Assembly: GCA_022822005.1 (NCBI GenBank)
Contig: JAJECO010000008.1
Span: 62,001 to 126,000 of the forward strand
Reading direction: 5' to 3'
From: Candidatus Poribacteria bacterium
GTDB taxonomy: Bacteria; Poribacteria; WGA-4E; PCPOR2b
Length of the DNA: 64,000 bases
The notes below the pieces were generated by a model that did not search any database, was not told the DNA's origin, and saw only the letters and a list, made by a program, of their open reading frames with translations. Positions 1 to 64,000 of the stretch are shown here, piece by piece; within the stretch, counting starts at the first letter, position 1, and each line of letters begins with the position of its first letter. The position numbers were made by a program, and so were the translations under genes.

Positions 1-1
1 C

Positions 2-310
2 GGACCGGAGGTGCCGTCCTTTCCACTCGAATCGACGCCCGGCGATGTCTTTTTCTTGAACATGAATCTGTGGCACGCTTCCTTTGGTGGTCAACCGGGT
101 AGGCGTCACCTTGCGTTAAATTTTACACCTGAACCGACGCTTCCAGAGCATATCGCACTGTTGAAGAAGGATTATCAAGGTGTTCTGAATTTGATGGAGC
201 AGGTGCAGCATGGGCATCCGGGACGGGTGTTCTCGGACGATTTCCTCCAGAGTGATAACCCACGTATTCAGCAATTGGTGTCTACTTGGGTGGAGTGGGG
301 GTTGAGGTAA
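2..310 (+). CDS. Phytanoyl-CoA dioxygenase family protein, C-terminal part
   Basis: The frame is open from the window edge (base 2) to TAA at 308-310, so the N-terminus lies outside. The visible ~102 residues contain GDVFFLNMNLWHASFGG followed by GRRHLALNF, which is the distal iron-binding His (WHAS) and the 2-oxoglutarate-binding Arg (RRHLALNF) of the PhyH cupin fold. These enzymes hydroxylate using Fe(II), O2 and 2-oxoglutarate; the substrate cannot be told from this part. A second PhyH lies at 52923. Confidence 0.7.
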   Translation, partial: GPEVPSFPLESTPGDVFFLNMNLWHASFGGQPGRRHLALNFTPEPTLPEHIALLKKDYQGVLNLMEQVQHGHPGRVFSDDFLQSDNPRIQQLVSTWVEWGLR

Positions 311-410
311 TTATAGCATGAGTGTAGGGAACGGAGATCTGCGTTCCCTACGAAATTGATTGAAAACAGGACTTACGCAAATTTAGCATACAGAGGGTAG
401 ATTTTTGATT

Positions 411-480
411 TTTAACCCCCTAACCCCCAACCCCCCTAGCCCCCCTTCTCAGGGGGGAAACTCTTGTCAGGGGGACTTAT
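411..480. repeat. C-rich intergenic repeat
   Basis: Runs of CCCCCTAACCCCCAA-type sequence are followed by the palindromic CCCCCCTTCTCAGGGGGG and CTTGTCAGGGGGACTTA. The same tail (TTGTCAGGGG) ends similar intergenic blocks near 8480, 39160, 39320 and 52780, so this is one member of a dispersed family. No coding potential is seen between 311 and 536. Confidence 0.6.
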
Positions 481-536
481 GAACGCGCTGCGTAAATCCC
501 AGAGAATTCAGATAAGCAGTTTATCTATTAAAAGCT

Positions 537-1502
537 ATGCAATACACAACACTCGGAAAGACAGGACTTCAAGTAAGCGTGGCTGGACTTGGCTGCGGTG
601 GGTATAGCCGGTTGGGTCAGTCTACCGGTAGAAGTGAAACCCAATCTATTGCCCTGGTTCAACAAGCCATGGATCAAGGCGTCAACTTCATCGATACAGC
701 GCGGAACTATCGTACAGAAGCCATCGTTGGTAAGGCGCTCAAGGGACGGAATCGGGACAAATTGGTGATTTCGACCAAGACCACGCTTGCCGATGACACG
801 GGTCGAAAATGTCCGGCGCAGGTGGTCAGTGAATTGGAAGCCTCTTTGCGGAAGATGGATCTGTCCACTGTGGATGTGTTTCACCTGCACGGTGTACAAC
901 CTTCGGTCTACGATCATGCTGTGGAAAAAATAGTTCCGGCTTTGCTGCGGGAACAGGAGAAAGGGAAATTTCGTTTTCTGGGTATCACAGAGGTCCCTCC
1001 CAAAGATCCGTACCACGAGACACTGGAACGAGCGGTGCAGCAGGATTGTTTCGATGTGGTGATGGTCGCTTTCCATCTCATGCACCAATCAGCACGTGAG
1101 AAAATCTTCAAACATACGATCATCAAAGGGATCGGGGTGTTGAATATGTTCGCCGTGCGGTTGCTGTTCAGCAAACCGGGCAGGCTGAACCATGTGGTTA
1201 TGCAACTGGTGAATGAAGGGAAATTGCCCACTTGGTTGGCGGAGAAGGAGCATCCACTCGGTTTTCTGATTCGTTCGGGCGGTGCTCGCACGATTATCGA
1301 CGCGGCATACCGCTATTGCCGTCATGAACCGGGGACAGATGTGATACTCTTCGGTACGGGTAATCGGACGCATCTGCGGTCCAACATCGACTCTATCCTG
1401 AGCGATCCCTTGCCAGCAGCCGATCTCGAACAGATTGAAGAGCTATTCGGAGCGTTAGTGGACGTGGGTCTGGATGCGCCGGGGCAGCAGCGTCCCGCTT
1501 GA
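537..1502 (+). CDS. Aldo/keto reductase
   Basis: 321 residues, the usual length of the NAD(P)H-dependent aldo/keto reductase TIM barrel. The catalytic tetrad is visible: D53 and Y58 in DTARNYRTE, K81 in STKTTL, H118 in FHLHGV. The N-terminus GKTGLQVSVAGLGCGG is the normal first strand of the family, which supports ATG 537 although no clear Shine-Dalgarno sequence precedes it. The substrate is unknown; such enzymes reduce sugar-type or aliphatic carbonyls. A second, diverged aldo/keto reductase follows 177 bp downstream. Confidence 0.88.
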   Translation: MQYTTLGKTGLQVSVAGLGCGGYSRLGQSTGRSETQSIALVQQAMDQGVNFIDTARNYRTEAIVGKALKGRNRDKLVISTKTTLADDTGRKCPAQVVSELEASLRKMDLSTVDVFHLHGVQPSVYDHAVEKIVPALLREQEKGKFRFLGITEVPPKDPYHETLERAVQQDCFDVVMVAFHLMHQSAREKIFKHTIIKGIGVLNMFAVRLLFSKPGRLNHVVMQLVNEGKLPTWLAEKEHPLGFLIRSGGARTIIDAAYRYCRHEPGTDVILFGTGNRTHLRSNIDSILSDPLPAADLEQIEELFGALVDVGLDAPGQQRPA

Positions 1503-1679
1503 AGAGGTTTTTTGTCGAAAATTAACACCAACTTCACCAAAAGTCACATATCGCCCCGCTGGGGCTATAGTGGTTCATTAGTAGAATTTGCTTGCAGCGC
1601 ACCACAATCTGATATAGAATTGGGATATTGTCAAAAGGTCTTTATCGAGGAATTGGCCCACGGTTTCAAGGAGTGATTT

Positions 1680-2633
1680 ATGGCAACAAACGGAACATTA
1701 TCTATACCACGCCGCCGTTTGGGACGGACAGAGTTGAGCATCCCCGTCGTTCCTTTCGGGACGCAGGGGTTCGGCAACCATTTCGGGTTTGTTTCTGACG
1801 AAGACGCCGTTGCCCTCATGAAGCACGCTGTTAGTATTGGCGTCAACCATTTCGATTGTGCTCGCTGTTATGGCGATTCGCTACGCAAACTCGGCTTGGC
1901 GTTGAAGGAGATACCGCGTGAGGACGTGATAATCACCGGGCGGCTATGCTGCCATTCCGCAGCGGAATGGGGCGGCTACGGTGAGGGAAGACCCGATTAT
2001 TCCGCCGAGCGTGTGGTTGCGGATGTCGAAGATCAGTTACAGCTGCTCGGTACAGACTATTTCGACGGTATGCTGATCCATGATCCGCCCGAAATTGAAC
2101 CAACGCTTGAGAAGGGCGGAACGTTAGAGGGCGTGCTACAGTGCAAAGGGCGGGGGCTGGTTCATTTTGTTGGATACGGCATGCGTCCACACGATTTCCA
2201 CCTGGAGACAATTGCCACCGGCGATGTCGATCTACTCTTGTGCTTCAACGATTATAACTTAGTCCGTCAGACCGCTGCGGACAGTGTGCTACCCGCCGCC
2301 GCTGAAGCGGATGTGGGTGTAATGAACGGTTGGTCAATTCTGCGTGGAATGCTGACGGGAGTTGACATTGATGCGGAAGTGGCGCAAGGGCGATGGGCGA
2401 ACCACCCCGATCTCGAAGATGCGAGGGCAAGATGGCAGTGGTGTCAGGAAGAGGGAGTGGATCTGCTCCAATTGGCTCTTCAGTTTTGCATGCTGGACGG
2501 TCGTATCCATGGGAACAATATCGGTTCGTTGAACATCGAACAGTTGGAAGCAAACGTGCGCGCGGCGAGTGTGCCTCTCTCCGATGAGGTGTGGGAGAAA
2601 TATGAGGCGCGGTTCGGCGGTGGGATTAACTGA
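1680..2633 (+). CDS. Aldo/keto reductase-like protein with altered catalytic lysine
   Basis: 317 residues; the start ATG 1680 follows AAGGAG with good spacing. The fold signature is present (RRLGRTELSIPVVPFGTQGFG), with D59 and Y64 in DCARCYGDS and H134 in LIHDPP. At the position where the family has the tetrad lysine (STK in the gene at 537) this protein reads ITGR, so the lysine seems replaced by R88. Activity may be changed or lost; this comparison was made by eye. The 50-bp spacer after the gene carries a short GC palindrome (GGGGCAAGATGCCCC). Confidence 0.8.
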   Translation: MATNGTLSIPRRRLGRTELSIPVVPFGTQGFGNHFGFVSDEDAVALMKHAVSIGVNHFDCARCYGDSLRKLGLALKEIPREDVIITGRLCCHSAAEWGGYGEGRPDYSAERVVADVEDQLQLLGTDYFDGMLIHDPPEIEPTLEKGGTLEGVLQCKGRGLVHFVGYGMRPHDFHLETIATGDVDLLLCFNDYNLVRQTAADSVLPAAAEADVGVMNGWSILRGMLTGVDIDAEVAQGRWANHPDLEDARARWQWCQEEGVDLLQLALQFCMLDGRIHGNNIGSLNIEQLEANVRAASVPLSDEVWEKYEARFGGGIN

Positions 2634-2735
2634 TTTAGCACTTACGCATTTCAGGGCGGGGCAAGATGCCCCGCCTACGGGTAGCCACGTAAGTTGTGAA
2701 GCTGAACCGAATAAAATTCAGCTGAGGTAAGATTG

Positions 2736-3485
2736 ATGATCCCCTCTGCTTCATGGAATTCCCCACCCAAGATGCTTAGATTACCGAGTAATTCGGTCCA
2801 TGTTTGGCGGGCATCCTTGGAGGTGTCCGTCTCCCACCTACAGGCTCTCAAGGACACACTCGCAGCAGATGAGTGTGCAAGAGCCGAACGGTTCTACTTC
2901 CAAGAACACCGAGAACGTTTCATCGCTGGACGCGGGTTGCTGCGGAATATTCTGAGCCGTTATCTGGACAGGGAACCGGGGCAGCTGCGCTTCAGTTATA
3001 ATTCCTACGGAAAGCCAGCCTTGATTGAAGAGACTGGTGTGGAAGGGCTCCGCTTCAACTTGTCCCACTCCCACGACATGGCACTCTACGCGGTTACCCG
3101 CGGTCGGGAGATCGGGGTTGATATCGAGCGTTTCCGTCCTGATGTTGAAGCCGAGAAACTCGCCGAGAGATTTTTTTCGCCACGAGAGGCGGCTGTGCTT
3201 CGCACCCTACCTGAACGGTTGCGGCCAGAAGGGTTCTTTAACTGTTGGACGCGCAAGGAAGCCTATATCAAGGCGGAAGGGGAAGGGATGGCGATTCCTC
3301 TGAGTTCTTTCGATGTTTCGCTGACGCCGGGGGAACCGGCGGCGCTGCTGCGTAGCCAAAAGGACCCGCGGGAGGTTTCTCGTTGGTCGATGCAAGCGTT
3401 AGATCCGAAACCGGGTTATGCGGCGGCGCTTGCAGTGAAGGGGCATGATTGGGAGTTGAAGTGTTGGCAGTGGTCTCCGATGTAG
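2736..3485 (+). CDS. 4'-phosphopantetheinyl transferase, Sfp type
   Basis: 249 residues, the size of the Sfp/Gsp subgroup. It transfers the phosphopantetheine arm of CoA to a serine of acyl or peptidyl carrier proteins. Key motifs are present: FNLSHSHD (about 107-114), GVDIERF with the magnesium ligands D129 and E131, and WTRKEAYIK (171-179). ATG 2736 sits 7 nt after GAGGT; a TTG one codon earlier (2733) is a possible alternative. No carrier-protein, polyketide or peptide synthase gene is in the window, so its target lies elsewhere. It converges on the WD40 gene, with 35 bp between. Confidence 0.88.
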   Translation: MIPSASWNSPPKMLRLPSNSVHVWRASLEVSVSHLQALKDTLAADECARAERFYFQEHRERFIAGRGLLRNILSRYLDREPGQLRFSYNSYGKPALIEETGVEGLRFNLSHSHDMALYAVTRGREIGVDIERFRPDVEAEKLAERFFSPREAAVLRTLPERLRPEGFFNCWTRKEAYIKAEGEGMAIPLSSFDVSLTPGEPAALLRSQKDPREVSRWSMQALDPKPGYAAALAVKGHDWELKCWQWSPM

Positions 3486-3520
3486 ATAGTATGGGTTGTT
3501 GGCATGTATCCACAACGGGC

Positions 3521-5818
3521 CTATTTGACAATCACCATCCGCTTGGTTGCAGTGAAATTGTCTGTCTCTAACCGATAGAAATAGACACCTGTCGCAACAT
3601 GTTCTCCTTGCTCATTCCGCCCATCCCAATATGCCGCACGATTTCGGGTATGATAAATACCTGCCGGTTGTCGCCCGAGATCTAAAGTGCGGACTCGTTG
3701 TCCGATGGGATTGTAGATGTGAATTTGTACCGATGAAGCAGCTGCGAGCTGATAGGGGATCCAGGTCTCTGGGTTGAATGGATTGGGATAATTGGGAAGT
3801 AGAGCGTCCCCTTTGACAACTTCCAATGACTCGCTCGGTTTGGTAGCAACGGAAATATTCTGAGGCAAATGTGGCAGGACGGTGTCGACTGGTAGGAAGT
3901 GGATGCGCCCGCCCTCGTGACCCACGGCAACAGTCATTCCATCCGGACTAAAGATAATCTGCTGATATGGCCGCGGAAATTTTGCAACCGGTTGTCCTGT
4001 TCGTGTATCCCAGATCTGTACCTCAGGTGCGTAAGTATCCCCATCGGGACCACGAATACTGGTTGTGAACCATCTGCCATCCGGACTAAATCCAACCGGT
4101 GTCCATACAAGGCCTGTTGGAAGATCGAGATCGATTTCCCCCGTTTCAATATTCCAAAATTTCGTCCTGAAGTTCGGTCGACCTGTATACCCTACAATCC
4201 ATCGGCTATCGGGACTGAATTCAAGAGAGTGGAGGAATCCGTCGGTTGACCCTAATCCGTCTACTACATGTTGCAGGGTGAATCCTTGTGTTTCCCAGAG
4301 CGTAATTGTTCTGACTCCTGCGCTGTGTCCCGCTGTTGCTAACCACTTACCGTCAGGACTAAAACCGACGGAACTGAAACTAAAGAGAAAACCTGACCTG
4401 CCATCTCTTTCTTGCAATTCCGCAATCAGTTCGCCGGTTTCAACATCCCAAACTCGTATCAAGAATGAAAACGTTACAGCAGCAACCAAACGGCTGTCCG
4501 GACTGAACGTGATGCTGTTATTCCATGACGCTCCGCCCAAGACATGTTTGACAGTGGCGGTCTCCACGTCCCAAACCGTAATGAGCCGATCCCGATGCGA
4601 AATAGCAACATATCTACCATTGGGACTATGTGCTGCTGCATTCGTTCCATTATCATACTGCATCTCAGCAACAATTTCCGTTGTGGCGGTGTCCCAAACG
4701 CGGGCTACATTCCAGCATGTAAAAAAGTGTTTGCCATCGTCGCTAAATCCAAGCTCAACTGGATAGCCGTAGCCCTCAAACCTGCCGGTCAACTTTCCAG
4801 TATGCACATCCCAACGCCCCACATTCGCAGCCCGATCTGCCAAGCCAACAACGGTTGTGCCGTCATGATTGAGGGTAGGTAAGGGGGACCACCATGGGTA
4901 CTCACCGGGCGGTGGGAATCCTTGCCCCGATGTTTGCCAACCTTTGAACTCCTCATCAGGTCTCGTCTTCGTAACCCAGAATCGCGTCCATACTTGATTG
5001 ACCGTATCCCAAATAGCGATTACAGAATCGTCGAATCCAACAATTAGCATTCGTCCGTCGGGACTGAATGTGACCGATTTAACCTTTGCCTTTGGACGGT
5101 ATCCCTCCACCTCCATATCATTCCCATCTATCAGTCCAATCGGATCACCTGTTAGTAGGGACCAGAATTCGATCTGTCCTTCTTCGGTCCCCGCTGCGAG
5201 CTGCGTTCCGTTAGGATGGAGTGCCAGAGAGGTCACACGAAAATATGTAAGATATTCCTCCACAAGTTCGACCGTACCAATATCCCAGATCTCAATGTTG
5301 AGTCCACCAACGATTAACTGCTGCCCATCAGGAGAAAAGAGGAGTGTATATTTTCCCGAACGGGAGTCCTCACGGCGGAAAGTGAAAGCTTTCACATGCT
5401 TCTCCCATAAGCGGACCACTCCTCGCCAATCGATCGAGGCAATCTGTTTACCGTCGGGGCTGTACGCCAAATCGTTGATACGCCGATCACCGCCGGTCAA
5501 CGTCTCGGTCACCTGCCCCGTAGCCGTGTCTAACCGATGCAATAGATTCCCATCCGCAATTAGCATCTCCGACCCATCTGGACTGAATTCGAGCGCGTCC
5601 ACATTCATTGCAATGGTACGATTAAGCTGGTAGGTTTGTGCGTCATATAGTTCAAGGAGTGCCGTTGTGCCGATCGCCAGCCATCTACCATCGGGCGAGA
5701 ATTGGATTGCTCCGACACTTCCTTTACCGATGATTTTATCAGTTTGTCCGTAGGCAGAGACTGTTACTGAGCAGAGAATTATCAGCGTAGCCAAACAGCG
5801 TTGAAGTACGTTTTTCAT
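3521..5818 (-). CDS. Secreted WD40 beta-propeller protein with C-terminal FlgD-like module
   Basis: 765 residues. Residues 1-25 form a signal peptide ending SAYGQ. About 14 WD40-type strands follow, each marked by FSPDG/FSPDS or a close variant and often ending in IWD or VWD; 14 repeats would fit two seven-bladed propellers. The last ~90 residues start NYPNPFNPETW and end FTATKRMVIVK, a FlgD-Ig-like module found at the C-terminus of many surface or secreted proteins in Poribacteria and related phyla, where it may serve anchoring or secretion (inference). GGAGG precedes the ATG. No enzymatic motif is seen, so a binding or scaffold role is likely. Confidence 0.85.
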   Translation of the reverse strand: MKNVLQRCLATLIILCSVTVSAYGQTDKIIGKGSVGAIQFSPDGRWLAIGTTALLELYDAQTYQLNRTIAMNVDALEFSPDGSEMLIADGNLLHRLDTATGQVTETLTGGDRRINDLAYSPDGKQIASIDWRGVVRLWEKHVKAFTFRREDSRSGKYTLLFSPDGQQLIVGGLNIEIWDIGTVELVEEYLTYFRVTSLALHPNGTQLAAGTEEGQIEFWSLLTGDPIGLIDGNDMEVEGYRPKAKVKSVTFSPDGRMLIVGFDDSVIAIWDTVNQVWTRFWVTKTRPDEEFKGWQTSGQGFPPPGEYPWWSPLPTLNHDGTTVVGLADRAANVGRWDVHTGKLTGRFEGYGYPVELGFSDDGKHFFTCWNVARVWDTATTEIVAEMQYDNGTNAAAHSPNGRYVAISHRDRLITVWDVETATVKHVLGGASWNNSITFSPDSRLVAAVTFSFLIRVWDVETGELIAELQERDGRSGFLFSFSSVGFSPDGKWLATAGHSAGVRTITLWETQGFTLQHVVDGLGSTDGFLHSLEFSPDSRWIVGYTGRPNFRTKFWNIETGEIDLDLPTGLVWTPVGFSPDGRWFTTSIRGPDGDTYAPEVQIWDTRTGQPVAKFPRPYQQIIFSPDGMTVAVGHEGGRIHFLPVDTVLPHLPQNISVATKPSESLEVVKGDALLPNYPNPFNPETWIPYQLAAASSVQIHIYNPIGQRVRTLDLGRQPAGIYHTRNRAAYWDGRNEQGEHVATGVYFYRLETDNFTATKRMVIVK

Positions 5819-6010
5819 TATGTGTCCTCCAAGTTTGTGATGAATACCTCACGCTTAATCGCCTAAACTGCCATCTTGAGCATCCAAGGAATATTTGCCT
5901 CATCCATTTAGGAAACTCGCCTGAATTGTAGAAACGTATTGAATCCAAAACAAAATGCAAGCCAAGAGTCGTTCTGAGGTCCCTTGCCTACGCTCAATAA
6001 AACTTGTATT

Positions 6011-6628
6011 TTATTCAGGTTTAAGTCGGTGAAGAATATATTCCACGCGATATACATCTTTTTTATGAACTAATTCAAGTTGATCACCATTGTTGACTAG
6101 AGAATAATCCATTGGCCTTGCATTCTGATCTACATGGTAAAAAAATATAGGGTTCTCAAAGTCTGCATCAATTTCCGGTGCTTCTTTCGGTTCTACTCTC
6201 GCTCTACCCACATCTAACCGGAGTTGTTTTTCACTGATTCCATACTTACCCGGGAAAGTAACTACAATTTCTTGAATATGTTCCAATCCTTTCCATTTAA
6301 GGAACTCTAAGTCTGCAACCACTTCAATAGGGTATCTATTTATCGCCTTAAAGGTTTTATCCGGTTTGAATGTTAGGGTAAACAGTCCTGAACTAAAATC
6401 CATGCTCTGGTTCACCACATCATTTTCAAACCCAGTTATCGTCTGTAGATGCCACGTCCCTAAAATTGGCGCGATGTATGGATTTGGTGGCTCGATTGAT
6501 GATTGCGGCATTTCTTCTGTAATGGGACTGTTGTCTTCTTTCATAGGACTGTCGTCACTTCCACACCCTACAGTCGTAACAACCATCATTCCCAATATCG
6601 TTGTCCAAATCAATACCACTTTCATCAT
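6011..6628 (-). CDS. Lipoprotein of unknown function
   Basis: With the start at 6628 (MMKVVLIWTTILG) the product has 205 residues, a type II signal peptide with lipobox TTVGC, then a low-complexity acidic linker and a folded domain of about 150 residues that I do not recognise. AGGAA lies 8 nt before this ATG. The open frame runs back to 6715, but that extension encodes a second, unrelated signal-like segment resembling the leader of the gene at 7934 (see 6640-6720). The signal peptide is clearly related to that of the next gene upstream (7138). Confidence 0.65.
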   Translation of the reverse strand: MMKVVLIWTTILGMMVVTTVGCGSDDSPMKEDNSPITEEMPQSSIEPPNPYIAPILGTWHLQTITGFENDVVNQSMDFSSGLFTLTFKPDKTFKAINRYPIEVVADLEFLKWKGLEHIQEIVVTFPGKYGISEKQLRLDVGRARVEPKEAPEIDADFENPIFFYHVDQNARPMDYSLVNNGDQLELVHKKDVYRVEYILHRLKPE

Positions 6629-6639
6629 TTTCCACGTTC

Positions 6640-6720
6640 CTGTGATACACATTCGTTTGTACACAAGCACTATCTCTAGCATAACAGGAATCAATCGGAC
6701 ATTCTTGATTAGCATTACAC
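6640..6720 (-). pseudogene. Remnant of a LamG-type leader (signal peptide) module
   Basis: Read on the minus strand, this stretch encodes IKNVRLIPVML and later MCITGTW, which matches IKNIRLILVML and RICTAGTW in the leader of the gene starting at 7934. The DNA is alignable over roughly 80-90 bp. It is fused in frame to the lipoprotein signal peptide at 6628, so it looks like the stump of a duplicated LamG-like gene lost by recombination. Confidence 0.5.
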
Positions 6721-6748
6721 CATTCCTTCTGTGAAGTAAATTACTAAC

Positions 6749-7138
6749 CTAGACGTCCCAATCTAGAGGTCCAAAGATTGCCTCCGCTTCCGTCTTCACC
6801 CAATCACCAAGCCGTTCCACAACTTCAGCATCGGTTACAAGCAGATAGATTTCTATAAGTCTAGAGACGGAGGGTTCGTATTCTTCCTCAAGGGCCTCTA
6901 ACTCCTTTATGATTTGCTGAGATGGAATCTTTTGTGAAGCGATTTGCTCTCTCCGTTCTTGATATTCTTTTACTATGGGAAAAAGTTGTTTGGCCTCGGC
7001 GAGTGCTTTTTTAATGGCTTTTTCCTGCTCCGTTTCCTGAGAATCTTCTTCAGTAATAGAGTTGTCGCCACTTCCACACCCAACCATGAAAACAATCATC
7101 ACTCCCAATATGGTTACCCAAGTCAATATCATCTTCAT
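6749..7138 (-). CDS. Small lipoprotein, helical
   Basis: 129 residues starting at ATG 7138, which follows AGAAGGGG by 11 nt; a GTG four codons earlier (7150) is too close to that ribosome site. The lipobox is MVGC, after the hydrophobic stretch ILTWVTILGVMIVF. The mature part is charged and helical, rich in E, K and Q (EKAIKKALAEAKQLF), with no recognised domain. The signal peptide resembles that of the lipoprotein at 6628, so the two probably share a duplicated leader. It follows the LamG-like gene by 31 bp. Confidence 0.65.
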   Translation of the reverse strand: MKMILTWVTILGVMIVFMVGCGSGDNSITEEDSQETEQEKAIKKALAEAKQLFPIVKEYQERREQIASQKIPSQQIIKELEALEEEYEPSVSRLIEIYLLVTDAEVVERLGDWVKTEAEAIFGPLDWDV

Positions 7139-7169
7139 CGGTTTCCACACCCCTTCTGAACGGTTCCGG

Positions 7170-7934
7170 TTAGTTTCGTGCCTTTAGCTTTCCCCATGTT
7201 GTCGCTAATTTCTCTGCAGGCATAACGACTCCCAAGCCTCCTGGTCCTCCATTTGGCACATTGGGTCCTGTCACGATAAAATCATCCAACCAAATACTCA
7301 ACCTGCTATAAAAGCCCAAATTGATCCAACCGATAGGGACCGAGTTATCTACCGCTTCTAAAATCACATCATCAATAGAAAAGGTATATCGGTCCCCATC
7401 AGCCTTAATCTTCAAGGTGTACCAAACCTCTTTTTCATATGCAAAGCGACCGTTTGCGATAGACTCTCCACGTAATATAATCCCGAGTTGCGGATGTTCC
7501 TCCGGCACCGTCGCATCAATAGAAACAAATGCAATGTCTGGTCCTAGAATACGATGCCCTAAGTCAAAATCAATTACAAATTCTACAATCCCTTCGTATT
7601 CTCCTGTCTTCATATTCTGAGCCAAGTATATAATTTTCCAGTAGCTCTCATTGCCAATATGCCTAAACATAAACTTCATTCCCAGCGAAAAATCTTGGAT
7701 TTCCCCAAGTTCCCAATTTCTGATTGTGAAATTAGCATCTCCGTTTTTTCCTTTGAAGTTAAAACGCTCATTATTAACGGTTGCGCTCCAATCGTTACTT
7801 TTTTCAATATGCCCCCAATCCCGAAGGGTTATGTCGCTGAAATCGTCTACCCATGTTCCGGCGGTACATATTCGTCCATACGCAATTACTGCTCCCAGCA
7901 TAACAAGAATCAATCGGATATTTTTGATTGGCAC
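7170..7934 (-). CDS. Secreted LamG/DUF1080-like protein
   Basis: 254 residues from GTG 7934, which lies 9 nt after a strong AGGAGG; the open frame continues upstream without a ribosome site. A signal peptide (about residues 1-26, ending in RICTAGT) precedes a concanavalin-like jelly-roll domain with the typical opening WVDDFSD and the strand pattern SYWKIIYLA / VWYTLKIKADGDRYTFSIDD seen in carbohydrate-binding LamG and DUF1080 domains. The protein ends in the short tail KLATTWGKLKARN, which looks like a conserved C-terminal tag. A glycan-binding role at the surface is likely but inferred. Confidence 0.65.
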   Translation of the reverse strand: MPIKNIRLILVMLGAVIAYGRICTAGTWVDDFSDITLRDWGHIEKSNDWSATVNNERFNFKGKNGDANFTIRNWELGEIQDFSLGMKFMFRHIGNESYWKIIYLAQNMKTGEYEGIVEFVIDFDLGHRILGPDIAFVSIDATVPEEHPQLGIILRGESIANGRFAYEKEVWYTLKIKADGDRYTFSIDDVILEAVDNSVPIGWINLGFYSRLSIWLDDFIVTGPNVPNGGPGGLGVVMPAEKLATTWGKLKARN

Positions 7935-8659
7935 TGGATTGCTCCTCCTACAAAAAGACACATGTCGTCCTTCTAGGGCTTTAAGTGACAACTTGAGCGA
8001 TAACACCCAATGAGATTATGCCCCGTTGACATTTTAACGGAGCTAGATAAGATCTGACGTGAATAGTTGTCAAACGAAATTCACTTGGCGCATCAGCAAT
8101 ATGCAATTTAGATGCCACAATTATTTTCAATCACCTGAAAAAATTGTGCAAAGAATCGAGTTTGTCGGTAAACCTGTTCTCCGGGTAACCTTGCGTATAC
8201 TTGAAGGGTGCTCATAAATCGCTTTCAACGCGGCCTCGTGTCAGAAGAGGAATCTCCCTCCCACAAACACATGTCGCCCCGTCCCGATTTCATCGGGATT
8301 CAAAGCAACTGGGGCTTTGGGATATGGGGATTCGGGCGGCTATAGACATGTCGCCCCTCTGGGGCTAAATGCACCTAATCCCCTATCATTAGCAGATGTT
8401 AGCATTAATAGGACACTCTCAATACACAGTCAACCCCTAAATCCCGCCCCCGATAAATCGGGATGTACCACTTATCAGGGGGACTTTTGAGAGTTCTCTC
8501 AGGGGAACTGCTGGCGGACGTTTACTTATTTTTATAATTCACCATAGTACGAGTTGTGATTTAAAAGGTAGGATTGCGTTCACAAAAGGGCTGTCGAAAT
8601 TGTGATACGCCGTCGTTGCAGAAATGTCACACCGGTAGGGCGAATCAATTGACAAAAAT
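7935..8659. other. Gene-free intergenic region with dispersed repeats
   Basis: No convincing gene is seen. It contains CCCGATTTCATCGGG (about 8281), ATGTCGCCCC repeats (about 8271 and 8349), the CCCGCCCCCGATAAATCGGG block with TTATCAGGGGGACTT (8443-8490), and a right-end fragment of the TA-type MITE family (TTTATAATTCACCATA, 8531-8546). The 3' part (8595-8640) resembles a stretch near 19170-19215. Confidence 0.5.
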
Positions 8660-8702
8660 AAAAAAAGCCGTCTCAGAGGCATTACCTCAGGACGGCTTTT
8701 CT
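8660..8702 (-). terminator. Rho-independent terminator after the Spy-like gene
   Basis: On the minus strand AAAAGCCGTC pairs with GACGGCTTTT around a CTGAGG...CCTCTGA inner stem, followed by a T-run. It lies about 22 bp past the stop of the gene at 8725-9273 and would end the ECF sigma operon. Confidence 0.85.
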
Positions 8703-8724
8703 ATTCTTAGTAGGAAACAGTGTG

Positions 8725-9273
8725 CTACTTGATTGCGGATTTAGCTGCAAGTATATCTTTTGTCTTGCCTTGCCCTTGCAGCGCAATCAGGGTTTGCAGG
8801 GTTTGCTTTAGTTCTTGACGATAGCTATAACTGAAAAGGACAAATTGGGCTTGTTGCTCAACTGTTAGAATTTCATTAAGCTCGTCCATAATCTTTTGCC
8901 TCCCAGCAACAAATCCGTTCTCGACTTCTTGGTGGTGTGTTAGGGCAGCCTGTAACTCAGTTAGTTCATTAGAACTGATTGGGGTGGATTGTAGCTGCTT
9001 CAGCCGATTCATGCTCTGCCGGTGTTCCTGTCGATACTGCATTTTTAGTTTTTCCAACCTGTTAAATTGGGTTAACAGAGGCAGTTTTTGCTCCGCTGTC
9101 GGCGACACTGCATCGACCAACTTCCAAATTTTGAGGGTTTCGACCAATTCAGCCAACTCACTTGGCGTTGTTGATCGAGGAGCTGGAGCGTCCGCCCTAA
9201 TAAGCGGGATTAAGAACACAAGCGCGAGTACCACAGGAATAACTGAGAGTAGTGGTAGGTAACGGCGTTTCAT
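8725..9273 (-). CDS. Spy/CpxP-like exported helical protein
   Basis: 182 residues. The N-terminal signal or anchor (RYLPLLSVIPVVLALVFLIPL) is followed by an all-helical, Gln/Leu-rich region with LTVEQQAQFVLF, which resembles the LTxxQ motif of periplasmic Spy/CpxP/CnrX-type stress proteins. It is the third gene of a set with an ECF sigma factor (10547) and an anti-sigma factor (9968), 29 bp after the latter. By analogy with such sets it may be a periplasmic sensor that modulates the anti-sigma factor; the similarity is structural only and the family call is tentative. Confidence 0.55.
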   Translation of the reverse strand: MKRRYLPLLSVIPVVLALVFLIPLIRADAPAPRSTTPSELAELVETLKIWKLVDAVSPTAEQKLPLLTQFNRLEKLKMQYRQEHRQSMNRLKQLQSTPISSNELTELQAALTHHQEVENGFVAGRQKIMDELNEILTVEQQAQFVLFSYSYRQELKQTLQTLIALQGQGKTKDILAAKSAIK

Positions 9274-9302
9274 AGAATAGTATCCTCCTTTAGGAAGTCT
9301 CT

Positions 9303-9968
9303 TTAATCCAAGGTAACAAGATCAATTCGATCTGTCGTCGAAGGAATAGCGTCAGTGAACACTTCATTTCCAACAGACTCAACATCAATTTCAGAAGTAA
9401 TGACATCATACCATTGATTGACGAGGTCGATGGAAGCCTCCGAATTTGGCATTTGGATTTCATCGACAAGCGAGCTTCGGGTGTCCCAAATCGAGGGCAC
9501 ATCTAGGTGTTGAAGTTCATAATGCAACTGTTCCCGCAACTGATCTCCAGGGATTTCAGCCATGAAACTTGAGGAAATAAGTACATCAAAAGTGGGATTA
9601 TCGGTTGAAGCCTTGAACAGACGACTATTAGAAAGTCCCCAAAAACTTAAGAGGAGGGTCAGCACGCAAGCCACGCCTGCCATTTTCCACCCGTGCACTC
9701 TTATCCAAAGGGGAAGACGGTCTTCTTCGCCCCCTTGATTTTGCGAAATCCTTACCCGGAGCGTGGGCCAAAACGCTTTCCATGCCTCTGGGGTAGGATA
9801 CTCCACCGGTACACTGCTGGCGTGATGGATTGTTTCCTCAAACGCTTGTAATTCCTTTTGGCATTGAGGGCAGTCGTCAATATGGCATTCTAATTGAGTG
9901 GACCGTTTTGGGGACAACGTTCCTTCAATGTATTCTGGTATTAATTTTTCAACTGATTTACATTTCAT
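9303..9968 (-). CDS. Membrane-bound zinc-finger anti-sigma factor
   Basis: 221 residues. The N-terminal zf-HC2/ZAS domain has C3 and the H29-x3-C33-x2-C36 signature; it should bind the sigma factor in the cytoplasm. A transmembrane helix (VACVLTLLLSFWGLS, about 105-120) separates it from an acidic C-terminal domain in the periplasm. The gene starts 6 bp after the ECF sigma stop and is followed by the Spy-like gene, which supports a signalling cascade from envelope to transcription. Confidence 0.82.
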   Translation of the reverse strand: MKCKSVEKLIPEYIEGTLSPKRSTQLECHIDDCPQCQKELQAFEETIHHASSVPVEYPTPEAWKAFWPTLRVRISQNQGGEEDRLPLWIRVHGWKMAGVACVLTLLLSFWGLSNSRLFKASTDNPTFDVLISSSFMAEIPGDQLREQLHYELQHLDVPSIWDTRSSLVDEIQMPNSEASIDLVNQWYDVITSEIDVESVGNEVFTDAIPSTTDRIDLVTLD

Positions 9969-9974
9969 AACGGG

Positions 9975-10547
9975 TCAATTCTCTACGTAAGGTGCAAGTA
10001 GCTCACGCAGTTTTCGTGTCGCGCTAAACAGATGCGCTTTAACGCTTCCGACACGCAGATGGAGCGTATCCGCAATTTCGCGGAGCGCCAATCCTTCGTA
10101 GTGCCTCAAAATAAACACCTGTTTCTGCCGTGGGGACAACTGTTGGATTGCGTTCCTGATTTCCCTTCCCAGTTCAGCTTGTTCTAAGCCGTCCATTGTA
10201 ACGTCCCGCGATGCCCCAGAGGGGAACAGGAAATCGTCAGCGGGGAATTCGTCGGCAAAAGTGATATTTTTATGGCTTGCACGGCGGCGTGTATAATCGA
10301 TACACGCATTTTTGGCAATCCGATAAATCCATGTATAAAATGTGGACTTGCTTTGAAAACGGTTCAGCGCCTTGTAGCTTCTAAGAAAAATCTCCTGAGA
10401 CAAGTCATACGCGTCCTCTGGATGGTGAGTGAAGTTATAAGCAAGTTCGTAGATCCGTCTCTGATATTTCTGAACTAACTCACCAAATGCGCGGGTATCC
10501 CCGCATTGTGCTCTTTTAACGAGGTAGCGATCTGTATCTTCTTTCAT
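9975..10547 (-). CDS. ECF-type RNA polymerase sigma factor
   Basis: 190 residues. Region 2 is seen in AFGELVQKYQRRIYELAYNF and DLSQEIFLRSYKAL, with the -10 recognition segment FYTWIYRIAKNACIDYTRRR. Region 4 is SPRQKQVFILRHYEGLALREI followed by a helix-turn-helix (GSVKAHLFSATRKLREL). First gene of the sigma/anti-sigma/Spy-like operon. I could not identify a convincing AAC-N16-CGT autoregulatory promoter upstream, unlike the second ECF operon at 31.5 kb. Confidence 0.92.
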   Translation of the reverse strand: MKEDTDRYLVKRAQCGDTRAFGELVQKYQRRIYELAYNFTHHPEDAYDLSQEIFLRSYKALNRFQSKSTFYTWIYRIAKNACIDYTRRRASHKNITFADEFPADDFLFPSGASRDVTMDGLEQAELGREIRNAIQQLSPRQKQVFILRHYEGLALREIADTLHLRVGSVKAHLFSATRKLRELLAPYVEN

Positions 10548-10684
10548 GGCGTTGTGTCTGTAGTAGACGCAGTAAGTAAAGAAAAGTTTAGGTAGCCAAA
10601 AACGGGGTACGATTGCCTTTTTGCAACTCGGTTAAGATCTTCACTATCGCGGTATTGACACGGTGGGAGGAAGGCGAACAGAAG

Positions 10685-10761
10685 TGGAGCCGGTGAGAGG
10701 ATTTGAACCTCCGACCTGTTGATTACGAATCAACCGCTCTGACCAACTGAGCTACACCGGC
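10685..10761 (-). tRNA. tRNA-Thr (anticodon CGT)
   Basis: Acceptor arms GCCGGTG and CACCGGC pair fully; the D-loop (TAGCTCAGTTGGTCAGAG), the anticodon stem GTTGA/TCAAC with loop TTCGTAA, and the T arm GGTTCAAAT are all normal. Anticodon CGT reads ACG. The discriminator is T and CCA is encoded at 10685-10687. It lies 50 bp after tRNA-Phe and is probably cotranscribed with it. Confidence 0.95.
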
Positions 10762-10811
10762 AGATAAGGAAAACGGTCCCAACACAGGTGATGAGACCGT
10801 AAGGATGGAGA

Positions 10812-10884
10812 TGCCGAGGGGCAGAATTGAACTGCCGACACATGGATTTTCAGTCCACTGCTCTACCTACTGAGCTACCTCGGC
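10812..10884 (-). tRNA. tRNA-Phe (anticodon GAA)
   Basis: The arms GCCGAGG/CCTCGGC, D-loop TAGCTCAGTAGGTAGAG, anticodon loop CTGAAAA between GTGGA and TCCAT, and T arm AGTTCAATTCT give a standard cloverleaf. The anticodon is GAA. Unlike the following tRNA-Thr, no CCA is encoded, so the end must be added enzymatically. Confidence 0.95.
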
Positions 10885-10903
10885 ATAATGGAGAGCGGGT
10901 AGA

Positions 10904-10933
10904 ATAATACCAAATGAGTAAAGTAGATGTCAA
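10904..10933 (-). promoter_or_regulatory. Sigma-70-like promoter of the tRNA-Phe/tRNA-Thr unit
   Basis: Minus strand: TTGACA (10933-10928), 18-nt spacer, TATTAT (10909-10904). The start would fall about 12-15 bp before tRNA-Phe. The flank is AT-rich. Confidence 0.75.
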
Positions 10934-11091
10934 GCGTTTTTTGTATTTGAGAATGGGCGAGGGAACCTCGCCCTACGATTAGGCAGGCATCGGCCTCCGT
11001 AGGGGTTGGGTCTCCCAACCCATTGGGTGCCGTGCCGTAATTTGCACGACGGTTATGGCGGACAGGGTATACCTACTACTAGCAACTTGGG

Positions 11092-11128
11092 GAAAATAAA
11101 AAAGCCCTATGCACTGTACATAGGGCTT
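11092..11128 (-). terminator. Rho-independent terminator after the VOC gene
   Basis: A perfect 10-bp stem AAGCCCTATG / CATAGGGCTT with a 7-nt loop is followed on the minus strand by TTTTTTATTTT. It lies 22 bp past the stop of the gene at 11150-11560. Confidence 0.85.
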
Positions 11129-11149
11129 ACGCTACACCTCAAATGTTGT

Positions 11150-11560
11150 CTATTGTCGGGGTTGGACGCCTGGCCACTGACCATCGTCCGCTGTCACATC
11201 CACTACGATCCCGTCGGGGTCTTCCACCTTAAACGATTCGTCTGGAGGTGAATTTGGATCGTATTCTTTTCCACCGACCCCATCCGATATAATTGTGAAT
11301 CCATTTGCCTCACACCGATCCGCAGCTTCCTGTAGATCTGGAACACGGACACCGATGTGGAGATAGTCCAACATACCGCCAACGTGTGGCGGACGTTCGG
11401 GTCCGTTGTGCTGAAAGACGCGGAAGTTGTGGTAGCCATCGGTAAGATCGTAGCAGCCGTCCATCGTCGAAAAAACTTTCAAGCCGAGGGCATCGCGCCA
11501 GAATCGGATAGTCTCTTCCAGATTGGTGGCGCGGACGCCAACATGTACGAGGGTTGACAT
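11150..11560 (-). CDS. VOC (glyoxalase/dioxygenase fold) family protein
   Basis: 136 residues from ATG 11560, which follows AAGGAGGAATCAGTA; the longer frame to 11602 lacks a ribosome site. A single VOC module: LVHVGVRATNLEETIRFW at the start, and MLDYLHIGVRVPDLQEA then FKVEDPDGIVVDV in the second half. This fold carries glyoxalases, dioxygenases and fosfomycin-type resistance enzymes; the two potential metal ligands H (VHVGV, YLHIGV) and the terminal E/D are compatible with a metal site. The exact reaction cannot be stated. Monocistronic, with its own promoter and terminator. Confidence 0.85.
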   Translation of the reverse strand: MSTLVHVGVRATNLEETIRFWRDALGLKVFSTMDGCYDLTDGYHNFRVFQHNGPERPPHVGGMLDYLHIGVRVPDLQEAADRCEANGFTIISDGVGGKEYDPNSPPDESFKVEDPDGIVVDVTADDGQWPGVQPRQ

Positions 11561-11601
11561 TACTGATTCCTCCTTGTGGAAAGGGTTACAGGGTTTGGGC
11601 A

Positions 11602-11630
11602 ATTATAGCACACTTAACATCAAGGGTCAA
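11602..11630 (-). promoter_or_regulatory. Sigma-70-like promoter of the VOC gene
   Basis: Minus strand: TTGACC (11630-11625), 17-nt spacer, perfect TATAAT (11607-11602). The 5' untranslated region would be about 35 nt. Confidence 0.8.
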
Positions 11631-11719
11631 GTGGACCCTCCCATTCAACCCTGACGGTTCACATATTACGCTCCCTTACTAGCGTGGGGACGTGCGCCTA
11701 TCTTGTGGCTGTTATCCCT

Positions 11720-12064
11720 TCACGAATCGTGGCGCGTCAGATGGTCGATGTGGTTCTGGTTAAGTTGTCGTATCGAAGTGCCCATGTCGGATAACCACTG
11801 ATTCATTTCGCCTCGGAGGTCAGAAAAGCCCTGATTCATCTCTGATCTCACTTCCGAGATTTGTTTGGTCATCTCCAATCTCACCGTTTCGATTTGATTG
11901 TCGGTCTTGTCTTGGCGTTGTTCAAGCCGTTCGGTCCTAATTTTTAGGCTGATCAATATCACTATCAGTTGAACACTAAAAGTCACCAAGTCCAGACGAC
12001 GGGGCGATAATGCTGGTCTACTACTGTGGATAACACGTAGGTTGGGTTGAACGAAAACAGACAA
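11720..12064 (-). CDS. Small membrane-anchored coiled-coil protein, start uncertain
   Basis: Up to 114 residues. One hydrophobic helix (VTFSVQLIVILISLKI) is followed by a charged heptad-like region (RTERLEQRQDKTDNQIETV, then MTKQISEVRSEMNQGF) typical of a coiled coil. The first ~11 codons lie inside a repeat element (12031-12286), so the native start is probably a TTG or GTG near 11995, just before the membrane helix; no ribosome site decides it. No family is recognised. Confidence 0.45.
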   Translation of the reverse strand: MSVFVQPNLRVIHSSRPALSPRRLDLVTFSVQLIVILISLKIRTERLEQRQDKTDNQIETVRLEMTKQISEVRSEMNQGFSDLRGEMNQWLSDMGTSIRQLNQNHIDHLTRHDS

Positions 12065-12286
12065 AAATAAAAACCGTGATAACTCAATGCCGATGCGCGA
12101 TTGTCATTCAAATCTCAAAAATCGGAGTGAAACCCAACGCTTTTCTCAGCAGGAGTCCAGGAACGTGGGGGTATGAAGTTGGGTTTCACTATCTCCTCGC
12201 TGCTATCTGCAGCACCTTCAGTTTGATAGGTGTTTGAGGTGACTGAATCGGATTTCTCAACTTTGCTCAACCCAACCTACGCGCTA
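12031..12286. mobile_element. MITE-like element with nested inverted repeats (family C)
   Basis: 256 bp bounded by inverted repeats TAACACGTAGGTTGGGTTGA (12031-12050) and its near-perfect complement ending CAACCTACGCGCTA (12267-12286): 15 bp are identical and 3 of the outer 5 also match. A second inner pair, GTGAAACCCAAC (12127-12138) and GTTGGGTTTCAC (12178-12189), nests inside. It encodes no transposase. TA at both ends suggests a TA-targeting mover (inference). Confidence 0.6.
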
Positions 12287-12302
12287 TAACCCGCAACTTG
12301 CG

Positions 12303-12647
12303 TTAATATAGCCCTTCCCCCTTGCCCATGTGGTGTAAGAGTTTCTGCACGTCACTGTGGTGTGGTTCTCTGATCCTGACGTTCCAGACCGGTTTTTTCT
12401 CATCACGGCGAGCCGTCAAGATTCTGCCGTCGGGCATGACGTATTTGAAATAGTCGCCGTGATAGCCATGGCTTAACTCGATGAGGTTCGGATAGTCTCC
12501 TTTGAACTTACCAACCAAACTCGGATACTGCCCAACGAACTGGGATTCAGGGATTGGGACGTAACGGAGTGGGGTTTTCGGTTTCGGCTCAGGCGGTATC
12601 GCACACCCGATAAGCAGGACAAAAACTACTATCGTTGTTCTAATCAT
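12303..12647 (-). CDS. Small lipoprotein with MPDGRILTARR motif
   Basis: 114 residues from ATG 12647 (MIRTTIVVFVLLIGC), preceded by GGAGAGAAAG; the longer frame reaches 12683. Lipobox LLIGC, proline-rich linker (PPEPKPKTP), then a compact C-terminal domain with YPNLIELSHGYHGDYFKYV and MPDGRILTARR, and PVWNVRIREPHH. I do not recognise the family. A broken paralogue of the same C-terminal motif lies at 14101-14232, so this gene belongs to a small local family. Confidence 0.6.
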   Translation of the reverse strand: MIRTTIVVFVLLIGCAIPPEPKPKTPLRYVPIPESQFVGQYPSLVGKFKGDYPNLIELSHGYHGDYFKYVMPDGRILTARRDEKKPVWNVRIREPHHSDVQKLLHHMGKGEGLY

Positions 12648-12710
12648 CTTTCTCTCCATCAGAATCGTACGTCCGATTTTCACTGCACACCAAACGCGAG
12701 TGAGATAACC

Positions 12711-12812
12711 TCATTTCCCCCGCTTGAACCAGACGATCAGCCGAATGATCGCCCCAAGAATGAAACATGGGATAAGTAACATTATCAGCACCGTATCAAA
12801 TACACCAAACAT
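12711..12812 (-). CDS. 33-residue single-pass membrane peptide
   Basis: ATG 12812 follows GAGGTGCACG, a good ribosome site. The product starts MFGVFDTVLIMLLIPC, continues as one hydrophobic helix (FILGAIIRLIVW) and ends with the basic tail FKRGK. The stop is TGA at 12711. It lies between two small exported-protein genes on the same strand. Small size means it could be chance, but the combination of ribosome site, hydrophobic helix and positive-inside tail supports a real small protein. Confidence 0.45.
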   Translation of the reverse strand: MFGVFDTVLIMLLIPCFILGAIIRLIVWFKRGK

Positions 12813-12848
12813 CGTGCACCTCAATTTCGCTCCCCTACAGACCGTAAC

Positions 12849-12950
12849 TATGGTAAATTATAAAAATAAATAGACACTTTCGCTCCTCATGTTTGGTAGG
12901 CGCTGTTTCCAACTGCGCCTATTCGGTGCGGTTAGAAACCGCACCTACCG
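12849..12950. repeat. One-ended TA-type MITE fragment plus double-hairpin repeat
   Basis: 12849-12878 reads TATGGTAAATTATAAAAATA and on to AGACA, an end of MITE family B. It is followed at 12893-12950 by two hairpins, GGCGCTGTTTCCAACTGCGCC and GGTGCGGTTAGAAACCGCACC. The same pair occurs in inverse orientation at 43680-43735, and the second hairpin also at 29958-29982. Confidence 0.65.
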
Positions 12951-13113
12951 GATTCACGTAGTAATCATTAGGAAGCCAACTCCAATAACTGCCAGTGATT
13001 GTGCGCGGAGGTGTATCGGGGTCAACCACCTCAAGGAAGTGCATATCCGGGTCTATGTTACTCGCACAGCAGAGCGATATGCCGATAAGCAGTGTGATTT
13101 TGATTGCTTTCAT
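12919..13113 (-). CDS. 64-residue exported protein with repeat-derived C-terminus
   Basis: MKAIKITLLIGISLCC is a short signal peptide, possibly with a lipobox ending at C15 or C16. The start ATG overlaps the stop of the upstream gene (ATGA, 13110-13113), which indicates translational coupling. The body (NIDPDMHFLEVVDPDTPP) is short. The last ~11 residues (PVGAVSNRTE) are encoded by the GGTGCGG hairpin repeat, so the native end was probably replaced by the insertion. Function unknown. Confidence 0.55.
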   Translation of the reverse strand: MKAIKITLLIGISLCCASNIDPDMHFLEVVDPDTPPRTITGSYWSWLPNDYYVNPVGAVSNRTE

Positions 13114-13928
13114 CGCGCTTCACCTTCATCATTTAGCGGCGGGAGGTTCAACTCTTTTTCAATCGCCGTCACCTCGTCCATCACAATGGGGAGCCGATCG
13201 TCTGGTTGTTTCGGGCGAAATCGTCCCTGTGCATCATAGACAAACGGCATCCGTTTAAGTTTGCTCACCCGACTTGCCAATGCTTGCATCCGTTTGGGTT
13301 GTTTCAGGGTCGCTCGGACGATACGGGTCATTTGCAGCACCGTGACATCCATGCTCCACCATCCCCGCTCGATGATATGTTCATCAAGTGTTTCACCTTC
13401 TGCTCGGACAGGATAGATAGAGCCATAATGTTGAGGGTAGCTATCGGCTGTCCTTCCATTATGCTCAACCGGTGAAGTGAGAGGCAGTAACTTGAGAAAT
13501 ACACGGTCGCCCCGTTTAGCAACGTCAACCCCAGCGGCTGTGACCCAATCGCCACTAGGAATAGGGAGGAAATCGAATAAGCGGTACGGACCCCCGACTT
13601 GAACAAAGGTGACAGTTCGGCACGGCGGTTTAGGATCTTGTTTAGATGCCCCCTCTTTTGGATTGTCAGCACGTTCAATCGCTTGTTTTATGTTCTTTTC
13701 AACCCGGACGGTTACAAGACTCCGGGGACCATAATCGTCCCCATCAAAGACAAAGGAGACATGAACAACTTTACCGACGATGATATGCTTCGCCTCAAGC
13801 GTCAGGTTCTTTTTTGGTTTGGTAGGATCCTCAACATAAAGTGCCATACTATCGCAATGGACGAGACAGAGCCCAATGATAAGCAGGGCACACCATAACG
13901 GTTTTTGGTAATTCGCTGAGTGAGTCAA
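13110..13928 (-). CDS. Exported protein of unknown function
   Basis: 272 residues. A hydrophobic signal segment (PLWCALLIIGLCLVHCDSMA) precedes a beta-rich region, with HIIVGKVVHVSFVFDGDDYG and GDRVFLKLLPL, and a helical C-terminus rich in Lys/Arg and Glu. The early pattern (a strand, then VTVRVEKNIK) resembles small periplasmic beta-barrel domains, but I do not recognise the family. First gene of a coupled pair with 12919-13113. Confidence 0.6.
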   Translation of the reverse strand: MTHSANYQKPLWCALLIIGLCLVHCDSMALYVEDPTKPKKNLTLEAKHIIVGKVVHVSFVFDGDDYGPRSLVTVRVEKNIKQAIERADNPKEGASKQDPKPPCRTVTFVQVGGPYRLFDFLPIPSGDWVTAAGVDVAKRGDRVFLKLLPLTSPVEHNGRTADSYPQHYGSIYPVRAEGETLDEHIIERGWWSMDVTVLQMTRIVRATLKQPKRMQALASRVSKLKRMPFVYDAQGRFRPKQPDDRLPIVMDEVTAIEKELNLPPLNDEGEAR

Positions 13929-13972
13929 TTGTCCCTCCTTCTTCCCTCACGAACTGTTCTACCCGTTCTATT

Positions 13973-14098
13973 TATGGTAAATTTTAGAATTACTTAGACG
14001 TGATAAGCGAACCAAGCCACGAACCTTGCTCACCGAGTTACGGCACACGGAGTGTGCCTACTACTATTAATGTCTACTTATTTCTATAATTCACTATA
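13973..14098. mobile_element. TA-type MITE, complete copy (family B)
   Basis: 126 bp including TA at each end. The terminal inverted repeats match at 19 of 25 positions: left TGGTAAATTTTAGAATTACT, right end complement TAGTGAATTATAGAAATAAG. No coding capacity. The TA duplication and size fit a non-autonomous element of the IS630/Tc1-mariner kind (inference). A second complete copy is at 29921-30022. Confidence 0.65.
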
Positions 14099-14100
14099 AT

Positions 14101-14232
14101 GGAGGAGCGGTTGCCTGATGGTGATGTTCCAGACCCCTTTTTCCCAATAGCGGCGAGCCATCAAGATTTTGCCATCGGGCATAGGGAATTTATCGCGGGG
14201 GTGACTGTCATAAGTTGAGACACATTGCCATA
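14101..14232 (-). pseudogene. Fragment of a paralogue of the lipoprotein at 12303
   Basis: On the minus strand this stretch encodes YDSHPRDKFPMPDGKILMA then RRYWEKGVWNITIRQPLL, matching GYHGDYFKYVMPDGRILTA and RRDEKKPVWNVRIREPHH of the gene at 12303-12647. There is no start, no signal peptide, and the 3' end stops 2 bp from MITE 13973-14098, so the gene appears cut by that element. From 14233 to 14449 I see no gene. Confidence 0.65.
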
Positions 14233-14449
14233 ATTAGCGAAGGCTGAATCGGTCGCTTGCATCTTTCCACGCACAGATCTACTGCCGAACCTCCTCAACC
14301 CTGAGTTCCCACGCGTTATAAGGCAGGAGTGACATAACCGACCTATCAAAATCACGGTAATAGGGTTGTTCGCTAATCACAGTAAATTAACACATCTCTA
14401 CATTTCCTGCCAGAAAACACCTAATAAAAAAATCTCTCCGATCGGATTC

Positions 14450-15148
14450 CTAATAAGCGGTGACGCTACCCCGAAGTTTCTCCAGCGTTTTCTCCCCGAT
14501 GCCTTTGACATTCGTGAGGTCATCAACGGTAGAGAATCCACCGGAGGTTTGGCGGTATTCAATAATGCGTCTCGCCATTGCGGGACCGATGCCACGTATT
14601 GACTGTAATTCTTGGGATGTCGCGGTGTTGATGTTGATGCGCGGCCCGTCTGAAGGTGTGGATCTCTCTACGGGAAGCTGCGGGGACACCGAGGGCAGGG
14701 TTGCGGTAGGAGCAGGCTCCTTAATGGTCTTGGGCGCAGGCGGGTGTTGCTTCACATTGGGGGTTTGGCGAATCTCTGGGACACGAATCTGTTCTCCATC
14801 ACGAATTTTCGCAGCGAGATTGAGGCTATGTACGTCGGCTCGGTTTGTCTTCCCACCTGCCTTTTCGATAGCTTCATGGACGCGTGCATCGGTGGAGAGA
14901 TAGTACACTCCCGGTGACCTGACTGCCCCTGTCACGTGGATTGCGATTTCTGGTTTTGGGGTGGGTGCGGACGGCGCAGGTGGGGATGCAGTTGGAGGTG
15001 GAGCCGTTTCCGTTTCGACCACGAGATCCGGTTCACCAAGAAAGAGCGTGGGATGAAAATGCTTTAACATCCAATATGCCCCGCCCGCAAGTATAACGGC
15101 AACGAGGATAATGATGATTTTTCGATGTTGTGATTCGAGGATGTCCAT
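14450..15148 (-). CDS. comEA: ComEA-like membrane-anchored helix-hairpin-helix DNA-binding protein
   Basis: 232 residues: an N-terminal membrane anchor (KIIIILVAVILAGGAYWML), a proline-rich linker, an SLBB domain (IHVTGAVRSPGVYYLSTDAR, about 69-125), a second Pro-rich linker, then two helix-hairpin-helix motifs (ININTATSQELQSIRGIGPA and VDDLTNVKGIGEKTLEKL). This order is that of ComEA, which binds incoming DNA outside the inner membrane during uptake. No other competence gene is nearby. It starts 21 bp after mnmA and is probably in its operon. Confidence 0.85.
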   Translation of the reverse strand: MDILESQHRKIIIILVAVILAGGAYWMLKHFHPTLFLGEPDLVVETETAPPPTASPPAPSAPTPKPEIAIHVTGAVRSPGVYYLSTDARVHEAIEKAGGKTNRADVHSLNLAAKIRDGEQIRVPEIRQTPNVKQHPPAPKTIKEPAPTATLPSVSPQLPVERSTPSDGPRININTATSQELQSIRGIGPAMARRIIEYRQTSGGFSTVDDLTNVKGIGEKTLEKLRGSVTAY

Positions 15149-15169
15149 CTTCTATCCGCACCGACGGAT

Positions 15170-16255
15170 CTACTTAATCCAGCCGCCGCCGATGACAGTG
15201 TCCTCATCGTAGAATACCGCAGCCTGTCCGGGGGTGACAGCACGGCGTGGTTGATCGAACTTGACTTCAACCTCTGTGTCGGTCAAGGGGCTGATTGTTG
15301 CTGGTGCGCCTGCGTCCTTATAGCGGATTTTGACCTCCGCTCGAATCGGCTCGGTAAGCTGATCCATGGTGATGAGGTTGACCCGTTCGACCTGCATCGT
15401 ATCTGCCAAGAGGTCTTCGTTCTTTCCGACGACGATTGTGTTGTCGCGAACCTTTAGTTCGGTGACATAGAGCGGTGCCTCGGCGGAGATTCCTAAACCT
15501 CTGCGTTGTCCAACCGTGTAGAACGGAATTCCTTGATGTGTCCCAAGCGTTTGACCTTCTTGGTTAACGATATCGCCCCCTTGAATCTTATCAGGGATTC
15601 GATCCTTGAGGAACCGCTTGTAGTTGTCGTCCGCGATGAAGCAGAGCTCTTGGCTTTCCGGCTTCTCTGCTGTTCGCATCTGATACTTCCGCGCAACCGC
15701 TCTTACGTCATCCTTTTCATACCCGCCAAGCGGCATCAATGCTCGGCTCAACTGCGCCTGTGTCAACGAAAACAGGAAGTAGGACTGATCCTTGCGTGGA
15801 TCAATTCCTTTGCGTAAGAGATAGCGACCAGTCTCCGGATCTTGTTTGATTATAGCGTAATGTCCCGTCGCCACATAGTCAACTTCCAGCTGCGCTGCGA
15901 GCTCAAGTAGTTTTCCAAACTTCAAATCTTGGTTACAGATGACGCACGGGCTCGGTGTCCGCCCAGCAACGTATTCGTCAGAGAAGTAATCGACGATGCT
16001 TTCGCGGAAAGGCTCCTCATAATTGACGGCGTAAAAGGGGATGCCAAGTTGTGTCGCTACCCGCCGTGCGTCCTCGACACCTTCAAGCGAGCAGCAGTTC
16101 GGCTTATCCGACTCAACCTCGATTGTGTCGTGCGTACCGAGTCGCATGGTAATTGCGATCACATCATAGCCGGCTTCGACCATCAATGCCGCGGTTACTG
16201 AACTATCAACACCACCGCTCATCGCGGCGATAACCTTTGTATCCAATTTAATCAC
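15170..16255 (-). CDS. mnmA: tRNA-specific 2-thiouridylase MnmA
   Basis: 361 residues, normal for MnmA, which adds sulfur to C2 of wobble uridine in tRNA Lys, Glu and Gln. The ATP pyrophosphatase P-loop SGGVDSS is at 13-19. The two reactive cysteines are C107 (in CVICNQDLKFG) and C205 (in SQELCFIADD). TGHYA (130-134) and RKDQSYFLF follow, with the C-terminal beta-barrel from about 225. It has its own promoter and leads into comEA. The MITE at 16339-16484 sits directly upstream of that promoter. Confidence 0.95.
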   Translation of the reverse strand: MIKLDTKVIAAMSGGVDSSVTAALMVEAGYDVIAITMRLGTHDTIEVESDKPNCCSLEGVEDARRVATQLGIPFYAVNYEEPFRESIVDYFSDEYVAGRTPSPCVICNQDLKFGKLLELAAQLEVDYVATGHYAIIKQDPETGRYLLRKGIDPRKDQSYFLFSLTQAQLSRALMPLGGYEKDDVRAVARKYQMRTAEKPESQELCFIADDNYKRFLKDRIPDKIQGGDIVNQEGQTLGTHQGIPFYTVGQRRGLGISAEAPLYVTELKVRDNTIVVGKNEDLLADTMQVERVNLITMDQLTEPIRAEVKIRYKDAGAPATISPLTDTEVEVKFDQPRRAVTPGQAAVFYDEDTVIGGGWIK

Positions 16256-16290
16256 CTGTGTCTACGATTTTCGAGATGAAATTCCATCAA

Positions 16291-16320
16291 AGGATAGCAT
16301 ACACTCTGACCCGTTGTCAA
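16291..16320 (-). promoter_or_regulatory. Sigma-70-like promoter of mnmA
   Basis: Minus strand: TTGACA (16320-16315), 18-nt spacer, TATCCT (16296-16291). The transcript would begin near 16284, about 29 nt before the mnmA start. Confidence 0.7.
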
Positions 16321-16338
16321 GATCATCAGAATATTTAG

Positions 16339-16484
16339 TAGGGCTATTCAGTTTTAGGCTTTTTACCCGTTTTGTTTGAAAAGTCAGAGTCGGGAAGTCG
16401 CTCATAGAGCGAAGTGTCGGGATTAGGAAATCCCTCCCCGATAAATCGGGATGCAAGCACCTACAGAAAAACTAAGTGACCCTC
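16339..16484. mobile_element. MITE with 9-bp target duplication, copy 1 (family A)
   Basis: 146 bp. The left end is TAGGGCTATTCAGTTTT; the right end complement begins GAGGGTCACTTAGTTTT (12 of 17 match). Flanks are AATATTTAG (16330-16338) and AATATATAG (16485-16493), an 8/9 direct repeat. The interior is palindrome-rich (GTCGCTCATAGAGCGA, CCCCGATAAATCGGG) and has no gene. It is closely similar to 53690-53855. It lies between the mnmA promoter and the divergent zinc-ribbon promoter. Confidence 0.8.
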
Positions 16485-16512
16485 AATATATAGAAAGTTT
16501 TGATAATTTCCC

Positions 16513-16541
16513 TTGACTACTTTATATTTGTGTGGTATAAT
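16513..16541 (+). promoter_or_regulatory. Sigma-70-like promoter of the zinc-ribbon gene
   Basis: TTGACT (16513-16518), 17-nt spacer, perfect TATAAT (16536-16541). It is one of the best promoter matches in the window and gives a 5' leader of about 93 nt before the TTG start at 16641. Confidence 0.85.
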
Positions 16542-16640
16542 TCACATTTAGAAAAACTGAATTTAACGCTTCGTTAAACACAAGCTCCTTCATAGACATA
16601 GTGGAAGTATTATTTAGATACACAAAGAAAGGAACCTCAA

Positions 16641-16820
16641 TTGAAAACGGTATCTTCATCAAAAGTAATCAAGGCAATCCATGTAATCAAGGATCAGAGT
16701 TGTGAAAAGTGCGGCACGCAAGCGAAGGGTTTTGTTTACCGCAAAGCGCACCCGATCTACTACTGCCGCAAATGTTTGCGTGATGAGATTGACGCTCGAG
16801 GCCAACAATTGGTCGCATGA
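16641..16820 (+). CDS. 59-residue zinc-ribbon protein
   Basis: TTG 16641 follows AAAGGA with 7-nt spacing; the stop is TGA 16818-16820. The product has a basic N-terminus (KTVSSSKVIKAIHVIKDQ), then C21-x2-C24 (SCEKCGTQAKGF) and C42-x2-C45 (YYCRKCLRDEI), a four-cysteine zinc ribbon. Such small ribbons bind RNA, DNA or partner proteins. The strong promoter and ribosome site support expression despite the small size and the rare start codon. No named family is recognised. Confidence 0.72.
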   Translation: MKTVSSSKVIKAIHVIKDQSCEKCGTQAKGFVYRKAHPIYYCRKCLRDEIDARGQQLVA

Positions 16821-17148
16821 TCTATGCAAACCTAAGTTGCTAGTTGTAAAACCTGCTCGGCTTGGATAGACATATCCAAGCCATAACCACTTTTGCTATA
16901 CACATTGCGCTCCTCTGGAGCGCAGTGGTTCTATAGACATATCGCTCCGCTGGAGCGAAAGGCAGAGTTTCAGTTTTAACAGAAAACTGATGGATTTTCA
17001 ACACTAGCAACTTGCGTTATGCAAAGACGGTCCGAGTTTTTGGTAAAAACTCGGACCCTGTTACACAGTTCTTTAACATGAGCTATAAGAGAAAGTTGGA
17101 GAGGCTTTGGCAGAGCACCGGAGAGGTTCCCTCTATCAGCAGATGGCT
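16821..17148. repeat. Cluster of palindromic repeats, no gene
   Basis: 16853-16883: GCTCGGCTTGGATAGACATA then TCCAAGCC, recurring inverted at 31421-31452. 16907-16923 and 16942-16958: GCGCTCCTCTGGAGCGC and TCGCTCCGCTGGAGCGA, recurring at 42614-42681. 17029-17057: a perfect 13-bp hairpin GGTCCGAGTTTTT / AAAAACTCGGACC, followed by CTGTTACACAGTTCTTTAAC and ATGA; related copies are at 18940 and 47329. The hairpin has no T-run on either side beyond its own stem, so it is not a clear terminator. Confidence 0.65.
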
Positions 17149-18603
17149 CTATCGACTGAACCGATCCCGCCAGTGTGGTACAGCCCCCGGCATGATGTAA
17201 CCCGTCCCGTTTGTGGCTTCAATGATAACACGCTGGAATTTGTCTGCGTCCACAAACATACCACTGCGAGAAGCCAACGGTCTGACACCTCCAATGATGT
17301 TGACTTGTGCACCGGCATGGCGACAGACCTCAACGGACCCTGTATATGTATATCCTGTTCCCCGCCCACTACTGGCGGGCTCATCGGTGATGATAATCAG
17401 CACTAACTTCCGATTGTTAGGCGTTTCGAGTTTAGGGACCCCCCTCATAATCGCATCTAACAGATGTTCATTGCCACGTCTGGGTCTCCGAAACAGCCTC
17501 TTGACCTGATCGGCATTTAACGGCGGTTTCGTTGTCAAAACCGAGCTCCCGCTCCCCCCCACTGCCCAGAACCGGATGACTCCAAATCGATAGTCTAGCC
17601 TCTCGCTGTCGAAAACCTGGACCAATGCATCCAACCCTGTGCAAATTTCGTCCACCTTATTGTCCATGCTTAAGCTGGAGTCAAAGAGGAACACCAGATC
17701 GATGGGTTGCTGTACTGTCTCAGCGATATGTTGAGCAATGTGCTTGAAAATCTCATCGACCTTGGGCATAAAGGGCATAAACAGGTCTGTTAGCGCCTGT
17801 TCGTCCTTGCGTTGCCTCTTGGGAGCCTCGTACCATCCGGCACCGCTCAGATAAGCTAATTGTACCTGTATCTCTTCGCTGATGCCAATGACGTGAATCC
17901 GAATTTTATCTTCCCTGCACCGATCCAGAATTTTCTCGACGAGCTCACTTTCACGTCCGGTTCCCCAGTCCGTTTTCAACGCATCATTTGTGATGATAAC
18001 AAAGTGCTTTTCACCATCCCAAACATGCTTTTCGCCATCCCAAAAGTACTCGTCACTATCCTTAGAGTCCCTTTCAGCATTCAAGCGAAACTCCAACTCT
18101 GCAAGCCCTGTCATAATCGCGTCAAGCCCGTGTCTGGCAACCACGCCCTTAAATCTCATCGGTGATTTGCCAAAACCCTCTTCAAATATGACGAGCCCTT
18201 TCTCTAGCGGTTTGCCCCGTATTTGTGAGGCATCGCCTTGAAACCAAATGAACGCAGCCCGATAGTCAATCGCTGATTCGTCAAAAACGCTGGACATCTC
18301 AGCGAGCCATCTTTGAATTCTTTCCGGCTCCTTCCCCACCAACCTCGCGTCAATAACAAACACAAGATCAATCATCTGCTTCGTGTTTTCACGACTCACA
18401 CGCTGGGCAACGTCCACGAGATGTTTCCCAATTTCATCAATCGCTGTTTTGTCCGTGCGCTGTATGTCATCGGAGCTAACCATTATTGCTCCACTTTGAG
18501 CGAAGGACGTTGCAATTTCCGTCCTCCCACCGCAGCCAATCCAAGCTACCAATATCATTAGCGCAATTGGCAATTTCCAAAGATATTGTTTGATTGATTT
18601 CAT
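17149..18603 (-). CDS. Lipoprotein with two VWA domains
   Basis: 484 residues from ATG 18603, which follows AAGGAGGAGATTG. Lipobox AWIGC after LPIALMILV. Two von Willebrand A domains follow: the first begins QMIDLVFVIDARLVGKEP (about 75), the second QPIDLVFLFDSSLSMDNK (about 303). The second has an intact DxSxS metal site (DSSLS); the first (DARLV) does not. VWA domains bind protein partners through a divalent metal. A surface or periplasmic binding role is likely; no neighbour points to a specific partner. Confidence 0.78.
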   Translation of the reverse strand: MKSIKQYLWKLPIALMILVAWIGCGGRTEIATSFAQSGAIMVSSDDIQRTDKTAIDEIGKHLVDVAQRVSRENTKQMIDLVFVIDARLVGKEPERIQRWLAEMSSVFDESAIDYRAAFIWFQGDASQIRGKPLEKGLVIFEEGFGKSPMRFKGVVARHGLDAIMTGLAELEFRLNAERDSKDSDEYFWDGEKHVWDGEKHFVIITNDALKTDWGTGRESELVEKILDRCREDKIRIHVIGISEEIQVQLAYLSGAGWYEAPKRQRKDEQALTDLFMPFMPKVDEIFKHIAQHIAETVQQPIDLVFLFDSSLSMDNKVDEICTGLDALVQVFDSERLDYRFGVIRFWAVGGSGSSVLTTKPPLNADQVKRLFRRPRRGNEHLLDAIMRGVPKLETPNNRKLVLIIITDEPASSGRGTGYTYTGSVEVCRHAGAQVNIIGGVRPLASRSGMFVDADKFQRVIIEATNGTGYIMPGAVPHWRDRFSR

Positions 18604-19370
18604 CAATCTCCTCCTTACGTATACGATATAGGTTCGCGTAAAAAGAAAGTACAAAGCGCGCAGAGAAACCAAACGCGCCATAAGAGAATCACTCCAATAA
18701 AATCAGGATTCAGAACTGAGATGGAAGATAGAATAGTTGACGGGTCGGGAAACTCCCCCCACAAGTTGGAGATTAGGAATCTTGTAGGTCGATTTTCCAA
18801 AATCGACAACACCTACAACATAACGCGATACGCTTGGGGCAATAAACCAAGATTGTAACGCGTCATGCTGGGGGTATTTTTCGAGATATGAATCTCAACC
18901 TACAATTGACCATAGATTAATGCTCAACCTATAATCAATGACCGAGTTTTTTCGGAAGAACTTGGCTTCTGTTGCACGACTTCCTAACATGAAACCACAA
19001 AATTTACATAGGGCATTGACCACGGCAATTTACATGCCACAGTTATCTCGAACCGTAAACAGGGAATTATGGCAAAACTGATTGTTTCGCTAAATCCTTT
19101 GGCAGGCTAGGCTTGCAGATGTTTGTGATATGCGCTATGATTTCAAAGGGAACACGACAATCACAAATAGATTGTTGCAAATGTGTCATATCGTTGTTGC
19201 AAAAATGATATACCGATAGTTAGAATGAGCGATGCTCAGAAATCCAATACTAACGACATTTGCCAAGCGAACCCCAAGCGATCTGTCCCCCTGGTCTCGG
19301 TAGGGACAATCTATCGGGGAGTATCGGGGCAACAATCCACCTCCACTGCACGACTTCTCAGCATGAACCA
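18604..19370. other. Gene-free region with repeats
   Basis: No convincing gene in ~770 bp. Repeats seen: GTAAAAAGAAAGTACAAAGC (18640-18659), close to a stretch at 47300-47319; a hairpin TTGTAGGTCGATTTT...AAATCG...ACCTACAA at 18782-18818; a copy of the ACCGAGTTTTTT hairpin unit with CTGTTGCACGACTTCC at 18940-18990; a partial copy (GCACGACTTCTCAGCATGA) at 19347-19365. Confidence 0.5.
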
Positions 19371-19406
19371 TAAAAAAAGGGCGTACCAATCGGTACGCCC
19401 TTTTCT
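19371..19406 (-). terminator. Rho-independent terminator after the Rieske gene
   Basis: A perfect stem AAAAGGGCGTACC / GGTACGCCCTTTT with a short loop ends in a T-run on the minus strand, 28 bp past the stop of 19434-21281. The stem is nearly symmetrical and could also act from the plus side. Confidence 0.85.
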
Positions 19407-19433
19407 GGTTGTTCGTTAGATTCGTTAAACTCG

Positions 19434-21281
19434 CTAATTATCATCCTCGCGTTCGCTGAGCAACTCGCCGCGTGCCAAACGTTCCGCATTCTCGGTTGAC
19501 CAGAGGATATTCTTCATCAACTTCTGTGCGGTGATGTAACGGGTCGCTGCAAGGAGGTGCATCCGCTTCTCCTCAGTATCGTCGGTCAACGCATAGTGGC
19601 GGAAAGCGACTTCGAGCACCTGAAACATGTGGAGCTCTGCATCTTCACGGAGCAGAATGTGAGCCAACGCACGCTTGAGCGCGCCAATGTCGTGTCCTTC
19701 CTCCAGATATTGGTTCACGAGGATTTCCGCTTCATAAACCTTTTGGAAGTCGGCAAACTCCTCCAAACGATCCAACATTGTGTCAACAGAGTCGTAGGTC
19801 TCTTCAAGCCGTTGACCGGGACGAGGGATACGGGCCGCTGGCATATTTAACCAGCGCAGATAGTTCAGGAACACGGCGCCGTGGAAGATTCCGCGCAGCA
19901 GTTCTGCACTCGGCGCGTACTGGAACGTGCAGTAGAGTGCGTGTGCGTAGGAGTAGATGTTTGCCACATCGTGCCAATCCCCCTCATTCTTGAGATGGAA
20001 GCGCGCGGTTCGAATCGCTGAGGCGTAGGTCATGGCTCGGCAGATGTCTGTTGGTTTCACGCCGGCACGAAGTTTCTCCTCAACCTCCGCAACAATCGGC
20101 ACAAAGTCGTCGCCAAGCATCGTCTGGGTGAACTCCGAAATATCGAGTTCTGCCTCGTTTGCTTGGTTCTCCTTCCAAATTTCGTCCAAGCGGGTGAAGA
20201 CTGGTTCCAAGACTGGCACACTGTCTGCCCACCGAGACGTCTCTTCATGCCGTGTCCGGCTAACCAGATCAACCACGATCGGACGCAAGATTTCGTGCGC
20301 GCCGTCCCATTCGACGTAATCCAGCGCCTCAAACATCTTGTTTGCAAAGTCAAGGGCGTGACCGTCGCCGGTGAAATAGAAGTCAGTAGCAGCAGTGAAC
20401 ACAAAATCTGCCATGACCGATTTACCGTATCCACGATCATTCAGTGTGAGCAGAATGCGTTCCGCAGCACCAGAATCTCGTTTGTCAATAAAATAACGGA
20501 ACCACCGCTTGAGGGTTGTGAGGTCGTGTTCCTCTGTCATGCGAGGAAACGGTGCCCGATATGGTCGTGAACTTCCCGTTGTTCGACGGCTGATCTGCAC
20601 AAGTCCATGTACGAGAAACAGGTTGTGATCTTTCGAGGCAACCTCGTCCCATAGATTGGCTGCAAGCGTAAGAATCGCTACGCCGGACGACCAGCCCTCG
20701 CTGCTCTTATGGGCACCGTAGTGGAGCCCTTGTTGAATAATCTCTTGCGGTGTTGCCTCTGCATCGGTGAGTGCTGTGACAGCCTTCGCAATGAAGAAAG
20801 AACTTCGGTCCTTGAGTCCTCGCTCAAGGGCGCGCTTGCCGCGGTCGATGACTCGGCGTTTCGCTGCGGCTCGCTCTCCGCGGGCAAGTCCGACGTACAG
20901 ATACCCGTCATCGCGTACTGTAACAGGGAATGATTTCAGATCATCCCCAAATTCAAGGAAGCAGCCCCCCGATTTGAGGTCGAATTCCCAGTGGTGCCAG
21001 TGGCAAATCAGGACGCCGTCTCGGACGCTGCCTTCGGACATCGGGTAGCCCATGTGGGGACAACGGTTGTCTACTGCATAGAATTTATCCTGATACTTAA
21101 AGGCGGCAAGGTGGGTCCCATCTACATGAAAAGGTTTGCCTTCGCCGTCCTCGAAGGAATCGGCAGGGCAAAGCTGGTGATAGACCAGATCGGCTTCATC
21201 CGTGACATCTGCAGTTGGGAGATCTTCAAAGTTGATTGAACCAGCGGGTGTTTTTTGAGAGGTACGGGGTGAAATACTCAT
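19434..21281 (-). CDS. Rieske [2Fe-2S] protein fused to a large helical domain
   Basis: 615 residues. Residues ~30-140 form a Rieske ferredoxin domain with C74-P-H76-M and C93-H-W-H96-H. The remaining ~470 residues are mostly helical and hold conserved-looking His/Tyr clusters (QQGLHYGAHKSSEGW, LVHGLVQISRR, YSYAHALYCTFQYAPS). I do not recognise this domain. The layout suggests an electron-accepting N-terminus feeding an oxidative or metal-binding partner domain, but no oxygenase motif (2-His-1-Asp) could be confirmed by eye. No signal peptide, so cytoplasmic. It has its own promoter and terminator. Confidence 0.75.
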   Translation of the reverse strand: MSISPRTSQKTPAGSINFEDLPTADVTDEADLVYHQLCPADSFEDGEGKPFHVDGTHLAAFKYQDKFYAVDNRCPHMGYPMSEGSVRDGVLICHWHHWEFDLKSGGCFLEFGDDLKSFPVTVRDDGYLYVGLARGERAAAKRRVIDRGKRALERGLKDRSSFFIAKAVTALTDAEATPQEIIQQGLHYGAHKSSEGWSSGVAILTLAANLWDEVASKDHNLFLVHGLVQISRRTTGSSRPYRAPFPRMTEEHDLTTLKRWFRYFIDKRDSGAAERILLTLNDRGYGKSVMADFVFTAATDFYFTGDGHALDFANKMFEALDYVEWDGAHEILRPIVVDLVSRTRHEETSRWADSVPVLEPVFTRLDEIWKENQANEAELDISEFTQTMLGDDFVPIVAEVEEKLRAGVKPTDICRAMTYASAIRTARFHLKNEGDWHDVANIYSYAHALYCTFQYAPSAELLRGIFHGAVFLNYLRWLNMPAARIPRPGQRLEETYDSVDTMLDRLEEFADFQKVYEAEILVNQYLEEGHDIGALKRALAHILLREDAELHMFQVLEVAFRHYALTDDTEEKRMHLLAATRYITAQKLMKNILWSTENAERLARGELLSEREDDN

Positions 21282-21359
21282 GGTGTAAACCTCCTTGTTA
21301 CGTGAAACGTAAGACGTGATAGATTACCGCCACTTTTTCATTCAATCTGATTCGTTCAC

Positions 21360-21388
21360 AGTGTAGCGGGTTTCGTAGATATTGTCAA
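21360..21388 (-). promoter_or_regulatory. Sigma-70-like promoter of the Rieske fusion gene
   Basis: Minus strand: TTGACA (21388-21383), 17-nt spacer, TACACT (21365-21360). The leader would be about 70 nt, ending in an AAGGAGG ribosome site (21287-21293 region). The rest of 21389-21607 shows no gene. Confidence 0.75.
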
Positions 21389-21607
21389 CATAATTAGAGA
21401 GTATTGTATTTTATAGAGGTTACGCACTTGGCGAGAAAATAGATGATAATAGAAAGTATGAATCCGCATTACGAGCGTTTCTACGCTTGGAGCGACACTA
21501 CTTTTCGACGGGGCTGAGTTGATTTGAAGTGAAAGTCTCGATTATCGGAGAGGTGATGCACGTCTATTTGGTTCAATCCCGTTACACTTTAACTGCATAA
21601 CTCCTAC

Positions 21608-22660
21608 TTACTTTTGAAGGTGGACGGAAAATGATTTTGTCCCAAAGTGCCCTTTTGAATCAACAACTTGAAGCCACAGATCGTGCACATCAACCTTGGA
21701 TAATTCGTAAACAAACTCAACGGTCATCTCTTGTCCGTTTAATCGCTTGGAAGCTTTGAATGCGGGGGAACCTCTACTGAACCTCGCCAAGTTTTTGTCA
21801 GTGATATTGGGGTTGGTGTGAAACCGCGCCTGATGTAATCCATCTGGGTCGCTCAACTCGAAAATGATACGGAGGCTATCTGCACTCGGTGGATACTCGA
21901 GTGAGGAGATAATCTTAATTTTCGGCTGAAATTGGCTGGAGAATGTTCTGTTAGGGTTAAAGAAGCGACTGGCATCAAGAAATTCTGCAGCTTCCTTGGA
22001 CAGTTGACGTTTTTCCAGTCGGGTTGAGGAGAGGTGAAAAGAGCCGTAGGACATGAGAAATCGCTCATTACGGAAATCGTGTGATAAGCCAAAGGCGTGT
22101 CCCAGTTCATGAGCAATGATTTGGCTCTGGAAACCACTTTTTGCTATCCAAAGAATACCTGATTGGCCGCCACGGCGGGAGCTTCCAAAGCCCATAGCTC
22201 CGTTAATATACTTTTGGCTTATATCAACGACAATCATATAGACATTCTTTGATAAACTAAATTGTTCCCCAATTTCTGTCTCAACTTTATTTGTTGTGTT
22301 ATAGAGATAGTGTTTATCGGGGAACTGACCCTTGACTCGGTGCACAATCGCTTTCCCTTTCACATCAATTTCAAAGGAGAATGTTTTCCGTCCGAAGCCG
22401 TGGGCTTCCATCTGGTCTGCAAAGAAAGTTTGTACGACTCCCATTTGTAACTCTATCTGATCGACAATTCTTTGCTTAAAGGGGCGGTCTTGGGGGGTAA
22501 AGTAGATCAACTGAACGAGAGAAGTAGGCTCCGAAATGGTGTCATTCACCTCCCGCTGAGTCGCTTGTGGTTGTTGTTCCAACAATTGCAAAGCCTTGCA
22601 TTGGAGTAGGAAAGGCACGAAGAGGAATGTAATCGCGAAACAGGAAGATTTCCAAGGCAT
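21608..22660 (-). CDS. Exported metzincin-type zinc protease
   Basis: 350 residues from ATG 22660 (after AAGGAG); the open frame extends to 22804 without support. The signal segment ITFLFVPFLLQC may end in a lipobox cysteine. The zinc site is HELGHAFGLSHD: H184, E185, H188, H194, and the family-typical Asp after the third His. A Met-turn candidate (FLMSYGS, about 201-207) follows. The C-terminal ~110 residues look like an Ig-type beta domain. Such enzymes cleave extracellular or matrix proteins. No inhibitor or pro-domain gene is adjacent. Confidence 0.82.
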   Translation of the reverse strand: MPWKSSCFAITFLFVPFLLQCKALQLLEQQPQATQREVNDTISEPTSLVQLIYFTPQDRPFKQRIVDQIELQMGVVQTFFADQMEAHGFGRKTFSFEIDVKGKAIVHRVKGQFPDKHYLYNTTNKVETEIGEQFSLSKNVYMIVVDISQKYINGAMGFGSSRRGGQSGILWIAKSGFQSQIIAHELGHAFGLSHDFRNERFLMSYGSFHLSSTRLEKRQLSKEAAEFLDASRFFNPNRTFSSQFQPKIKIISSLEYPPSADSLRIIFELSDPDGLHQARFHTNPNITDKNLARFSRGSPAFKASKRLNGQEMTVEFVYELSKVDVHDLWLQVVDSKGHFGTKSFSVHLQK

Positions 22661-22823
22661 CTTATGTAGTCTCCTTATCGGGTCGAAAACTCTTGGTCTT
22701 CTGACCGGAGAGAGCAGGAGGGTTGACTTCAAACGTTCAACTGCGTAAGTCCTATTTGATTTAGACGTGCTGAGAATAGAAAGTTTACATCCCACCAGTA
22801 TCAAATTGAAAAGACACTTGACC

Positions 22824-22853
22824 TTGAAAAAAACAACGGTTTGGTGTTACAAT
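22824..22853 (+). promoter_or_regulatory. Sigma-70-like promoter of the SUMF1/VWA operon
   Basis: TTGAAA (22824-22829), 18-nt spacer, TACAAT (22848-22853); the leader to ATG 22940 is about 80 nt. An upstream TTGACC (22819-22824) overlaps but would give a 23-24 nt spacer. Confidence 0.55.
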
Positions 22854-22939
22854 TTTTTTGATTCCAGTATATCGTTACGTTTTGCAAATCATATCTCCTC
22901 CTTTATCTTTTTCGGATTATCACAAGCGGATATATTCCC

Positions 22940-23680
22940 ATGTCAACCCAGCAAGAAGTTATCATTGATTTGCTTAACTACCCATTGGTTTATATTCCTG
23001 AAGGATCCTTCCTTATGGGAACACTCCCGACGGGACTACGAAAAACTGATCATGAGGAACCGCAGCGTATGGTGACGCTCAACGCCTACTATATTGGCAA
23101 GTTCCCTGTGACTAACGCGCAATATGCACAGTTCATGGAAGATACGGGTTATCATCCGCCGCGTTTTCATACCGATTCGCGCTTCAATGCACCGGACTGC
23201 CCTGTGGTTGGGGTCAGTTGGTACGACGCGCGGGAATTTCTGCGCTATCTCAACGGATTGACAGGCGAAGCGTATCGTCTGCCGACCGAAGCGGAGTGGG
23301 AGAAAGCAGCACGAGGCACCGATGGACGAGAGTATCCGTGGGGAAACAGATGGGATCCATCGAAAACGAACTCGTCGGAAAGTGCTATCAAACGAACGAC
23401 GCCTGTTGACAACTATCCAGAAGGCGTCAGTCCCTATGGCTGCTACGATATGGGCGGGAATGCCTATGAGTGGTGCATGGACTGGTTTCACCCGGAGACC
23501 TATAAATACGCACCGGCGCAAAATCCCTTCGGCCCAGCCGAGGGTAGACGCAGGACCATCCGGGGCGGATCATGGGTTCCGCGGGGTCAATTCGCGGCGC
23601 GATGTGCGAACCGTGCAGCGTATGAACCGATAGAGATGGTGCACAATGTTGGAATTCGGATTGCGGAATCAGCTTCATAG
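22940..23680 (+). CDS. SUMF1-fold (formylglycine-generating enzyme-like) protein without signal peptide
   Basis: 246 residues. Family motifs: VYIPEGSFLMGT, EEPQRMVTLNAYYIGKFPVT, PVVGVSWYDAREFLRYL, YRLPTEAEWEKAARGTDGRE, YPWGNRWD, YDMGGNAYEWCMDWF, RRTIRGGSWVPRGQFAARC. True formylglycine-generating enzymes carry a Cys just after GGS; here it is WVPR, and only the later Cys remains, so sulfatase activation is unlikely. Many bacterial SUMF1 proteins act instead as binding modules. The VWA gene follows by 30 bp, so the pair is likely cotranscribed. Confidence 0.82.
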   Translation: MSTQQEVIIDLLNYPLVYIPEGSFLMGTLPTGLRKTDHEEPQRMVTLNAYYIGKFPVTNAQYAQFMEDTGYHPPRFHTDSRFNAPDCPVVGVSWYDAREFLRYLNGLTGEAYRLPTEAEWEKAARGTDGREYPWGNRWDPSKTNSSESAIKRTTPVDNYPEGVSPYGCYDMGGNAYEWCMDWFHPETYKYAPAQNPFGPAEGRRRTIRGGSWVPRGQFAARCANRAAYEPIEMVHNVGIRIAESAS

Positions 23681-23710
23681 ACTAACTGATTCACAAGAGT
23701 AGGTGATGCC

Positions 23711-25267
23711 ATGTTACGTCACAGAAGTTCTCGTCCAGCCTTAATCTGCTCGCTCATCATTCATCTCATTGTTGCAGTTATCATGATGCGATTGCAGATC
23801 GAGCAACGTCAACTACCCTTTTTTGATGACCCCGTTCTGGTTGAGATTACCCATTTCCAACGCCCGACGGTTGTCCCGCCCAAACCGGTTGAACCGCCGC
23901 CTCCCGAACCAGTACAAGTGGTCCAGGAAGTTGCTCCCCCTACGCCCAAGCCGAAACCTGCCTCCACGGCTGATTGGCTGACCATTGATTCCCTCAAGAC
24001 CAATCAGCGCGAAGCGATTGGGTCAAAAGTTGATGCGTCTTCCTCGTCAGATAGCGTTGAATCTGTTTCTCAGCCAGAATTATCCTCAAAAGTACGCCCA
24101 GATTCGAGAGCACTTACCATGACAACGGTAGATGTGTCGAGAGAAGATTTCGAAAGCGGCGCCCCTTTAGCAGCAAATCAGGATATCAATATGAATGATG
24201 GGGGCAGCAATCTATCAGAGAGTTCCCCGGAGATCGGTGTAGCAACCTTACGCGTTGGACGAAAACGCGGTGAAACACTTGACGGAATGCCTATCGGAAA
24301 TTCGGGCGGCGGCCTCCCTTCGGGCACATCCACGGGTGACAATTACGTCCAGATGATGACTGAACTGGCTCGAGATCTGACAGATGCGGCGATCGTTACC
24401 GAGATCGATCTGGTCTTTGTTATCGACAAGACAGGGAGCATGGAAGACAACGTCCGTGGTATCCGCGCTTACATCGACCTCTTGTTCGAGCACTTCACAC
24501 GTTCGGGACATGACGCAGCTTTTGGCTTGGTCACATTCGCGGACGCGACAGAAAGCAAACCGAAGGTTCGGGGGGTTACGACGAATCACGGGAAATTTAA
24601 GAACTGGCTTTACAAAATTAAGTTTGAGGGCGGTGGCGATCTCGCCGAATCTGGACTGGATGCGTTGATGGCCGCGCTAAATAGGTCTAAATTTCGAGAC
24701 AACACTCAACGATTTTTCGTTCTTGTGAGCGATGGTGCCTTCCACGACGCGGATTACGACGGGAGATCAGAGTATAGCCAAGATGGGGTTATCGAAACGT
24801 TGCAGCGGCAAGGGGTTCGCGTCGATGTGATCGGGCTGAATTTCCTGCCCATCAAGCAGCTCGCTTGGTCAACAGGCGGTGTGTGGCGGCAGATCCCCGG
24901 CAGAGGCTATATGGAGCATATTCCGCGGACACTGACAGCCAAAATGCTTTCTGAACTTGGCGTGCTCGGTTTCGACGGAGATACACTGGAGGCGGATGAG
25001 GTTGTCATCTACCTCCGTCGTGATCCGCGTCCAACGTGGCTTGAAGTTACGTGGAAAGTGCTCAACCCGTTGGGTGAACGATGTTATGGTCCCTTTTCAC
25101 AGCGTCTTGACATCCCAAACGACGGGTCAGAGGTGCTGCGGTTCACGCCTACTATTGATGTCAACCAGTTTCGATCTGCAATAGGGACGTATACTGTTAT
25201 TTACCATATCGAAAACAATCTTGGGCATCGGAGTATCTTGCGTCGCACCCTTGAATACGGCGGTTAA
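23711..25267 (+). CDS. VWA-domain protein with TonB-like N-terminus
   Basis: 518 residues. The N-terminus has one membrane helix (ALICSLIIHLIVAVIMM), then EITHF and a Pro/Lys-rich stretch (VPPKPVEPPPPEPV) like that of TonB, followed by a Ser-rich linker. The VWA domain begins EIDLVFVIDKTGSMEDNV (about 233-250), with the metal site motif DKTGS intact and SDGAFHD later. The last ~100 residues look like a beta domain. A periplasm-spanning scaffold is plausible. It forms a pair with the SUMF1-fold protein. Confidence 0.78.
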   Translation: MLRHRSSRPALICSLIIHLIVAVIMMRLQIEQRQLPFFDDPVLVEITHFQRPTVVPPKPVEPPPPEPVQVVQEVAPPTPKPKPASTADWLTIDSLKTNQREAIGSKVDASSSSDSVESVSQPELSSKVRPDSRALTMTTVDVSREDFESGAPLAANQDINMNDGGSNLSESSPEIGVATLRVGRKRGETLDGMPIGNSGGGLPSGTSTGDNYVQMMTELARDLTDAAIVTEIDLVFVIDKTGSMEDNVRGIRAYIDLLFEHFTRSGHDAAFGLVTFADATESKPKVRGVTTNHGKFKNWLYKIKFEGGGDLAESGLDALMAALNRSKFRDNTQRFFVLVSDGAFHDADYDGRSEYSQDGVIETLQRQGVRVDVIGLNFLPIKQLAWSTGGVWRQIPGRGYMEHIPRTLTAKMLSELGVLGFDGDTLEADEVVIYLRRDPRPTWLEVTWKVLNPLGERCYGPFSQRLDIPNDGSEVLRFTPTIDVNQFRSAIGTYTVIYHIENNLGHRSILRRTLEYGG

Positions 25268-25444
25268 GAGAACTTGCCCACGTTAAGAAATCGTGCAATA
25301 GCAGCCGATTGAGTTCATTGGTTCATCAGTTCATTAATTCATTTTTCGCATGTCACATTCTTCGCACTTTGCATTTTCTTTTGACATGAGCAAAAAAAAC
25401 AAATATCAGGTTATAATCCTATGATATTAGAGAGACGGCTTGCA

Positions 25445-26383
25445 ATGAGTGCGGTATTTAATGCAGCGCAGCTGTGTCAGCAGGTGCGGGCTGATATGGT
25501 GAAAGCGGATGCGGTGGAGAAGGCGGATCGAAGCCCGGTGACGGTGGCGGATTTTGGATCTCAGGCTCTCATCTGTCAAGCGATCCGCGAGGTATTTCCA
25601 GAGGACATCATTGTCGCTGAGGAGGATTCCCAAGCGTTGCAGGAAAACCCGCAACTGATGGCGCGTGTAACCGGATATGTCAACCGCTTTGCTGTAGGGC
25701 AACCTTCAGCGGAAACGGTGTGCGACTGGATCGATCAGGGCAATGGACAGGTGGGAGAACGCTTTTGGACGTTGGATCCGATTGATGGAACGAAAGGATT
25801 TTTGCGGGGCGATCAGTACGCCATCGCACTGGCGTTGATAGTTGATGGGGAGGTAAAACTCGGACTATTGGGATGCCCGAATCTGACGCAGAAATTGGAC
25901 GATCCGAGGTCACAACCCGGTTGTCTATTCGTTGCACAGAGAGGAGTAGGCACGCGGATGCTATCGTTGGATGCGCAATCCTCAGAAGAGGTTCGTATCT
26001 CTCACACCACCCATCGCTTTGCAGAGAGCGTTGAATCCAGCCACAGCGACCTTGACGCTCATGCACAAATCGCTCAACAGGTTGGTATTGTCGAGCCACC
26101 GATCCGGATGGACAGCCAGGTGAAGTATGGCGTACTTGCGCGGGGTGAAGCGTCCGTCTATATTCGTCTACCGAACCCAATGACGCCGGACTACCGTGAG
26201 TGCATCTGGGATCATGCCGCTGGACTGATTGTGGTGGAAGAGGCTGGTGGGGTGGTAACGGATGTCGATGGACGGAAACTTGATTTCTCGCAGGGAAGGC
26301 GGATGACGGACAACCGTGGAATTTTAGCGACGAATGGGGAACTACACTCTCAGGTGTTGGAGTGTATCCGAAGATGCGGGTAG
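25445..26383 (+). CDS. 3'(2'),5'-bisphosphate nucleotidase, HAL2 type
   Basis: 312 residues from ATG 25445; an in-frame ATG at 25421 lies only 4 nt after a TATAAT (25412-25417) and is less likely. It belongs to the inositol monophosphatase fold: EEDSQ (metal ligands), LDPIDGTKGFLRGDQYAIAL (metal site 2, with the D-G-T-K-G-F signature of PAP phosphatases), and WDHAAGLIVVEEAGG. It would hydrolyse adenosine 3',5'-bisphosphate, relieving inhibition of sulfur metabolism. It converges with the TAXI gene, 18 bp apart. Confidence 0.85.
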   Translation: MSAVFNAAQLCQQVRADMVKADAVEKADRSPVTVADFGSQALICQAIREVFPEDIIVAEEDSQALQENPQLMARVTGYVNRFAVGQPSAETVCDWIDQGNGQVGERFWTLDPIDGTKGFLRGDQYAIALALIVDGEVKLGLLGCPNLTQKLDDPRSQPGCLFVAQRGVGTRMLSLDAQSSEEVRISHTTHRFAESVESSHSDLDAHAQIAQQVGIVEPPIRMDSQVKYGVLARGEASVYIRLPNPMTPDYRECIWDHAAGLIVVEEAGGVVTDVDGRKLDFSQGRRMTDNRGILATNGELHSQVLECIRRCG

Positions 26384-26401
26384 AATCGGAGGTGAGCGGG
26401 T

Positions 26402-27457
26402 TTAATCCACAGGTTGCGCTGCGGTTGGAATTTCGACGCCCTGCTCTTGCCAAAACTGATCCGCGCCCGGGTGGAGCGGGATTACGAAGGCTTTCATCGC
26501 ATTTTCGAGTGTCATGTCCTTCGCGGCGGGGGTGGTGGTTACCAAAACCTTATGTCCCGCTTGATCGTAAAGATGTTTCAGGATGGTGTAGATCGTTTCC
26601 TTGCTGATATCCTTATGTGCGATGAGGACTGTCGGCATCAGGAATGTATTGACCGGTTGGACATCTTTGTAAGCGTTTTCAGGCAGTCTACCGGGCAGGT
26701 AGAAGGGGTATTTCTCGTAAAACCCGTACTTTTTGGCGGGGGCATCGAAGTCGATGAGGCGGACAGATTTAATTTCGGAGACATAAATGACAGCTGAATT
26801 GGGCGCATTGACGAGCCATTGAAAGCCGTCCACCTGCCCATCGCGCAGGGCATCCGCTCCTGCTGTCCCTCCTTTATAGACCGGCGCGAACTTACCGTGA
26901 ATTCCTGCAACTTTCGCGAGGCGTTCCAGTGTTTGTGCAGAACCTGATCCCGCTGCTCCCATCGCAACTTTCTTCCCGACAATATCCTCAAATTGATGTA
27001 CATCGCTGCCCGCCAAGGTTACAAACTGATTGTAAGCGATATAAAGCAGCGTTACCACTCGGATATTTTCTTTTTTTCCCTCTTTGGCAAAAACCTCCTC
27101 ACCATGATAGCCCAGATAGACATCGGAAGCAAATGCAACGCCCATATAGTCCCCGCCGCTATTGACACGACGCACATTTTCGATGGAGCCGGCGGACGCT
27201 TCGACAGAGATTCTGATGCTGGGCTCCGCTTTTGAAACGACTGTCCCAATTCCACCTGCGAATGGCGAAAATGTCCCACCGACCGCCCCACCGAGGATGG
27301 AGAGCCATATCTGTTTCTCCTTCGGCTTGCTTTCCTGAGCAGCCCCTTCCTGGGTGGACGATTGTTTGTTCCCACCTTTTTGATTGTCGCAGCCATAGAT
27401 CAACAGACCCAATATGCAGAAAACCGATAACCATAGGTAAAATGTCTGCCGTCGCAT
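26402..27457 (-). CDS. TAXI-family TRAP transporter solute-binding lipoprotein
   Basis: 351 residues. Lipobox LLIYGC after a hydrophobic leader. The TAXI hallmark appears as LSILGGAVGGTFSPFAGGIG and ISVEASAGSIENVRRVNSGG; later GKKVAMGAAGSGSAQTLERL. These proteins capture a ligand (often glutamate or another carboxylate) outside the cytoplasmic membrane and hand it to a fused TRAP permease. No permease gene is adjacent; it is last in an apparent pckA-SDR-TAXI operon. Confidence 0.85.
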   Translation of the reverse strand: MRRQTFYLWLSVFCILGLLIYGCDNQKGGNKQSSTQEGAAQESKPKEKQIWLSILGGAVGGTFSPFAGGIGTVVSKAEPSIRISVEASAGSIENVRRVNSGGDYMGVAFASDVYLGYHGEEVFAKEGKKENIRVVTLLYIAYNQFVTLAGSDVHQFEDIVGKKVAMGAAGSGSAQTLERLAKVAGIHGKFAPVYKGGTAGADALRDGQVDGFQWLVNAPNSAVIYVSEIKSVRLIDFDAPAKKYGFYEKYPFYLPGRLPENAYKDVQPVNTFLMPTVLIAHKDISKETIYTILKHLYDQAGHKVLVTTTPAAKDMTLENAMKAFVIPLHPGADQFWQEQGVEIPTAAQPVD

Positions 27458-27476
27458 TTTGCTCCTTTACTGTCAA

Positions 27477-28187
27477 TTACGCTCTGCCGTAGACAGGAAT
27501 TGCTGCGCCGTTGATGATAGCGGCAGCATCAGAAATAAGGAATAGGATAACGTTGGCGATATCATTGGGCGAGACCCAGCGGGAGTGATCTTCATCAGGC
27601 ATCCCCTCACGGTTCGCAGGGGTATCAATGATGCTCACCAGCAGGGAATTGACGTTAATCCCCACGTCCTTCACTTCCTCTGCGATTGATTCTGTGAGAA
27701 TTCGCACACCGTTTTTGGAGACGGAATAGGCACCCAGTCCAGCGATCCCACTTAATCCTGCGCGCGCAGAGGTGTTTACAATCTTCCCATACTTCCGCTC
27801 AGTCATGTGTGGCAGCACCGCTTTGCAGCAGAGAAAGATCGATTTCAAATTGAGATCCATCATGAAATCCCATCGTTCCTCTGCCATTTCGGCGACGGGG
27901 ATGCCGCCCACAAAGCCGCCAATTGTATTTATGAGAACGTCGATCTGACCAAACTGGTCCAATGTGGCTTGGACGAAATTTTGAACTTCCGTTTCAACCG
28001 TTAGGTTTGCACGAATTAGCGTTACTTGGGATTTGAAGGGACCAATCTGACGCTCGAATGGCTCGATATTGCGTTCGGAGGTGTAGGGAACCGCAACTTG
28101 GTAACCTTCTCTGAGCAAGGCTTTCGTGACGACCCCTCCCAATGCACCGGTCCCGCCAGTGACAATAGCAAATCGTTTTGCAGCCAT
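27477..28187 (-). CDS. Short-chain dehydrogenase/reductase
   Basis: 236 residues. Cofactor motif TGGTGALG (10-17) rather than the usual TGGxxGIG; NTIGG at the position of NNAG; catalytic S of VNTSARAG, then Y-x3-K in YSVSKNG. An NAD(P)-dependent oxidoreductase of the 3-oxoacyl-reductase-like type; the substrate is unknown. It ends 19 bp before the TAXI gene starts and begins 61 bp after pckA, so the three may be cotranscribed. Confidence 0.85.
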   Translation of the reverse strand: MAAKRFAIVTGGTGALGGVVTKALLREGYQVAVPYTSERNIEPFERQIGPFKSQVTLIRANLTVETEVQNFVQATLDQFGQIDVLINTIGGFVGGIPVAEMAEERWDFMMDLNLKSIFLCCKAVLPHMTERKYGKIVNTSARAGLSGIAGLGAYSVSKNGVRILTESIAEEVKDVGINVNSLLVSIIDTPANREGMPDEDHSRWVSPNDIANVILFLISDAAAIINGAAIPVYGRA

Positions 28188-28248
28188 TTTCAGATCCTTT
28201 CTTGTTCAAAGCGTGAAACAGATCCAAAGTCGCAGATTGTATAGCCGA

Positions 28249-29832
28249 TTAGACCTTGGGACCTGCCGCCCGGACGTCCTCGGTCGCGCTGTCGGCGAAT
28301 TGTTCAAAGTTTTTCACAAACATCTTAGCGAGTTCTCGCGCTTGGCAGTCGTAAGCCGCACCGTCTCTCCATGTGTTGCGCGGTTTGAGGACTTCAGACG
28401 GCACTCCCTCGCAGACGGTTGGGACCTGGATTCTGAAGATTGGATCTGGCTCTGTTGGCACCTCCGTCAGTTTACCCTTCAAAACAGCGTCAACAATGGC
28501 GCGGGTGTACGCAATTTTCATTCGCGACCCTTCGCCGTAGGCGCCACCACTCCATCCGGTGTTGATCAACCAGCAGTCCACCCCATGTTCATTTATTTTT
28601 TCGCCAAGCATGTTGGCATACACAGCGGGATCTAAGGGCATAAACGGATCGCCGAAGCAGTGGCTGAACGTCGCTTCGGGGCGGTCCCCCAATCCCTGTT
28701 CAGTGCCGGCAACCTTCGCGGTATACCCAGAAAGGAAATGGTACATCGCTTGTTCAGTCGTCAATTTTGCGACGGGAGGCATTACGCCAAAGGCATCGCA
28801 TGTGAGCATGATTAGGTTCTTTGGATGCCCACCGACACCTTCCGACACGATATTATCGAGGTGGGTAATTGGGTAGCCCGCACGCGTATTTTCAGTTAAT
28901 GAGTCATCATCAAGATCGATTCGGCGCGTTGCCGGGTCGAGAATCACGTTTTCCAGCACCGTTCCGAACTTGTGGGTACAAGCGTAAATCTCTGGCTCCG
29001 CCTCTTTAGACAGGTTAATTGTCTTCGCGTAACAACCGCCCTCAAAGTTGAAAACGCCACGATCGCTCCAGCCATGCTCGTCATCACCGATGAGACTTCT
29101 GCCCGCCGCGGAGGAGAGTGTTGTTTTTCCCGTGCCAGACAGTCCAAAGAAAAGGGCGACATCGCCATCGGGTCCCAGATTCGCCGAGCAGTGCATCGGT
29201 AACACTTCCTGACCCGGCAATAGATAGTTAAGGTATGTGAAAGCTGATTTCTTTATCTCTCCGGCATACTTTGTCCCACCAATAAGCACCAGATTCCGTT
29301 CAAAATTTATAAGGATAAAGGTTGCTGAGTTGGTGCCGTGTAATTCAGGATTGGCGTGTAGACCTGGGAAGTCGATAATTGTAAAATCAGGTGAACGGTC
29401 TGGGGAGAGTTTGTCAGCCGGAATGAGGAGGCTTTGGGTAAACAGGCTGTGCCACGCATATTCGGTGATGGCACGGACGGTGATACAATGCTGTGGGTCG
29501 GCACCGGCGTAGCAATCTTGAACAAAGACATCACGACCTTGGATGTAGGTCAGCATGTGATTATACACGCGATCGAAGTGCTCTTCGGAAATGGGACGGT
29601 TGACATTCCCCCATGAGATTTTATCTCGGCTTGACGATTGTTCAACAATAAATTTGTCGTTGGGTGAACGACCTGTGTGGGGTAGTGTTTCGACGATAAA
29701 AGGACCAAATTGAGCAATTTGCCCTTCGCCCCGCATGAGAGCTTCTTCATATAGGGTGGGTGTTGATAAGTTCCAATATAAATTATTAATATTTCCGATT
29801 TTATGGTCTCTCAATAACTGGGCTTTGCTCAT
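28249..29832 (-). CDS. pckA: Phosphoenolpyruvate carboxykinase (ATP)
   Basis: 527 residues from ATG 29832, preceded by AGGAG; the longer frame to 29901 is unsupported. It converts oxaloacetate and ATP to phosphoenolpyruvate, CO2 and ADP, the first committed step of gluconeogenesis. Seen: TGRSPNDKFIVE near the start, the kinase P-loop GLSGTGKTTLS, the metal-binding FEGGCYAKTINLSKEAEPEI, LTCDAFGVMPPVAKL, and NTGWSGGAYGEGSRMK. Length and motifs are standard. Its start faces the family-B MITE at 29921. Confidence 0.97.
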   Translation of the reverse strand: MSKAQLLRDHKIGNINNLYWNLSTPTLYEEALMRGEGQIAQFGPFIVETLPHTGRSPNDKFIVEQSSSRDKISWGNVNRPISEEHFDRVYNHMLTYIQGRDVFVQDCYAGADPQHCITVRAITEYAWHSLFTQSLLIPADKLSPDRSPDFTIIDFPGLHANPELHGTNSATFILINFERNLVLIGGTKYAGEIKKSAFTYLNYLLPGQEVLPMHCSANLGPDGDVALFFGLSGTGKTTLSSAAGRSLIGDDEHGWSDRGVFNFEGGCYAKTINLSKEAEPEIYACTHKFGTVLENVILDPATRRIDLDDDSLTENTRAGYPITHLDNIVSEGVGGHPKNLIMLTCDAFGVMPPVAKLTTEQAMYHFLSGYTAKVAGTEQGLGDRPEATFSHCFGDPFMPLDPAVYANMLGEKINEHGVDCWLINTGWSGGAYGEGSRMKIAYTRAIVDAVLKGKLTEVPTEPDPIFRIQVPTVCEGVPSEVLKPRNTWRDGAAYDCQARELAKMFVKNFEQFADSATEDVRAAGPKV

Positions 29833-29920
29833 GCAGTTCTCCTGAAAGCTGGTCGCAGATATGGATACGCCGCTACAGACATCATTCGTCAACGGACCCA
29901 ACCTTCAACTTCGGGGTATT

Positions 29921-30022
29921 TATAGTGAATCTTAGAATTAACGAGACATTCCAAACCGGTGCGGTTGGAAACCGCCCCTACCGGGGGGCGAAAGTGTCTG
30001 TTTATTTTTAGAATTTACCATA
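29921..30022. mobile_element. TA-type MITE, complete copy overlapping an ORF end (family B)
   Basis: 102 bp including TA at both ends. Left end TAGTGAATCTTAGAATTAAC, right end complement TGGTAAATTCTAAAAATAAA (18 of 26 over the full ends). It contains the GGTGCGGTTGGAAACCGCCC hairpin at 29958-29982. The right end supplies the last four residues (Y-G-K-F) and the stop codon of the epimerase gene (30008-31048). Confidence 0.65.
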
Positions 30023-31048
30023 GTCTCCTGTAGGAGGGATCTCCGAATCCCGACTCCTCACTCCAATTCCGGGCAGATTGGGCAAAATGAGTTTGCCTTT
30101 TTCAAGTGTTACGCCACGATATGGATCATTCGCAACCAGGAGATGTCCGTCCAAATCTGCGTAATCCACAAGCGGTGTGAGATGTGCTGCTGCTGTAATG
30201 CCGAGGGAGCTTTCTATCATACATCCAATCATCACTTGCAGTCCATGCGCTCGCGCAATGTGGATGATTCGCATTGCTTCGAGCAGACCACCGCATTTGA
30301 CCAACTTAATATTAATACCATCAACACAGCCGACCAGCGAAGGGATATCGGCGGCACGTTTCACACTTTCATCGGCGAAAATCGGGAGCTCTGAGTGCTC
30401 GCGGACAAACTTTAACCCCTCCAGATCGTCCGGCTTTGTGGGTTGCTCGATCAGTTCGACACCGTAAGGGGCAAGCTCACGAATCATACGAACCGCTTCT
30501 TTGGGCGTCCACGCTGTGTTGGCGTCCACATAGATCGGCTTATCCGTAACTTCGCGGAGTGCACGGAGGAGCTCTAAATCACGGTGGGTGCCAAGCTTGA
30601 CCTTGAGGAGAGGGTACGCCTCCGCTTCACGCACCTTTTGCTGCATTATCTCTGGCTCGTCAATTCCGATTGTGAAGGTGGTCAGCGGTGTCGCCTTCGG
30701 ATCGAGTCCCCAGAGTTGATAGAGCGGCACACCCAATTTTTTCCCAAGTCGGTCGTGCAACGCCATGTCAATCGCGGACTTTGCAGCGTAGTTGCGTCCG
30801 AGAACCGATTCAAGTTCCGACATGACACTCTCAATGGGGTCAAGATCTCCATCAAGGCCTGTATCAAGGAGGTCAAATGCGACCTGAACTGTTTCGACAG
30901 TTTCACCGTAGAAACGCGCGGGAGCCGTCTCACCAAGTCCGCCATCAATCTCCACAGAAATCACTTGACGAAATTCGTCAACGGCTCGCCGGGCGATTTT
31001 GAAGGGATGGACAAGTTTGAGGTCGGTGATTTGGTATCGGATATTCAT
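30008..31048 (-). CDS. Dipeptide epimerase (L-Ala-D/L-Glu epimerase type), enolase superfamily
   Basis: 346 residues. It would epimerise dipeptides from murein recycling. Superfamily residues: K149-V-K151 on the second barrel strand, D175 (VDANTAW), E201 (LIEQP), D226 (FADES), lysine 248 or 251 (INIKLVKCGG). The late DLDGHLL (D-x-D) is diagnostic of dipeptide epimerases. The normal family end is reached before the final GDYGKF, and the last four residues and stop come from the MITE end. It has its own promoter 195 bp upstream. Confidence 0.87.
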   Translation of the reverse strand: MNIRYQITDLKLVHPFKIARRAVDEFRQVISVEIDGGLGETAPARFYGETVETVQVAFDLLDTGLDGDLDPIESVMSELESVLGRNYAAKSAIDMALHDRLGKKLGVPLYQLWGLDPKATPLTTFTIGIDEPEIMQQKVREAEAYPLLKVKLGTHRDLELLRALREVTDKPIYVDANTAWTPKEAVRMIRELAPYGVELIEQPTKPDDLEGLKFVREHSELPIFADESVKRAADIPSLVGCVDGINIKLVKCGGLLEAMRIIHIARAHGLQVMIGCMIESSLGITAAAHLTPLVDYADLDGHLLVANDPYRGVTLEKGKLILPNLPGIGVRSRDSEIPPTGDYGKF

Positions 31049-31523
31049 AAAGTGGATGCAACGCTTTTATCAGTTTGTAGTAGTGCAATTCATTGCGCGG
31101 CTGGACGGGCGATTTATTGCCCGACTACAAACCTATGAATTTACTGTAGTTGCCCGATTCATCGGGCGTCGTAAGTCGTATTGTAGTGTCCCGATTGGAC
31201 CAAGGAAGTTGTAAATTTCTGACCGGTTGATGTTTTCGGCTAAGTATAGTATGATGGCAACTAACTTGTCAAGAAGGTTTTCTATCTTTGGAATGTTGAT
31301 ACGCCTTTTTGCTCAGACTACTACACTGTCAGATAAATGCTAATGGTCCTGCTCGTAGTGGATTGACAAATCCACTACACAGATATACCTAGCGCATTGC
31401 GCTATCGTCCAGGTATTTATGGCTTGGATATGGCTATCCAAGCCGAGCAGGCCGTGATTTGTCATAATTTACTTGACAGAGTACTACCACATCTCACAAT
31501 TTGGTAATTTTTCAAATTTTGAT
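31049..31523. other. Epimerase leader and repeats, no gene
   Basis: 31076-31130 holds TAGTAGTGCAATTCATTGC and GGGCGATTTATTGCCCG; the first also occurs inverted at 61747-61768. 31158-31178: TTGCCCGATTCATCGGGC-type palindrome. 31360-31378: GTGGATTGACAAATCCAC. 31421-31452: inverted copy of the CTTGGATA/TATCCAAG repeat at 16853. Confidence 0.5.
31243..31272 (-). promoter_or_regulatory. Sigma-70-like promoter of the epimerase gene
   Basis: Minus strand: TTGACA (31272-31267), 18-nt spacer, TATACT (31248-31243). This gives a leader of almost 190 nt that passes through the palindromic repeats at 31076-31178. Confidence 0.65.
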
Positions 31524-31550
31524 GCAACTTTGTGCCGCCCCATCCGTAGT
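31524..31550 (+). promoter_or_regulatory. ECF-type promoter P1 of the sigma operon
   Basis: GCAAC (31524-31528), 16 nt, CGTAGTA (31545-31551). AAC-N16-CGT is the classical core of promoters read by ECF sigma factors. A second copy of the same layout lies 89 bp downstream, so autoregulation is likely. Confidence 0.65.
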
Positions 31551-31612
31551 AAAATTAACCCAAAGTAGAAAACTCGCCATGCCACAATATGTCCAAAAGA
31601 CGCGATTCCGAT

Positions 31613-31640
31613 GCAACTTTTCGCCGTGGTATTCGTAGTA
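31613..31640 (+). promoter_or_regulatory. ECF-type promoter P2 of the sigma operon
   Basis: GATGCAACTTTTCGCC and CGTAGTAAG: GCAAC (31613-31617), 16 nt, CGTAGTA (31634-31640). It matches P1 in both elements and spacing. It lies inside the longest open frame of the sigma gene, which supports the downstream start at 31676. Confidence 0.65.
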
Positions 31641-31675
31641 AGGACAGTTTCCAGGAAAGCTCATGGAGTCACGAT

Positions 31676-32218
31676 ATGCCAGAGGAGGTATTTCTTGATC
31701 TCGTCAAGCAGTATCAGGCGCAGATCTATCAACACGCGCTGTACCTGCTCAATAGCCCAGATGACGCAAAGGACGTGACTCAGGAGACTTTCATCAAAGC
31801 GTGGAATTCCAACGCCGAATTGCGCCTTGAGACGGTTCATTCGTGGTTGCTCAAATGCGCCAATAATTTATGTATTGACTTGTTACGCCGGCGCAGATTT
31901 CAAGTGCCGTTAACGACCGGGAATACTGAAGAAATTGAAACACTGGTTCACCGTCAGCACGAGGGTACAGCGTCCGACCCATCAAATCTGTCGCCGGAAG
32001 AACTTTACATCAGGCAGGAACGTCAGCAGTTGGTTCAACAAGCGATTGCTCAACTTCCCCTCCATTTTCGTACAGTTGTTGTTATGCGCGAAATAGAAGG
32101 ACTAAGTTTTGAAGTTATTGCCAAAACGCTGAATCAGCCTGTCGGCACTGTGAAATCGAACACCTTTCGGGCAAAAAAGAGATTGCGGGATATACTGGGA
32201 AACCTTATGGGGAGATGA
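31676..32218 (+). CDS. ECF-type RNA polymerase sigma factor
   Basis: 180 residues from ATG 31676 (MPEEVFLDLVKQYQAQIYQ), preceded by GGAG; the longer frame from 31589 would include promoter P2. Region 2: LLNSPDDAKDVTQETFIKAW; region 2.4/3: VHSWLLKCANNLCIDLLRRR; region 4: LPLHFRTVVVMREIEGLSFE and the helix-turn-helix PVGTVKSNTFRAKKRLRDIL. The anti-sigma gene starts 4 bp after its stop. It probably activates its own operon through the two promoters upstream. Confidence 0.92.
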   Translation: MPEEVFLDLVKQYQAQIYQHALYLLNSPDDAKDVTQETFIKAWNSNAELRLETVHSWLLKCANNLCIDLLRRRRFQVPLTTGNTEEIETLVHRQHEGTASDPSNLSPEELYIRQERQQLVQQAIAQLPLHFRTVVVMREIEGLSFEVIAKTLNQPVGTVKSNTFRAKKRLRDILGNLMGR

Positions 32219-32222
32219 CTCG

Positions 32223-32858
32223 ATGCAACGACATTCGACAACACAGACAACACGTTGTGAACAGGTGCATTCGGTTTTGGAAGAGTACCTTGCCGGTGAA
32301 CTGAACGCCGACACTCAAGCGGCAACTGAGACACATATAGCTGCATGTCAGGATTGCCAAAATGAGTTGGACTTCGCACTTGAGGTTGGCAATGCGTTGC
32401 AAGAATTGCCGAAACCCCAACCACCTGCCGAGGTCTTTGATCAAGTTGCTGCCTACGTTCAATCTCATCCCAAGCCCGCTGCTGAAGGGTGGTTTGATTC
32501 ATTGAAGCAGGTACTACGTGGGTTGTCCCTTCGCCCGGTTGCAGTTGGAACTTTAGCCGCTAGTCTCATTATCCTCGTGACATTCGGTGCATACCAGCAG
32601 CACCAGCAATCTTTACAAATTGAACAGGCTACCTACGAACTCAGCTATGCCTTGAGCACCGTGCGTTACGCAATGCAAAAAACGGAGCTTGTCCTTTATG
32701 AGGGACTTCCTTCCAACGAAGTGATGGAGGCACCACGTAGAGCATTACTGTTTACACTGGATGAGATTAACACCACTACGAATAGCCGCTTTTCACAGAT
32801 GATTCATAAAAGTCTTGCGATATTCAATAAAATAAATTGGAAGGAGATAGATAAATAA
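32223..32858 (+). CDS. Membrane-bound zinc-finger anti-sigma factor
   Basis: 211 residues. Zinc-finger C12 and H38-x3-C42-x2-C45 at the N-terminus; a transmembrane helix near 107-122 (VGTLAASLIILVTFGAY); a periplasmic helical domain of about 85 residues. It should hold the sigma factor at the membrane until an envelope signal is sensed. Its TAA shares one base with the next start (TAATG at 32856-32860), so the two are translationally coupled. Confidence 0.85.
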   Translation: MQRHSTTQTTRCEQVHSVLEEYLAGELNADTQAATETHIAACQDCQNELDFALEVGNALQELPKPQPPAEVFDQVAAYVQSHPKPAAEGWFDSLKQVLRGLSLRPVAVGTLAASLIILVTFGAYQQHQQSLQIEQATYELSYALSTVRYAMQKTELVLYEGLPSNEVMEAPRRALLFTLDEINTTTNSRFSQMIHKSLAIFNKINWKEIDK

Positions 32859-34003
32859 TGAAGTACGACAGAAGCCCTATCTGGCCCATTGTGCTTCTAT
32901 CAGGCCTTATCATCATTATTAGCAGCGTTGCTGAAGCACAAGAGGAAACGAATATCAGAGGGCACATCACCTTTGATTTTCCGAAAACCTCAGAACCGAA
33001 CATCGAGATTAATTTGAGTGGGAAACTGATTAGGCTTGTTGCCAAAGCAGCAAAAAATGATCAGAAAGCAGCTGAATTGCTTGAGATGTTGGAAGGGGTA
33101 TATGTGCGTGGTTATCATAGCAGCGATGTAGATCTTGACGAAGTCAACCATTATTATAAAAATAAACTGAAAGAGGATAGTTGGGAGGTCATCGCTAAAG
33201 TCAAAGAAAATGATGAAATCGTTGAGGTGCACATCCTTTTCGATCAGGATATTGTAAATGGGCTTTTCATTACGGTGGTTGGAATTGAGCGTGCGATCCT
33301 CGTGAATGTCTTCGGACGGATTAATCCGGAGCAGATTGGCGAATTGTTAGACAGTTTGGATGTCGATGACCTCGGCAATGTTGATATAGGTTTGGGTGAT
33401 TTCAATGTAGACGGTGCTTTCGATGTCGGCTTCGATGTAGACTTGGAGCGCCGGAATAGGGGATTCGGGGTACATGTCGAAAGAAGTGTATTGGAGGAAT
33501 TGGATTGGACGTTTGAAGGCAAGGATATTTCAGTCATCTCCGCGGAAACCACCAACGGAGCGATTACGTTTGAAGGCACCGTCCGGGATGAAGTAATTGT
33601 CCGCGCCTCCAAAAAGGTCCGTGCGCGCGGCATAGTAGGTCCAGAGGAATTCGCAAAAAAAGTTCATGTTTACGCGGAGCGAGACGGAAAAGAAATAAAG
33701 ATTTATAAAAAACATCCCAAACCGCCAAAAGGCATCGACGTTAGTGTTGCCTATGAAATTCAATGCCCGGCTGGTGTTAGCGCGAACCTGTATACAACTA
33801 ATGGTTCAATAGATTTGAAGCTACCCAAGAATTTCTCCGGTCAGATTGACGCAAAAACGAGTAAGGGGCGAGTGCGCTCCGATTTTCCTATACCTTTCAC
33901 CGATAAATCAGAAAAGCAGCTCGCAGGCAAAATCGGCCACGGCGGGTCAGCAAAGGTCAAACTGCGAACCACAAATGGAAACATCAATGTGAAGAAGTGG
34001 TAG
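32858..34003 (+). CDS. Exported DUF4252-DUF4097 protein
   Basis: 381 residues. A signal peptide (PIWPIVLLSGLIIIISSVAEAQ) is followed by a DUF4252-like domain (IEINLSGKLIRLVAKAAKND to about 165) and a DUF4097 beta-helix-like domain (about 215-381) with the repeats ETTNGAITFEG, YTTNGSIDLKLP, AKTSKGRVRSDFP and RTTNGNINVKKW. DUF4097 proteins are commonly the exported targets or partners of ECF systems. AAGGAG precedes the start. Its 3' half was duplicated in tandem to form the next gene. Confidence 0.8.
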   Translation: MKYDRSPIWPIVLLSGLIIIISSVAEAQEETNIRGHITFDFPKTSEPNIEINLSGKLIRLVAKAAKNDQKAAELLEMLEGVYVRGYHSSDVDLDEVNHYYKNKLKEDSWEVIAKVKENDEIVEVHILFDQDIVNGLFITVVGIERAILVNVFGRINPEQIGELLDSLDVDDLGNVDIGLGDFNVDGAFDVGFDVDLERRNRGFGVHVERSVLEELDWTFEGKDISVISAETTNGAITFEGTVRDEVIVRASKKVRARGIVGPEEFAKKVHVYAERDGKEIKIYKKHPKPPKGIDVSVAYEIQCPAGVSANLYTTNGSIDLKLPKNFSGQIDAKTSKGRVRSDFPIPFTDKSEKQLAGKIGHGGSAKVKLRTTNGNINVKKW

Positions 34004-34042
34004 TGCTTGCGCTGCAAAAGCTATGAAAATGGAGAAGAAAAG

Positions 34043-34714
34043 ATGCGATTTGTAATAGTTGGCCTAATCTGTTTGCCCCTGTTTATTATGGGATGCGCCT
34101 TTTTGGGTGATTTTAATGTAGACGGTGATTTCGATGTAGGCTTCGATGTTGATTCGGAGCGCCGGAATAGGGGATTCGGACTACATGTCGAGAGAAGTGT
34201 ATTGGAGGAATTGGATTGGACGTTTGAAGGCAAGGATATTTCAGTCATCTCCGCGGAAACCACCAACGGCACGATTACGTTTGAAGGCTCTGGCCGGAAT
34301 GAAGTGATTGTCCTCGCTTCCAAAAAGGTCCGTGTACGCGGCGTAGCGGGTGCAGAGGAATTCGCAAAAAAGGTTCATGTTTACGCCAAACAGCACGGAA
34401 AGGAAATAAAGATTTATAAAAAACATCCCAAACCGCCAAGAGGCATTGATGTCAGCATCTCCTATGAAATTCAATGTCCTGTTGGTGTTAGTGCGAACTT
34501 ACAAACAACTAATGGTTCAATAGATTTGAAGCTACCCAAGAATTTCTCCGGTCAACTTGACGCTAAGACTAGTAAGGGACAGGTGCGTTCCGATTTTCCC
34601 GTTCCCTTTACCGATAAATCAGAAAAGCAGCTCGCAGGCAAAATTGGCGACGGCGGGTCAGCAAAGGTCAAACTGCGAACCACAAATGGAAACATCAACT
34701 TGAAGAAGTGGTAG
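34043..34714 (+). CDS. Chimeric DUF4097 lipoprotein from a tandem duplication
   Basis: 223 residues from ATG 34043 (after GGAGAAG). The first ~20 residues (MRFVIVGLICLPLFIMGC) are the lipoprotein signal also found in the next gene, while everything from GDFNVDG on is a near copy of the DUF4097 half of the previous gene. The stops are exactly 711 bp apart (34003, 34714). The DUF4252 domain is missing. The result is a lipid-anchored version of the DUF4097 domain. Confidence 0.82.
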   Translation: MRFVIVGLICLPLFIMGCAFLGDFNVDGDFDVGFDVDSERRNRGFGLHVERSVLEELDWTFEGKDISVISAETTNGTITFEGSGRNEVIVLASKKVRVRGVAGAEEFAKKVHVYAKQHGKEIKIYKKHPKPPRGIDVSISYEIQCPVGVSANLQTTNGSIDLKLPKNFSGQLDAKTSKGQVRSDFPVPFTDKSEKQLAGKIGDGGSAKVKLRTTNGNINLKKW

Positions 34715-34778
34715 CGCCTGTATAAAGTTTTGCCGATCTCTCTTGCGTTGCAAAAGCTATGAAAATGGAAAAGAAAAG

Positions 34779-35411
34779 ATGCGATTTGTAATAGTTGGCC
34801 TAATCTGTTTGCCCCTGTTTATTATGGGATGCGCCTTTTTCAGTTCGTCGAGCGAATCAGAGCAGAATCCACAGCAGAATCACACACATAGGAGCAATAC
34901 CCATAACGCCACAGATGATGAAAATAGGAGGGCTGCGGATTTGCAGACGTCTGAATCGAGGGAAAATCCACGGCAGATGTCCCAGAACGTAGAAGATAGG
35001 AACGCCAAAGATGCTGAAAACCATGGCTGGAACGATGAAGCCCTGCAGCATCTAACTGCGTTTCAGTCGCTTCTCTCAACAGATATCGAAGCGGCACGCG
35101 CTACAATTGCCGAAATCGCCAAAATACGGTTCGGATCTCATCCCCTCGCCGGTGAATGGAGTGAACTCTTTTTCCGTTTGTGGCGTGATAGAAAAGGATC
35201 GATCCTGGATGTGAAACATTATTGGGCATTGGAGGTTCAACTATTGTCAGATCTGGATGCTACAACGTACGCCAGAGGAATACAAGAGGCTCAATTGGGT
35301 ATGAAACAGATCGATTTACTTATCAAAATGATTGAGAGCCAAGGCGGTGATCCCGAAACCACTAAAGCAGATTTCAATTTTGACTTTTCCTCATATCTGA
35401 AAGGAGAATAG
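34779..35411 (+). CDS. Lipoprotein, helical, unknown function
   Basis: 210 residues from ATG 34779. The signal MRFVIVGLICLPLFIMGC is identical to that of the gene at 34043. After a polar linker rich in Ser, Asn, Glu and His (SSSSESEQNPQQNHTHRSN), the C-terminal ~140 residues are helical (ALQHLTAFQSLLSTDIEAAR and LAGEWSELFFRLWRDRKG). No family recognised. It ends 1 base before the next ATG, in the same operon as the sigma factor. Confidence 0.7.
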   Translation: MRFVIVGLICLPLFIMGCAFFSSSSESEQNPQQNHTHRSNTHNATDDENRRAADLQTSESRENPRQMSQNVEDRNAKDAENHGWNDEALQHLTAFQSLLSTDIEAARATIAEIAKIRFGSHPLAGEWSELFFRLWRDRKGSILDVKHYWALEVQLLSDLDATTYARGIQEAQLGMKQIDLLIKMIESQGGDPETTKADFNFDFSSYLKGE

Positions 35412-35412
35412 T

Positions 35413-36111
35413 ATGAACACGCAATACACCTTCAAACTAATTGGTGGTGCACTTATCTTGTGGCTCTTAATTGGTGCTGGTTTTTTTGCCTACTTGCAGT
35501 GGGATTTGAAACGTTTTAAGGCATCGCTTGAGGAACTACCCGCATTAGCCATTTCCCCAGAGCCTGTTTCACCAAGAGATATAGCTTCAACTGAACGCTC
35601 CGGCCATGTAACACCTCCGATGACAGTGGCGGCTGAACGTTTGGAGTACCAATTGTCAGAACTCAACGGGGCCGACATGGAACCCGAAGAGCTATGGCTT
35701 GACGAGACCGACATGTGGGATTTTGATTGGGAAATTGACGAATTTTTTCCTTCAGAGGTTGAGTTATCAGACCACGTTTTAGACAAACCGGTCGAGGGAG
35801 TCGCCTATACATACCCTGAACACGATATTTCAAGCTTTTCCGGTTTATTAAAGTCGGCGTACGGTGATTCAGAAGATGTTGATGTCGTAGATGAAGTGCT
35901 CACGCGTTCAGAGGCTGGCACCGCGACACGCCATGATGCTATTTCCATAGCAGAGGCGTTGTTAAGAATCATACCTGAAGATCAATATGAAAATCGCCGG
36001 TCAGTTATGAAATTTCTCGAAGACGAATATGAACTCAGACGACATGAGGAAAGCACTCCCACGATTGTCACAAAAGTCGAATTCAAAACTGCCATTACAT
36101 CTAAAGAGTAA
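35413..36111 (+). CDS. Membrane-anchored acidic protein of unknown function
   Basis: 232 residues. One N-terminal membrane helix (LIGGALILWLLIGAGFFAYL), then a mostly acidic exported part with a cluster around DETDMWDFDWEIDEFFPSEV. AAGGAG stands before the start. Last gene of the ECF operon; no terminator is evident before the convergent hydroxylase gene, 113 bp away. No domain recognised. Confidence 0.65.
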   Translation: MNTQYTFKLIGGALILWLLIGAGFFAYLQWDLKRFKASLEELPALAISPEPVSPRDIASTERSGHVTPPMTVAAERLEYQLSELNGADMEPEELWLDETDMWDFDWEIDEFFPSEVELSDHVLDKPVEGVAYTYPEHDISSFSGLLKSAYGDSEDVDVVDEVLTRSEAGTATRHDAISIAEALLRIIPEDQYENRRSVMKFLEDEYELRRHEESTPTIVTKVEFKTAITSKE

Positions 36112-36224
36112 GGCAAAACAGGGGCAAACCTACTCCGTATCTGCATAGTAGTAGAAACTTCGCCTTAAGAAGGTCTTCCCTCACACCAGTATTCTGTTTT
36201 TCTTTACAAAAAAGCTACCAAGGC

Positions 36225-38576
36225 TTATGATCCAGACCCGTTACCAGACGCCTGCTTCTCCTTCCACGCCTTGACAACCTTCTCCGGCGTCAGCGGTTGA
36301 TCCCAGATACGCACCCCAATCGCGTCATAGATTGCGTTGCCGATTGCGGGCGATGTGGGCACCACGACGATTTCACCGGCACCTTTTGCCCCGTAGGGTC
36401 CGTGCTGGTGCGGGACTTCGACGATAATCGACTCCATATACTCGTTCAACGGCATCTCAACGATGGAGGGGATTTTGTAATCCATCAGGCTAGCGTTGGT
36501 CATCTCTCCGTTCGCGTCGAAGCACATGTCCTCGTGCAGTGCGATACCGATACCCATGCACCCGCCGCCGTAGTTTTGCATTTCGACCCCTTGCGGGTTC
36601 ATCGCCTTGCCGACATCAATCGCAGAGACAAATCTCCGAATGCGTACCTGCCCCGTTTCAACGTTGACCTCGACTTCAGCGGCTTGGGCACCGTGTCCCA
36701 TGTAAGCCATCGGTTCCTCGCCCTGCCCGGTATTTGGGTCGTGCGGACTGGCAGTGACTTCCCAAGTTGCCTTGCCGATAATTTCATCAACTGCCGGACG
36801 TTTACCCGCCAACATCTCAACCACGAACAGATCTTCAACCTCGATTGACTTAGAAGACCCTTTAACGGAGATGCGTCCACCGGAAACCTCTAAGTCGTCG
36901 GGGTCCGCCTCCAGCTTGGATGCGGCAAGTTCTCGAATCTGGCGTTTCGCATCGTCACACGCCATGCGGGTGGCATTGCCGGTGTGGAAGGTCTGGCGAC
37001 TGGAACCTGCGACGTGGTCGAAAGGTGTGATTGCTGTGTCTGGAGTGACCAGTTTGACCTGATCGATCTCAATACCGAACTCATCGGCAACGATCTGTGT
37101 GAGAATGGTATAGGCACCCTGCCCCAAATCAACAGCGCTGGTCCGTAGTTCGCAGGAAGCGTCCTCATGGACCTTTAGTTCCGTGCTGGAAGCGGTCGGT
37201 GCGAAGGAATACTTATTGCCCAGAGCGATCCCTTTGCCGCGATACCATGGGGATTCCAACGACTCAGAAGGAGTTTCCCACTCAATTGCATCAGCACATT
37301 TGGTGAGACATTCGTGGGCACTGAAGGCATGGGCGGGCATGGTGATAGCAGTGCGCTCGCCTTCGGTCAGCAGGTTATTTATACGCAGTTCAACGGCGTC
37401 AATGTCACACTTTCTCGCGATGATGTCCATCTGGGTTTCGACCGCCCAAGCGGACTCTGCACAGCCGTAGCCACGCAACGCACCGCCGGAGACACGGTTG
37501 GTATAGACACCGTAGGAGTCCACCCAGAGTGCGGCTAAACGATAGGAACCGGGATAGAGATGGGTGGAGAAAATTGGTTTGAGAATCCCTTCGCCGCTAT
37601 AACCACCGCCCCAGAGGATCGAAGTGACTTTACGACCGATGAGGATACCGTCCTTCGTCACAGCGTCCTTTATATCGAAGATGAACGGTGTCCGTGCAGC
37701 CGTGGCGGCGAGGTCTTCGGCGCGGGTCAAGATGATTTTGACGGGACGCCCCGCTTTGTGGGCAAGTGAAGCGGCGATAGCACCCTCTTTGACCGTCAAC
37801 TTACCACCAAAAGCGCCACCAACAAATGGAACAATAACGCGGACCTTGGAGGGTGACAGGTCAAGTGCTTTCGCTAAACCGTCGCGTGCGATGTAAGGAG
37901 ATTGCCCACCTGCCCAGAGTGTGAGTGATCCGTCGGAACTCCACTGCGCTACTGCGCCGTGCGGCTCCATACATGCGGTGTGAACATAACCGGTTGCATA
38001 GCGGTTTTCGATGATGTATCCACCCTCGTCCTCCGCTTTTTTGAATGCGTCGTCGATGTCGCCATGGCGGATGCGGTAGGCTTGCCATAGGTTGGGCGGA
38101 CGCTCGTCCATTTCGGCAATTTCAAGGAGCTTTTCGTATTCTTCGTATTCTTCGTGCAGCACCACGGGCGGATCTAATTTGATCGCTTCTTCCGGATCAA
38201 ATAGGGGAGCGAGTTCTTCGTATTCGACTTCAATCTGCTCACAGGCTGCCCGTGCAATTTCCGGGGTATCCGCAGCGACAGCAGCGACAGGTTCGCCGAC
38301 GAGACGCGTTTTGTCATGGGCGAGTAGATGCTCATCCAACGTTAGGACACCTAACCGCACGTCAGGCAGGTCGGCGGCGGTAATGACAGCGCGTACGCCG
38401 GGCATCTGCTCGGCTTTGCTGGTGTCAATCCCCAGAATTTTTGCATGTGCATACGGACTGCGCTTCAGCTTGGCGTGGATCATACGCGGCAGCACGATAT
38501 CGGTCGTAAATTCCGCAGTTCCCGTTACTTTCTCTATGCCGTCAATACGTTTAGTAGAAGTTCCAACAACAGCCAT
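36225..38576 (-). CDS. Molybdopterin-binding large subunit of a xanthine dehydrogenase-family hydroxylase
   Basis: 783 residues, the size of CoxL/XdhB-type large subunits. Domain 1 (GTAEFTTDIVLPRMIHAKL, RSPYAHAKI) and the Mo-cofactor domain (GGAFGGKLTVKEGAIAASLA, GALRGYGCAESAWAVETQMD, DLGQGAYTILTQIVADE, GAKGAGEIVVVPTSPAIGNA) are present; the Glu of GAKGAGE is the likely catalytic base. The active-site CSFR of CO dehydrogenase is absent, so the substrate is more likely a purine, N-heterocycle or aldehyde. It follows the FeS subunit by one base. Confidence 0.92.
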   Translation of the reverse strand: MAVVGTSTKRIDGIEKVTGTAEFTTDIVLPRMIHAKLKRSPYAHAKILGIDTSKAEQMPGVRAVITAADLPDVRLGVLTLDEHLLAHDKTRLVGEPVAAVAADTPEIARAACEQIEVEYEELAPLFDPEEAIKLDPPVVLHEEYEEYEKLLEIAEMDERPPNLWQAYRIRHGDIDDAFKKAEDEGGYIIENRYATGYVHTACMEPHGAVAQWSSDGSLTLWAGGQSPYIARDGLAKALDLSPSKVRVIVPFVGGAFGGKLTVKEGAIAASLAHKAGRPVKIILTRAEDLAATAARTPFIFDIKDAVTKDGILIGRKVTSILWGGGYSGEGILKPIFSTHLYPGSYRLAALWVDSYGVYTNRVSGGALRGYGCAESAWAVETQMDIIARKCDIDAVELRINNLLTEGERTAITMPAHAFSAHECLTKCADAIEWETPSESLESPWYRGKGIALGNKYSFAPTASSTELKVHEDASCELRTSAVDLGQGAYTILTQIVADEFGIEIDQVKLVTPDTAITPFDHVAGSSRQTFHTGNATRMACDDAKRQIRELAASKLEADPDDLEVSGGRISVKGSSKSIEVEDLFVVEMLAGKRPAVDEIIGKATWEVTASPHDPNTGQGEEPMAYMGHGAQAAEVEVNVETGQVRIRRFVSAIDVGKAMNPQGVEMQNYGGGCMGIGIALHEDMCFDANGEMTNASLMDYKIPSIVEMPLNEYMESIIVEVPHQHGPYGAKGAGEIVVVPTSPAIGNAIYDAIGVRIWDQPLTPEKVVKAWKEKQASGNGSGS

Positions 38577-38577
38577 G

Positions 38578-39048
38578 TTATCTATTCTCCTCCCCTGCGA
38601 CGCTCAATACCGCTTCCGTCGCGTGCGTGTAGACTCCACATCGGCAAAGATTCCCCACAAACGCAGAGCGGATGTCGTCTTCAGTCGGGTTCGGGTTTTC
38701 GTCCAGCAATTGCTTTGCGGTAAGCAGCATCCCCGGCGTACAATAACCGCATTGCACGGCACCGTGTTCAAGAAACGCAGCTTGCAATGGGTGCAGGTCA
38801 TCGGGTGATCCCATACCTTCTATAGTCAGGACCGATTTCCCATTCGCCTGCAGCCCAAGCATCAGACACGATTTGACCAGTTGTCCGTCAACCATTACCG
38901 TGCAGGTCCCGCACCGCCCATCTTCACAAGCACACTTCGTCCCCGTTAACCCAATCCCATCACGAATAGCCTCCATCAAGGTGTGGTAGGGTTCGACGAG
39001 GATGTCATAATTTTCGTCATTGACAGTCAATGATAATGGGTATTTCAT
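38578..39048 (-). CDS. [2Fe-2S] small subunit of the molybdenum hydroxylase
   Basis: 156 residues. Ferredoxin-type cluster CACEDGRCGTCTVMVDG in the N-terminal half and the second, helical cluster CGYCTPGMLLTAKQLL...NLCRCGVY in the C-terminal half. It passes electrons from the molybdenum centre to FAD. The stop is separated from the large-subunit ATG by one base. Confidence 0.95.
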   Translation of the reverse strand: MKYPLSLTVNDENYDILVEPYHTLMEAIRDGIGLTGTKCACEDGRCGTCTVMVDGQLVKSCLMLGLQANGKSVLTIEGMGSPDDLHPLQAAFLEHGAVQCGYCTPGMLLTAKQLLDENPNPTEDDIRSAFVGNLCRCGVYTHATEAVLSVAGEENR

Positions 39049-39338
39049 TAAAAAGCCTCCAAATAACCGTGGTAGATTTTAGAATTACTTATACATTCCC
39101 ACTACAGAGCCAACTCCCTAAATCCCGCCCCCGATTTTATCGGGATGTACCACTTGTCAGGGGGACTTGATGCTTAATCCCCTATATTCCTCTTACCAGT
39201 TTATTCTCCCGGTAAATCGTCTGATAAATCATGACTCCGTTCCCCCGATAAATCGGGACAGGCGAGAGCGGGCCCGAACTTGATATGCAACCCCCTAACC
39301 CCCCGGACCCCTTGTCAGGGGAGTTATCGGTAAATGTC
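39049..39338. repeat. Repeat-filled gap inside the hydroxylase operon
   Basis: 39066-39090 resembles a family-B MITE end (GGTAGATTTTAGAATTACTT). 39119-39175 is the CCCGCCCCCGATTTTATCGGG block with TTGTCAGGGGGACTTGATGC; nearly the same block is at 8443 and 52740. 39239-39325 repeats the palindrome CCCGATAAATCGGG and ends with a C-rich run. No gene is seen. Confidence 0.6.
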
Positions 39339-40211
39339 TTAGCTGGTAGCGCGTGTAATCGCTTCCTCCAATGCTTCTCTGGTCAACACACTAACAAGGT
39401 CTATTTTGTATTCGCTCGGCGCCATGGGATCGCCCGCTGGTGAGACATGGGCTGCAGCGAGTTCACCGGCTTCGGCAAGCGCCCCATTGTTTCCAACGAT
39501 GCTATTTCCCCTCAGTCGCGATTCCGCCTCCTGCGCGTGCACCGGGGCACCGGAACAGTTACCAACTACAATACGGACGTCCTCGCAGTTTCCTGTTCCA
39601 TCGAGGCTGACAAACGCGCCGACTCCGACGACAGGATAATCGCCTGCCCGCAGCGCGAACCGGCGATGTGCGGCTGCAGCGGATGCGAGATCGAACGATG
39701 GAATAACGACCTCGGTCAGTAACTCACCCGGTCCGGCAGCGGTAGCAAAGGCACCGGTGACGAAGTCACAGATAGGCACAGTCCGTTCACCGTTTGCGCT
39801 CGCCAATTTTACTGTGGCATGGAGTGCGCTCAAGGCAACGGTAATGTCACTCGCGGGATGCGCCTCGCAGATTGCTCCGCCGAGCGTTGCAAAGTTACGA
39901 ATCTGTTGGTCTGCGACACCCCTGACGACATCATCTAAGGCACGTAGCGTCGGATGTGTCTCACCTATGCCGTTCAAACGATTCAGCGTAACCTTTGCAC
40001 CAATTGTTACACCCTCGCTCGATGCATTTATGTCTTCTAATCCGGTGACATGCTGAATACTGATTAGATGGGACGGTTGACTTAATCCATTCCGCAGCAG
40101 TATCGCCATGCTCTGGCCGCCGGCAACAACCTTCGCACCATCTCCGTGCTCAACTAACAGTGTGCAAGCCTCTGACACGGAGGTCGGCTCAAGATAATGA
40201 CAATCAATCAT
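39339..40211 (-). CDS. FAD-binding medium subunit of the molybdenum hydroxylase
   Basis: 290 residues, like CoxM/XdhC-type flavin subunits. FAD motifs: VVAGGQSMAILLRNGLSQP (about 31-49) and NFATLGGAICEAHPASDI (about 105-122). The C-terminal CO_deh_flav_C domain follows. GGAGG precedes the start. It is the first of three subunit genes, separated from the FeS subunit by 290 bp of repeats rather than the few bases usual in these operons. Confidence 0.92.
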   Translation of the reverse strand: MIDCHYLEPTSVSEACTLLVEHGDGAKVVAGGQSMAILLRNGLSQPSHLISIQHVTGLEDINASSEGVTIGAKVTLNRLNGIGETHPTLRALDDVVRGVADQQIRNFATLGGAICEAHPASDITVALSALHATVKLASANGERTVPICDFVTGAFATAAGPGELLTEVVIPSFDLASAAAAHRRFALRAGDYPVVGVGAFVSLDGTGNCEDVRIVVGNCSGAPVHAQEAESRLRGNSIVGNNGALAEAGELAAAHVSPAGDPMAPSEYKIDLVSVLTREALEEAITRATS

Positions 40212-40393
40212 GTATTTCCTCCCTCATTTAGACGTGTTATGAGATTTTTTGAGAGAACCCTCACGGTTTTGGGTTTCCCATTATAAAGAGATTGTATTTT
40301 TTCAAATTTCTCAAGATTATAACATAGTTACGCCGAAAAGAGAAACCCAAAAATCAGCGGTGCGCTTTCGTCCCCCAAGCATCTCCAATTCTG

Positions 40394-40422
40394 TTGACTC
40401 GACTGCTTGGCTCTGCTATAAT
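40394..40422 (+). promoter_or_regulatory. Sigma-70-like promoter of the PQQ dehydrogenase gene
   Basis: TTGACT (40394-40399), 17-nt spacer, perfect TATAAT (40417-40422). The leader is about 62 nt and ends with AAGGAGGT before the GTG start. Confidence 0.85.
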
Positions 40423-40490
40423 GGCGGAGGCTTGGTTTACATGGATACCAGCATTCCTACATCAGCTATTGACATAAAGGAGGTCAACCG

Positions 40491-42464
40491 GTGACCCGAA
40501 CATACTCTTCGCTATTTCTCTATTTTGTCTCGGTCTTATGTGCAAGCGGTCTGACTGTTCTCCCGGCAGATGCCGGTGAGGTTGGAGAATGGCGGGCATA
40601 CGGCTCGGACAAAGCCAGCACCAAATACATCCCACTCAATCAGATTGACAGAGACAATGTCAAGGATCTTCGGGTTGCATGGCGTTGGGACTCGCCTGAC
40701 AATGCGCTCGTCGAAGCCAATCCCGATCTATGGACGATGGTGAACGAAGCTACACCGCTCATGATTGGGGGCGTCATATATACCAGTACGTCGCTCAATC
40801 TGGTAGCCGCCATCAACGCTGTCACGGGAGAAACCATCTGGGTGTATGATCCCAAGACCTATGAAGACGGCACGCCTGCCAACACAGGTTTCGTGCATCG
40901 CGGTGTCTCTTATTGGGAGAACGGCGATGATAAACGTGTTCTACTCGGTACAGGCGATGGGTATCTGATCGCGCTTGACGCCGGAACAGGGAAGCCGATA
41001 GAAGAGTTTGGCGAGGCGGGTCGCGTCGATCTGACGAAAGGCTTGCGCCGTCCAGTGAATCGTCGGCTGTACGCTGTTTTCTCGCCGCCGATTGTCTGTA
41101 GCGATGTGGTTGTCGTTGGCTCTACGGTTCTGGACTCCTTTGCGGTTAACAAGCCGCCCCAAAAGTTGATGCCGCCGGGAGATGTCAGGGGGTTTGATGT
41201 ACGGACTGGCGAGCAACGCTGGATTTTCCATACCATCCCGCAAGAGGGAGAGTTTGGAAACGAGACGTGGAAGGAGGATTCTTGGAGGACGACCGGCAAC
41301 ACAAATGTCTGGACGATGATGAGCGCGGATGAGGAATTGGGTTATGTCTATCTGCCCGTCAGTACGCCAACTAACGACTATTACGGCGGACATCGGCTCG
41401 GAGATAACCTCTTTGCCGATAGCCTCGTATGCCTCAACGCAGAGACCGGGGAACGGGTCTGGCATTTTCAGATTTTGCATCACGGGCTCTGGGATTATGA
41501 TCCGCCTGCCGCGCCTAATCTGATCGACATCACGGTTGATGGAAAGGAGATCAAGGCGGTCGCCCAAGTGACGAAACAGGCGTTCTGTTTCGTATTTGAT
41601 CGCGTTACTGGAGCACCTGTCTGGCCGATTGAAGAACGTCCTGTACCGCAGTCAACTGTGCCGGGAGAATCCTCATCGGCTACACAACCTTTCCCGACCA
41701 AGCCAGCACCTTTTGATCGCCAAGGTGTGACCCACGATGATTTGATTGATTTCACGCCGGGGTTGCGCGAGCAAGCGCTCAGTATTCTTGAGGATTACGA
41801 TTACGGGACACTCTATACACCCCCAACCGAAAAAGGAACGATCGCCATGCCCGGCATCCTCGGCGGTGCCAGTTGGGCGGGGGCTGCTGTTGACCCAAGC
41901 AGAGGGATTATCTACATTCCGTCGGTCACCTACCCTGCCACCATCACGATCAAAAAAGCGAAAAATCCAGAGGCGGATTACCTCCATACCGGCTCCCTCG
42001 CGTTTGGGCCGAATGGACCGCGAGGTCTCTCTTTATTCAAGCCGCCTTATGGACGCATCACTGCCATTGATCTGAATACAGGTGAACATAAGTGGATGCA
42101 GCCGGTCGGAGATGGACCGAGGGATCATCCTACCTTGCGGCATCTTGACCTGCCTCCTTTGGGTTGGGCACAGCGCAATTTTCCGCTACTGACTCAATCG
42201 TTGCTTTTTGCGGCGACGCAGGCATCGTGGGACGGGACCGGCAACTCGCCCCGTGGTAACGCAATTGAAGTATCCTTCACGGACCAAAATCCGTTTCTGT
42301 GGGCGTTTGATCCTGATAACGGGCAGTTGATTTCCAGAACAGAGCTTCCCAGTAATGCGCACGGTGCGCCGATAAGCTACATGGCTGATGGCAAGCAGTT
42401 TATCGTGATCCCGATAGGTGGGGCGAATCGTGCTGCTGAACTCATCGCGTTGAGTTTGCCGTGA
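40491..42464 (+). CDS. PQQ-dependent dehydrogenase, glucose dehydrogenase type
   Basis: 657 residues from GTG 40491, with AAGGAGGTCAACCG just upstream. A signal peptide (about 1-28, LTVLPADAG) leads into an eight-bladed quinoprotein propeller: WRAYGSDKASTKYIPLNQI, LVAAINAVTGETIWVYDP, RGFDVRTGEQRWIFHTIPQ, GLWDYDPPAAPNLIDI, and a late ITAIDLNTGEHKWMQPVGDG. These match the periplasmic catalytic part of membrane glucose dehydrogenase, but the N-terminal membrane helices and any cytochrome domain are missing, so it is probably soluble periplasmic. Substrate and electron acceptor are not known. Confidence 0.87.
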   Translation: MTRTYSSLFLYFVSVLCASGLTVLPADAGEVGEWRAYGSDKASTKYIPLNQIDRDNVKDLRVAWRWDSPDNALVEANPDLWTMVNEATPLMIGGVIYTSTSLNLVAAINAVTGETIWVYDPKTYEDGTPANTGFVHRGVSYWENGDDKRVLLGTGDGYLIALDAGTGKPIEEFGEAGRVDLTKGLRRPVNRRLYAVFSPPIVCSDVVVVGSTVLDSFAVNKPPQKLMPPGDVRGFDVRTGEQRWIFHTIPQEGEFGNETWKEDSWRTTGNTNVWTMMSADEELGYVYLPVSTPTNDYYGGHRLGDNLFADSLVCLNAETGERVWHFQILHHGLWDYDPPAAPNLIDITVDGKEIKAVAQVTKQAFCFVFDRVTGAPVWPIEERPVPQSTVPGESSSATQPFPTKPAPFDRQGVTHDDLIDFTPGLREQALSILEDYDYGTLYTPPTEKGTIAMPGILGGASWAGAAVDPSRGIIYIPSVTYPATITIKKAKNPEADYLHTGSLAFGPNGPRGLSLFKPPYGRITAIDLNTGEHKWMQPVGDGPRDHPTLRHLDLPPLGWAQRNFPLLTQSLLFAATQASWDGTGNSPRGNAIEVSFTDQNPFLWAFDPDNGQLISRTELPSNAHGAPISYMADGKQFIVIPIGGANRAAELIALSLP

Positions 42465-42829
42465 GGATGGGGATTTATAGACTGGACGGATTTGTTCCCT
42501 CGCCGTGTGCCCTCCATTGAAAATTCACACCCATAACCCATGAAACATTAAGACAGAGCACCTATCGTCTCGCTGGGTTTTGGGTTCTGGTGATTTGTTC
42601 CCGCCGTACACATTGCGCTCCTCTGGAGCGCGGAGATTGGAGCTGCTGCCATTCTATAGACATATCGCTCCTCTGGAGCGAAAGACAGGTAACTTGCACC
42701 ACAACAGAAAATAGATTGGATTTTGAATATCGAGGAACCTGAGTTATACAGAACACCTCAACTTTGGAGAAGCAAAAACTTGGATTAATAGAAAAATTAT
42801 CGACACTTTATAATCAAGGAGACGAAATT
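42465..42829. repeat. Intergenic region with CTCC/GGAG hairpins
   Basis: GCGCTCCTCTGGAGCGC (about 42615-42631) and ATCGCTCCTCTGGAGCGAAA (about 42664-42683) repeat the pair at 16907-16958, including the linking TCTATAGACAT. From 42684 to 42829 there is only a TTTATAAT and the ribosome site of the next gene. No gene is seen. Confidence 0.6.
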
Positions 42830-43663
42830 ATGGGAAGTTTATCAGATCAGGTCGCAATTGTCACAGGCGGTGCTCAAGGCATTGGCGGTGCAACTTCGAG
42901 ACGGCTCGCTGAATCGGGTGCGAAAGTCCTCATCGCTGATATGGACGCTGAGACAGCTGAAGCCAACGCTGAGCGGATTCGCAACGCTGGCGGTGTCGCG
43001 GAAGTCATTGAGACCAATGTCTCTCGTAGGGACGATATTGAGGGAATGGTCAGGAGAGCGGTTGGGTTATGGGGCCATCTCAACATCCTCGTCAACAACG
43101 CTTTCAACACCACAGAACCGGATGGCAGCGCGGTGGATTTGTCGGAGGAGGCTTGGGATTATGCAATGAACGTGTTAGTCAAGTCCATGTTCCTGGGTGC
43201 GAAATTCGCCGTGCCAGAGATCGAGAAATCGGGCAAAGGCAGTATCATCAATATCTCATCCGTCCACGGTCTCCTGATGGCTCCGAAGAAACTGGTATAC
43301 GAAGCGGGCAAGTCCTCGGTCATCGGTGTTACCCGTCAGATGGCGATTGACTTTGGTCCGATGGGTATCCGAGTGAACGCAATCTGCCCCGGTCATATCG
43401 TAACCGAACGCATTGAGGAACATTGGAAACAGAACCCCTCGCTGCTGCGTTTCTTTGAGGCGCAATATCCGGTTCGTCGCGTTGGCCGCCCGATCGACAT
43501 CGCTAACGCCATCAACTTCCTCTGCTCGGACGAGGCATCCTTTATCACAGGACACGCACTGGCGGTGGATGGCGGATTAACGATTCAACTTCAGGAAGAC
43601 TTCGGCGTGAATCAGGCGCGATTTTTCAAAGAGCATCCGGATACCGACGTATCCTCTTATTAA
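42830..43663 (+). CDS. Short-chain dehydrogenase/reductase
   Basis: 277 residues from ATG 42830 (after AAGGAGA, 7 nt); the open frame starts at 42764. Cofactor motif TGGAQGIGG (residues 13-21), D37 in IADMD suggesting NAD preference, VNNAF in place of NNAG, catalytic S and Y-x3-K in SSVHGLLMAPKKLVYEAGKS, and the FITGHALAVDGG end. It acts on an unknown alcohol or ketone. Confidence 0.9.
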   Translation: MGSLSDQVAIVTGGAQGIGGATSRRLAESGAKVLIADMDAETAEANAERIRNAGGVAEVIETNVSRRDDIEGMVRRAVGLWGHLNILVNNAFNTTEPDGSAVDLSEEAWDYAMNVLVKSMFLGAKFAVPEIEKSGKGSIINISSVHGLLMAPKKLVYEAGKSSVIGVTRQMAIDFGPMGIRVNAICPGHIVTERIEEHWKQNPSLLRFFEAQYPVRRVGRPIDIANAINFLCSDEASFITGHALAVDGGLTIQLQEDFGVNQARFFKEHPDTDVSSY

Positions 43664-43679
43664 CATCAGCGTCCGTACC

Positions 43680-43919
43680 GGTGCGGTTAGGAAACCGCAC
43701 CGAATAGGCGCAGTTGGAAACAGCGCCTACCAAACAGGAGAACGGTAGTTTCGTTTTCCGAACCGTACCGGTTTGGAGTACCCCTTTAATTCTAAGATCT
43801 ACCATAGTATTCACCATAATTCTCTGAGCAGGGCAAGATATCCCGTCCCTATTCCTCGGGAGGCAATCTGCTGCCTGCCCACCAAAATCGATCAAAAAGC
43901 GAAAAACTAAATAGCCCTA
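43680..43919. repeat. Inverse double-hairpin repeat, MITE-B end and solo MITE-A end
   Basis: 43680-43735: inverse copy of the two hairpins at 12893-12950. 43785-43806: TAATTCTAAGATCTACCATA, an end of family B. 43903-43919: AAAACTAAATAGCCCTA, a solitary family-A end (complement TAGGGCTATTTAGTTTT). The rest of 43664-44005 has no gene other than the promoter below. Confidence 0.6.
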
Positions 43920-43938
43920 CTTCGCACAATTTCTGTAC

Positions 43939-43967
43939 TTGTTTTGCTTAGAATTTCGTTGTATAAT
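43939..43967 (+). promoter_or_regulatory. Sigma-70-like promoter of the glycosylase gene
   Basis: TTGTTT (43939-43944), 17-nt spacer, perfect TATAAT (43962-43967). The -35 is weak. The leader would be about 32 nt. Confidence 0.55.
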
Positions 43968-44005
43968 ACGCATAATTCTACAAATAGGCACTTTATCGTT
44001 CATTT

Positions 44006-44896
44006 TTGTGTCAGGGGGCTTGCCCTATCCGAATTGAATCTGTCACTGATTTCGATCTGAAGCATACATTGGAATGCGGGCAATCATTCCGCTGGCAGCC
44101 GTCAGCCAATGGCTGGTATTCTGGCGTTGTCGATGGCAGGCAGCTGAGGATACGTCAGGAAAACCGGACGCTGATCGTGGAAAGTTCGACCGATGAAGAA
44201 GGCGATCGATTCGAAGCCTTCGTCCGCCACTACTTGGATCTCAACCGGGATTTACCGGTGATCTTGGACGCTGTTGACATTGATCCGTTCATCCACCGAT
44301 CGATTGAGACGTACCGGGGGATGCGGATTTTGAATCAAGAGGTGTGGGAGTGCCTCGCTTCGTTTATCCTGTCTCAGAATAACAACGTGCCCCGAATTAA
44401 GGGGATGATCCGCACTATCTCTGCACGATTCGGCGAAAAAATTGCCCTTGATGACTCGATTGATTACGCTTTTCCGACACCGCGAGCCCTCGCGGAAGCC
44501 GGTGTTGAGACACTGTACGATTGTGGGCTGGGATACCGTGCCCCTTATATGTGGGCAGTTTCGTCGGCGGTCGCAGCAGGGGAATTCGACCTTGAAGCTC
44601 TGAAGCATATGCCCTACACCGATGCGAAACAGGAATTGATGGGGCTCAAGGGGATTGGTGAGAAGGTCGCTGACTGTATCTGCCTGTTTTCGTTGGGACA
44701 TGTCCAAGCCCTCCCGATCGATGTGTGGGTGAAACGGATTATAGAACGGATTTATCTCAAACGTGAAGCCTCAATTCGTGAGATTCGTGAGTTTGCCGAA
44801 GACTACTTTGGCGAATACCTCGGTTACGCCCAGCAGTATCTTTTCCACTATGCCCGGACGGTTGGCCTTGAAGATTTGCTAACGAGTGAAGGATAG
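44006..44896 (+). CDS. 8-oxoguanine DNA glycosylase/AP lyase, OGG1 type
   Basis: 296 residues, starting at TTG 44006 (no other start fits before the first conserved strand). N-terminal OGG_N domain with LKHTLECGQSFRWQP; helix-hairpin-helix and catalytic part LMGLKGIGEKVADCICLFSL with K220 as the Schiff-base lysine, and D239 in ALPIDVWVKR. FILSQNNNVPRI is the substrate-pocket signature. It removes oxidised guanine opposite cytosine. In bacteria this role is usually played by MutM; OGG1 types occur in fewer lineages. Confidence 0.92.
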   Translation: MCQGACPIRIESVTDFDLKHTLECGQSFRWQPSANGWYSGVVDGRQLRIRQENRTLIVESSTDEEGDRFEAFVRHYLDLNRDLPVILDAVDIDPFIHRSIETYRGMRILNQEVWECLASFILSQNNNVPRIKGMIRTISARFGEKIALDDSIDYAFPTPRALAEAGVETLYDCGLGYRAPYMWAVSSAVAAGEFDLEALKHMPYTDAKQELMGLKGIGEKVADCICLFSLGHVQALPIDVWVKRIIERIYLKREASIREIREFAEDYFGEYLGYAQQYLFHYARTVGLEDLLTSEG

Positions 44897-44981
44897 AAAG
44901 TCAGTTTCGGCTCCCTTCGCAGCAAGCCGTAGACAACCCTTCCCGAAAACTTTTAATCACATAAATTATCAGGAGGCTCAA

Positions 44982-45671
44982 ATGCTCGAAGATCTACGTG
45001 ATGACGTACTTACACTGTTGGAAGAGCGCGTTGAACGTGCCATTGGGACAATCAACAATCTCAGGGCAGAGAAACTCGCGCTCGAATCCGAAAACAATCA
45101 GCTTCGTAATGACTTAGATCAGCGAGATGTCCAGATTCAGAACCTCGAACAGCGGAACGCTGAACTCAATCACTTTGAAGCAGAGATAACAGTACTCCGG
45201 GCTGAGCGTGAACAGGAACGTCTCGACGTAGATAAAGAGAAATCAGAAGTCCGCGAGCGGCTTGAAGGACTTATGACAATGCTCAATAATGTTGAGAACA
45301 GGTCAGAAGGTCAGATAGAATCAGAGCCCATTGTGCTGGACAGCGCGTCTGAAGCAAGTGATAACATAGAAGAGAGTCAGGCAGAATCGGAGCCCACTGT
45401 TTTTGACTACATATCTGAGACAGCAGATAACACGGAAGAAGGTGAGACAGAAGCAGCGCCCACTGTGCTTGATGATACGTCCGAGACAGTTGATAATACG
45501 GAAGAACAGCAGGAGATCACTCCCGAAGATACACTCTTTATACCGACGAGATTAGTGGAACCAGAAGCGGCAAAACAACCGAGCGATTCCGATGCCACAA
45601 CTGAAGAGACAGATGCAGGTGCGGATGGGGAGAAGGAAGAAGATACGGACGAGGAGACGGAATTAGCGTAA
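44982..45671 (+). CDS. Coiled-coil protein with tandem 22-residue repeats
   Basis: 229 residues from ATG 44982 (after AGGAGG); the frame runs back into the previous gene's stop. Residues 1-105 form a continuous coiled coil (LEERVERAIGTINNLRAEKL, ESENNQLRNDLDQRDVQIQN) like ZapB-type proteins but longer. Then three 22-residue repeats (SEPIVLDSASEASDNIEE, SEPTVFDYISETADNTEE, AAPTVLDDTSETVDNTEE) and an acidic, Glu/Asp/Thr-rich tail. No membrane segment. Function unknown. Confidence 0.7.
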   Translation: MLEDLRDDVLTLLEERVERAIGTINNLRAEKLALESENNQLRNDLDQRDVQIQNLEQRNAELNHFEAEITVLRAEREQERLDVDKEKSEVRERLEGLMTMLNNVENRSEGQIESEPIVLDSASEASDNIEESQAESEPTVFDYISETADNTEEGETEAAPTVLDDTSETVDNTEEQQEITPEDTLFIPTRLVEPEAAKQPSDSDATTEETDAGADGEKEEDTDEETELA

Positions 45672-45749
45672 TACTCGCCTACCAACAGACTGGATCGACA
45701 GAAACGAAATCAGCAACGCGCCGAGATTAATCCGTCAGGACTACAAGGC

Positions 45750-46316
45750 ATGGCCCCTTCGACACCCTTGCGCGGTAGCCGAGTCCGGCTCACGGCATTA
45801 ACGCAAGACGACCTCCCAACCGTTACCGAATGGCATCAGAATGCCGAATTCTTACGACTACTTGACGCCCCTCCCGCTTATCCTAAGACTGAGACATCGT
45901 TAGCACAGTGGTTGGACGATACGGATAAAGCGACTGACGCTTTCCTTTTCGCCATTCGCTCCCTCGACAGCGATACACCCATTGGCTATGTTGAACTCGA
46001 CGGAATCCTATGGATACATCGGGTGAGCGGCGTAAGTATTGCCATTGGGGAGGCACAGCACTGGGGAAAAGGCTACGGCTACGAAGCGATGCAGCTTGTG
46101 CTCCGATTTGCTTTTGACGAACTCAATTTGCATCGGGTCCAACTTACGGTGTTTAGCTACAATGAACGCGCCATCGCGCTGTACGAAAAGTTGGGATTCC
46201 AGCGTGAAGGAGTATATCGGGAACATCTGCAGCGGGATGGTAGACGCTATGATATGTATCTGTACGGTCTCCTCCGCTCGGAATGGGAGAATAGAAACGT
46301 CACCCCTTTGGAATAA
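45750..46316 (+). CDS. GNAT-family N-acetyltransferase
   Basis: 188 residues of the RimJ/RimL-like group. RLTALTQDDLPTVTEW at the start, IGYVELDGI in the middle strands, acetyl-CoA loop EAQHWGKGYGYEAMQLVL, then LHRVQLTVFSYNERAIALYE and KLGFQREGVYREHL. It transfers an acetyl group from acetyl-CoA to an amine; RimL-like members act on protein N-termini or amino acids. Confidence 0.88.
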   Translation: MAPSTPLRGSRVRLTALTQDDLPTVTEWHQNAEFLRLLDAPPAYPKTETSLAQWLDDTDKATDAFLFAIRSLDSDTPIGYVELDGILWIHRVSGVSIAIGEAQHWGKGYGYEAMQLVLRFAFDELNLHRVQLTVFSYNERAIALYEKLGFQREGVYREHLQRDGRRYDMYLYGLLRSEWENRNVTPLE

Positions 46317-46373
46317 GTATCTCACTAATTGACTGAAAGGCATCAATCCAAATAACCCCAGATTGAAAGAGAG

Positions 46374-47282
46374 ATGAATATTATGCCATTACAAACTGTC
46401 GGACTTCTGAGCCCCGGCGATATGGGACATGTTGTCGGTCACGTCCTTGTTACACACGGCTTGCGCGTGATTACCTGTCTTCAAGGGAGAAGTGAACGTA
46501 CGCGCGCCCTTGCAGAAAAAGCGAAGATTGAAGATGTACCGACGTATCATGTACTTGTGAATGAAGCGGACATTATCCTGTCGATTATGGTGCCCGCGGA
46601 AGCCAAGGGTGCCTCTCAATTGGTTGCGGACGCACTCGCTGAGACGGACACGGATCTCACCTATGTTGATTGTAACGCAATCGCCCCACAAACTACGCGC
46701 CAACTGGATGAAATCATCACCAAAGCCGGCGGTCGTTTTGTCGATGCGTCAATTATCGGTCCTCCGCCCAGAAAACCGGGGGCGACCCGCTTCTACGCTT
46801 CAGGGGTCCATGTCGGTGATTTTGCAGCGTTGACGGAATTTGGGCTCGATGTCCGTCCGCTCGGCGACGAGATCGGATTGGCTTCAGCGATTAAGATGTG
46901 TTACGCATCGCTGACAAAAGGGTTAACCGCACTTTGTACGGAACTGCTGACCGCTGCAGAACTGCTGGGGGTATCTGACGCACTCAAAGCGGAATTTCAG
47001 ATGAGTCAATCGGCGTTGTATCAACGGATGGAGGGCGGATTGCCGGGGATGCCGCCGAAGTCGAGACGTTGGATCGGTGAGATGGAAGAGATCTCGGCGA
47101 CGTTTGGTCATGTCGGTTTGACACCCAAGATTTTAGCGGGTGTGGCAGATATGTATCGGTTGGTTGGGAAAACACACCTCGCAGATCTCCCGCCTGAAGA
47201 TTCGGACGCGTTCCCAGATCTGGCGGAAATGATTTCGATTTTGGCGGAGGCGGTGAAAGGGGATTGCTCTGGAGAGGCGTAA
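46374..47282 (+). CDS. NAD(P)-dependent hydroxyacid dehydrogenase-like protein (DUF1932 C-terminus)
   Basis: 302 residues. N-terminal Rossmann domain VGLLSPGDMGHVVGHVL (in place of GLGxMG) and NEADIILSIMVPAEAKG; C-terminal helical domain with LASAIKMCYASLTKGLTALC (the conserved Lys of this superfamily) and AELLGVSDALKAEF, typical of DUF1932. Related to 3-hydroxyisobutyrate and 6-phosphogluconate dehydrogenases. ATG 46374 and 46383 are both possible. Confidence 0.83.
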   Translation: MNIMPLQTVGLLSPGDMGHVVGHVLVTHGLRVITCLQGRSERTRALAEKAKIEDVPTYHVLVNEADIILSIMVPAEAKGASQLVADALAETDTDLTYVDCNAIAPQTTRQLDEIITKAGGRFVDASIIGPPPRKPGATRFYASGVHVGDFAALTEFGLDVRPLGDEIGLASAIKMCYASLTKGLTALCTELLTAAELLGVSDALKAEFQMSQSALYQRMEGGLPGMPPKSRRWIGEMEEISATFGHVGLTPKILAGVADMYRLVGKTHLADLPPEDSDAFPDLAEMISILAEAVKGDCSGEA

Positions 47283-47328
47283 AAATATAAAGGCTTAAGT
47301 AAAAAGAAAGTGCAAAGCACATAGAGAA

Positions 47329-47380
47329 ACCGAGTTTTTTGTTGAAAACTTGGTTTCTGTTGCACGATTTCTTTACATGA
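47329..47380. repeat. ACCGAGTTTTTT hairpin unit ending at a start codon
   Basis: AACCGAGTTTTTT pairs with GAAAACTTGGTT, then TCTGTTGCACGATTTCTTTA and CATGAG. Related units at 17029-17081 and 18940-18993 also end in ACATGA. In this copy the final ATG is the start codon of the DUF815 gene. Confidence 0.6.
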
Positions 47381-48279
47381 GCGAATATAAAAAACTTATG
47401 GCACAAGATTGGAAAACAATTATTCCCCGCGTCGAGCAGCTGCTCGACAAGGTGGAGGGGCTCCTGACGGCTAGCGCTGCTGCGATCGAAAACCCCTCCG
47501 AACCGCTCGATGGACATGTCGCCTTTCGGTGGCGGAGTCAACGTTTAATTCCCGTCAAACACCCTGACCTCATGGAACTTGCGGACCTGATTGGGGTGGA
47601 TCGGCAGATTGAGGAATTGGATCGGAATACCCGCCAGTTTCTGCAAGGCTTGCCCGCGAATCACGCGCTGCTGTGGGGCGATCGGGGGACGGGAAAATCG
47701 TCGCTCATCAAGGGGATACTCCATCGGTATGCGCCGGAGGGGTTGCGGCTGATCGAGGTGAACAAGGAGGGGTTGCTGCACCTGCAAGAAATTGCCGATC
47801 TTCTTTGGGATCGTCCGGAACAATATATCCTCTTCTGCGACGACCTCTCCTTCAGCGAAGGGGAAGCGGAATATAGGGAGTTGAAAGCGATGTTAGAGGG
47901 TGGGATTGCTGCCCGTCCTGAGAATGTCCTGATCTACGCGACATCCAACCGTCGTCACTTGATGCCACGCCAAGTCGGGGAGAACCAATATCCTAACACC
48001 GATGAAGACGAATTGTATCCGCGAGAGACGACCGAAGAGAAGGTGTCACTCAGTGACCGATTTGGCCTGCGACTCGCCTTCTATCGGTTTTCTCAACACA
48101 CCTACCTACAGATTGTCTCTCACTACGCCCAAAAACGTGGATTGTCCCTCTCAACAGAGGAGCTCCATCGGAGAGCGTTGGAGTGGGAAGCGTCGTCGAG
48201 CGGTCGATCGGGACGGGTTGCACGCCAATTCGTTGATGACCTTGCAGGGCAGTTGGGATTGGAAAGTTCAGTGACGTGA
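47377..48279 (+). CDS. DUF815 AAA-type ATP-binding protein
   Basis: 300 residues from ATG 47377. Nucleotide-binding loop LLWGDRGTGKSSLIKGIL, a Walker-B-like ILFCDDLSF, and the arginine-finger region ALEGGIAARPENVLIYATSN then RRHLMPRQ. The C-terminus has SDRFGLRLAFYRFSQHTYL. DUF815 members are related to the AAA+ clamp of DnaA/IstB but their job is unknown. The start lies at the end of a dispersed hairpin repeat, with no ribosome site seen; an internal ATG at 47398 is an alternative. Confidence 0.85.
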   Translation: MSEYKKLMAQDWKTIIPRVEQLLDKVEGLLTASAAAIENPSEPLDGHVAFRWRSQRLIPVKHPDLMELADLIGVDRQIEELDRNTRQFLQGLPANHALLWGDRGTGKSSLIKGILHRYAPEGLRLIEVNKEGLLHLQEIADLLWDRPEQYILFCDDLSFSEGEAEYRELKAMLEGGIAARPENVLIYATSNRRHLMPRQVGENQYPNTDEDELYPRETTEEKVSLSDRFGLRLAFYRFSQHTYLQIVSHYAQKRGLSLSTEELHRRALEWEASSSGRSGRVARQFVDDLAGQLGLESSVT

Positions 48280-48359
48280 TTCTCTGATGCGCTCACACAG
48301 AATTTAAAAAAATACTGTCATCTTGAAAATGAAATGGTGGTAGTTGGAAGGGTGGGTTA

Positions 48360-49064
48360 TCACCTCGGGAGTAGGATGGGGCGTGGCCGCTTGGAGAGGA
48401 TAGTTCCATTTTCATCAATATAGATGATTTCATAGCCTTTCGGGTGTATTCCTAACAGTGTTATCCCCCACTGTTGTTTCTCGGTAAGTGGTGGACCATG
48501 AAAAAAAGTCGCGCTCCCTTTTCTTTCAACGTAGACGCGATCCGGACGCCCCGGGAGGTAGGTGCGTTTATCAGGTCCGGTAAACAGCCCACCGAACACT
48601 TCCGGGTCAATCTGCCGCGCCTCATAGATTTGCTGGTGTTCCCAAACCATCCTATCAATATAAGCCGCTTTGAACGTTTTCCAATCGTCCGTCGGCGGCA
48701 CGCCTCTAGCTCCTTTGACCCAATCCCCCTTCTCCTCAAAATTTACCAACATGCCTCGCGAGTTCATAAAAAGAGAGTAATCGCCGTAATCCCCAAACAT
48801 GACTCCTTTCTCAAGGAGCATCGCAAGCCATTCGGCGCGGGGATACTTCTCATCTAGCCTAGCAAGATACGCAAGATGCGGACGGTCATATTTCTCCTCA
48901 AACGCTGCCATCAGGGCTTCAACCGTCTGAGGACCGGTATATCTTTCAGAGGGCACCCTCCTAACCGTAACCTTACCCGCAGTAGAAAACTCATAGACGA
49001 CAAAGGCGATGATACCGATAGCTGCCAAAAGGGAAAATGCTAGCACTAGCCTTTTGTGTTTCAT
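48360..49064 (-). CDS. Membrane-anchored exported protein of unknown function
   Basis: 234 residues. One N-terminal membrane helix (LVLAFSLLAAIGIIAFVVYE) and an exported domain with ARLDEKYPRAEWLAMLLEKG and YIDENGTILSKRPRPI; the final beta segment (PKGYEIIYIDENG) looks like a small sheet. No family recognised. Convergent with the DUF815 gene (80 bp apart) and downstream of the SbcC-like gene on the same strand (55 bp). Confidence 0.6.
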   Translation of the reverse strand: MKHKRLVLAFSLLAAIGIIAFVVYEFSTAGKVTVRRVPSERYTGPQTVEALMAAFEEKYDRPHLAYLARLDEKYPRAEWLAMLLEKGVMFGDYGDYSLFMNSRGMLVNFEEKGDWVKGARGVPPTDDWKTFKAAYIDRMVWEHQQIYEARQIDPEVFGGLFTGPDKRTYLPGRPDRVYVERKGSATFFHGPPLTEKQQWGITLLGIHPKGYEIIYIDENGTILSKRPRPILLPR

Positions 49065-49119
49065 CTTTTATCCCCTATAGAAAATAAGAACTAATGAGTG
49101 GCAATGTCAGAGGATTCAG

Positions 49120-51018
49120 TTATACATGAGAAGTATGCGGCATCGTCTCAATCAGGTGCGCATCCGGCAAGCCTGCCCGGACCTCCGGATCATTGCTGGT
49201 AACGATGACCTGATGTTCTTCGGCGAGCTGCTGAATGAAGTCAATCATCGCGCCGCGTCGGTCGGGATCGAGGTGGAGGGTTGGGTCATCGAAAACGAAG
49301 AAACCGAGAGTCCCTAACGCTTCTGAGAGGGCAGCTTTGAAGCAGAGGTAGAGCATCATCTTTTCGCTGCCGCTGAGGAGCATTAGGTTACGCTCGACGC
49401 CTTCGACGTTGAGGGAGGGGAGTAGGTGCTGGCTTTTGAGATCAATCTGAGAGAATCGGGTGAGGTCCATCCGTTCCAACCAACGCTGGATTTCCTTTTC
49501 GGCGGGTTGGAGGATAGTTTGCTGGAGGGAGGCAATTGTCTTGTCAACACCATCACAGGCGAGTTCAAAACTGAGGCGGGTGCGTAGAATCTGGTTCGCT
49601 TGGTGTTGGGTCCGATGTAGCTCTTCGAGTTTATGGGCAATAACCGCTTCTTCTCTATTGAGCCTGTCAAGTTGACGGCGTAGGCTGTCGATTCGGTATT
49701 TGAGTTGGCGACGTTGCTCGGCGAGTTGTGTGGGATCGGCAAGGGCATCGGATCCCGGACTTGTTTGCGGAGGGGGTGTCGGCTGTAGCGCGCCCAACCG
49801 ACTGGCGACCCCGTCGAACTCACGTTGGAGCTTGGCAAGCTGCTTTTCGATTCGCTCAAGCTGCTCGACCTTGCCTTGCATCAATTGATGTCGCTGCTTG
49901 AGTCCGCGCAGGGCATTGATGTTCTCAGTCTGTTTGTCGAGGGTTTTCTGCTGCGTTTCAAGCTCTCGTTGGCTTGAAGCTTTTCCCGCTTCTTTCTCGG
50001 CAAGTATACTCTCAATGATCTTTTGTTGTACGGGCTGATGGCAGGTTGGACAGTGACCGTGATCACTGTCGATTAATTGGCGCAGGGTTTCGCATTCTGT
50101 CGCAAGCGTATGGACTTGACTGTTCAGGCTACCAATCCGTTGAATGAGTTCATCTCGCCCCTTTTCTAGTCCGCCCGCGCTGGCGGTCGCTGCCTCAATC
50201 TCCTTGATGGAGGTCCGCAGGTGATCCACATCGGTGAAGCCCCTGAGAACTGTGGCCCGTTCCTGGATCAGTCCGTCAATCTCTTTTTGGAACCGCTCTT
50301 GTGCCTGGGTCAATTCGGTGACAAGTGCTGCGTCCCCGCTTTGGCTTCCTTCACCGGTAAGCAGTTCGTACTGACCCTCCAAATTCTTTAACTCTGCCTC
50401 AGTCCGTTCAATCTCTTCACGATGGTTCTTAACAGTCGTCACCCGCATACTGCGCTGATGATCCTGTATCCGCTTCTCCTCTCGCCTGGCAATACGCCGT
50501 CCTTCAAGGAAACGTTGACGCACCTCCATCAACCGATCGATGCCGAGCAGCGCGTGTAGTACATCGCGCCGATCTGCGGGCTGCCGTGCGAGGAACTCAA
50601 AAATTTCGCCTTCCCGTAGGAATGTCGCCGCAGCAAGCTGGTGGTAGCTGAAATGGAATTTTTGCCGTAGATCTTCGTCCGCCGAACGCTTGCCGGTAAA
50701 GAGAATACGCCATTTTTCATCATCTTCTTTCTGGCGAAGTTGGACTTCTCCCTGTGTCGAGCGGAACAGTTGATAGCTATGCTCCCCATTGCGGAAACTG
50801 AGTCCGGCGGTGCCGCTGGACGCCCCGGATTGCGCCATTGCAGGCAAACCCACTTTGGGGACGATTGGCTTGCCGGTCAGCGCGAAGAAAATGGCATTGA
50901 CAAGCGTGCTTTTACCACTAAAATTGGGACCGAAGATGAGATTCACCCCGTCGCTCAGGTCAAAGTCTCTGCGGTCAAAACAGCCGAAAGATTTGAGGAT
51001 GATACGTTCAAGTCGCAT
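49120..51018 (-). CDS. SbcC/Rad50-like SMC-type ATPase
   Basis: 632 residues, short for SbcC (usually 850-1050). Walker A FGPNFSGKST (29-38), Q-loop region, long coiled-coil arms (about 170-310 and 335-480), a zinc-hook C323-P-T-C326 at the apex, ABC signature MLLSGSEKMMLYLCF, Walker B FFVFDDPTLHLDPDR, and a final His-switch-like region. These proteins act at DNA ends with a nuclease subunit (SbcD/Mre11). No SbcD is adjacent; the gene upstream in the same operon encodes a 69-residue protein. Confidence 0.88.
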   Translation of the reverse strand: MRLERIILKSFGCFDRRDFDLSDGVNLIFGPNFSGKSTLVNAIFFALTGKPIVPKVGLPAMAQSGASSGTAGLSFRNGEHSYQLFRSTQGEVQLRQKEDDEKWRILFTGKRSADEDLRQKFHFSYHQLAAATFLREGEIFEFLARQPADRRDVLHALLGIDRLMEVRQRFLEGRRIARREEKRIQDHQRSMRVTTVKNHREEIERTEAELKNLEGQYELLTGEGSQSGDAALVTELTQAQERFQKEIDGLIQERATVLRGFTDVDHLRTSIKEIEAATASAGGLEKGRDELIQRIGSLNSQVHTLATECETLRQLIDSDHGHCPTCHQPVQQKIIESILAEKEAGKASSQRELETQQKTLDKQTENINALRGLKQRHQLMQGKVEQLERIEKQLAKLQREFDGVASRLGALQPTPPPQTSPGSDALADPTQLAEQRRQLKYRIDSLRRQLDRLNREEAVIAHKLEELHRTQHQANQILRTRLSFELACDGVDKTIASLQQTILQPAEKEIQRWLERMDLTRFSQIDLKSQHLLPSLNVEGVERNLMLLSGSEKMMLYLCFKAALSEALGTLGFFVFDDPTLHLDPDRRGAMIDFIQQLAEEHQVIVTSNDPEVRAGLPDAHLIETMPHTSHV

Positions 51019-51021
51019 ACG

Positions 51022-51231
51022 TCAATCTCCCGAACGGTCATTGATCATATCATAGAGCATTTGGACGGTGACTTTATCGACCCCATGTTCAAGTGCAAAT
51101 CGAAATGCCTGAACAACAGCGGCAACGTCAGCTGCTCCGAGGGCTGAGTGATATTTGCGCTCAAATTCGATCAGTTTTTCGACTTCCCGCTCATAGATTT
51201 CACCTAACTCGTTCTCAAGTGTGGAGGACAT
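51022..51231 (-). CDS. 69-residue helical protein, operon partner of the SbcC-like ATPase
   Basis: Starts at ATG 51231 (AAGGAG about 13 nt before) and ends 3 bp before the ATPase start. The product is predicted helical (LENELGEIYEREVEKLIEFE, AADVAAVVQAFRFALEHGVD, VTVQMLYDMIND). No family recognised. The tight spacing suggests a shared function, for example as a regulator or bridge to a nuclease. Confidence 0.65.
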   Translation of the reverse strand: MSSTLENELGEIYEREVEKLIEFERKYHSALGAADVAAVVQAFRFALEHGVDKVTVQMLYDMINDRSGD

Positions 51232-51402
51232 CCGTTCGATTTGGCTCCTTGAGGTTTTCTGTTAGCGTTGGTTTGTCGGTTTGATTCAAGGGGAGGGCGA
51301 ATACTTGCAGCACTGCTTTGGTTCTATAGACTTAGGCACTGCAATAGGGAACAACGATGGCTGTTCCCACCGGTTGCTGACTGGAGCACCTATGTACGAC
51401 TA

Positions 51403-52413
51403 TTAGACATTAATCTGATCCAAGATCTCTGCAATCTGAATAGCGTTCAGTGCGGCCCCCTTGCGGAGATTGTCAGCGACAACCCACAAGTTCAAACCGT
51501 TTTCAATCGAGTCATCCTCACGGATGCGACCGACGTAGACATCATCCTGTCCTGCAGCATTGATAGCAAGCGGATAGGACCGGCTTTTTGGATCGTCGAT
51601 AACAGTCACACCGCGGGCTTGAGAAAGGATTCGCCGCGCTTCGTCAGCGGTAAGTTTCTTGTCTGTTTGAATATTAACTGATTCGGAATGGGCAAAGAAT
51701 ACTGGCACTCGAACGGTTGTCGCTGAGACGCCGATGGTATCGTCTTCGAGGATCTTGTGTGTTTCCTTAACCATCTTCATCTCTTCTTCGCTGTAACCGT
51801 TATCGGCAAAGGGCCAATCGAAGGCAACGTTAAACGCCATCTGATGTGGGAACTGATCGCATGTAATTGGACGCCCTTCCAATGCAGCGGTTGTCTGATC
51901 AACCAGTTCAATGACAGCGGAGCCGCTTTTTCCCGAAACACTTTGATAGGTCGAAACAACGATACGTTTAATTCCTGCTTCGTCGTAGAGTGGCTTGAGT
52001 GCTACCAACATCTGGATGGTTGAACAGTTGGGATTGGCGATTAAGCCTTGGTGCCGCATTGCTGCTTGCATGTTTACTTCGGGAATAACTAACGGCGTAT
52101 CTGCGTCCATCCGAAATGCACTGGTGTTATCAATGACGAGACACTCTTTTTCGATCGCAGTCGGTATAAATTCGCGACTGACGGATGCGCCCGCTGATGA
52201 AAACACCAAATCGACATCATCAAATGAATCGTGCGTTAGCTCCTCAATTACGATGGGCTGATCTTTGAATGTTAAAATCTCACCGGCAGAACGATGGGAA
52301 GCGAGCAACTTGAGTGAGGCGACGGGGAAAGCGCGTTCTTCCAGAATCTGCCGCATGGTCGTGCCAACCGCTCCTGTTGCTCCAACGATGGCGACACGGT
52401 AGCTCCTATCCAT
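51403..52413 (-). CDS. asd: Aspartate-semialdehyde dehydrogenase
   Basis: 336 residues from ATG 52413 (after AAGAGGT); the frame extends to 52446. It reduces aspartyl phosphate with NADPH on the way to lysine, threonine and methionine, and to diaminopimelate for the cell wall. AIVGATGAVGTTM (8-20) is the NADP site; C130 in NPNCSTIQ is the catalytic thiol; SESVNIQ follows the active-site His (AHSESV). Standard length. Confidence 0.95.
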   Translation of the reverse strand: MDRSYRVAIVGATGAVGTTMRQILEERAFPVASLKLLASHRSAGEILTFKDQPIVIEELTHDSFDDVDLVFSSAGASVSREFIPTAIEKECLVIDNTSAFRMDADTPLVIPEVNMQAAMRHQGLIANPNCSTIQMLVALKPLYDEAGIKRIVVSTYQSVSGKSGSAVIELVDQTTAALEGRPITCDQFPHQMAFNVAFDWPFADNGYSEEEMKMVKETHKILEDDTIGVSATTVRVPVFFAHSESVNIQTDKKLTADEARRILSQARGVTVIDDPKSRSYPLAINAAGQDDVYVGRIREDDSIENGLNLWVVADNLRKGAALNAIQIAEILDQINV

Positions 52414-52834
52414 CTTAATAAACCTCTTGAAAATTAGATTTCGCAAGTCCTATTTGGCTAAACTTTTGATGGGATATTCTACCACACTTGGAGATGGATT
52501 CGCAAGCGTAGAAATTTGCCATGCGAATTCCTATAATCTCATAGCGACAGAGTATCAACATTTTGATGATATCAACTCGGTAAGCATGGCAGAAAGATGG
52601 CTATATTAAGCGGGTCAGCCGTAGGGAATGAGTTATCCGTTCCTTATACTCTGAACCGCCGAGAGTAATGCTCTGTTTTTGGCGCTCCCGAAGATTTTAG
52701 ACTTACTTAGACAGTTCCAATTAAAGGCAACCCCCTAAATCCCGCCCCCGATAAATCGGGATGTACCACTTGTCAAGGGGACTTGATGCACAACACCTTA
52801 ATTGGCCTAGATGATTTTTATATTTAATTGTGGA
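52414..52834. other. Intergenic region with one CCCGCCCC repeat block
   Basis: 52688-52712 resembles a MITE-B end (GATTTTAGACTTACTTAGAC). 52738-52792 is the CCCGCCCCCGATAAATCGGG block with TTGTCAAGGGGACTTGATGC, almost the same as at 8443 and 39119. No gene is seen in the remaining sequence. Confidence 0.55.
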
Positions 52835-52863
52835 TTGACGATTTCGGTAAGCTGTAGTAAACT
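52835..52863 (+). promoter_or_regulatory. Sigma-70-like promoter of the PhyH gene
   Basis: TTGACG (52835-52840), 17-nt spacer, TAAACT (52858-52863), directly followed by AAGGAGG. The leader to ATG 52923 is about 55 nt. Confidence 0.55.
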
Positions 52864-52922
52864 AAGGAGGATATCGGTTACCTCGAAAATTGATACGACT
52901 GGGAAGGAGACCTCCGTGGTCC

Positions 52923-53648
52923 ATGGAAAACATCGAAAATCAACTGGACAGATTAGAGCAGGACGGCTTCATACTGATAGAGGGAGCATTATCCCCGGAA
53001 GAGACGAAACATGTTCGGCAGCGCATTAACCATGCCCGTGAGATGGGCTGGGAGGAAGGGCTTAACGCGGTAGGAAATATGTGGTTTGACACGCTGTTAG
53101 ACCGAGAGCCGGAAACGTATGCCCCATTGATAGGACATCCAAGTGTCCGCCCATACCTTGAAGGAATGATGGGGAAACAATGTCAACTGCGGAGTTTGCG
53201 CGCACATATCAATCCGGGACCGTACCTTCAAGAGTGGCACCTCGACTTCTACGGCTACTGGCAGGAGAAACGGGCGGCGGAAAAGCATCGTTTCGCGGTG
53301 TCTCCGATTGGGCTCAACGCAACCTACTATTTTCAGGACAATGATCCCGGCTCGGGACACCTGAAGTATGTCAAGGGCGGACATCTTGTTGAGCCACCTC
53401 ACCTATATCCCTTGGACCGTCCCAAGTTTGAGGCGTGGTGCGAGGCACAAGAGCACGTCGTGCTCCACCCCAAAGCGGGCGACTGCGTGGTGTTTATCAA
53501 CCATATTCCCCACCAAGGCGCGAAAGAACGGGACGATATGGAGCGGAGTAACGTGGTCTGCCACTATCAGGTGACACCGATGTATGACGGGATCTGGCAC
53601 GTCTCACGTCCGCGCGGATATGCGGGAACATTCCCGTTCGCAAATTAA
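52923..53648 (+). CDS. Phytanoyl-CoA dioxygenase family protein
   Basis: 241 residues from ATG 52923; a TTG at 52890 is in frame but its only ribosome site is too far. Fe(II)/2-oxoglutarate dioxygenase: iron ligands H-x-D in WHLDFYGYW and the distal His in VVFINHIPHQGAKERDD, with SNVVCHYQVTP carrying the 2-oxoglutarate side. The N-terminus (LEQDGFILIEGALSPEE) is the normal PhyH start. The substrate is unknown. The MITE copy 2 lies 42 bp after its stop. Confidence 0.85.
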   Translation: MENIENQLDRLEQDGFILIEGALSPEETKHVRQRINHAREMGWEEGLNAVGNMWFDTLLDREPETYAPLIGHPSVRPYLEGMMGKQCQLRSLRAHINPGPYLQEWHLDFYGYWQEKRAAEKHRFAVSPIGLNATYYFQDNDPGSGHLKYVKGGHLVEPPHLYPLDRPKFEAWCEAQEHVVLHPKAGDCVVFINHIPHQGAKERDDMERSNVVCHYQVTPMYDGIWHVSRPRGYAGTFPFAN

Positions 53649-53689
53649 GCCCACGATTCTCTTTTCGGTCAACCCTATCTACACGTAAG

Positions 53690-53855
53690 TAGGGCTATTC
53701 AGTTTTAGGGTTATTACACATTTTGTTTGAAAAGTCGGAGTCGGGAAGTCGCTCCTAGAGCGACGTGTCGGGATTGGGAAATCCCTCCCCAATAAATCCC
53801 CGATGAATCGGGACAGGCGGGATGCAAGTACCTACAGAAAAGCTAAATGACCCTA
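53690..53855. mobile_element. MITE with 9-bp target duplication, copy 2 (family A)
   Basis: 166 bp. Left end TAGGGCTATTCAGTTTT; right end complement TAGGGTCATTTAGCTTT (13 of 17 match). Perfect 9-bp direct repeats ACACGTAAG flank it (53681-53689 and 53856-53864). The body matches copy 1 at 16339-16484, with an extra palindromic insert (CCCCGATGAATCGGGACAGG). It has no gene, so it needs a transposase in trans. Confidence 0.85.
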
Positions 53856-53956
53856 ACACGTAAGAACCTGAATAGCGGAAGGCGAAGAACTGAAAGTTCA
53901 TACAGTTTCCACCCTCCTTCCTTTCCTTCCACCCTCCATTCACTTCTGAAATTAAC

Positions 53957-54700
53957 ATGCTTACTAAGGAAATGGTTGTTAATCTCCCGTCGCTGCCGGG
54001 CGTCTACTTTTTTCTCAGCAGGTCCGGGGAGATTCTCTACATCGGCAAGGCAAAATCTCTCAAGAAACGGGTTCGGTCATACCTATATAATTCCAAGCAG
54101 AACCGTTGGGGCAAAATTAAACGGTTGGTGCAGCACGCCACACAGGTTGAGTATCAGGTTTGTGCTTCGGAGTTAGAGGCGTTACTGCTGGAATCCCGCC
54201 TGATTAAATACCACCAGCCCCGATACAATACCAGCCAGAAATCTGTCCGGCGGTCTCCGTTCATTAAGATCTCTACCAACGAGGATTTCCCTAAGGTAAC
54301 GATCGTTTTCAAGGAGGAAGCTGATAAAGCGCGATATTTTGGCCCGTACTCAAGTCTGAGATGGACAAGGGAGGTTATTGAGGTTTTACATCGGATTTTT
54401 CCGATTCGGACCTGTGAGGGAGCAATTACGCCGCTGCCAGATTTCAAGCCGTGCTTCAGTTATCACTTAAAGCGTTGTCAAGCCCCTTGTGCAGCGAAGG
54501 TCAGTCGTAAAGCTTATCGCGCGATGATAAGAGATGTGATTCGGATACTGGAAGGGAAATACAAAGCGGTCATTAAGAAACTGACTATAGAACGAAACCA
54601 AGAGGCGATCGCTCTACGTTTTGAGCGTGCGGCAGCTTTGCAGAAACGTATTGAGCAGATCGAGCGGGTGTTTGTCTACCTTGACGTCCATCGTCGGTGA
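53957..54700 (+). CDS. UvrC N-terminal half protein (Cho-like GIY-YIG nuclease)
   Basis: 247 residues. GIY-YIG nuclease with G15-V-Y17 and Y28-I-G30, catalytic R38 or R40, and E in ASELEALLLESRLIKYHQ; then a Cys cluster C144, C155, C162, C166 (SYHLKRCQAPCAAKVSRKA) and a UvrB-binding helix pair (LRFERAAALQKRIEQI). The C-terminal RNase-H-like and HhH domains of full UvrC are missing, as in E. coli Cho, so it would make only the 3' incision in nucleotide excision repair. Confidence 0.82.
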   Translation: MLTKEMVVNLPSLPGVYFFLSRSGEILYIGKAKSLKKRVRSYLYNSKQNRWGKIKRLVQHATQVEYQVCASELEALLLESRLIKYHQPRYNTSQKSVRRSPFIKISTNEDFPKVTIVFKEEADKARYFGPYSSLRWTREVIEVLHRIFPIRTCEGAITPLPDFKPCFSYHLKRCQAPCAAKVSRKAYRAMIRDVIRILEGKYKAVIKKLTIERNQEAIALRFERAAALQKRIEQIERVFVYLDVHRR

Positions 54701-54865
54701 GGTGTAAGATTCGGTTTATCAAGAGAGATAGGAATTACGAGGAAGGGATTTTTAGGGTGTAGAAGGCGAAATCAATCGATGCAGCGAGCACAACCTTGCG
54801 AAGGTTGAGCACCTCCACAAGGTTTGCCCGCCTGTAAAACCGAAGTTTGTGAACCCAGAAGTTGT

Positions 54866-56104
54866 TTATAATTCTCCGGTACGTAGTTTTTGAATATAGT
54901 TTTCGTTAATATTGTTCGATGGATGGCGGAGTGTGCGGTGAGGTTCCGGGAAGTCCTTGAGCAATTTCTGGTATTCTTCTATTGCTTCGTCCGTCCTGTC
55001 CGCTGTTTCGTAGATATTGCCAATCCAATATTGGGCCTGCCGCCGCGTATCGTAATCATAAGTTGGATTATCGGCGACCTTGCGATACGCATTAATTGCT
55101 CCGTCAGTATCGTCCTTTGCGTAATAAATCTGCCCAACATAGAACTGCATATTAGAGGTATTCGCATTGCGCGGATATTTCTCTATCGCCCCCTCCAACT
55201 GGATAATCGCTTCGTCATACTTTTTCAGTTTTTCATACGCCCAACCGATGTTAAAGTGTGCATCCTGCGCCATTGTAGTGTCAGGGAATTTGTCAATTAC
55301 TTGTTGATAGCTGCCAATCGCTTCATCATATTTGGCTTCTGCGAAATAGGTTTGACCGATACCGAACTGCGCAAGTGGGGCAAGTTGCTCATGTCCTGAA
55401 TCAACGACATTCTGAAATTCAACCCGTGCATCCTCATAGGCTTGTTTCTCGGTAAAGATCACCCCTGTGTAGTACACAATGCTGTGGATGAGCTCATTAC
55501 CTATGAAGTCTTCTCGTAACGCGCCTAAGGCCTCAAGCGCGGCTGTCCATTTCTCTTTCCCATAGAGACACATCGCTCTATTGAAACGCGATTCGTCGGC
55601 AAGCACACTGCCGGGATAATCTTCAATCAGGCGATTGAACATCGCAGAGGCTCGGTCGTAGTCGACATCTGCACTTTCAACGCTGTCTGTTTTTTTCGTC
55701 TCTTCTGCCCTTCGATAGTAAGCGATGGCGATAGTGTACAGCGAATCATCCGTCCACTCGCTGTCAGGGTAGGCATTAATGAGTCTCCGAAATAGGGCAA
55801 AAGCCTCCTCATCCGTTCGTCCAAGCCGCGACGCTAGCTGATAGATAGCATCATCCGCCCAACGATTATCGGGGTATTTCTCGAATACGTATCGGTATAA
55901 AGCCCGGACCTGGCTTACACGCTTCTGATCTTCATCCTCAAGCGTTACGGGAGGCGTGTCTGCTTTTTGAGCCTTTTCCCACGCGGCGTCCGCGTTTGTG
56001 TAGTAGGCGGCTAGGTTGTTTGTTGAATTTGATGCCCTACCAACCAAAAATCCGATTACCAAGGCTGCGACAACAATAATCTCTACAATGATGAATTTTT
56101 TCAT
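54866..56104 (-). CDS. TPR repeat protein, membrane-anchored or exported
   Basis: 412 residues. N-terminal membrane segment (IIVEIIVVAALVIGFLVGRA), then about nine TPR-like helix pairs, with repeats such as LAPLAQFGIGQTYFAEAKYD, MAQDAHFNIGWAYEKLKKYD and SNMQFYVGQIYYAKDDTDGA. The architecture resembles YbgF/BamD-type periplasmic TPR proteins that scaffold envelope complexes. Promoter just upstream. No terminator was seen in the intergenic region to the UvrC-like gene. Confidence 0.83.
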   Translation of the reverse strand: MKKFIIVEIIVVAALVIGFLVGRASNSTNNLAAYYTNADAAWEKAQKADTPPVTLEDEDQKRVSQVRALYRYVFEKYPDNRWADDAIYQLASRLGRTDEEAFALFRRLINAYPDSEWTDDSLYTIAIAYYRRAEETKKTDSVESADVDYDRASAMFNRLIEDYPGSVLADESRFNRAMCLYGKEKWTAALEALGALREDFIGNELIHSIVYYTGVIFTEKQAYEDARVEFQNVVDSGHEQLAPLAQFGIGQTYFAEAKYDEAIGSYQQVIDKFPDTTMAQDAHFNIGWAYEKLKKYDEAIIQLEGAIEKYPRNANTSNMQFYVGQIYYAKDDTDGAINAYRKVADNPTYDYDTRRQAQYWIGNIYETADRTDEAIEEYQKLLKDFPEPHRTLRHPSNNINENYIQKLRTGEL

Positions 56105-56150
56105 TTTTCAAACTCCTGTTGGTGTGTTTTTGTTAAAAAAGCGTGAGCGC

Positions 56151-56179
56151 ATTTTATCATCTTTGTTTGAAGGTGTCAA
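56151..56179 (-). promoter_or_regulatory. Sigma-70-like promoter of the TPR gene
   Basis: Minus strand: TTGACA (56179-56174), 17-nt spacer, TAAAAT (56156-56151). The leader is about 40 nt. Beyond this, 56180-56539 holds no gene that I can support. Confidence 0.75.
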
Positions 56180-56539
56180 GCGCCGATTGATATTGATTCC
56201 TCAAGTCCGTGGAACTGCGCTTGTGCAGCACTGAACGGAACATACTACCCAAGCGGTTGATTGTTCCCTCAAGACCATCAGCAACCGGAGAATTAAATTG
56301 ATGTGCCGCTTAGAATTATGATAGGATGCTTAATAGTCTACACACAGGGGAAAGCGATTTGTTCCAATTTTGGCGGCAGTTACTTTTACCTTGAAGATGC
56401 GGGGTGCCGCCAGAGTGGATAAGTTTAGCCTTGATTTTTCAGCACCAATGGTGCTAAGGTTGTGCCTGATAATAGCAGAGAAATCTCCCAAGAATTCAAA
56501 ATCTATGATAGGTTGGCTTACAATTTCGGAGGATAACAT

Positions 56540-58177
56540 ATGCAATCACCCCATGGGATAAAATTTTCAGGATTCCGCCCCTCTGCGATGGGCAGGAACG
56601 GCATGGTGACATCGGGACATATGCTGGCATCACAAGCTGGGATTCAAGCAATCTCGGCGGGTGGAAATGCCGTTGACGCCGCAGTCGCAACCGCAGCGGC
56701 GTTGGGTGTGGTCGAACCGGCGGGATCCGGCGTCGGCGGGGATGGATTTATCCTGATCTACTGGGCAGAAACAGGCACGGTAACAGGTGTGAACGCGACA
56801 GGTCCAGCACCTTACGCAGCGACCCGCGAACTGTATCTGCGGGATGGCGGGATCCCGATGAAGGGTATCCGTAGCGTCTCGGTGCCGGGGATTGTGGATG
56901 GCTGGCTGAAAGCGCATGAACGCTACGGTACCCTTAAATTGGAGGAGGCATTTGAGCCAGCAATCTCGCTCTGCGAAAACGGCTTCCCAATCAGCCACAA
57001 CCTTGCTGGGGGACTCAAAGGCGAAAATCCGCGTTTCGCCGCAGACCCATATACGCGCCCAATATTTACGAATGATGGCGATCCACCTGGGCCGGGAGAG
57101 ATTATCTATAACACGGCACTTGCGGAAACTTTGCGGAAAATCGCAGCAGAAGGACGCGGCACTCTTTATGAAGGCGAAATTGCCAGAGCGATTGTAGAAT
57201 TTAGCAAACAGTATGATGGCTTGTTGACGGAGAAGGATCTCGCAGATTACGAGGCCCGTTGGAGTGAGCCGATCCACACGAACTATCGGGGATATGAGGT
57301 GTATGAGATGCCACCCAATTCGAGTGGACATATCTTATTACAGGAATTGAACATCGTCGAGCAGTTCGATCTGAAGTCGATGGGCTGCAACACCGCTGAA
57401 AGTGTTCACCTGATGGTCGAAGCGAAAAAACTCTCCTTTGCGGATCGGGAGAAATATATGGCGGATCCGGATTGGGTTGACGTTCCCATCACAGGCATGT
57501 TATCGAAAGAATATGCGAAAAAGCAGGCGGAACGCATCGATCCCGACCGAGCAGCGACTGATGTTCCGTCCGGAGGTCCCGAACAGTTTGAGGACACCAC
57601 CTGCTTTTGTACGGCGGACGGCGCAGGAAATGCCGTCTGCGTGTTGCAAAGTATACAGTCGGGATTTGGTTCAAGCCTTATCGCGGGAGATACCGGTATC
57701 TTGCTCAACAATCGCATGACGTACTGGCATCTTGAGGAAGATCATCCGAATTGCCTCATGCCTGGCAAGCGTGTGCGGCATACCATGAACCCTGTGATTG
57801 TAACAAAGGATGGCAAACCGTTCCTTGCCTGCGGGACACCGGGAGCAGACACGCAGGTCCAAACCAACCTTCAGTTGATTACACATATCGTCGATTTCGG
57901 GATGACGCCGCAAGAAATCGTTGAAGCACCACGTTGGCGCAACCTCCAGAACCCGATGGAATCGACCATCCCGCACACCTGCGAGGATGCGCTTCAGTTG
58001 GAAGGACGATTCCCGGAAGAGGTCCGCAGTGGACTCGCTCAACGGGGCCATGATCTTCGCATTTTGGGTGATTGGGACGGGCCCGGCAGTGCGCAGGCGA
58101 TTCAGATTGACGCAGATTCGGGTGCACTTATTGGCGGTTCAGATCCACGGCGGGATGGCTACGCGGTAGGCTGGTAG
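56540..58177 (+). CDS. Gamma-glutamyltransferase family protein
   Basis: 545 residues; ATG 56540 lies 7 nt after GGAGG. N-terminal MVTSGHMLASQAGIQAISAG and GGNAVDAAVATAAALGVVEP; ANTGxGGDGF region as SGVGGDGFILIYW; substrate loop and the N-terminal nucleophile at about T353 (DTTCFCTADGAGNAVCVLQS), where GGT proenzymes cut themselves; late MNPVIVTKDGKPFLACGTPG. The residue after the threonine pair is Cys rather than His. No signal peptide, so cytoplasmic. It may act as a peptidase, acylase or transferase. Confidence 0.87.
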   Translation: MQSPHGIKFSGFRPSAMGRNGMVTSGHMLASQAGIQAISAGGNAVDAAVATAAALGVVEPAGSGVGGDGFILIYWAETGTVTGVNATGPAPYAATRELYLRDGGIPMKGIRSVSVPGIVDGWLKAHERYGTLKLEEAFEPAISLCENGFPISHNLAGGLKGENPRFAADPYTRPIFTNDGDPPGPGEIIYNTALAETLRKIAAEGRGTLYEGEIARAIVEFSKQYDGLLTEKDLADYEARWSEPIHTNYRGYEVYEMPPNSSGHILLQELNIVEQFDLKSMGCNTAESVHLMVEAKKLSFADREKYMADPDWVDVPITGMLSKEYAKKQAERIDPDRAATDVPSGGPEQFEDTTCFCTADGAGNAVCVLQSIQSGFGSSLIAGDTGILLNNRMTYWHLEEDHPNCLMPGKRVRHTMNPVIVTKDGKPFLACGTPGADTQVQTNLQLITHIVDFGMTPQEIVEAPRWRNLQNPMESTIPHTCEDALQLEGRFPEEVRSGLAQRGHDLRILGDWDGPGSAQAIQIDADSGALIGGSDPRRDGYAVGW

Positions 58178-58239
58178 AATGCACTATGTATCAACGGTCA
58201 AGGGTGTTTAGGAAAAGGTAGACAAAACGGAGTCAGAAG

Positions 58240-60162
58240 ATGAAGATTTTTGTGCCAGGTCGGATCTGCCTCTTTGGTGAACATACCGATTGGGCGGGCG
58301 GCTATCGGCGTGTGAATGCCGACTTAGAAAAGGGTTACGCAATCATCGCCAGCACCAATCAGGGGCTTCATGCTGAGGTTAATCCGCACCCGACCAAACT
58401 GATTCTGCGAACGTCCCTAAGCGACGGCACACGCATGGACCCGTTTGAAGTACCGATGGAAAGTGAGGCACTTCTCGCCGAAGCACAGAAGGGCGGCTTT
58501 TTCAGTTATGCTGCTGGGGTCGCCTACCAGATTCTGACACACTATCAGGTGCATGGCCTTGATATCAACAATTATCTGACAGACCTTCCTTCAAAGAAGG
58601 GGCTTTCGTCCAGTGCTGCAACCTGTGTGCTTGTCGCTCGGGCATTCAATCGGGTTTATGACCTGAAGATGACCGTCCGCGGTGAAATGGAATACGCCTA
58701 CATCGGCGAGATTACCACCCCTTCGCGATGTGGTCGGATGGATCAGGGCTGCGCTTACGGCAACCGCCCCATCATGATGACCTTTGACGGTGATGGAATT
58801 GATGTTGAAGAGATTAACGTATCAAAAGATTTATACTTCATCATCGTTGATCTGGGGGCGGTCAAGGATACAAGACAGATACTGAATCAGCTCAACCACT
58901 GTTATCCTTTTGCCGAGAACGATATGCAGAGGAACGTTCAAAAATATCTTGGTCCAATCAGCACCGGGATAACCCACGACGCGTACGAAGCGTTACAGCG
59001 CGGTGATGCGGTACAGATCGGGGAGTTGATGAAACGGGCACAGTCGGAATTCGATACGCACGTTCAGCCCGCGTGTCCGTCACAACTCACGGCGCCGGTG
59101 TTGCACAAAATTCTCAACTACGGTCCGATTCAGCCATACATACTGGGTGGAAAAGGGGTCGGTTCTCAAGGAGATGGCACCGCACAATTTATCGTTAAGG
59201 ACCAGGAGAGCCAAGAGAAGGCTATCGACATCATTGAACGGGATCTGAGGATGTCCTGTTTGAAATTGGTTATTCAGGCAGGGCGGCGTGTACGAAAAGC
59301 GGTGATTCCCGCTGCGGGTTTTGGGACCCGTTTATTTCCCGCATCAAAGGCGATAAAGAAGGAACTTTTTCCCATCATCGACAAATCCGGCAAACCGAAG
59401 CCGGTCATCATGGCAATTGTTGAGGAGGCAATTAATGCCGGCATCGAGGAAGTTTGTCTTGTTGTTCAGAGTAGGGACCAGGAACTGTTTGAAAGATTTT
59501 TTAAGACCGCCCCATTTATTGAGAATTTCAACAAGCTATCGAAGGAAGATCAGGAGTATTCCGAGTACCTGATGGACTTGGGACAGCGAATTTCGTTTGT
59601 GACCCAAGATGTTCAGGAGGGCTTTGGACACGCTGTTTTCTGCGCGCGAGAATGGGTAGATGGCGAGCCGTTTTTGTTGATGTTAGGCGATCATCTTTAC
59701 GCCTCTGATAATGAGGTTTCCTGTGCACGACAGATCTTGGATGTCTATGATCGGGTGAAACATAGTGTGGTTGGGTTGAAAGTTACGCATGCGGACGAGA
59801 TTCACAATTTTGGCTGTGCGACCGGCACATGGCAAGAGTCGGATACAATTCTTTCAGTAACAGAATTTTCCGAAAAACCCGCGGTCGAATACGCTCGGCA
59901 GCGTCTTCGTGTGGAGGGATTGGACGCGGATAACTTCCTGACTGTATTCGGCATGTATGTGCTGGTGCCGGAGATCTTTGACTACCTTGAAGAAAACATC
60001 ACCCATAGCCTCCGCGAGCGCGGCGAATTTCAGTTGACCTCTTGCTTGGATAAATTGCGGAAAGAGGATAATTTTTCGGGCTACGTTGTCAAAGGCAGAC
60101 GTTTTGACATCGGTGTTCCAGAGGCGTATCGGCAAACAATGATTGATTATCGCAACGCTTGA
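58240..60162 (+). CDS. Fusion of a galactokinase-like GHMP kinase and a UTP-sugar-1-phosphate uridylyltransferase
   Basis: 640 residues in one uninterrupted frame. Residues 1-345: GHMP kinase with PGRICLFGEHTDWAGG (R8, E14, D17), PSKKGLSSSAAT (117-128, ATP loop), CGRMDQG (D168, the presumed base), and GGKGVGSQGDG (303-313). Residues ~353-640: GalU-type nucleotidyltransferase with AVIPAAGFGTRLFPASKAIK (354-373), EGFGHAVFCAREW, LMLGDHLYAS, TEFSEKP and RFDIGVPEAY. Together they would phosphorylate a sugar at C1 and convert it to a UDP-sugar. Sequence features point to galactose or a related sugar; this is inference. No signal peptide. Confidence 0.9.
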   Translation: MKIFVPGRICLFGEHTDWAGGYRRVNADLEKGYAIIASTNQGLHAEVNPHPTKLILRTSLSDGTRMDPFEVPMESEALLAEAQKGGFFSYAAGVAYQILTHYQVHGLDINNYLTDLPSKKGLSSSAATCVLVARAFNRVYDLKMTVRGEMEYAYIGEITTPSRCGRMDQGCAYGNRPIMMTFDGDGIDVEEINVSKDLYFIIVDLGAVKDTRQILNQLNHCYPFAENDMQRNVQKYLGPISTGITHDAYEALQRGDAVQIGELMKRAQSEFDTHVQPACPSQLTAPVLHKILNYGPIQPYILGGKGVGSQGDGTAQFIVKDQESQEKAIDIIERDLRMSCLKLVIQAGRRVRKAVIPAAGFGTRLFPASKAIKKELFPIIDKSGKPKPVIMAIVEEAINAGIEEVCLVVQSRDQELFERFFKTAPFIENFNKLSKEDQEYSEYLMDLGQRISFVTQDVQEGFGHAVFCAREWVDGEPFLLMLGDHLYASDNEVSCARQILDVYDRVKHSVVGLKVTHADEIHNFGCATGTWQESDTILSVTEFSEKPAVEYARQRLRVEGLDADNFLTVFGMYVLVPEIFDYLEENITHSLRERGEFQLTSCLDKLRKEDNFSGYVVKGRRFDIGVPEAYRQTMIDYRNA

Positions 60163-60206
60163 TTCGGGGAGTATATTCCGCACTTCTTCCCAGAAAGGAA
60201 AAATAG

Positions 60207-61073
60207 ATGTTCGCACTCGAATCGATCAATGATGGATTAGGTTTAACTTGGGACGGGCAAACTTTGCTGAACTACCATTTTCAAACGGATGGGCAGCGAA
60301 CCTATTGGCAGCCGCTTCGATTGCCGGACTCACCACCGTTGACGATGAACCAACCCGAAGATCATGTCCACCATCAGGGGATGTGGGTTGCGTGGAAGAA
60401 GGTGAACGGCGTGAACTTTTGGGAACAGCCGAAGCCGGGCGAAGACCCGACAGGGTTCGGAAGGATTGTCCATCAACGGAATGTGGAGCAGTCCGCCGAT
60501 TCAGAGAAAGCGCAATTCACAGTTGAGAATGCGTGGATTGACTGGCAAGATGTGACGCATCTCGTAGAGACCCGTCGGACAAGTGTGTTACCGCCGGGAA
60601 CGGATCATTTAGCTATTGATGTGCATCTCCAATTCCAACCACATGGAGACGCGGTGACATTAGATCTCAACCGCGGCGAACCGGGACGGGGTGGACTGTT
60701 CTACAGTGGTTTGACGATTCGGTTTGACAATGCGCTCACGCCGGGGCAGTTGTTAGATGCAGATGGACGCACGGAGCCGATGGATATTTTTGGGAAACAG
60801 AGCCGGTGGTGTGGTTTTGCTGGAACACATGCGGAAGACAGCGGTATTTACGGCGCAACGATTATTGATCATCCGTCCAATCCGCGGCATCCGACAACGT
60901 GGTGGGTGCGAAACCGAGAGAACTATGGCATACTCCACCCGTCGCCAGCTTATTATGATCCGTTTGAACTCGCACAGGCTGAGCGACTTGAGTTTCGGTA
61001 TCGTGTCATCCTTCATAAGGGCTATGTCAATCCAGATATAGTTGAACAACAGGCTCAAGAATTCAGCGGTTAA
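60207..61073 (+). CDS. PmoA-like (DUF6807) family protein
   Basis: 288 residues. The family region QPEDHVHHQGMWVAWKKVNG (about 50-69) with His-rich EDHVHHQG, then YGATIIDHPSNPRHPTTWWV, matches the DUF6807/PmoA group of planctomycete and poribacterial proteins, often near sugar or Gfo/Idh enzymes. No catalytic role is established. It follows the kinase fusion by 44 bp. Confidence 0.7.
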   Translation: MFALESINDGLGLTWDGQTLLNYHFQTDGQRTYWQPLRLPDSPPLTMNQPEDHVHHQGMWVAWKKVNGVNFWEQPKPGEDPTGFGRIVHQRNVEQSADSEKAQFTVENAWIDWQDVTHLVETRRTSVLPPGTDHLAIDVHLQFQPHGDAVTLDLNRGEPGRGGLFYSGLTIRFDNALTPGQLLDADGRTEPMDIFGKQSRWCGFAGTHAEDSGIYGATIIDHPSNPRHPTTWWVRNRENYGILHPSPAYYDPFELAQAERLEFRYRVILHKGYVNPDIVEQQAQEFSG

Positions 61074-61125
61074 ACCACCTATTGTATCGACGAATTGATA
61101 TTATACGCATTACGAGGAGGTTCAC

Positions 61126-61608
61126 ATGAAAATTGGTGTCCTTTCGGACAGTCACGACAACGTCCCGATGGTCAAGCAAGCGGTCGACCTGTTCAACAGT
61201 GAAGGGGTTGAATTGGTGATCCACGCCGGTGATTTTATTGCGCCATTTGTAGTGGCAGCGATGGCGGACTTGAAGTGTCGGGTCGTCGGCGTCTTCGGTA
61301 ACAACGATGGGGAGCGTATCGGTCTTTCTGCAAGGTTTGAGGAGGTTGGCGAGGTTCACCCCAACCTTGCAAGCGTGGAGGTGGGAGGACGTAAGATTGC
61401 CGCAATGCACTACCCGGAACTTGCCGAACCGATCGCGAAAAGCGGTGAATACGATATTGTGATCTACGGACATACCCATGAGATCGATGTTCGTAACGAA
61501 GGAACTCTGATCGTGAACCCGGGCGAGACTGGGGGTTGGACAACCGGCAGATCCACAGTTGCCGTTGTGGATTTAGATTCGTTGGAGGTTGAAATTCGGG
61601 ACTTGTAA
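61126..61608 (+). CDS. YfcE-like metallophosphoesterase
   Basis: 160 residues. Calcineurin-like phosphoesterase core: GVLSDSHDN (D and H metal ligands), VIHAGDFI, VFGNNDGER, and the later YGHTHEIDV with N-P-G at the end. Members cleave phosphodiesters (MJ0936, YfcE). AGGAGG before the start. It is 52 bp after the PmoA-like gene. Confidence 0.9.
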   Translation: MKIGVLSDSHDNVPMVKQAVDLFNSEGVELVIHAGDFIAPFVVAAMADLKCRVVGVFGNNDGERIGLSARFEEVGEVHPNLASVEVGGRKIAAMHYPELAEPIAKSGEYDIVIYGHTHEIDVRNEGTLIVNPGETGGWTTGRSTVAVVDLDSLEVEIRDL

Positions 61609-61823
61609 AGGTAGGAATAATCCAATTCTCCTGTCAGAGAGATCTCCAAATCCCGACACGTATTATCGAGGCTAGGATGCCTCTCCTACAAAGGGTAGGT
61701 GCCATTTTGGGGTAGGGAGCCCCGCCCACAGGGGTGAGAAAAAAAGCAATTCATTGCACTACTACAATCGGAAGTGCGTAACTTCTAACCGAAGAACCCT
61801 CGTCACATAACAGGGGACAAACT

Positions 61824-62669
61824 ATGTCGCAACAGGATCCGTGGATACCGATCGAACCGGATTGGGAGACGATTTTGGAGAAGTATCCAAATCCAATCCA
61901 AGCGCTGGCGGAGATGCGCACACCGGCACCGGTGATCCGTCAGGCTTACAATCCCGCACATTGCGAAGGACTCATCCAACGGTTCATCGAAAAAGATTTG
62001 ATGTATGATCAGGACACGCATTACAACAATCCGTCAATTGTTCCAAGAGAGCGGATAGACATCGGCACCAGTCTGGGCAATCGGGGCAACTCGCCGGAGG
62101 ATTTCTTTTCACACGCTGTAGAAACTCACACCCTCTTTGAAACGCTGTTCGACGGATACGATAATCCGGTTACGACGCTCTATGAAAATCTTGCCCGTCT
62201 GGCACCCGGTAAGCGCGTTGTGACCGCTTATGAACCTGACGGTCGGCGCTATGGACCTGCGATTTTCCGGATCCACTATGGTGGTATCTCTTACAGTCCC
62301 CACTTCGATTCGGTCAGATGGCGGGAGAATCGTGTTAATTATGAGGTGTATCGTTTTGAACATCAGTTAGCTGGGATACTCTGCTTCCAGAATTCAGAAA
62401 TTGAGGGTGAAACGGCACAATCCATTCTTCATCGCTGCCTGTGGCAGCCAGAAATTGCTCACCACATCACAGATAACACCTTCCATCAGTACGCGGCAGA
62501 GAACAAGGTCGAAAACACTCAGGTCGATTTAGAGGTCGGCGATCTCTACTTTTTCAATACCCGCTGTATCCACGAAGTCCCCGGCATCAAAGGCAAGTCC
62601 CCACGCACTGTTCTCGCTATCTTTATCGGGTATTCGCCAGATGATGGTGAGGTGTTTGTTTGGGCATGA
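61824..62669 (+). CDS. 2-oxoglutarate/Fe(II) oxygenase-like protein
   Basis: 281 residues. Jelly-roll core with H-x-D in YSPHFDSVRW and the distal H of CIHEVPG, followed by SPRTVLAIFIGY, where the Arg can bind 2-oxoglutarate. This fits the Fe(II)/2OG dioxygenase superfamily, although it is not a clear PhyH. The 215-bp stretch before it (61609-61823) holds only a repeat of TTCATTGCACTACTACAA. Confidence 0.65.
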   Translation: MSQQDPWIPIEPDWETILEKYPNPIQALAEMRTPAPVIRQAYNPAHCEGLIQRFIEKDLMYDQDTHYNNPSIVPRERIDIGTSLGNRGNSPEDFFSHAVETHTLFETLFDGYDNPVTTLYENLARLAPGKRVVTAYEPDGRRYGPAIFRIHYGGISYSPHFDSVRWRENRVNYEVYRFEHQLAGILCFQNSEIEGETAQSILHRCLWQPEIAHHITDNTFHQYAAENKVENTQVDLEVGDLYFFNTRCIHEVPGIKGKSPRTVLAIFIGYSPDDGEVFVWA

Positions 62670-62816
62670 AGGTTCATCAGTGCATTAGTTCATTAACTCA
62701 TTGTATCAGTGATAGTGGCATAGGTTGGCAAACATAGAGAACACATATCCGCGGCACCTACTGTACAGAGAAAAACAGATGAGTTGGTCTTTTATCATGG
62801 AACACGGAGGGAAGTA

Positions 62817-63866
62817 ATGGTACGGATTGGAATTATCGGGATAGGGTTCATGGGAATGATTCATTATTACGGGGCGAAGAAGGTCTCCGGCGGGGAAGTT
62901 GTCGCCATCTGTACGCGGGATCAGAAAAAGTTGGACGGCGATTGGACGGGCATTCAGGGAAACTTTGGTCCGCGTGGCGGGAACGAAGATCTTTCACACC
63001 TTCGGAAATATAACCAGATCGAGGATCTGCTCGCAGACCCCGATATTGACATGGTGAACATCTGCCTCCCAACGTTTATGCACCAATCGGTCAGCATTGC
63101 TGCGCTCAAAGCGGGGAAGCATGTTCTGGTCGAGAAACCGATTGAGATTCGGCTTGACGCTGCAAATGAGGTGGTGCAGGTCGGTGTGGAAAGTGGGCTA
63201 CAGTTCATGGTGGCACATGTCCTGCCGTTTTTCGCAGAATTCGCTTATGCGAAGCAGGTGGTTGAAAGCGGGGAATATGGGCGGCTACTCGGCGGACATC
63301 TTAAGCGGGTGATCTCTCAACCGACATGGACGCGTGATTTCGCGGATATAGAGAAGAGCGGGGGCCCGGGGATTGACCTACATATCCACGATACGCATTT
63401 TATTCAGCTGCTCTGTGGTGTCCCCGACGCGGTGTTCTCACAGGGTAAACTCGCCGCCGGTAATTTTGTCGAATACCTGACGACGCAGTATATCTACAAC
63501 GACAAGGATCTCTCAATTAGTTGCTCATCGGGGGCGGTATCTCAGCAGGGGCGGGCATTTTCGCACGGTTTCGAGCTTTATCTGGAAAAGGCAACGCTGT
63601 TGTATGATTTCGCAACGCTTGGCGGTGAACCTATCACCTCAACCCCGTTGACGCTGCTGACTGATGATAAGAAGGTTCACGAAGTCGATTTGGGTGAGGT
63701 GGATCCCGTTGATGCGTTTACGGGTGAGATTCAGCACGCTGTTGATGCTATCAATAGCGGGAGCGAACCAACCGCCCTATCAGGCGTTGGCGCGAGGGAT
63801 GCGCTGCTGCTCTGTTATAAGGAAGCGGAATCGGTCAGGACAGGGGAGATTGTGCCGATTTCTTGA
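62817..63866 (+). CDS. Gfo/Idh/MocA-family oxidoreductase
   Basis: 349 residues from ATG 62817 (GGAGGG before it); the frame extends to 62784. N-terminal NAD(P)-binding Rossmann domain IGIIGIGFMGMIHYYG, and VEKPIEIRLDAANEVV with the catalytic EKP lysine; C-terminal beta domain with DLHIHDTHFIQLLCG, where H and D of the sheet-edge motif form part of the active site. It oxidises or reduces a sugar or inositol-type substrate. Confidence 0.9.
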   Translation: MVRIGIIGIGFMGMIHYYGAKKVSGGEVVAICTRDQKKLDGDWTGIQGNFGPRGGNEDLSHLRKYNQIEDLLADPDIDMVNICLPTFMHQSVSIAALKAGKHVLVEKPIEIRLDAANEVVQVGVESGLQFMVAHVLPFFAEFAYAKQVVESGEYGRLLGGHLKRVISQPTWTRDFADIEKSGGPGIDLHIHDTHFIQLLCGVPDAVFSQGKLAAGNFVEYLTTQYIYNDKDLSISCSSGAVSQQGRAFSHGFELYLEKATLLYDFATLGGEPITSTPLTLLTDDKKVHEVDLGEVDPVDAFTGEIQHAVDAINSGSEPTALSGVGARDALLLCYKEAESVRTGEIVPIS

Positions 63867-63873
63867 GACAAGA

Positions 63874-64000
63874 TTAGCACAGTGCTTCACCTGTGTCCCC
63901 ATCAAAGATGTGAAGCCGTTCAGGTACGCAGGTCATCCACAACGTCGCTTCGATACTAACTTCAAACGCCATCCCAACTCTGGATTTTAAGATAATATCG
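63874..64000 (-). CDS. C-terminus of an ABC transporter ATP-binding protein (UgpC/MalK-like), partial
   Basis: Read on the minus strand, the stop TAA is at 63874-63876 and the frame stays open to the window edge. The last residues, VPERLHIFDGDTGEAL, match the conserved end (PERLHLFD-x2-TG) of the sugar-uptake ATPases of the CUT1 family. Only about 42 residues are visible, so the call is limited to this tail. Confidence 0.55.
   Translation of the reverse strand, partial: DIILKSRVGMAFEVSIEATLWMTCVPERLHIFDGDTGEALC

Follow-up and report, generated by a model that had tools for sequence, protein, structure and literature searches.

A short-junction tandem duplication and exchange with a relative as the probable origin of a predicted membrane-anchored Toastrack chimera in a Poribacteria operon

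The window analysed here is the whole 64,000-nucleotide stretch G000:C93:62001-126000 from the genome of a Candidatus Poribacteria bacterium (G000), a 6.0-Mb assembly of 97 contigs. The finding sits among closely packed genes that all lie on the + strand. Since these genes overlap or are only 1-64 bp apart, the run from the sigma factor to gene 4 suggests a putative operon, which is laid out as follows.

31676-32218, + strand: ECF-type sigma factor, the operon's first gene (Pfam Sigma70_r2 4.8e-15, Sigma70_r4_2 1.5e-13; the open reading frame opens at 31589)
32223-32858, + strand: anti-sigma factor with a zf-HC2 zinc finger (Pfam 8.1e-7) and, by eye, one hydrophobic stretch
32858-34003, + strand: gene 1, with a Sec signal, DUF4252 (Pfam 4.7e-13), a linker and DUF4097 (Toastrack; Pfam 2.8e-7); source of the duplicated domain
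34043-34714, + strand: chimeric gene of 223 aa, a lipoprotein signal (MRFVIVGLICLPLFIMG-C) fused in frame to DUF4097
34779-35411, + strand: gene 3, a lipoprotein of unassigned family with a lipobox and orthologues in G002 and G005; donor of the signal
35413-36111, + strand: gene 4, a small membrane-type protein whose N-terminal part has a hydrophobic stretch, the operon's last gene (complete in G005; only its start in G002, where the contig ends)

Orthologues of the anti-sigma factor are found in G002, G005, G004, G007 and G008. An Rfam search gave no match inside the operon, and promoter and terminator scans gave results no better than chance.

The chimera lies within a tandem repeat, whose parts are listed here.

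33394-34104, + strand: copy A, comprising the DUF4097 half of gene 1, a short spacer and the lipoprotein signal now used by the chimera (repeat search, global alignment)
34105-34840, + strand: copy B, comprising the chimera's DUF4097 half, a spacer with 25 extra bases and the lipoprotein signal of gene 3 (repeat search, global alignment)
34102-34104, + strand: TTT overlap at the novel junction between the signal part and the DUF4097 part
34717-34741, + strand: 25-nt spacer extension, common to copy B and G002; the short form is common to copy A and G005

The original prediction, made from the sequence alone, held that a 711-bp stretch recurs in tandem and that this one duplication created the chimera. 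The recurrence is borne out by global alignment, in which copy A (711 bp) and copy B (736 bp) are collinear to the last base, with a single 25-nt gap in the copy A spacer. Two families of direct repeats together make up the whole duplication: 33391-33690 and 34102-34401, with a spacing of 711 and 90% identity, and 34006-34104 and 34742-34840, with a spacing of 736 and 98% identity. The predicted 711-bp spacing thus holds for the coding parts and for the stop codons of gene 1 and the chimera (34003 and 34714), but the signal and spacer lie 736 apart because the copy B spacer carries the 25 extra bases. Tandem Repeats Finder, with its period limit of 500, reported no repeat; the repeat as such goes far beyond what chance would give. 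Divergence between the copies is unequal, with 66 of 610 bases differing in the coding part, 2 of 99 in the signal and spacer, and 0 of 62 in the signal codons (signal versus DUF4097, Fisher p 0.003).

At the junction, the letters are ...ATATAGGTTTGGGTGAT in the A source, ...GCGCCTTTTTGGGTGAT at the junction itself and ...GCGCCTTTTTCAGTTC in gene 3, so that the TTT overlap proposed to join the gene 3 signal to the gene 1 domain can be seen directly. The join is in frame, with GCGCCTTTTT of the gene 3 signal meeting TTTGGGTGAT of gene 1. An overlap of at least 3 nt is expected by chance in about 5% of random junctions, so the TTT is weak evidence of mechanism. The topology is as proposed: the downstream gene supplies the 5' part and the upstream gene the 3' part, and both parents are intact. 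The locus has what is expected of a fusion by duplication, namely adjacent direct copies, a novel junction of unrelated sequences, homology of a few bases, and the unduplicated order in relatives. Within gene 1, the junction point is located in the linker that separates DUF4252 from DUF4097. The full-length AlphaFold model of gene 1 is poor (pLDDT 63, pTM 0.40) and was used solely to place this low-confidence linker, residues 168-209; with the junction placed there, the complete DUF4097 domain was carried into the chimera.

The chimeric product opens with the lipoprotein signal of gene 3, as the identical signal codons and the lipobox bear out. The lipobox, LICLPLFIMGC, places Cys18 within the first 40 residues, which agrees with the pattern for a bacterial lipoprotein, and its -2 residue is M, which is not the commonest one at that position. 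Because of this lipobox, the chimera is predicted to be membrane-anchored. It also has a ribosome site of its own, GGAG. In the structure model, the lipobox is followed by about 30 low-confidence residues and then by an all-beta domain spanning residues 50-223, mostly at pLDDT 80-96. The product passes the DUF4097 profile (PF13349; 36.5 bits against a gathering score of 22.9), and the best PDB fold match to the model is 4qrk, with an E value of 2.5e-8 and a TM-score of only 0.38; PDB sequences searched with a profile yielded no match. As modelled, the chimera holds a complete predicted right-handed beta-helix of the Toastrack fold. Gene 3 itself has GGAAAAG as its ribosome site (window 34754-34778), in place of the GGAG that is found before the chimera (34018-34042) and in G002 and G005; to judge from these sites, translation of gene 3 may have been weaker since the duplication.

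Searching the relatives revealed the two-gene order that had been predicted as ancestral. In the sister species G002, of the same genus as G000, and G005, the sigma factor and anti-sigma factor are followed by gene 1, gene 3 and gene 4, with no chimera. The chimera is absent from every other genome among the approximately 145 searched, its architecture has no orthologue among 58 relatives, and scanning the relatives' contigs with it matched the G002 contig only. With sisters that lack the chimera and none elsewhere in these genomes, the two-gene order looks ancestral on present evidence. Relatives carrying three genes with diverged copies, which would point to an old or separate origin, were searched for and none was found.

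More distant relatives show different contents at related loci. G004, at the same place beside the same epimerase gene, has DUF4252-only genes and no DUF4097; this syntenic place (L046:5160-7810) holds three consecutive DUF4252 genes, one of which has a lipoprotein-like start. From the gene content of G004, the cargo of the operon is modular. G007, from another genus, has a fused DUF4252-DUF4097 gene (L041:2887-4251) which, compared with window 32858-34003, carries about 74 extra residues of TTNG-type Toastrack repeat in the middle of DUF4097; these repeats are missing in the genus of the window, as if deleted between repeats. G001, G003 and G006 gave only weak matches to the anti-sigma factor. 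The nearest DUF4097 paralogues (41-52% identity) lie in a separate operon of SHOCT-like and Toastrack genes, at L037:1148-5373 (G000:C65) and L042:285-4228 (G007), from which, by this resemblance, gene 1 may have acquired its DUF4097 tail. Just 3' of gene 4 in G005 lies ACTCCCCGCCCTAAATGACGGGGATTC (L040:6555-6590), which we take to resemble the end of an IS200/IS605-type element.

Comparison with the two sister species also bears on what happened after the duplication. Two tracts are nearly identical to G002, although neighbouring stretches are mostly 80-95% identical to it.

33022-33521, + strand: part of copy A and the sequence upstream of it, nearly identical to G002 (3 differences in 500)
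34395-34698, + strand: part of copy B that is almost the same as G002 (3 differences in 304); here copy A is closer to G005

In the C-terminal half, dS is 0.03 between copy B and G002, 0.44 between the two copies, 0.44 between copy A and G002, and 0.33 between copy A and G005; for the flanking genes, dS between G000 and G002 is 0.26-0.68. Only in the signal and around 33522-33550 is each copy the nearest partner of the other, with states there that are absent from G002 and G005; the copies also have in common a 77-nt identical run containing such states (permutation p 0.004). Differences between the copies are clustered (p 0.0002). A max-chi2 test with G002 placed between A and B puts a break at 33683/33691, with 20 of 31 sites A-like on the left and 35 of 38 B-like on the right, a result reached in 0 of 5000 shuffles. 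Along the unit, then, the closest partner changes and divergence between the copies is uneven, where even divergence is expected only if nothing followed the duplication. To judge from these site patterns, both copies are recombinant mosaics, and the locus has evidently undergone exchange with a relative, either later than the duplication or at about the same time. The patches private to A and B are best taken as what is left of the duplication, and those shared with G002 as the product of exchange. As mosaics, the copies have an overall identity that cannot date the duplication. The same history makes the values between copies over the unit (dN 0.06-0.07, dS 0.25-0.36) only indicative, and they are compatible with constraint on both copies.

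The part of the original prediction that did not survive is that a single duplication explains the present sequence. One simple recent duplication, with point mutation as the sole source of later divergence, would account for the collinear unit, the in-frame junction and the ancestral order in relatives. However, the C-terminal half of copy B is more than tenfold closer in dS to another species than to copy A, the differences are clustered, and the spacer indel is common to B and G002 on one side and to A and G005 on the other, which makes this account very improbable. Uniform divergence following one duplication is contradicted by the site patterns, barring misassembled G002 sequence. The structure could also be thought to come from an assembly artefact that merged alleles of two co-existing strains, given a multi-contig assembly and copies that look like the alleles of two species. 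Yet the junction is in frame and at a domain linker, both flanks form one species-level haplotype (mostly 80-95% to G002) on a contig of 287 kb, and the 3 nt common to the junction sources are too little for a false join based on overlaps or k-mers; we consider such an artefact barely credible. A join by the assembler through sequence overlap is rejected on this last point.

Alternatively, the duplication could be old and have collapsed repeatedly. The three-gene state would then predate the split of G000, G002 and G005, and G002 and G005 would each have lost one copy when the direct repeats recombined, in G002 inside DUF4097 (A on the left, B on the right) and in G005 in the signal (leaving A's short spacer). 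The G002 gene, which resembles A in its left part and B in its right part, B's long spacer included, is what a deletion between A and B would produce, and the dS of 0.44 between the C-terminal halves of the copies is near species-level divergence. This reading, however, requires two independent losses and a later homogenisation for signal copies that are almost identical and private to G000; the G002 mosaic has more than one switch, and the near identity to G002 (dS 0.03 against 0.26-0.68 in the flanks) requires a recent exchange in any case. We regard it as unlikely. A broader form of the idea is decidedly speculative: the operon would long have existed in this genus in an unstable three-gene form, which recombination between the repeats collapsed time and again and which moved from species to species, and lineages would thereby alternate between an exported and a membrane-anchored Toastrack domain within one envelope-stress operon.

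In our preferred reading, a short-junction tandem duplication together with homologous exchange with a relative probably built the locus and its predicted anchored chimera. A short-junction duplication of about 711 bp inside the ECF-sigma and zinc-finger anti-sigma operon would have put gene 3's lipoprotein signal in frame with the DUF4097 (Toastrack) part of gene 1, leaving both parent genes whole and creating a third gene between them. Recombination with the G002 lineage would then have placed or left G002-type sequence at the left of A and at the right of B, on either side of a resident 711-bp stretch that was kept, which would account for the mosaic copies. The pattern could be obtained if a single G002-type fragment paired with the left part of A and the right part of B while the resident 711 bp was looped out and kept. 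The same pattern would arise if the transfer ran the opposite way and G002 lost one of the copies. Only three genomes (G000, G002 and G005) carry this form of the locus, and with these either order of duplication and exchange, and either direction of the exchange, would fit.

The duplication, its junction, the intact frame, the sister species without the chimera and the mosaicism can all be read from the letters themselves. The chimera would be transcribed with the operon and translated from its own GGAG site; Cys18 would be lipidated, and the Toastrack beta-helix would be displayed at the envelope on a flexible tether, as a membrane-bound version of the domain that gene 1 exports behind DUF4252. 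That the chimera is made with the operon and serves as a scaffold, a lipid-anchored version of a Toastrack interaction surface, is a tentative proposal that we hold with less than even confidence; it could also compete with gene 1, raise dosage or do nothing.

Toastrack proteins are the DUF4097/DUF2154/DUF2807 proteins of PSP/lia-type envelope stress systems, including LiaG, and have been proposed as interaction surfaces near the membrane in these systems (PMC11237479). The Poribacteria proteins are alike in their DUF4097 matches, in their linkage to a sigma factor, and in a beta-helix model that best matches 4qrk, one of the structures cited for the fold (PMC11237479). The score against the LiaG equivalog (NF049997) is 40.9 bits, short of its cut-off of 285 bits. 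Whereas Toastrack has been argued to be intracellular, behind transmembrane segments (PMC11237479), the Poribacteria domain has a Sec signal and DUF4252, or a lipobox, in front of it and is therefore predicted to lie outside the cytoplasm. The known placement of DUF4252 beside ECF sigma and zf-HC2 anti-sigma genes is also found here, with gene 1 and its relatives carrying DUF4252 directly behind both; DUF4252 occurs without DUF4097 in G004 and G008, and fused to it in G000, G002, G005 and G007.

With sister species that lack the chimera, the locus offers a clean natural case in which a small tandem duplication led to a domain-complete fusion gene. It suggests that tandem duplication can change the predicted cellular location of an existing domain, and that identity between tandem copies is no clock where a locus is exchanged with relatives. 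The short-junction route itself is already known from Staphylococcus aureus, in which tandem duplications gave nusG-sigH and rplK-sigH chimeras (PMC3486894). There too, an in-frame fusion at a short junction repeat links the 5' part of the downstream gene to the upstream gene's 3' part, the parents stay intact, and the start and ribosome site of the downstream gene drive the chimera (PMC3486894). The sigH chimeras arose spontaneously in the laboratory, were reversible and activated expression; in clone B1 the repeat was 8 bp long (PMC3486894). The Poribacteria chimera is, in contrast, a natural example with a 3-nt overlap, in which the predicted location of the domain was changed and the copies were later reshuffled.
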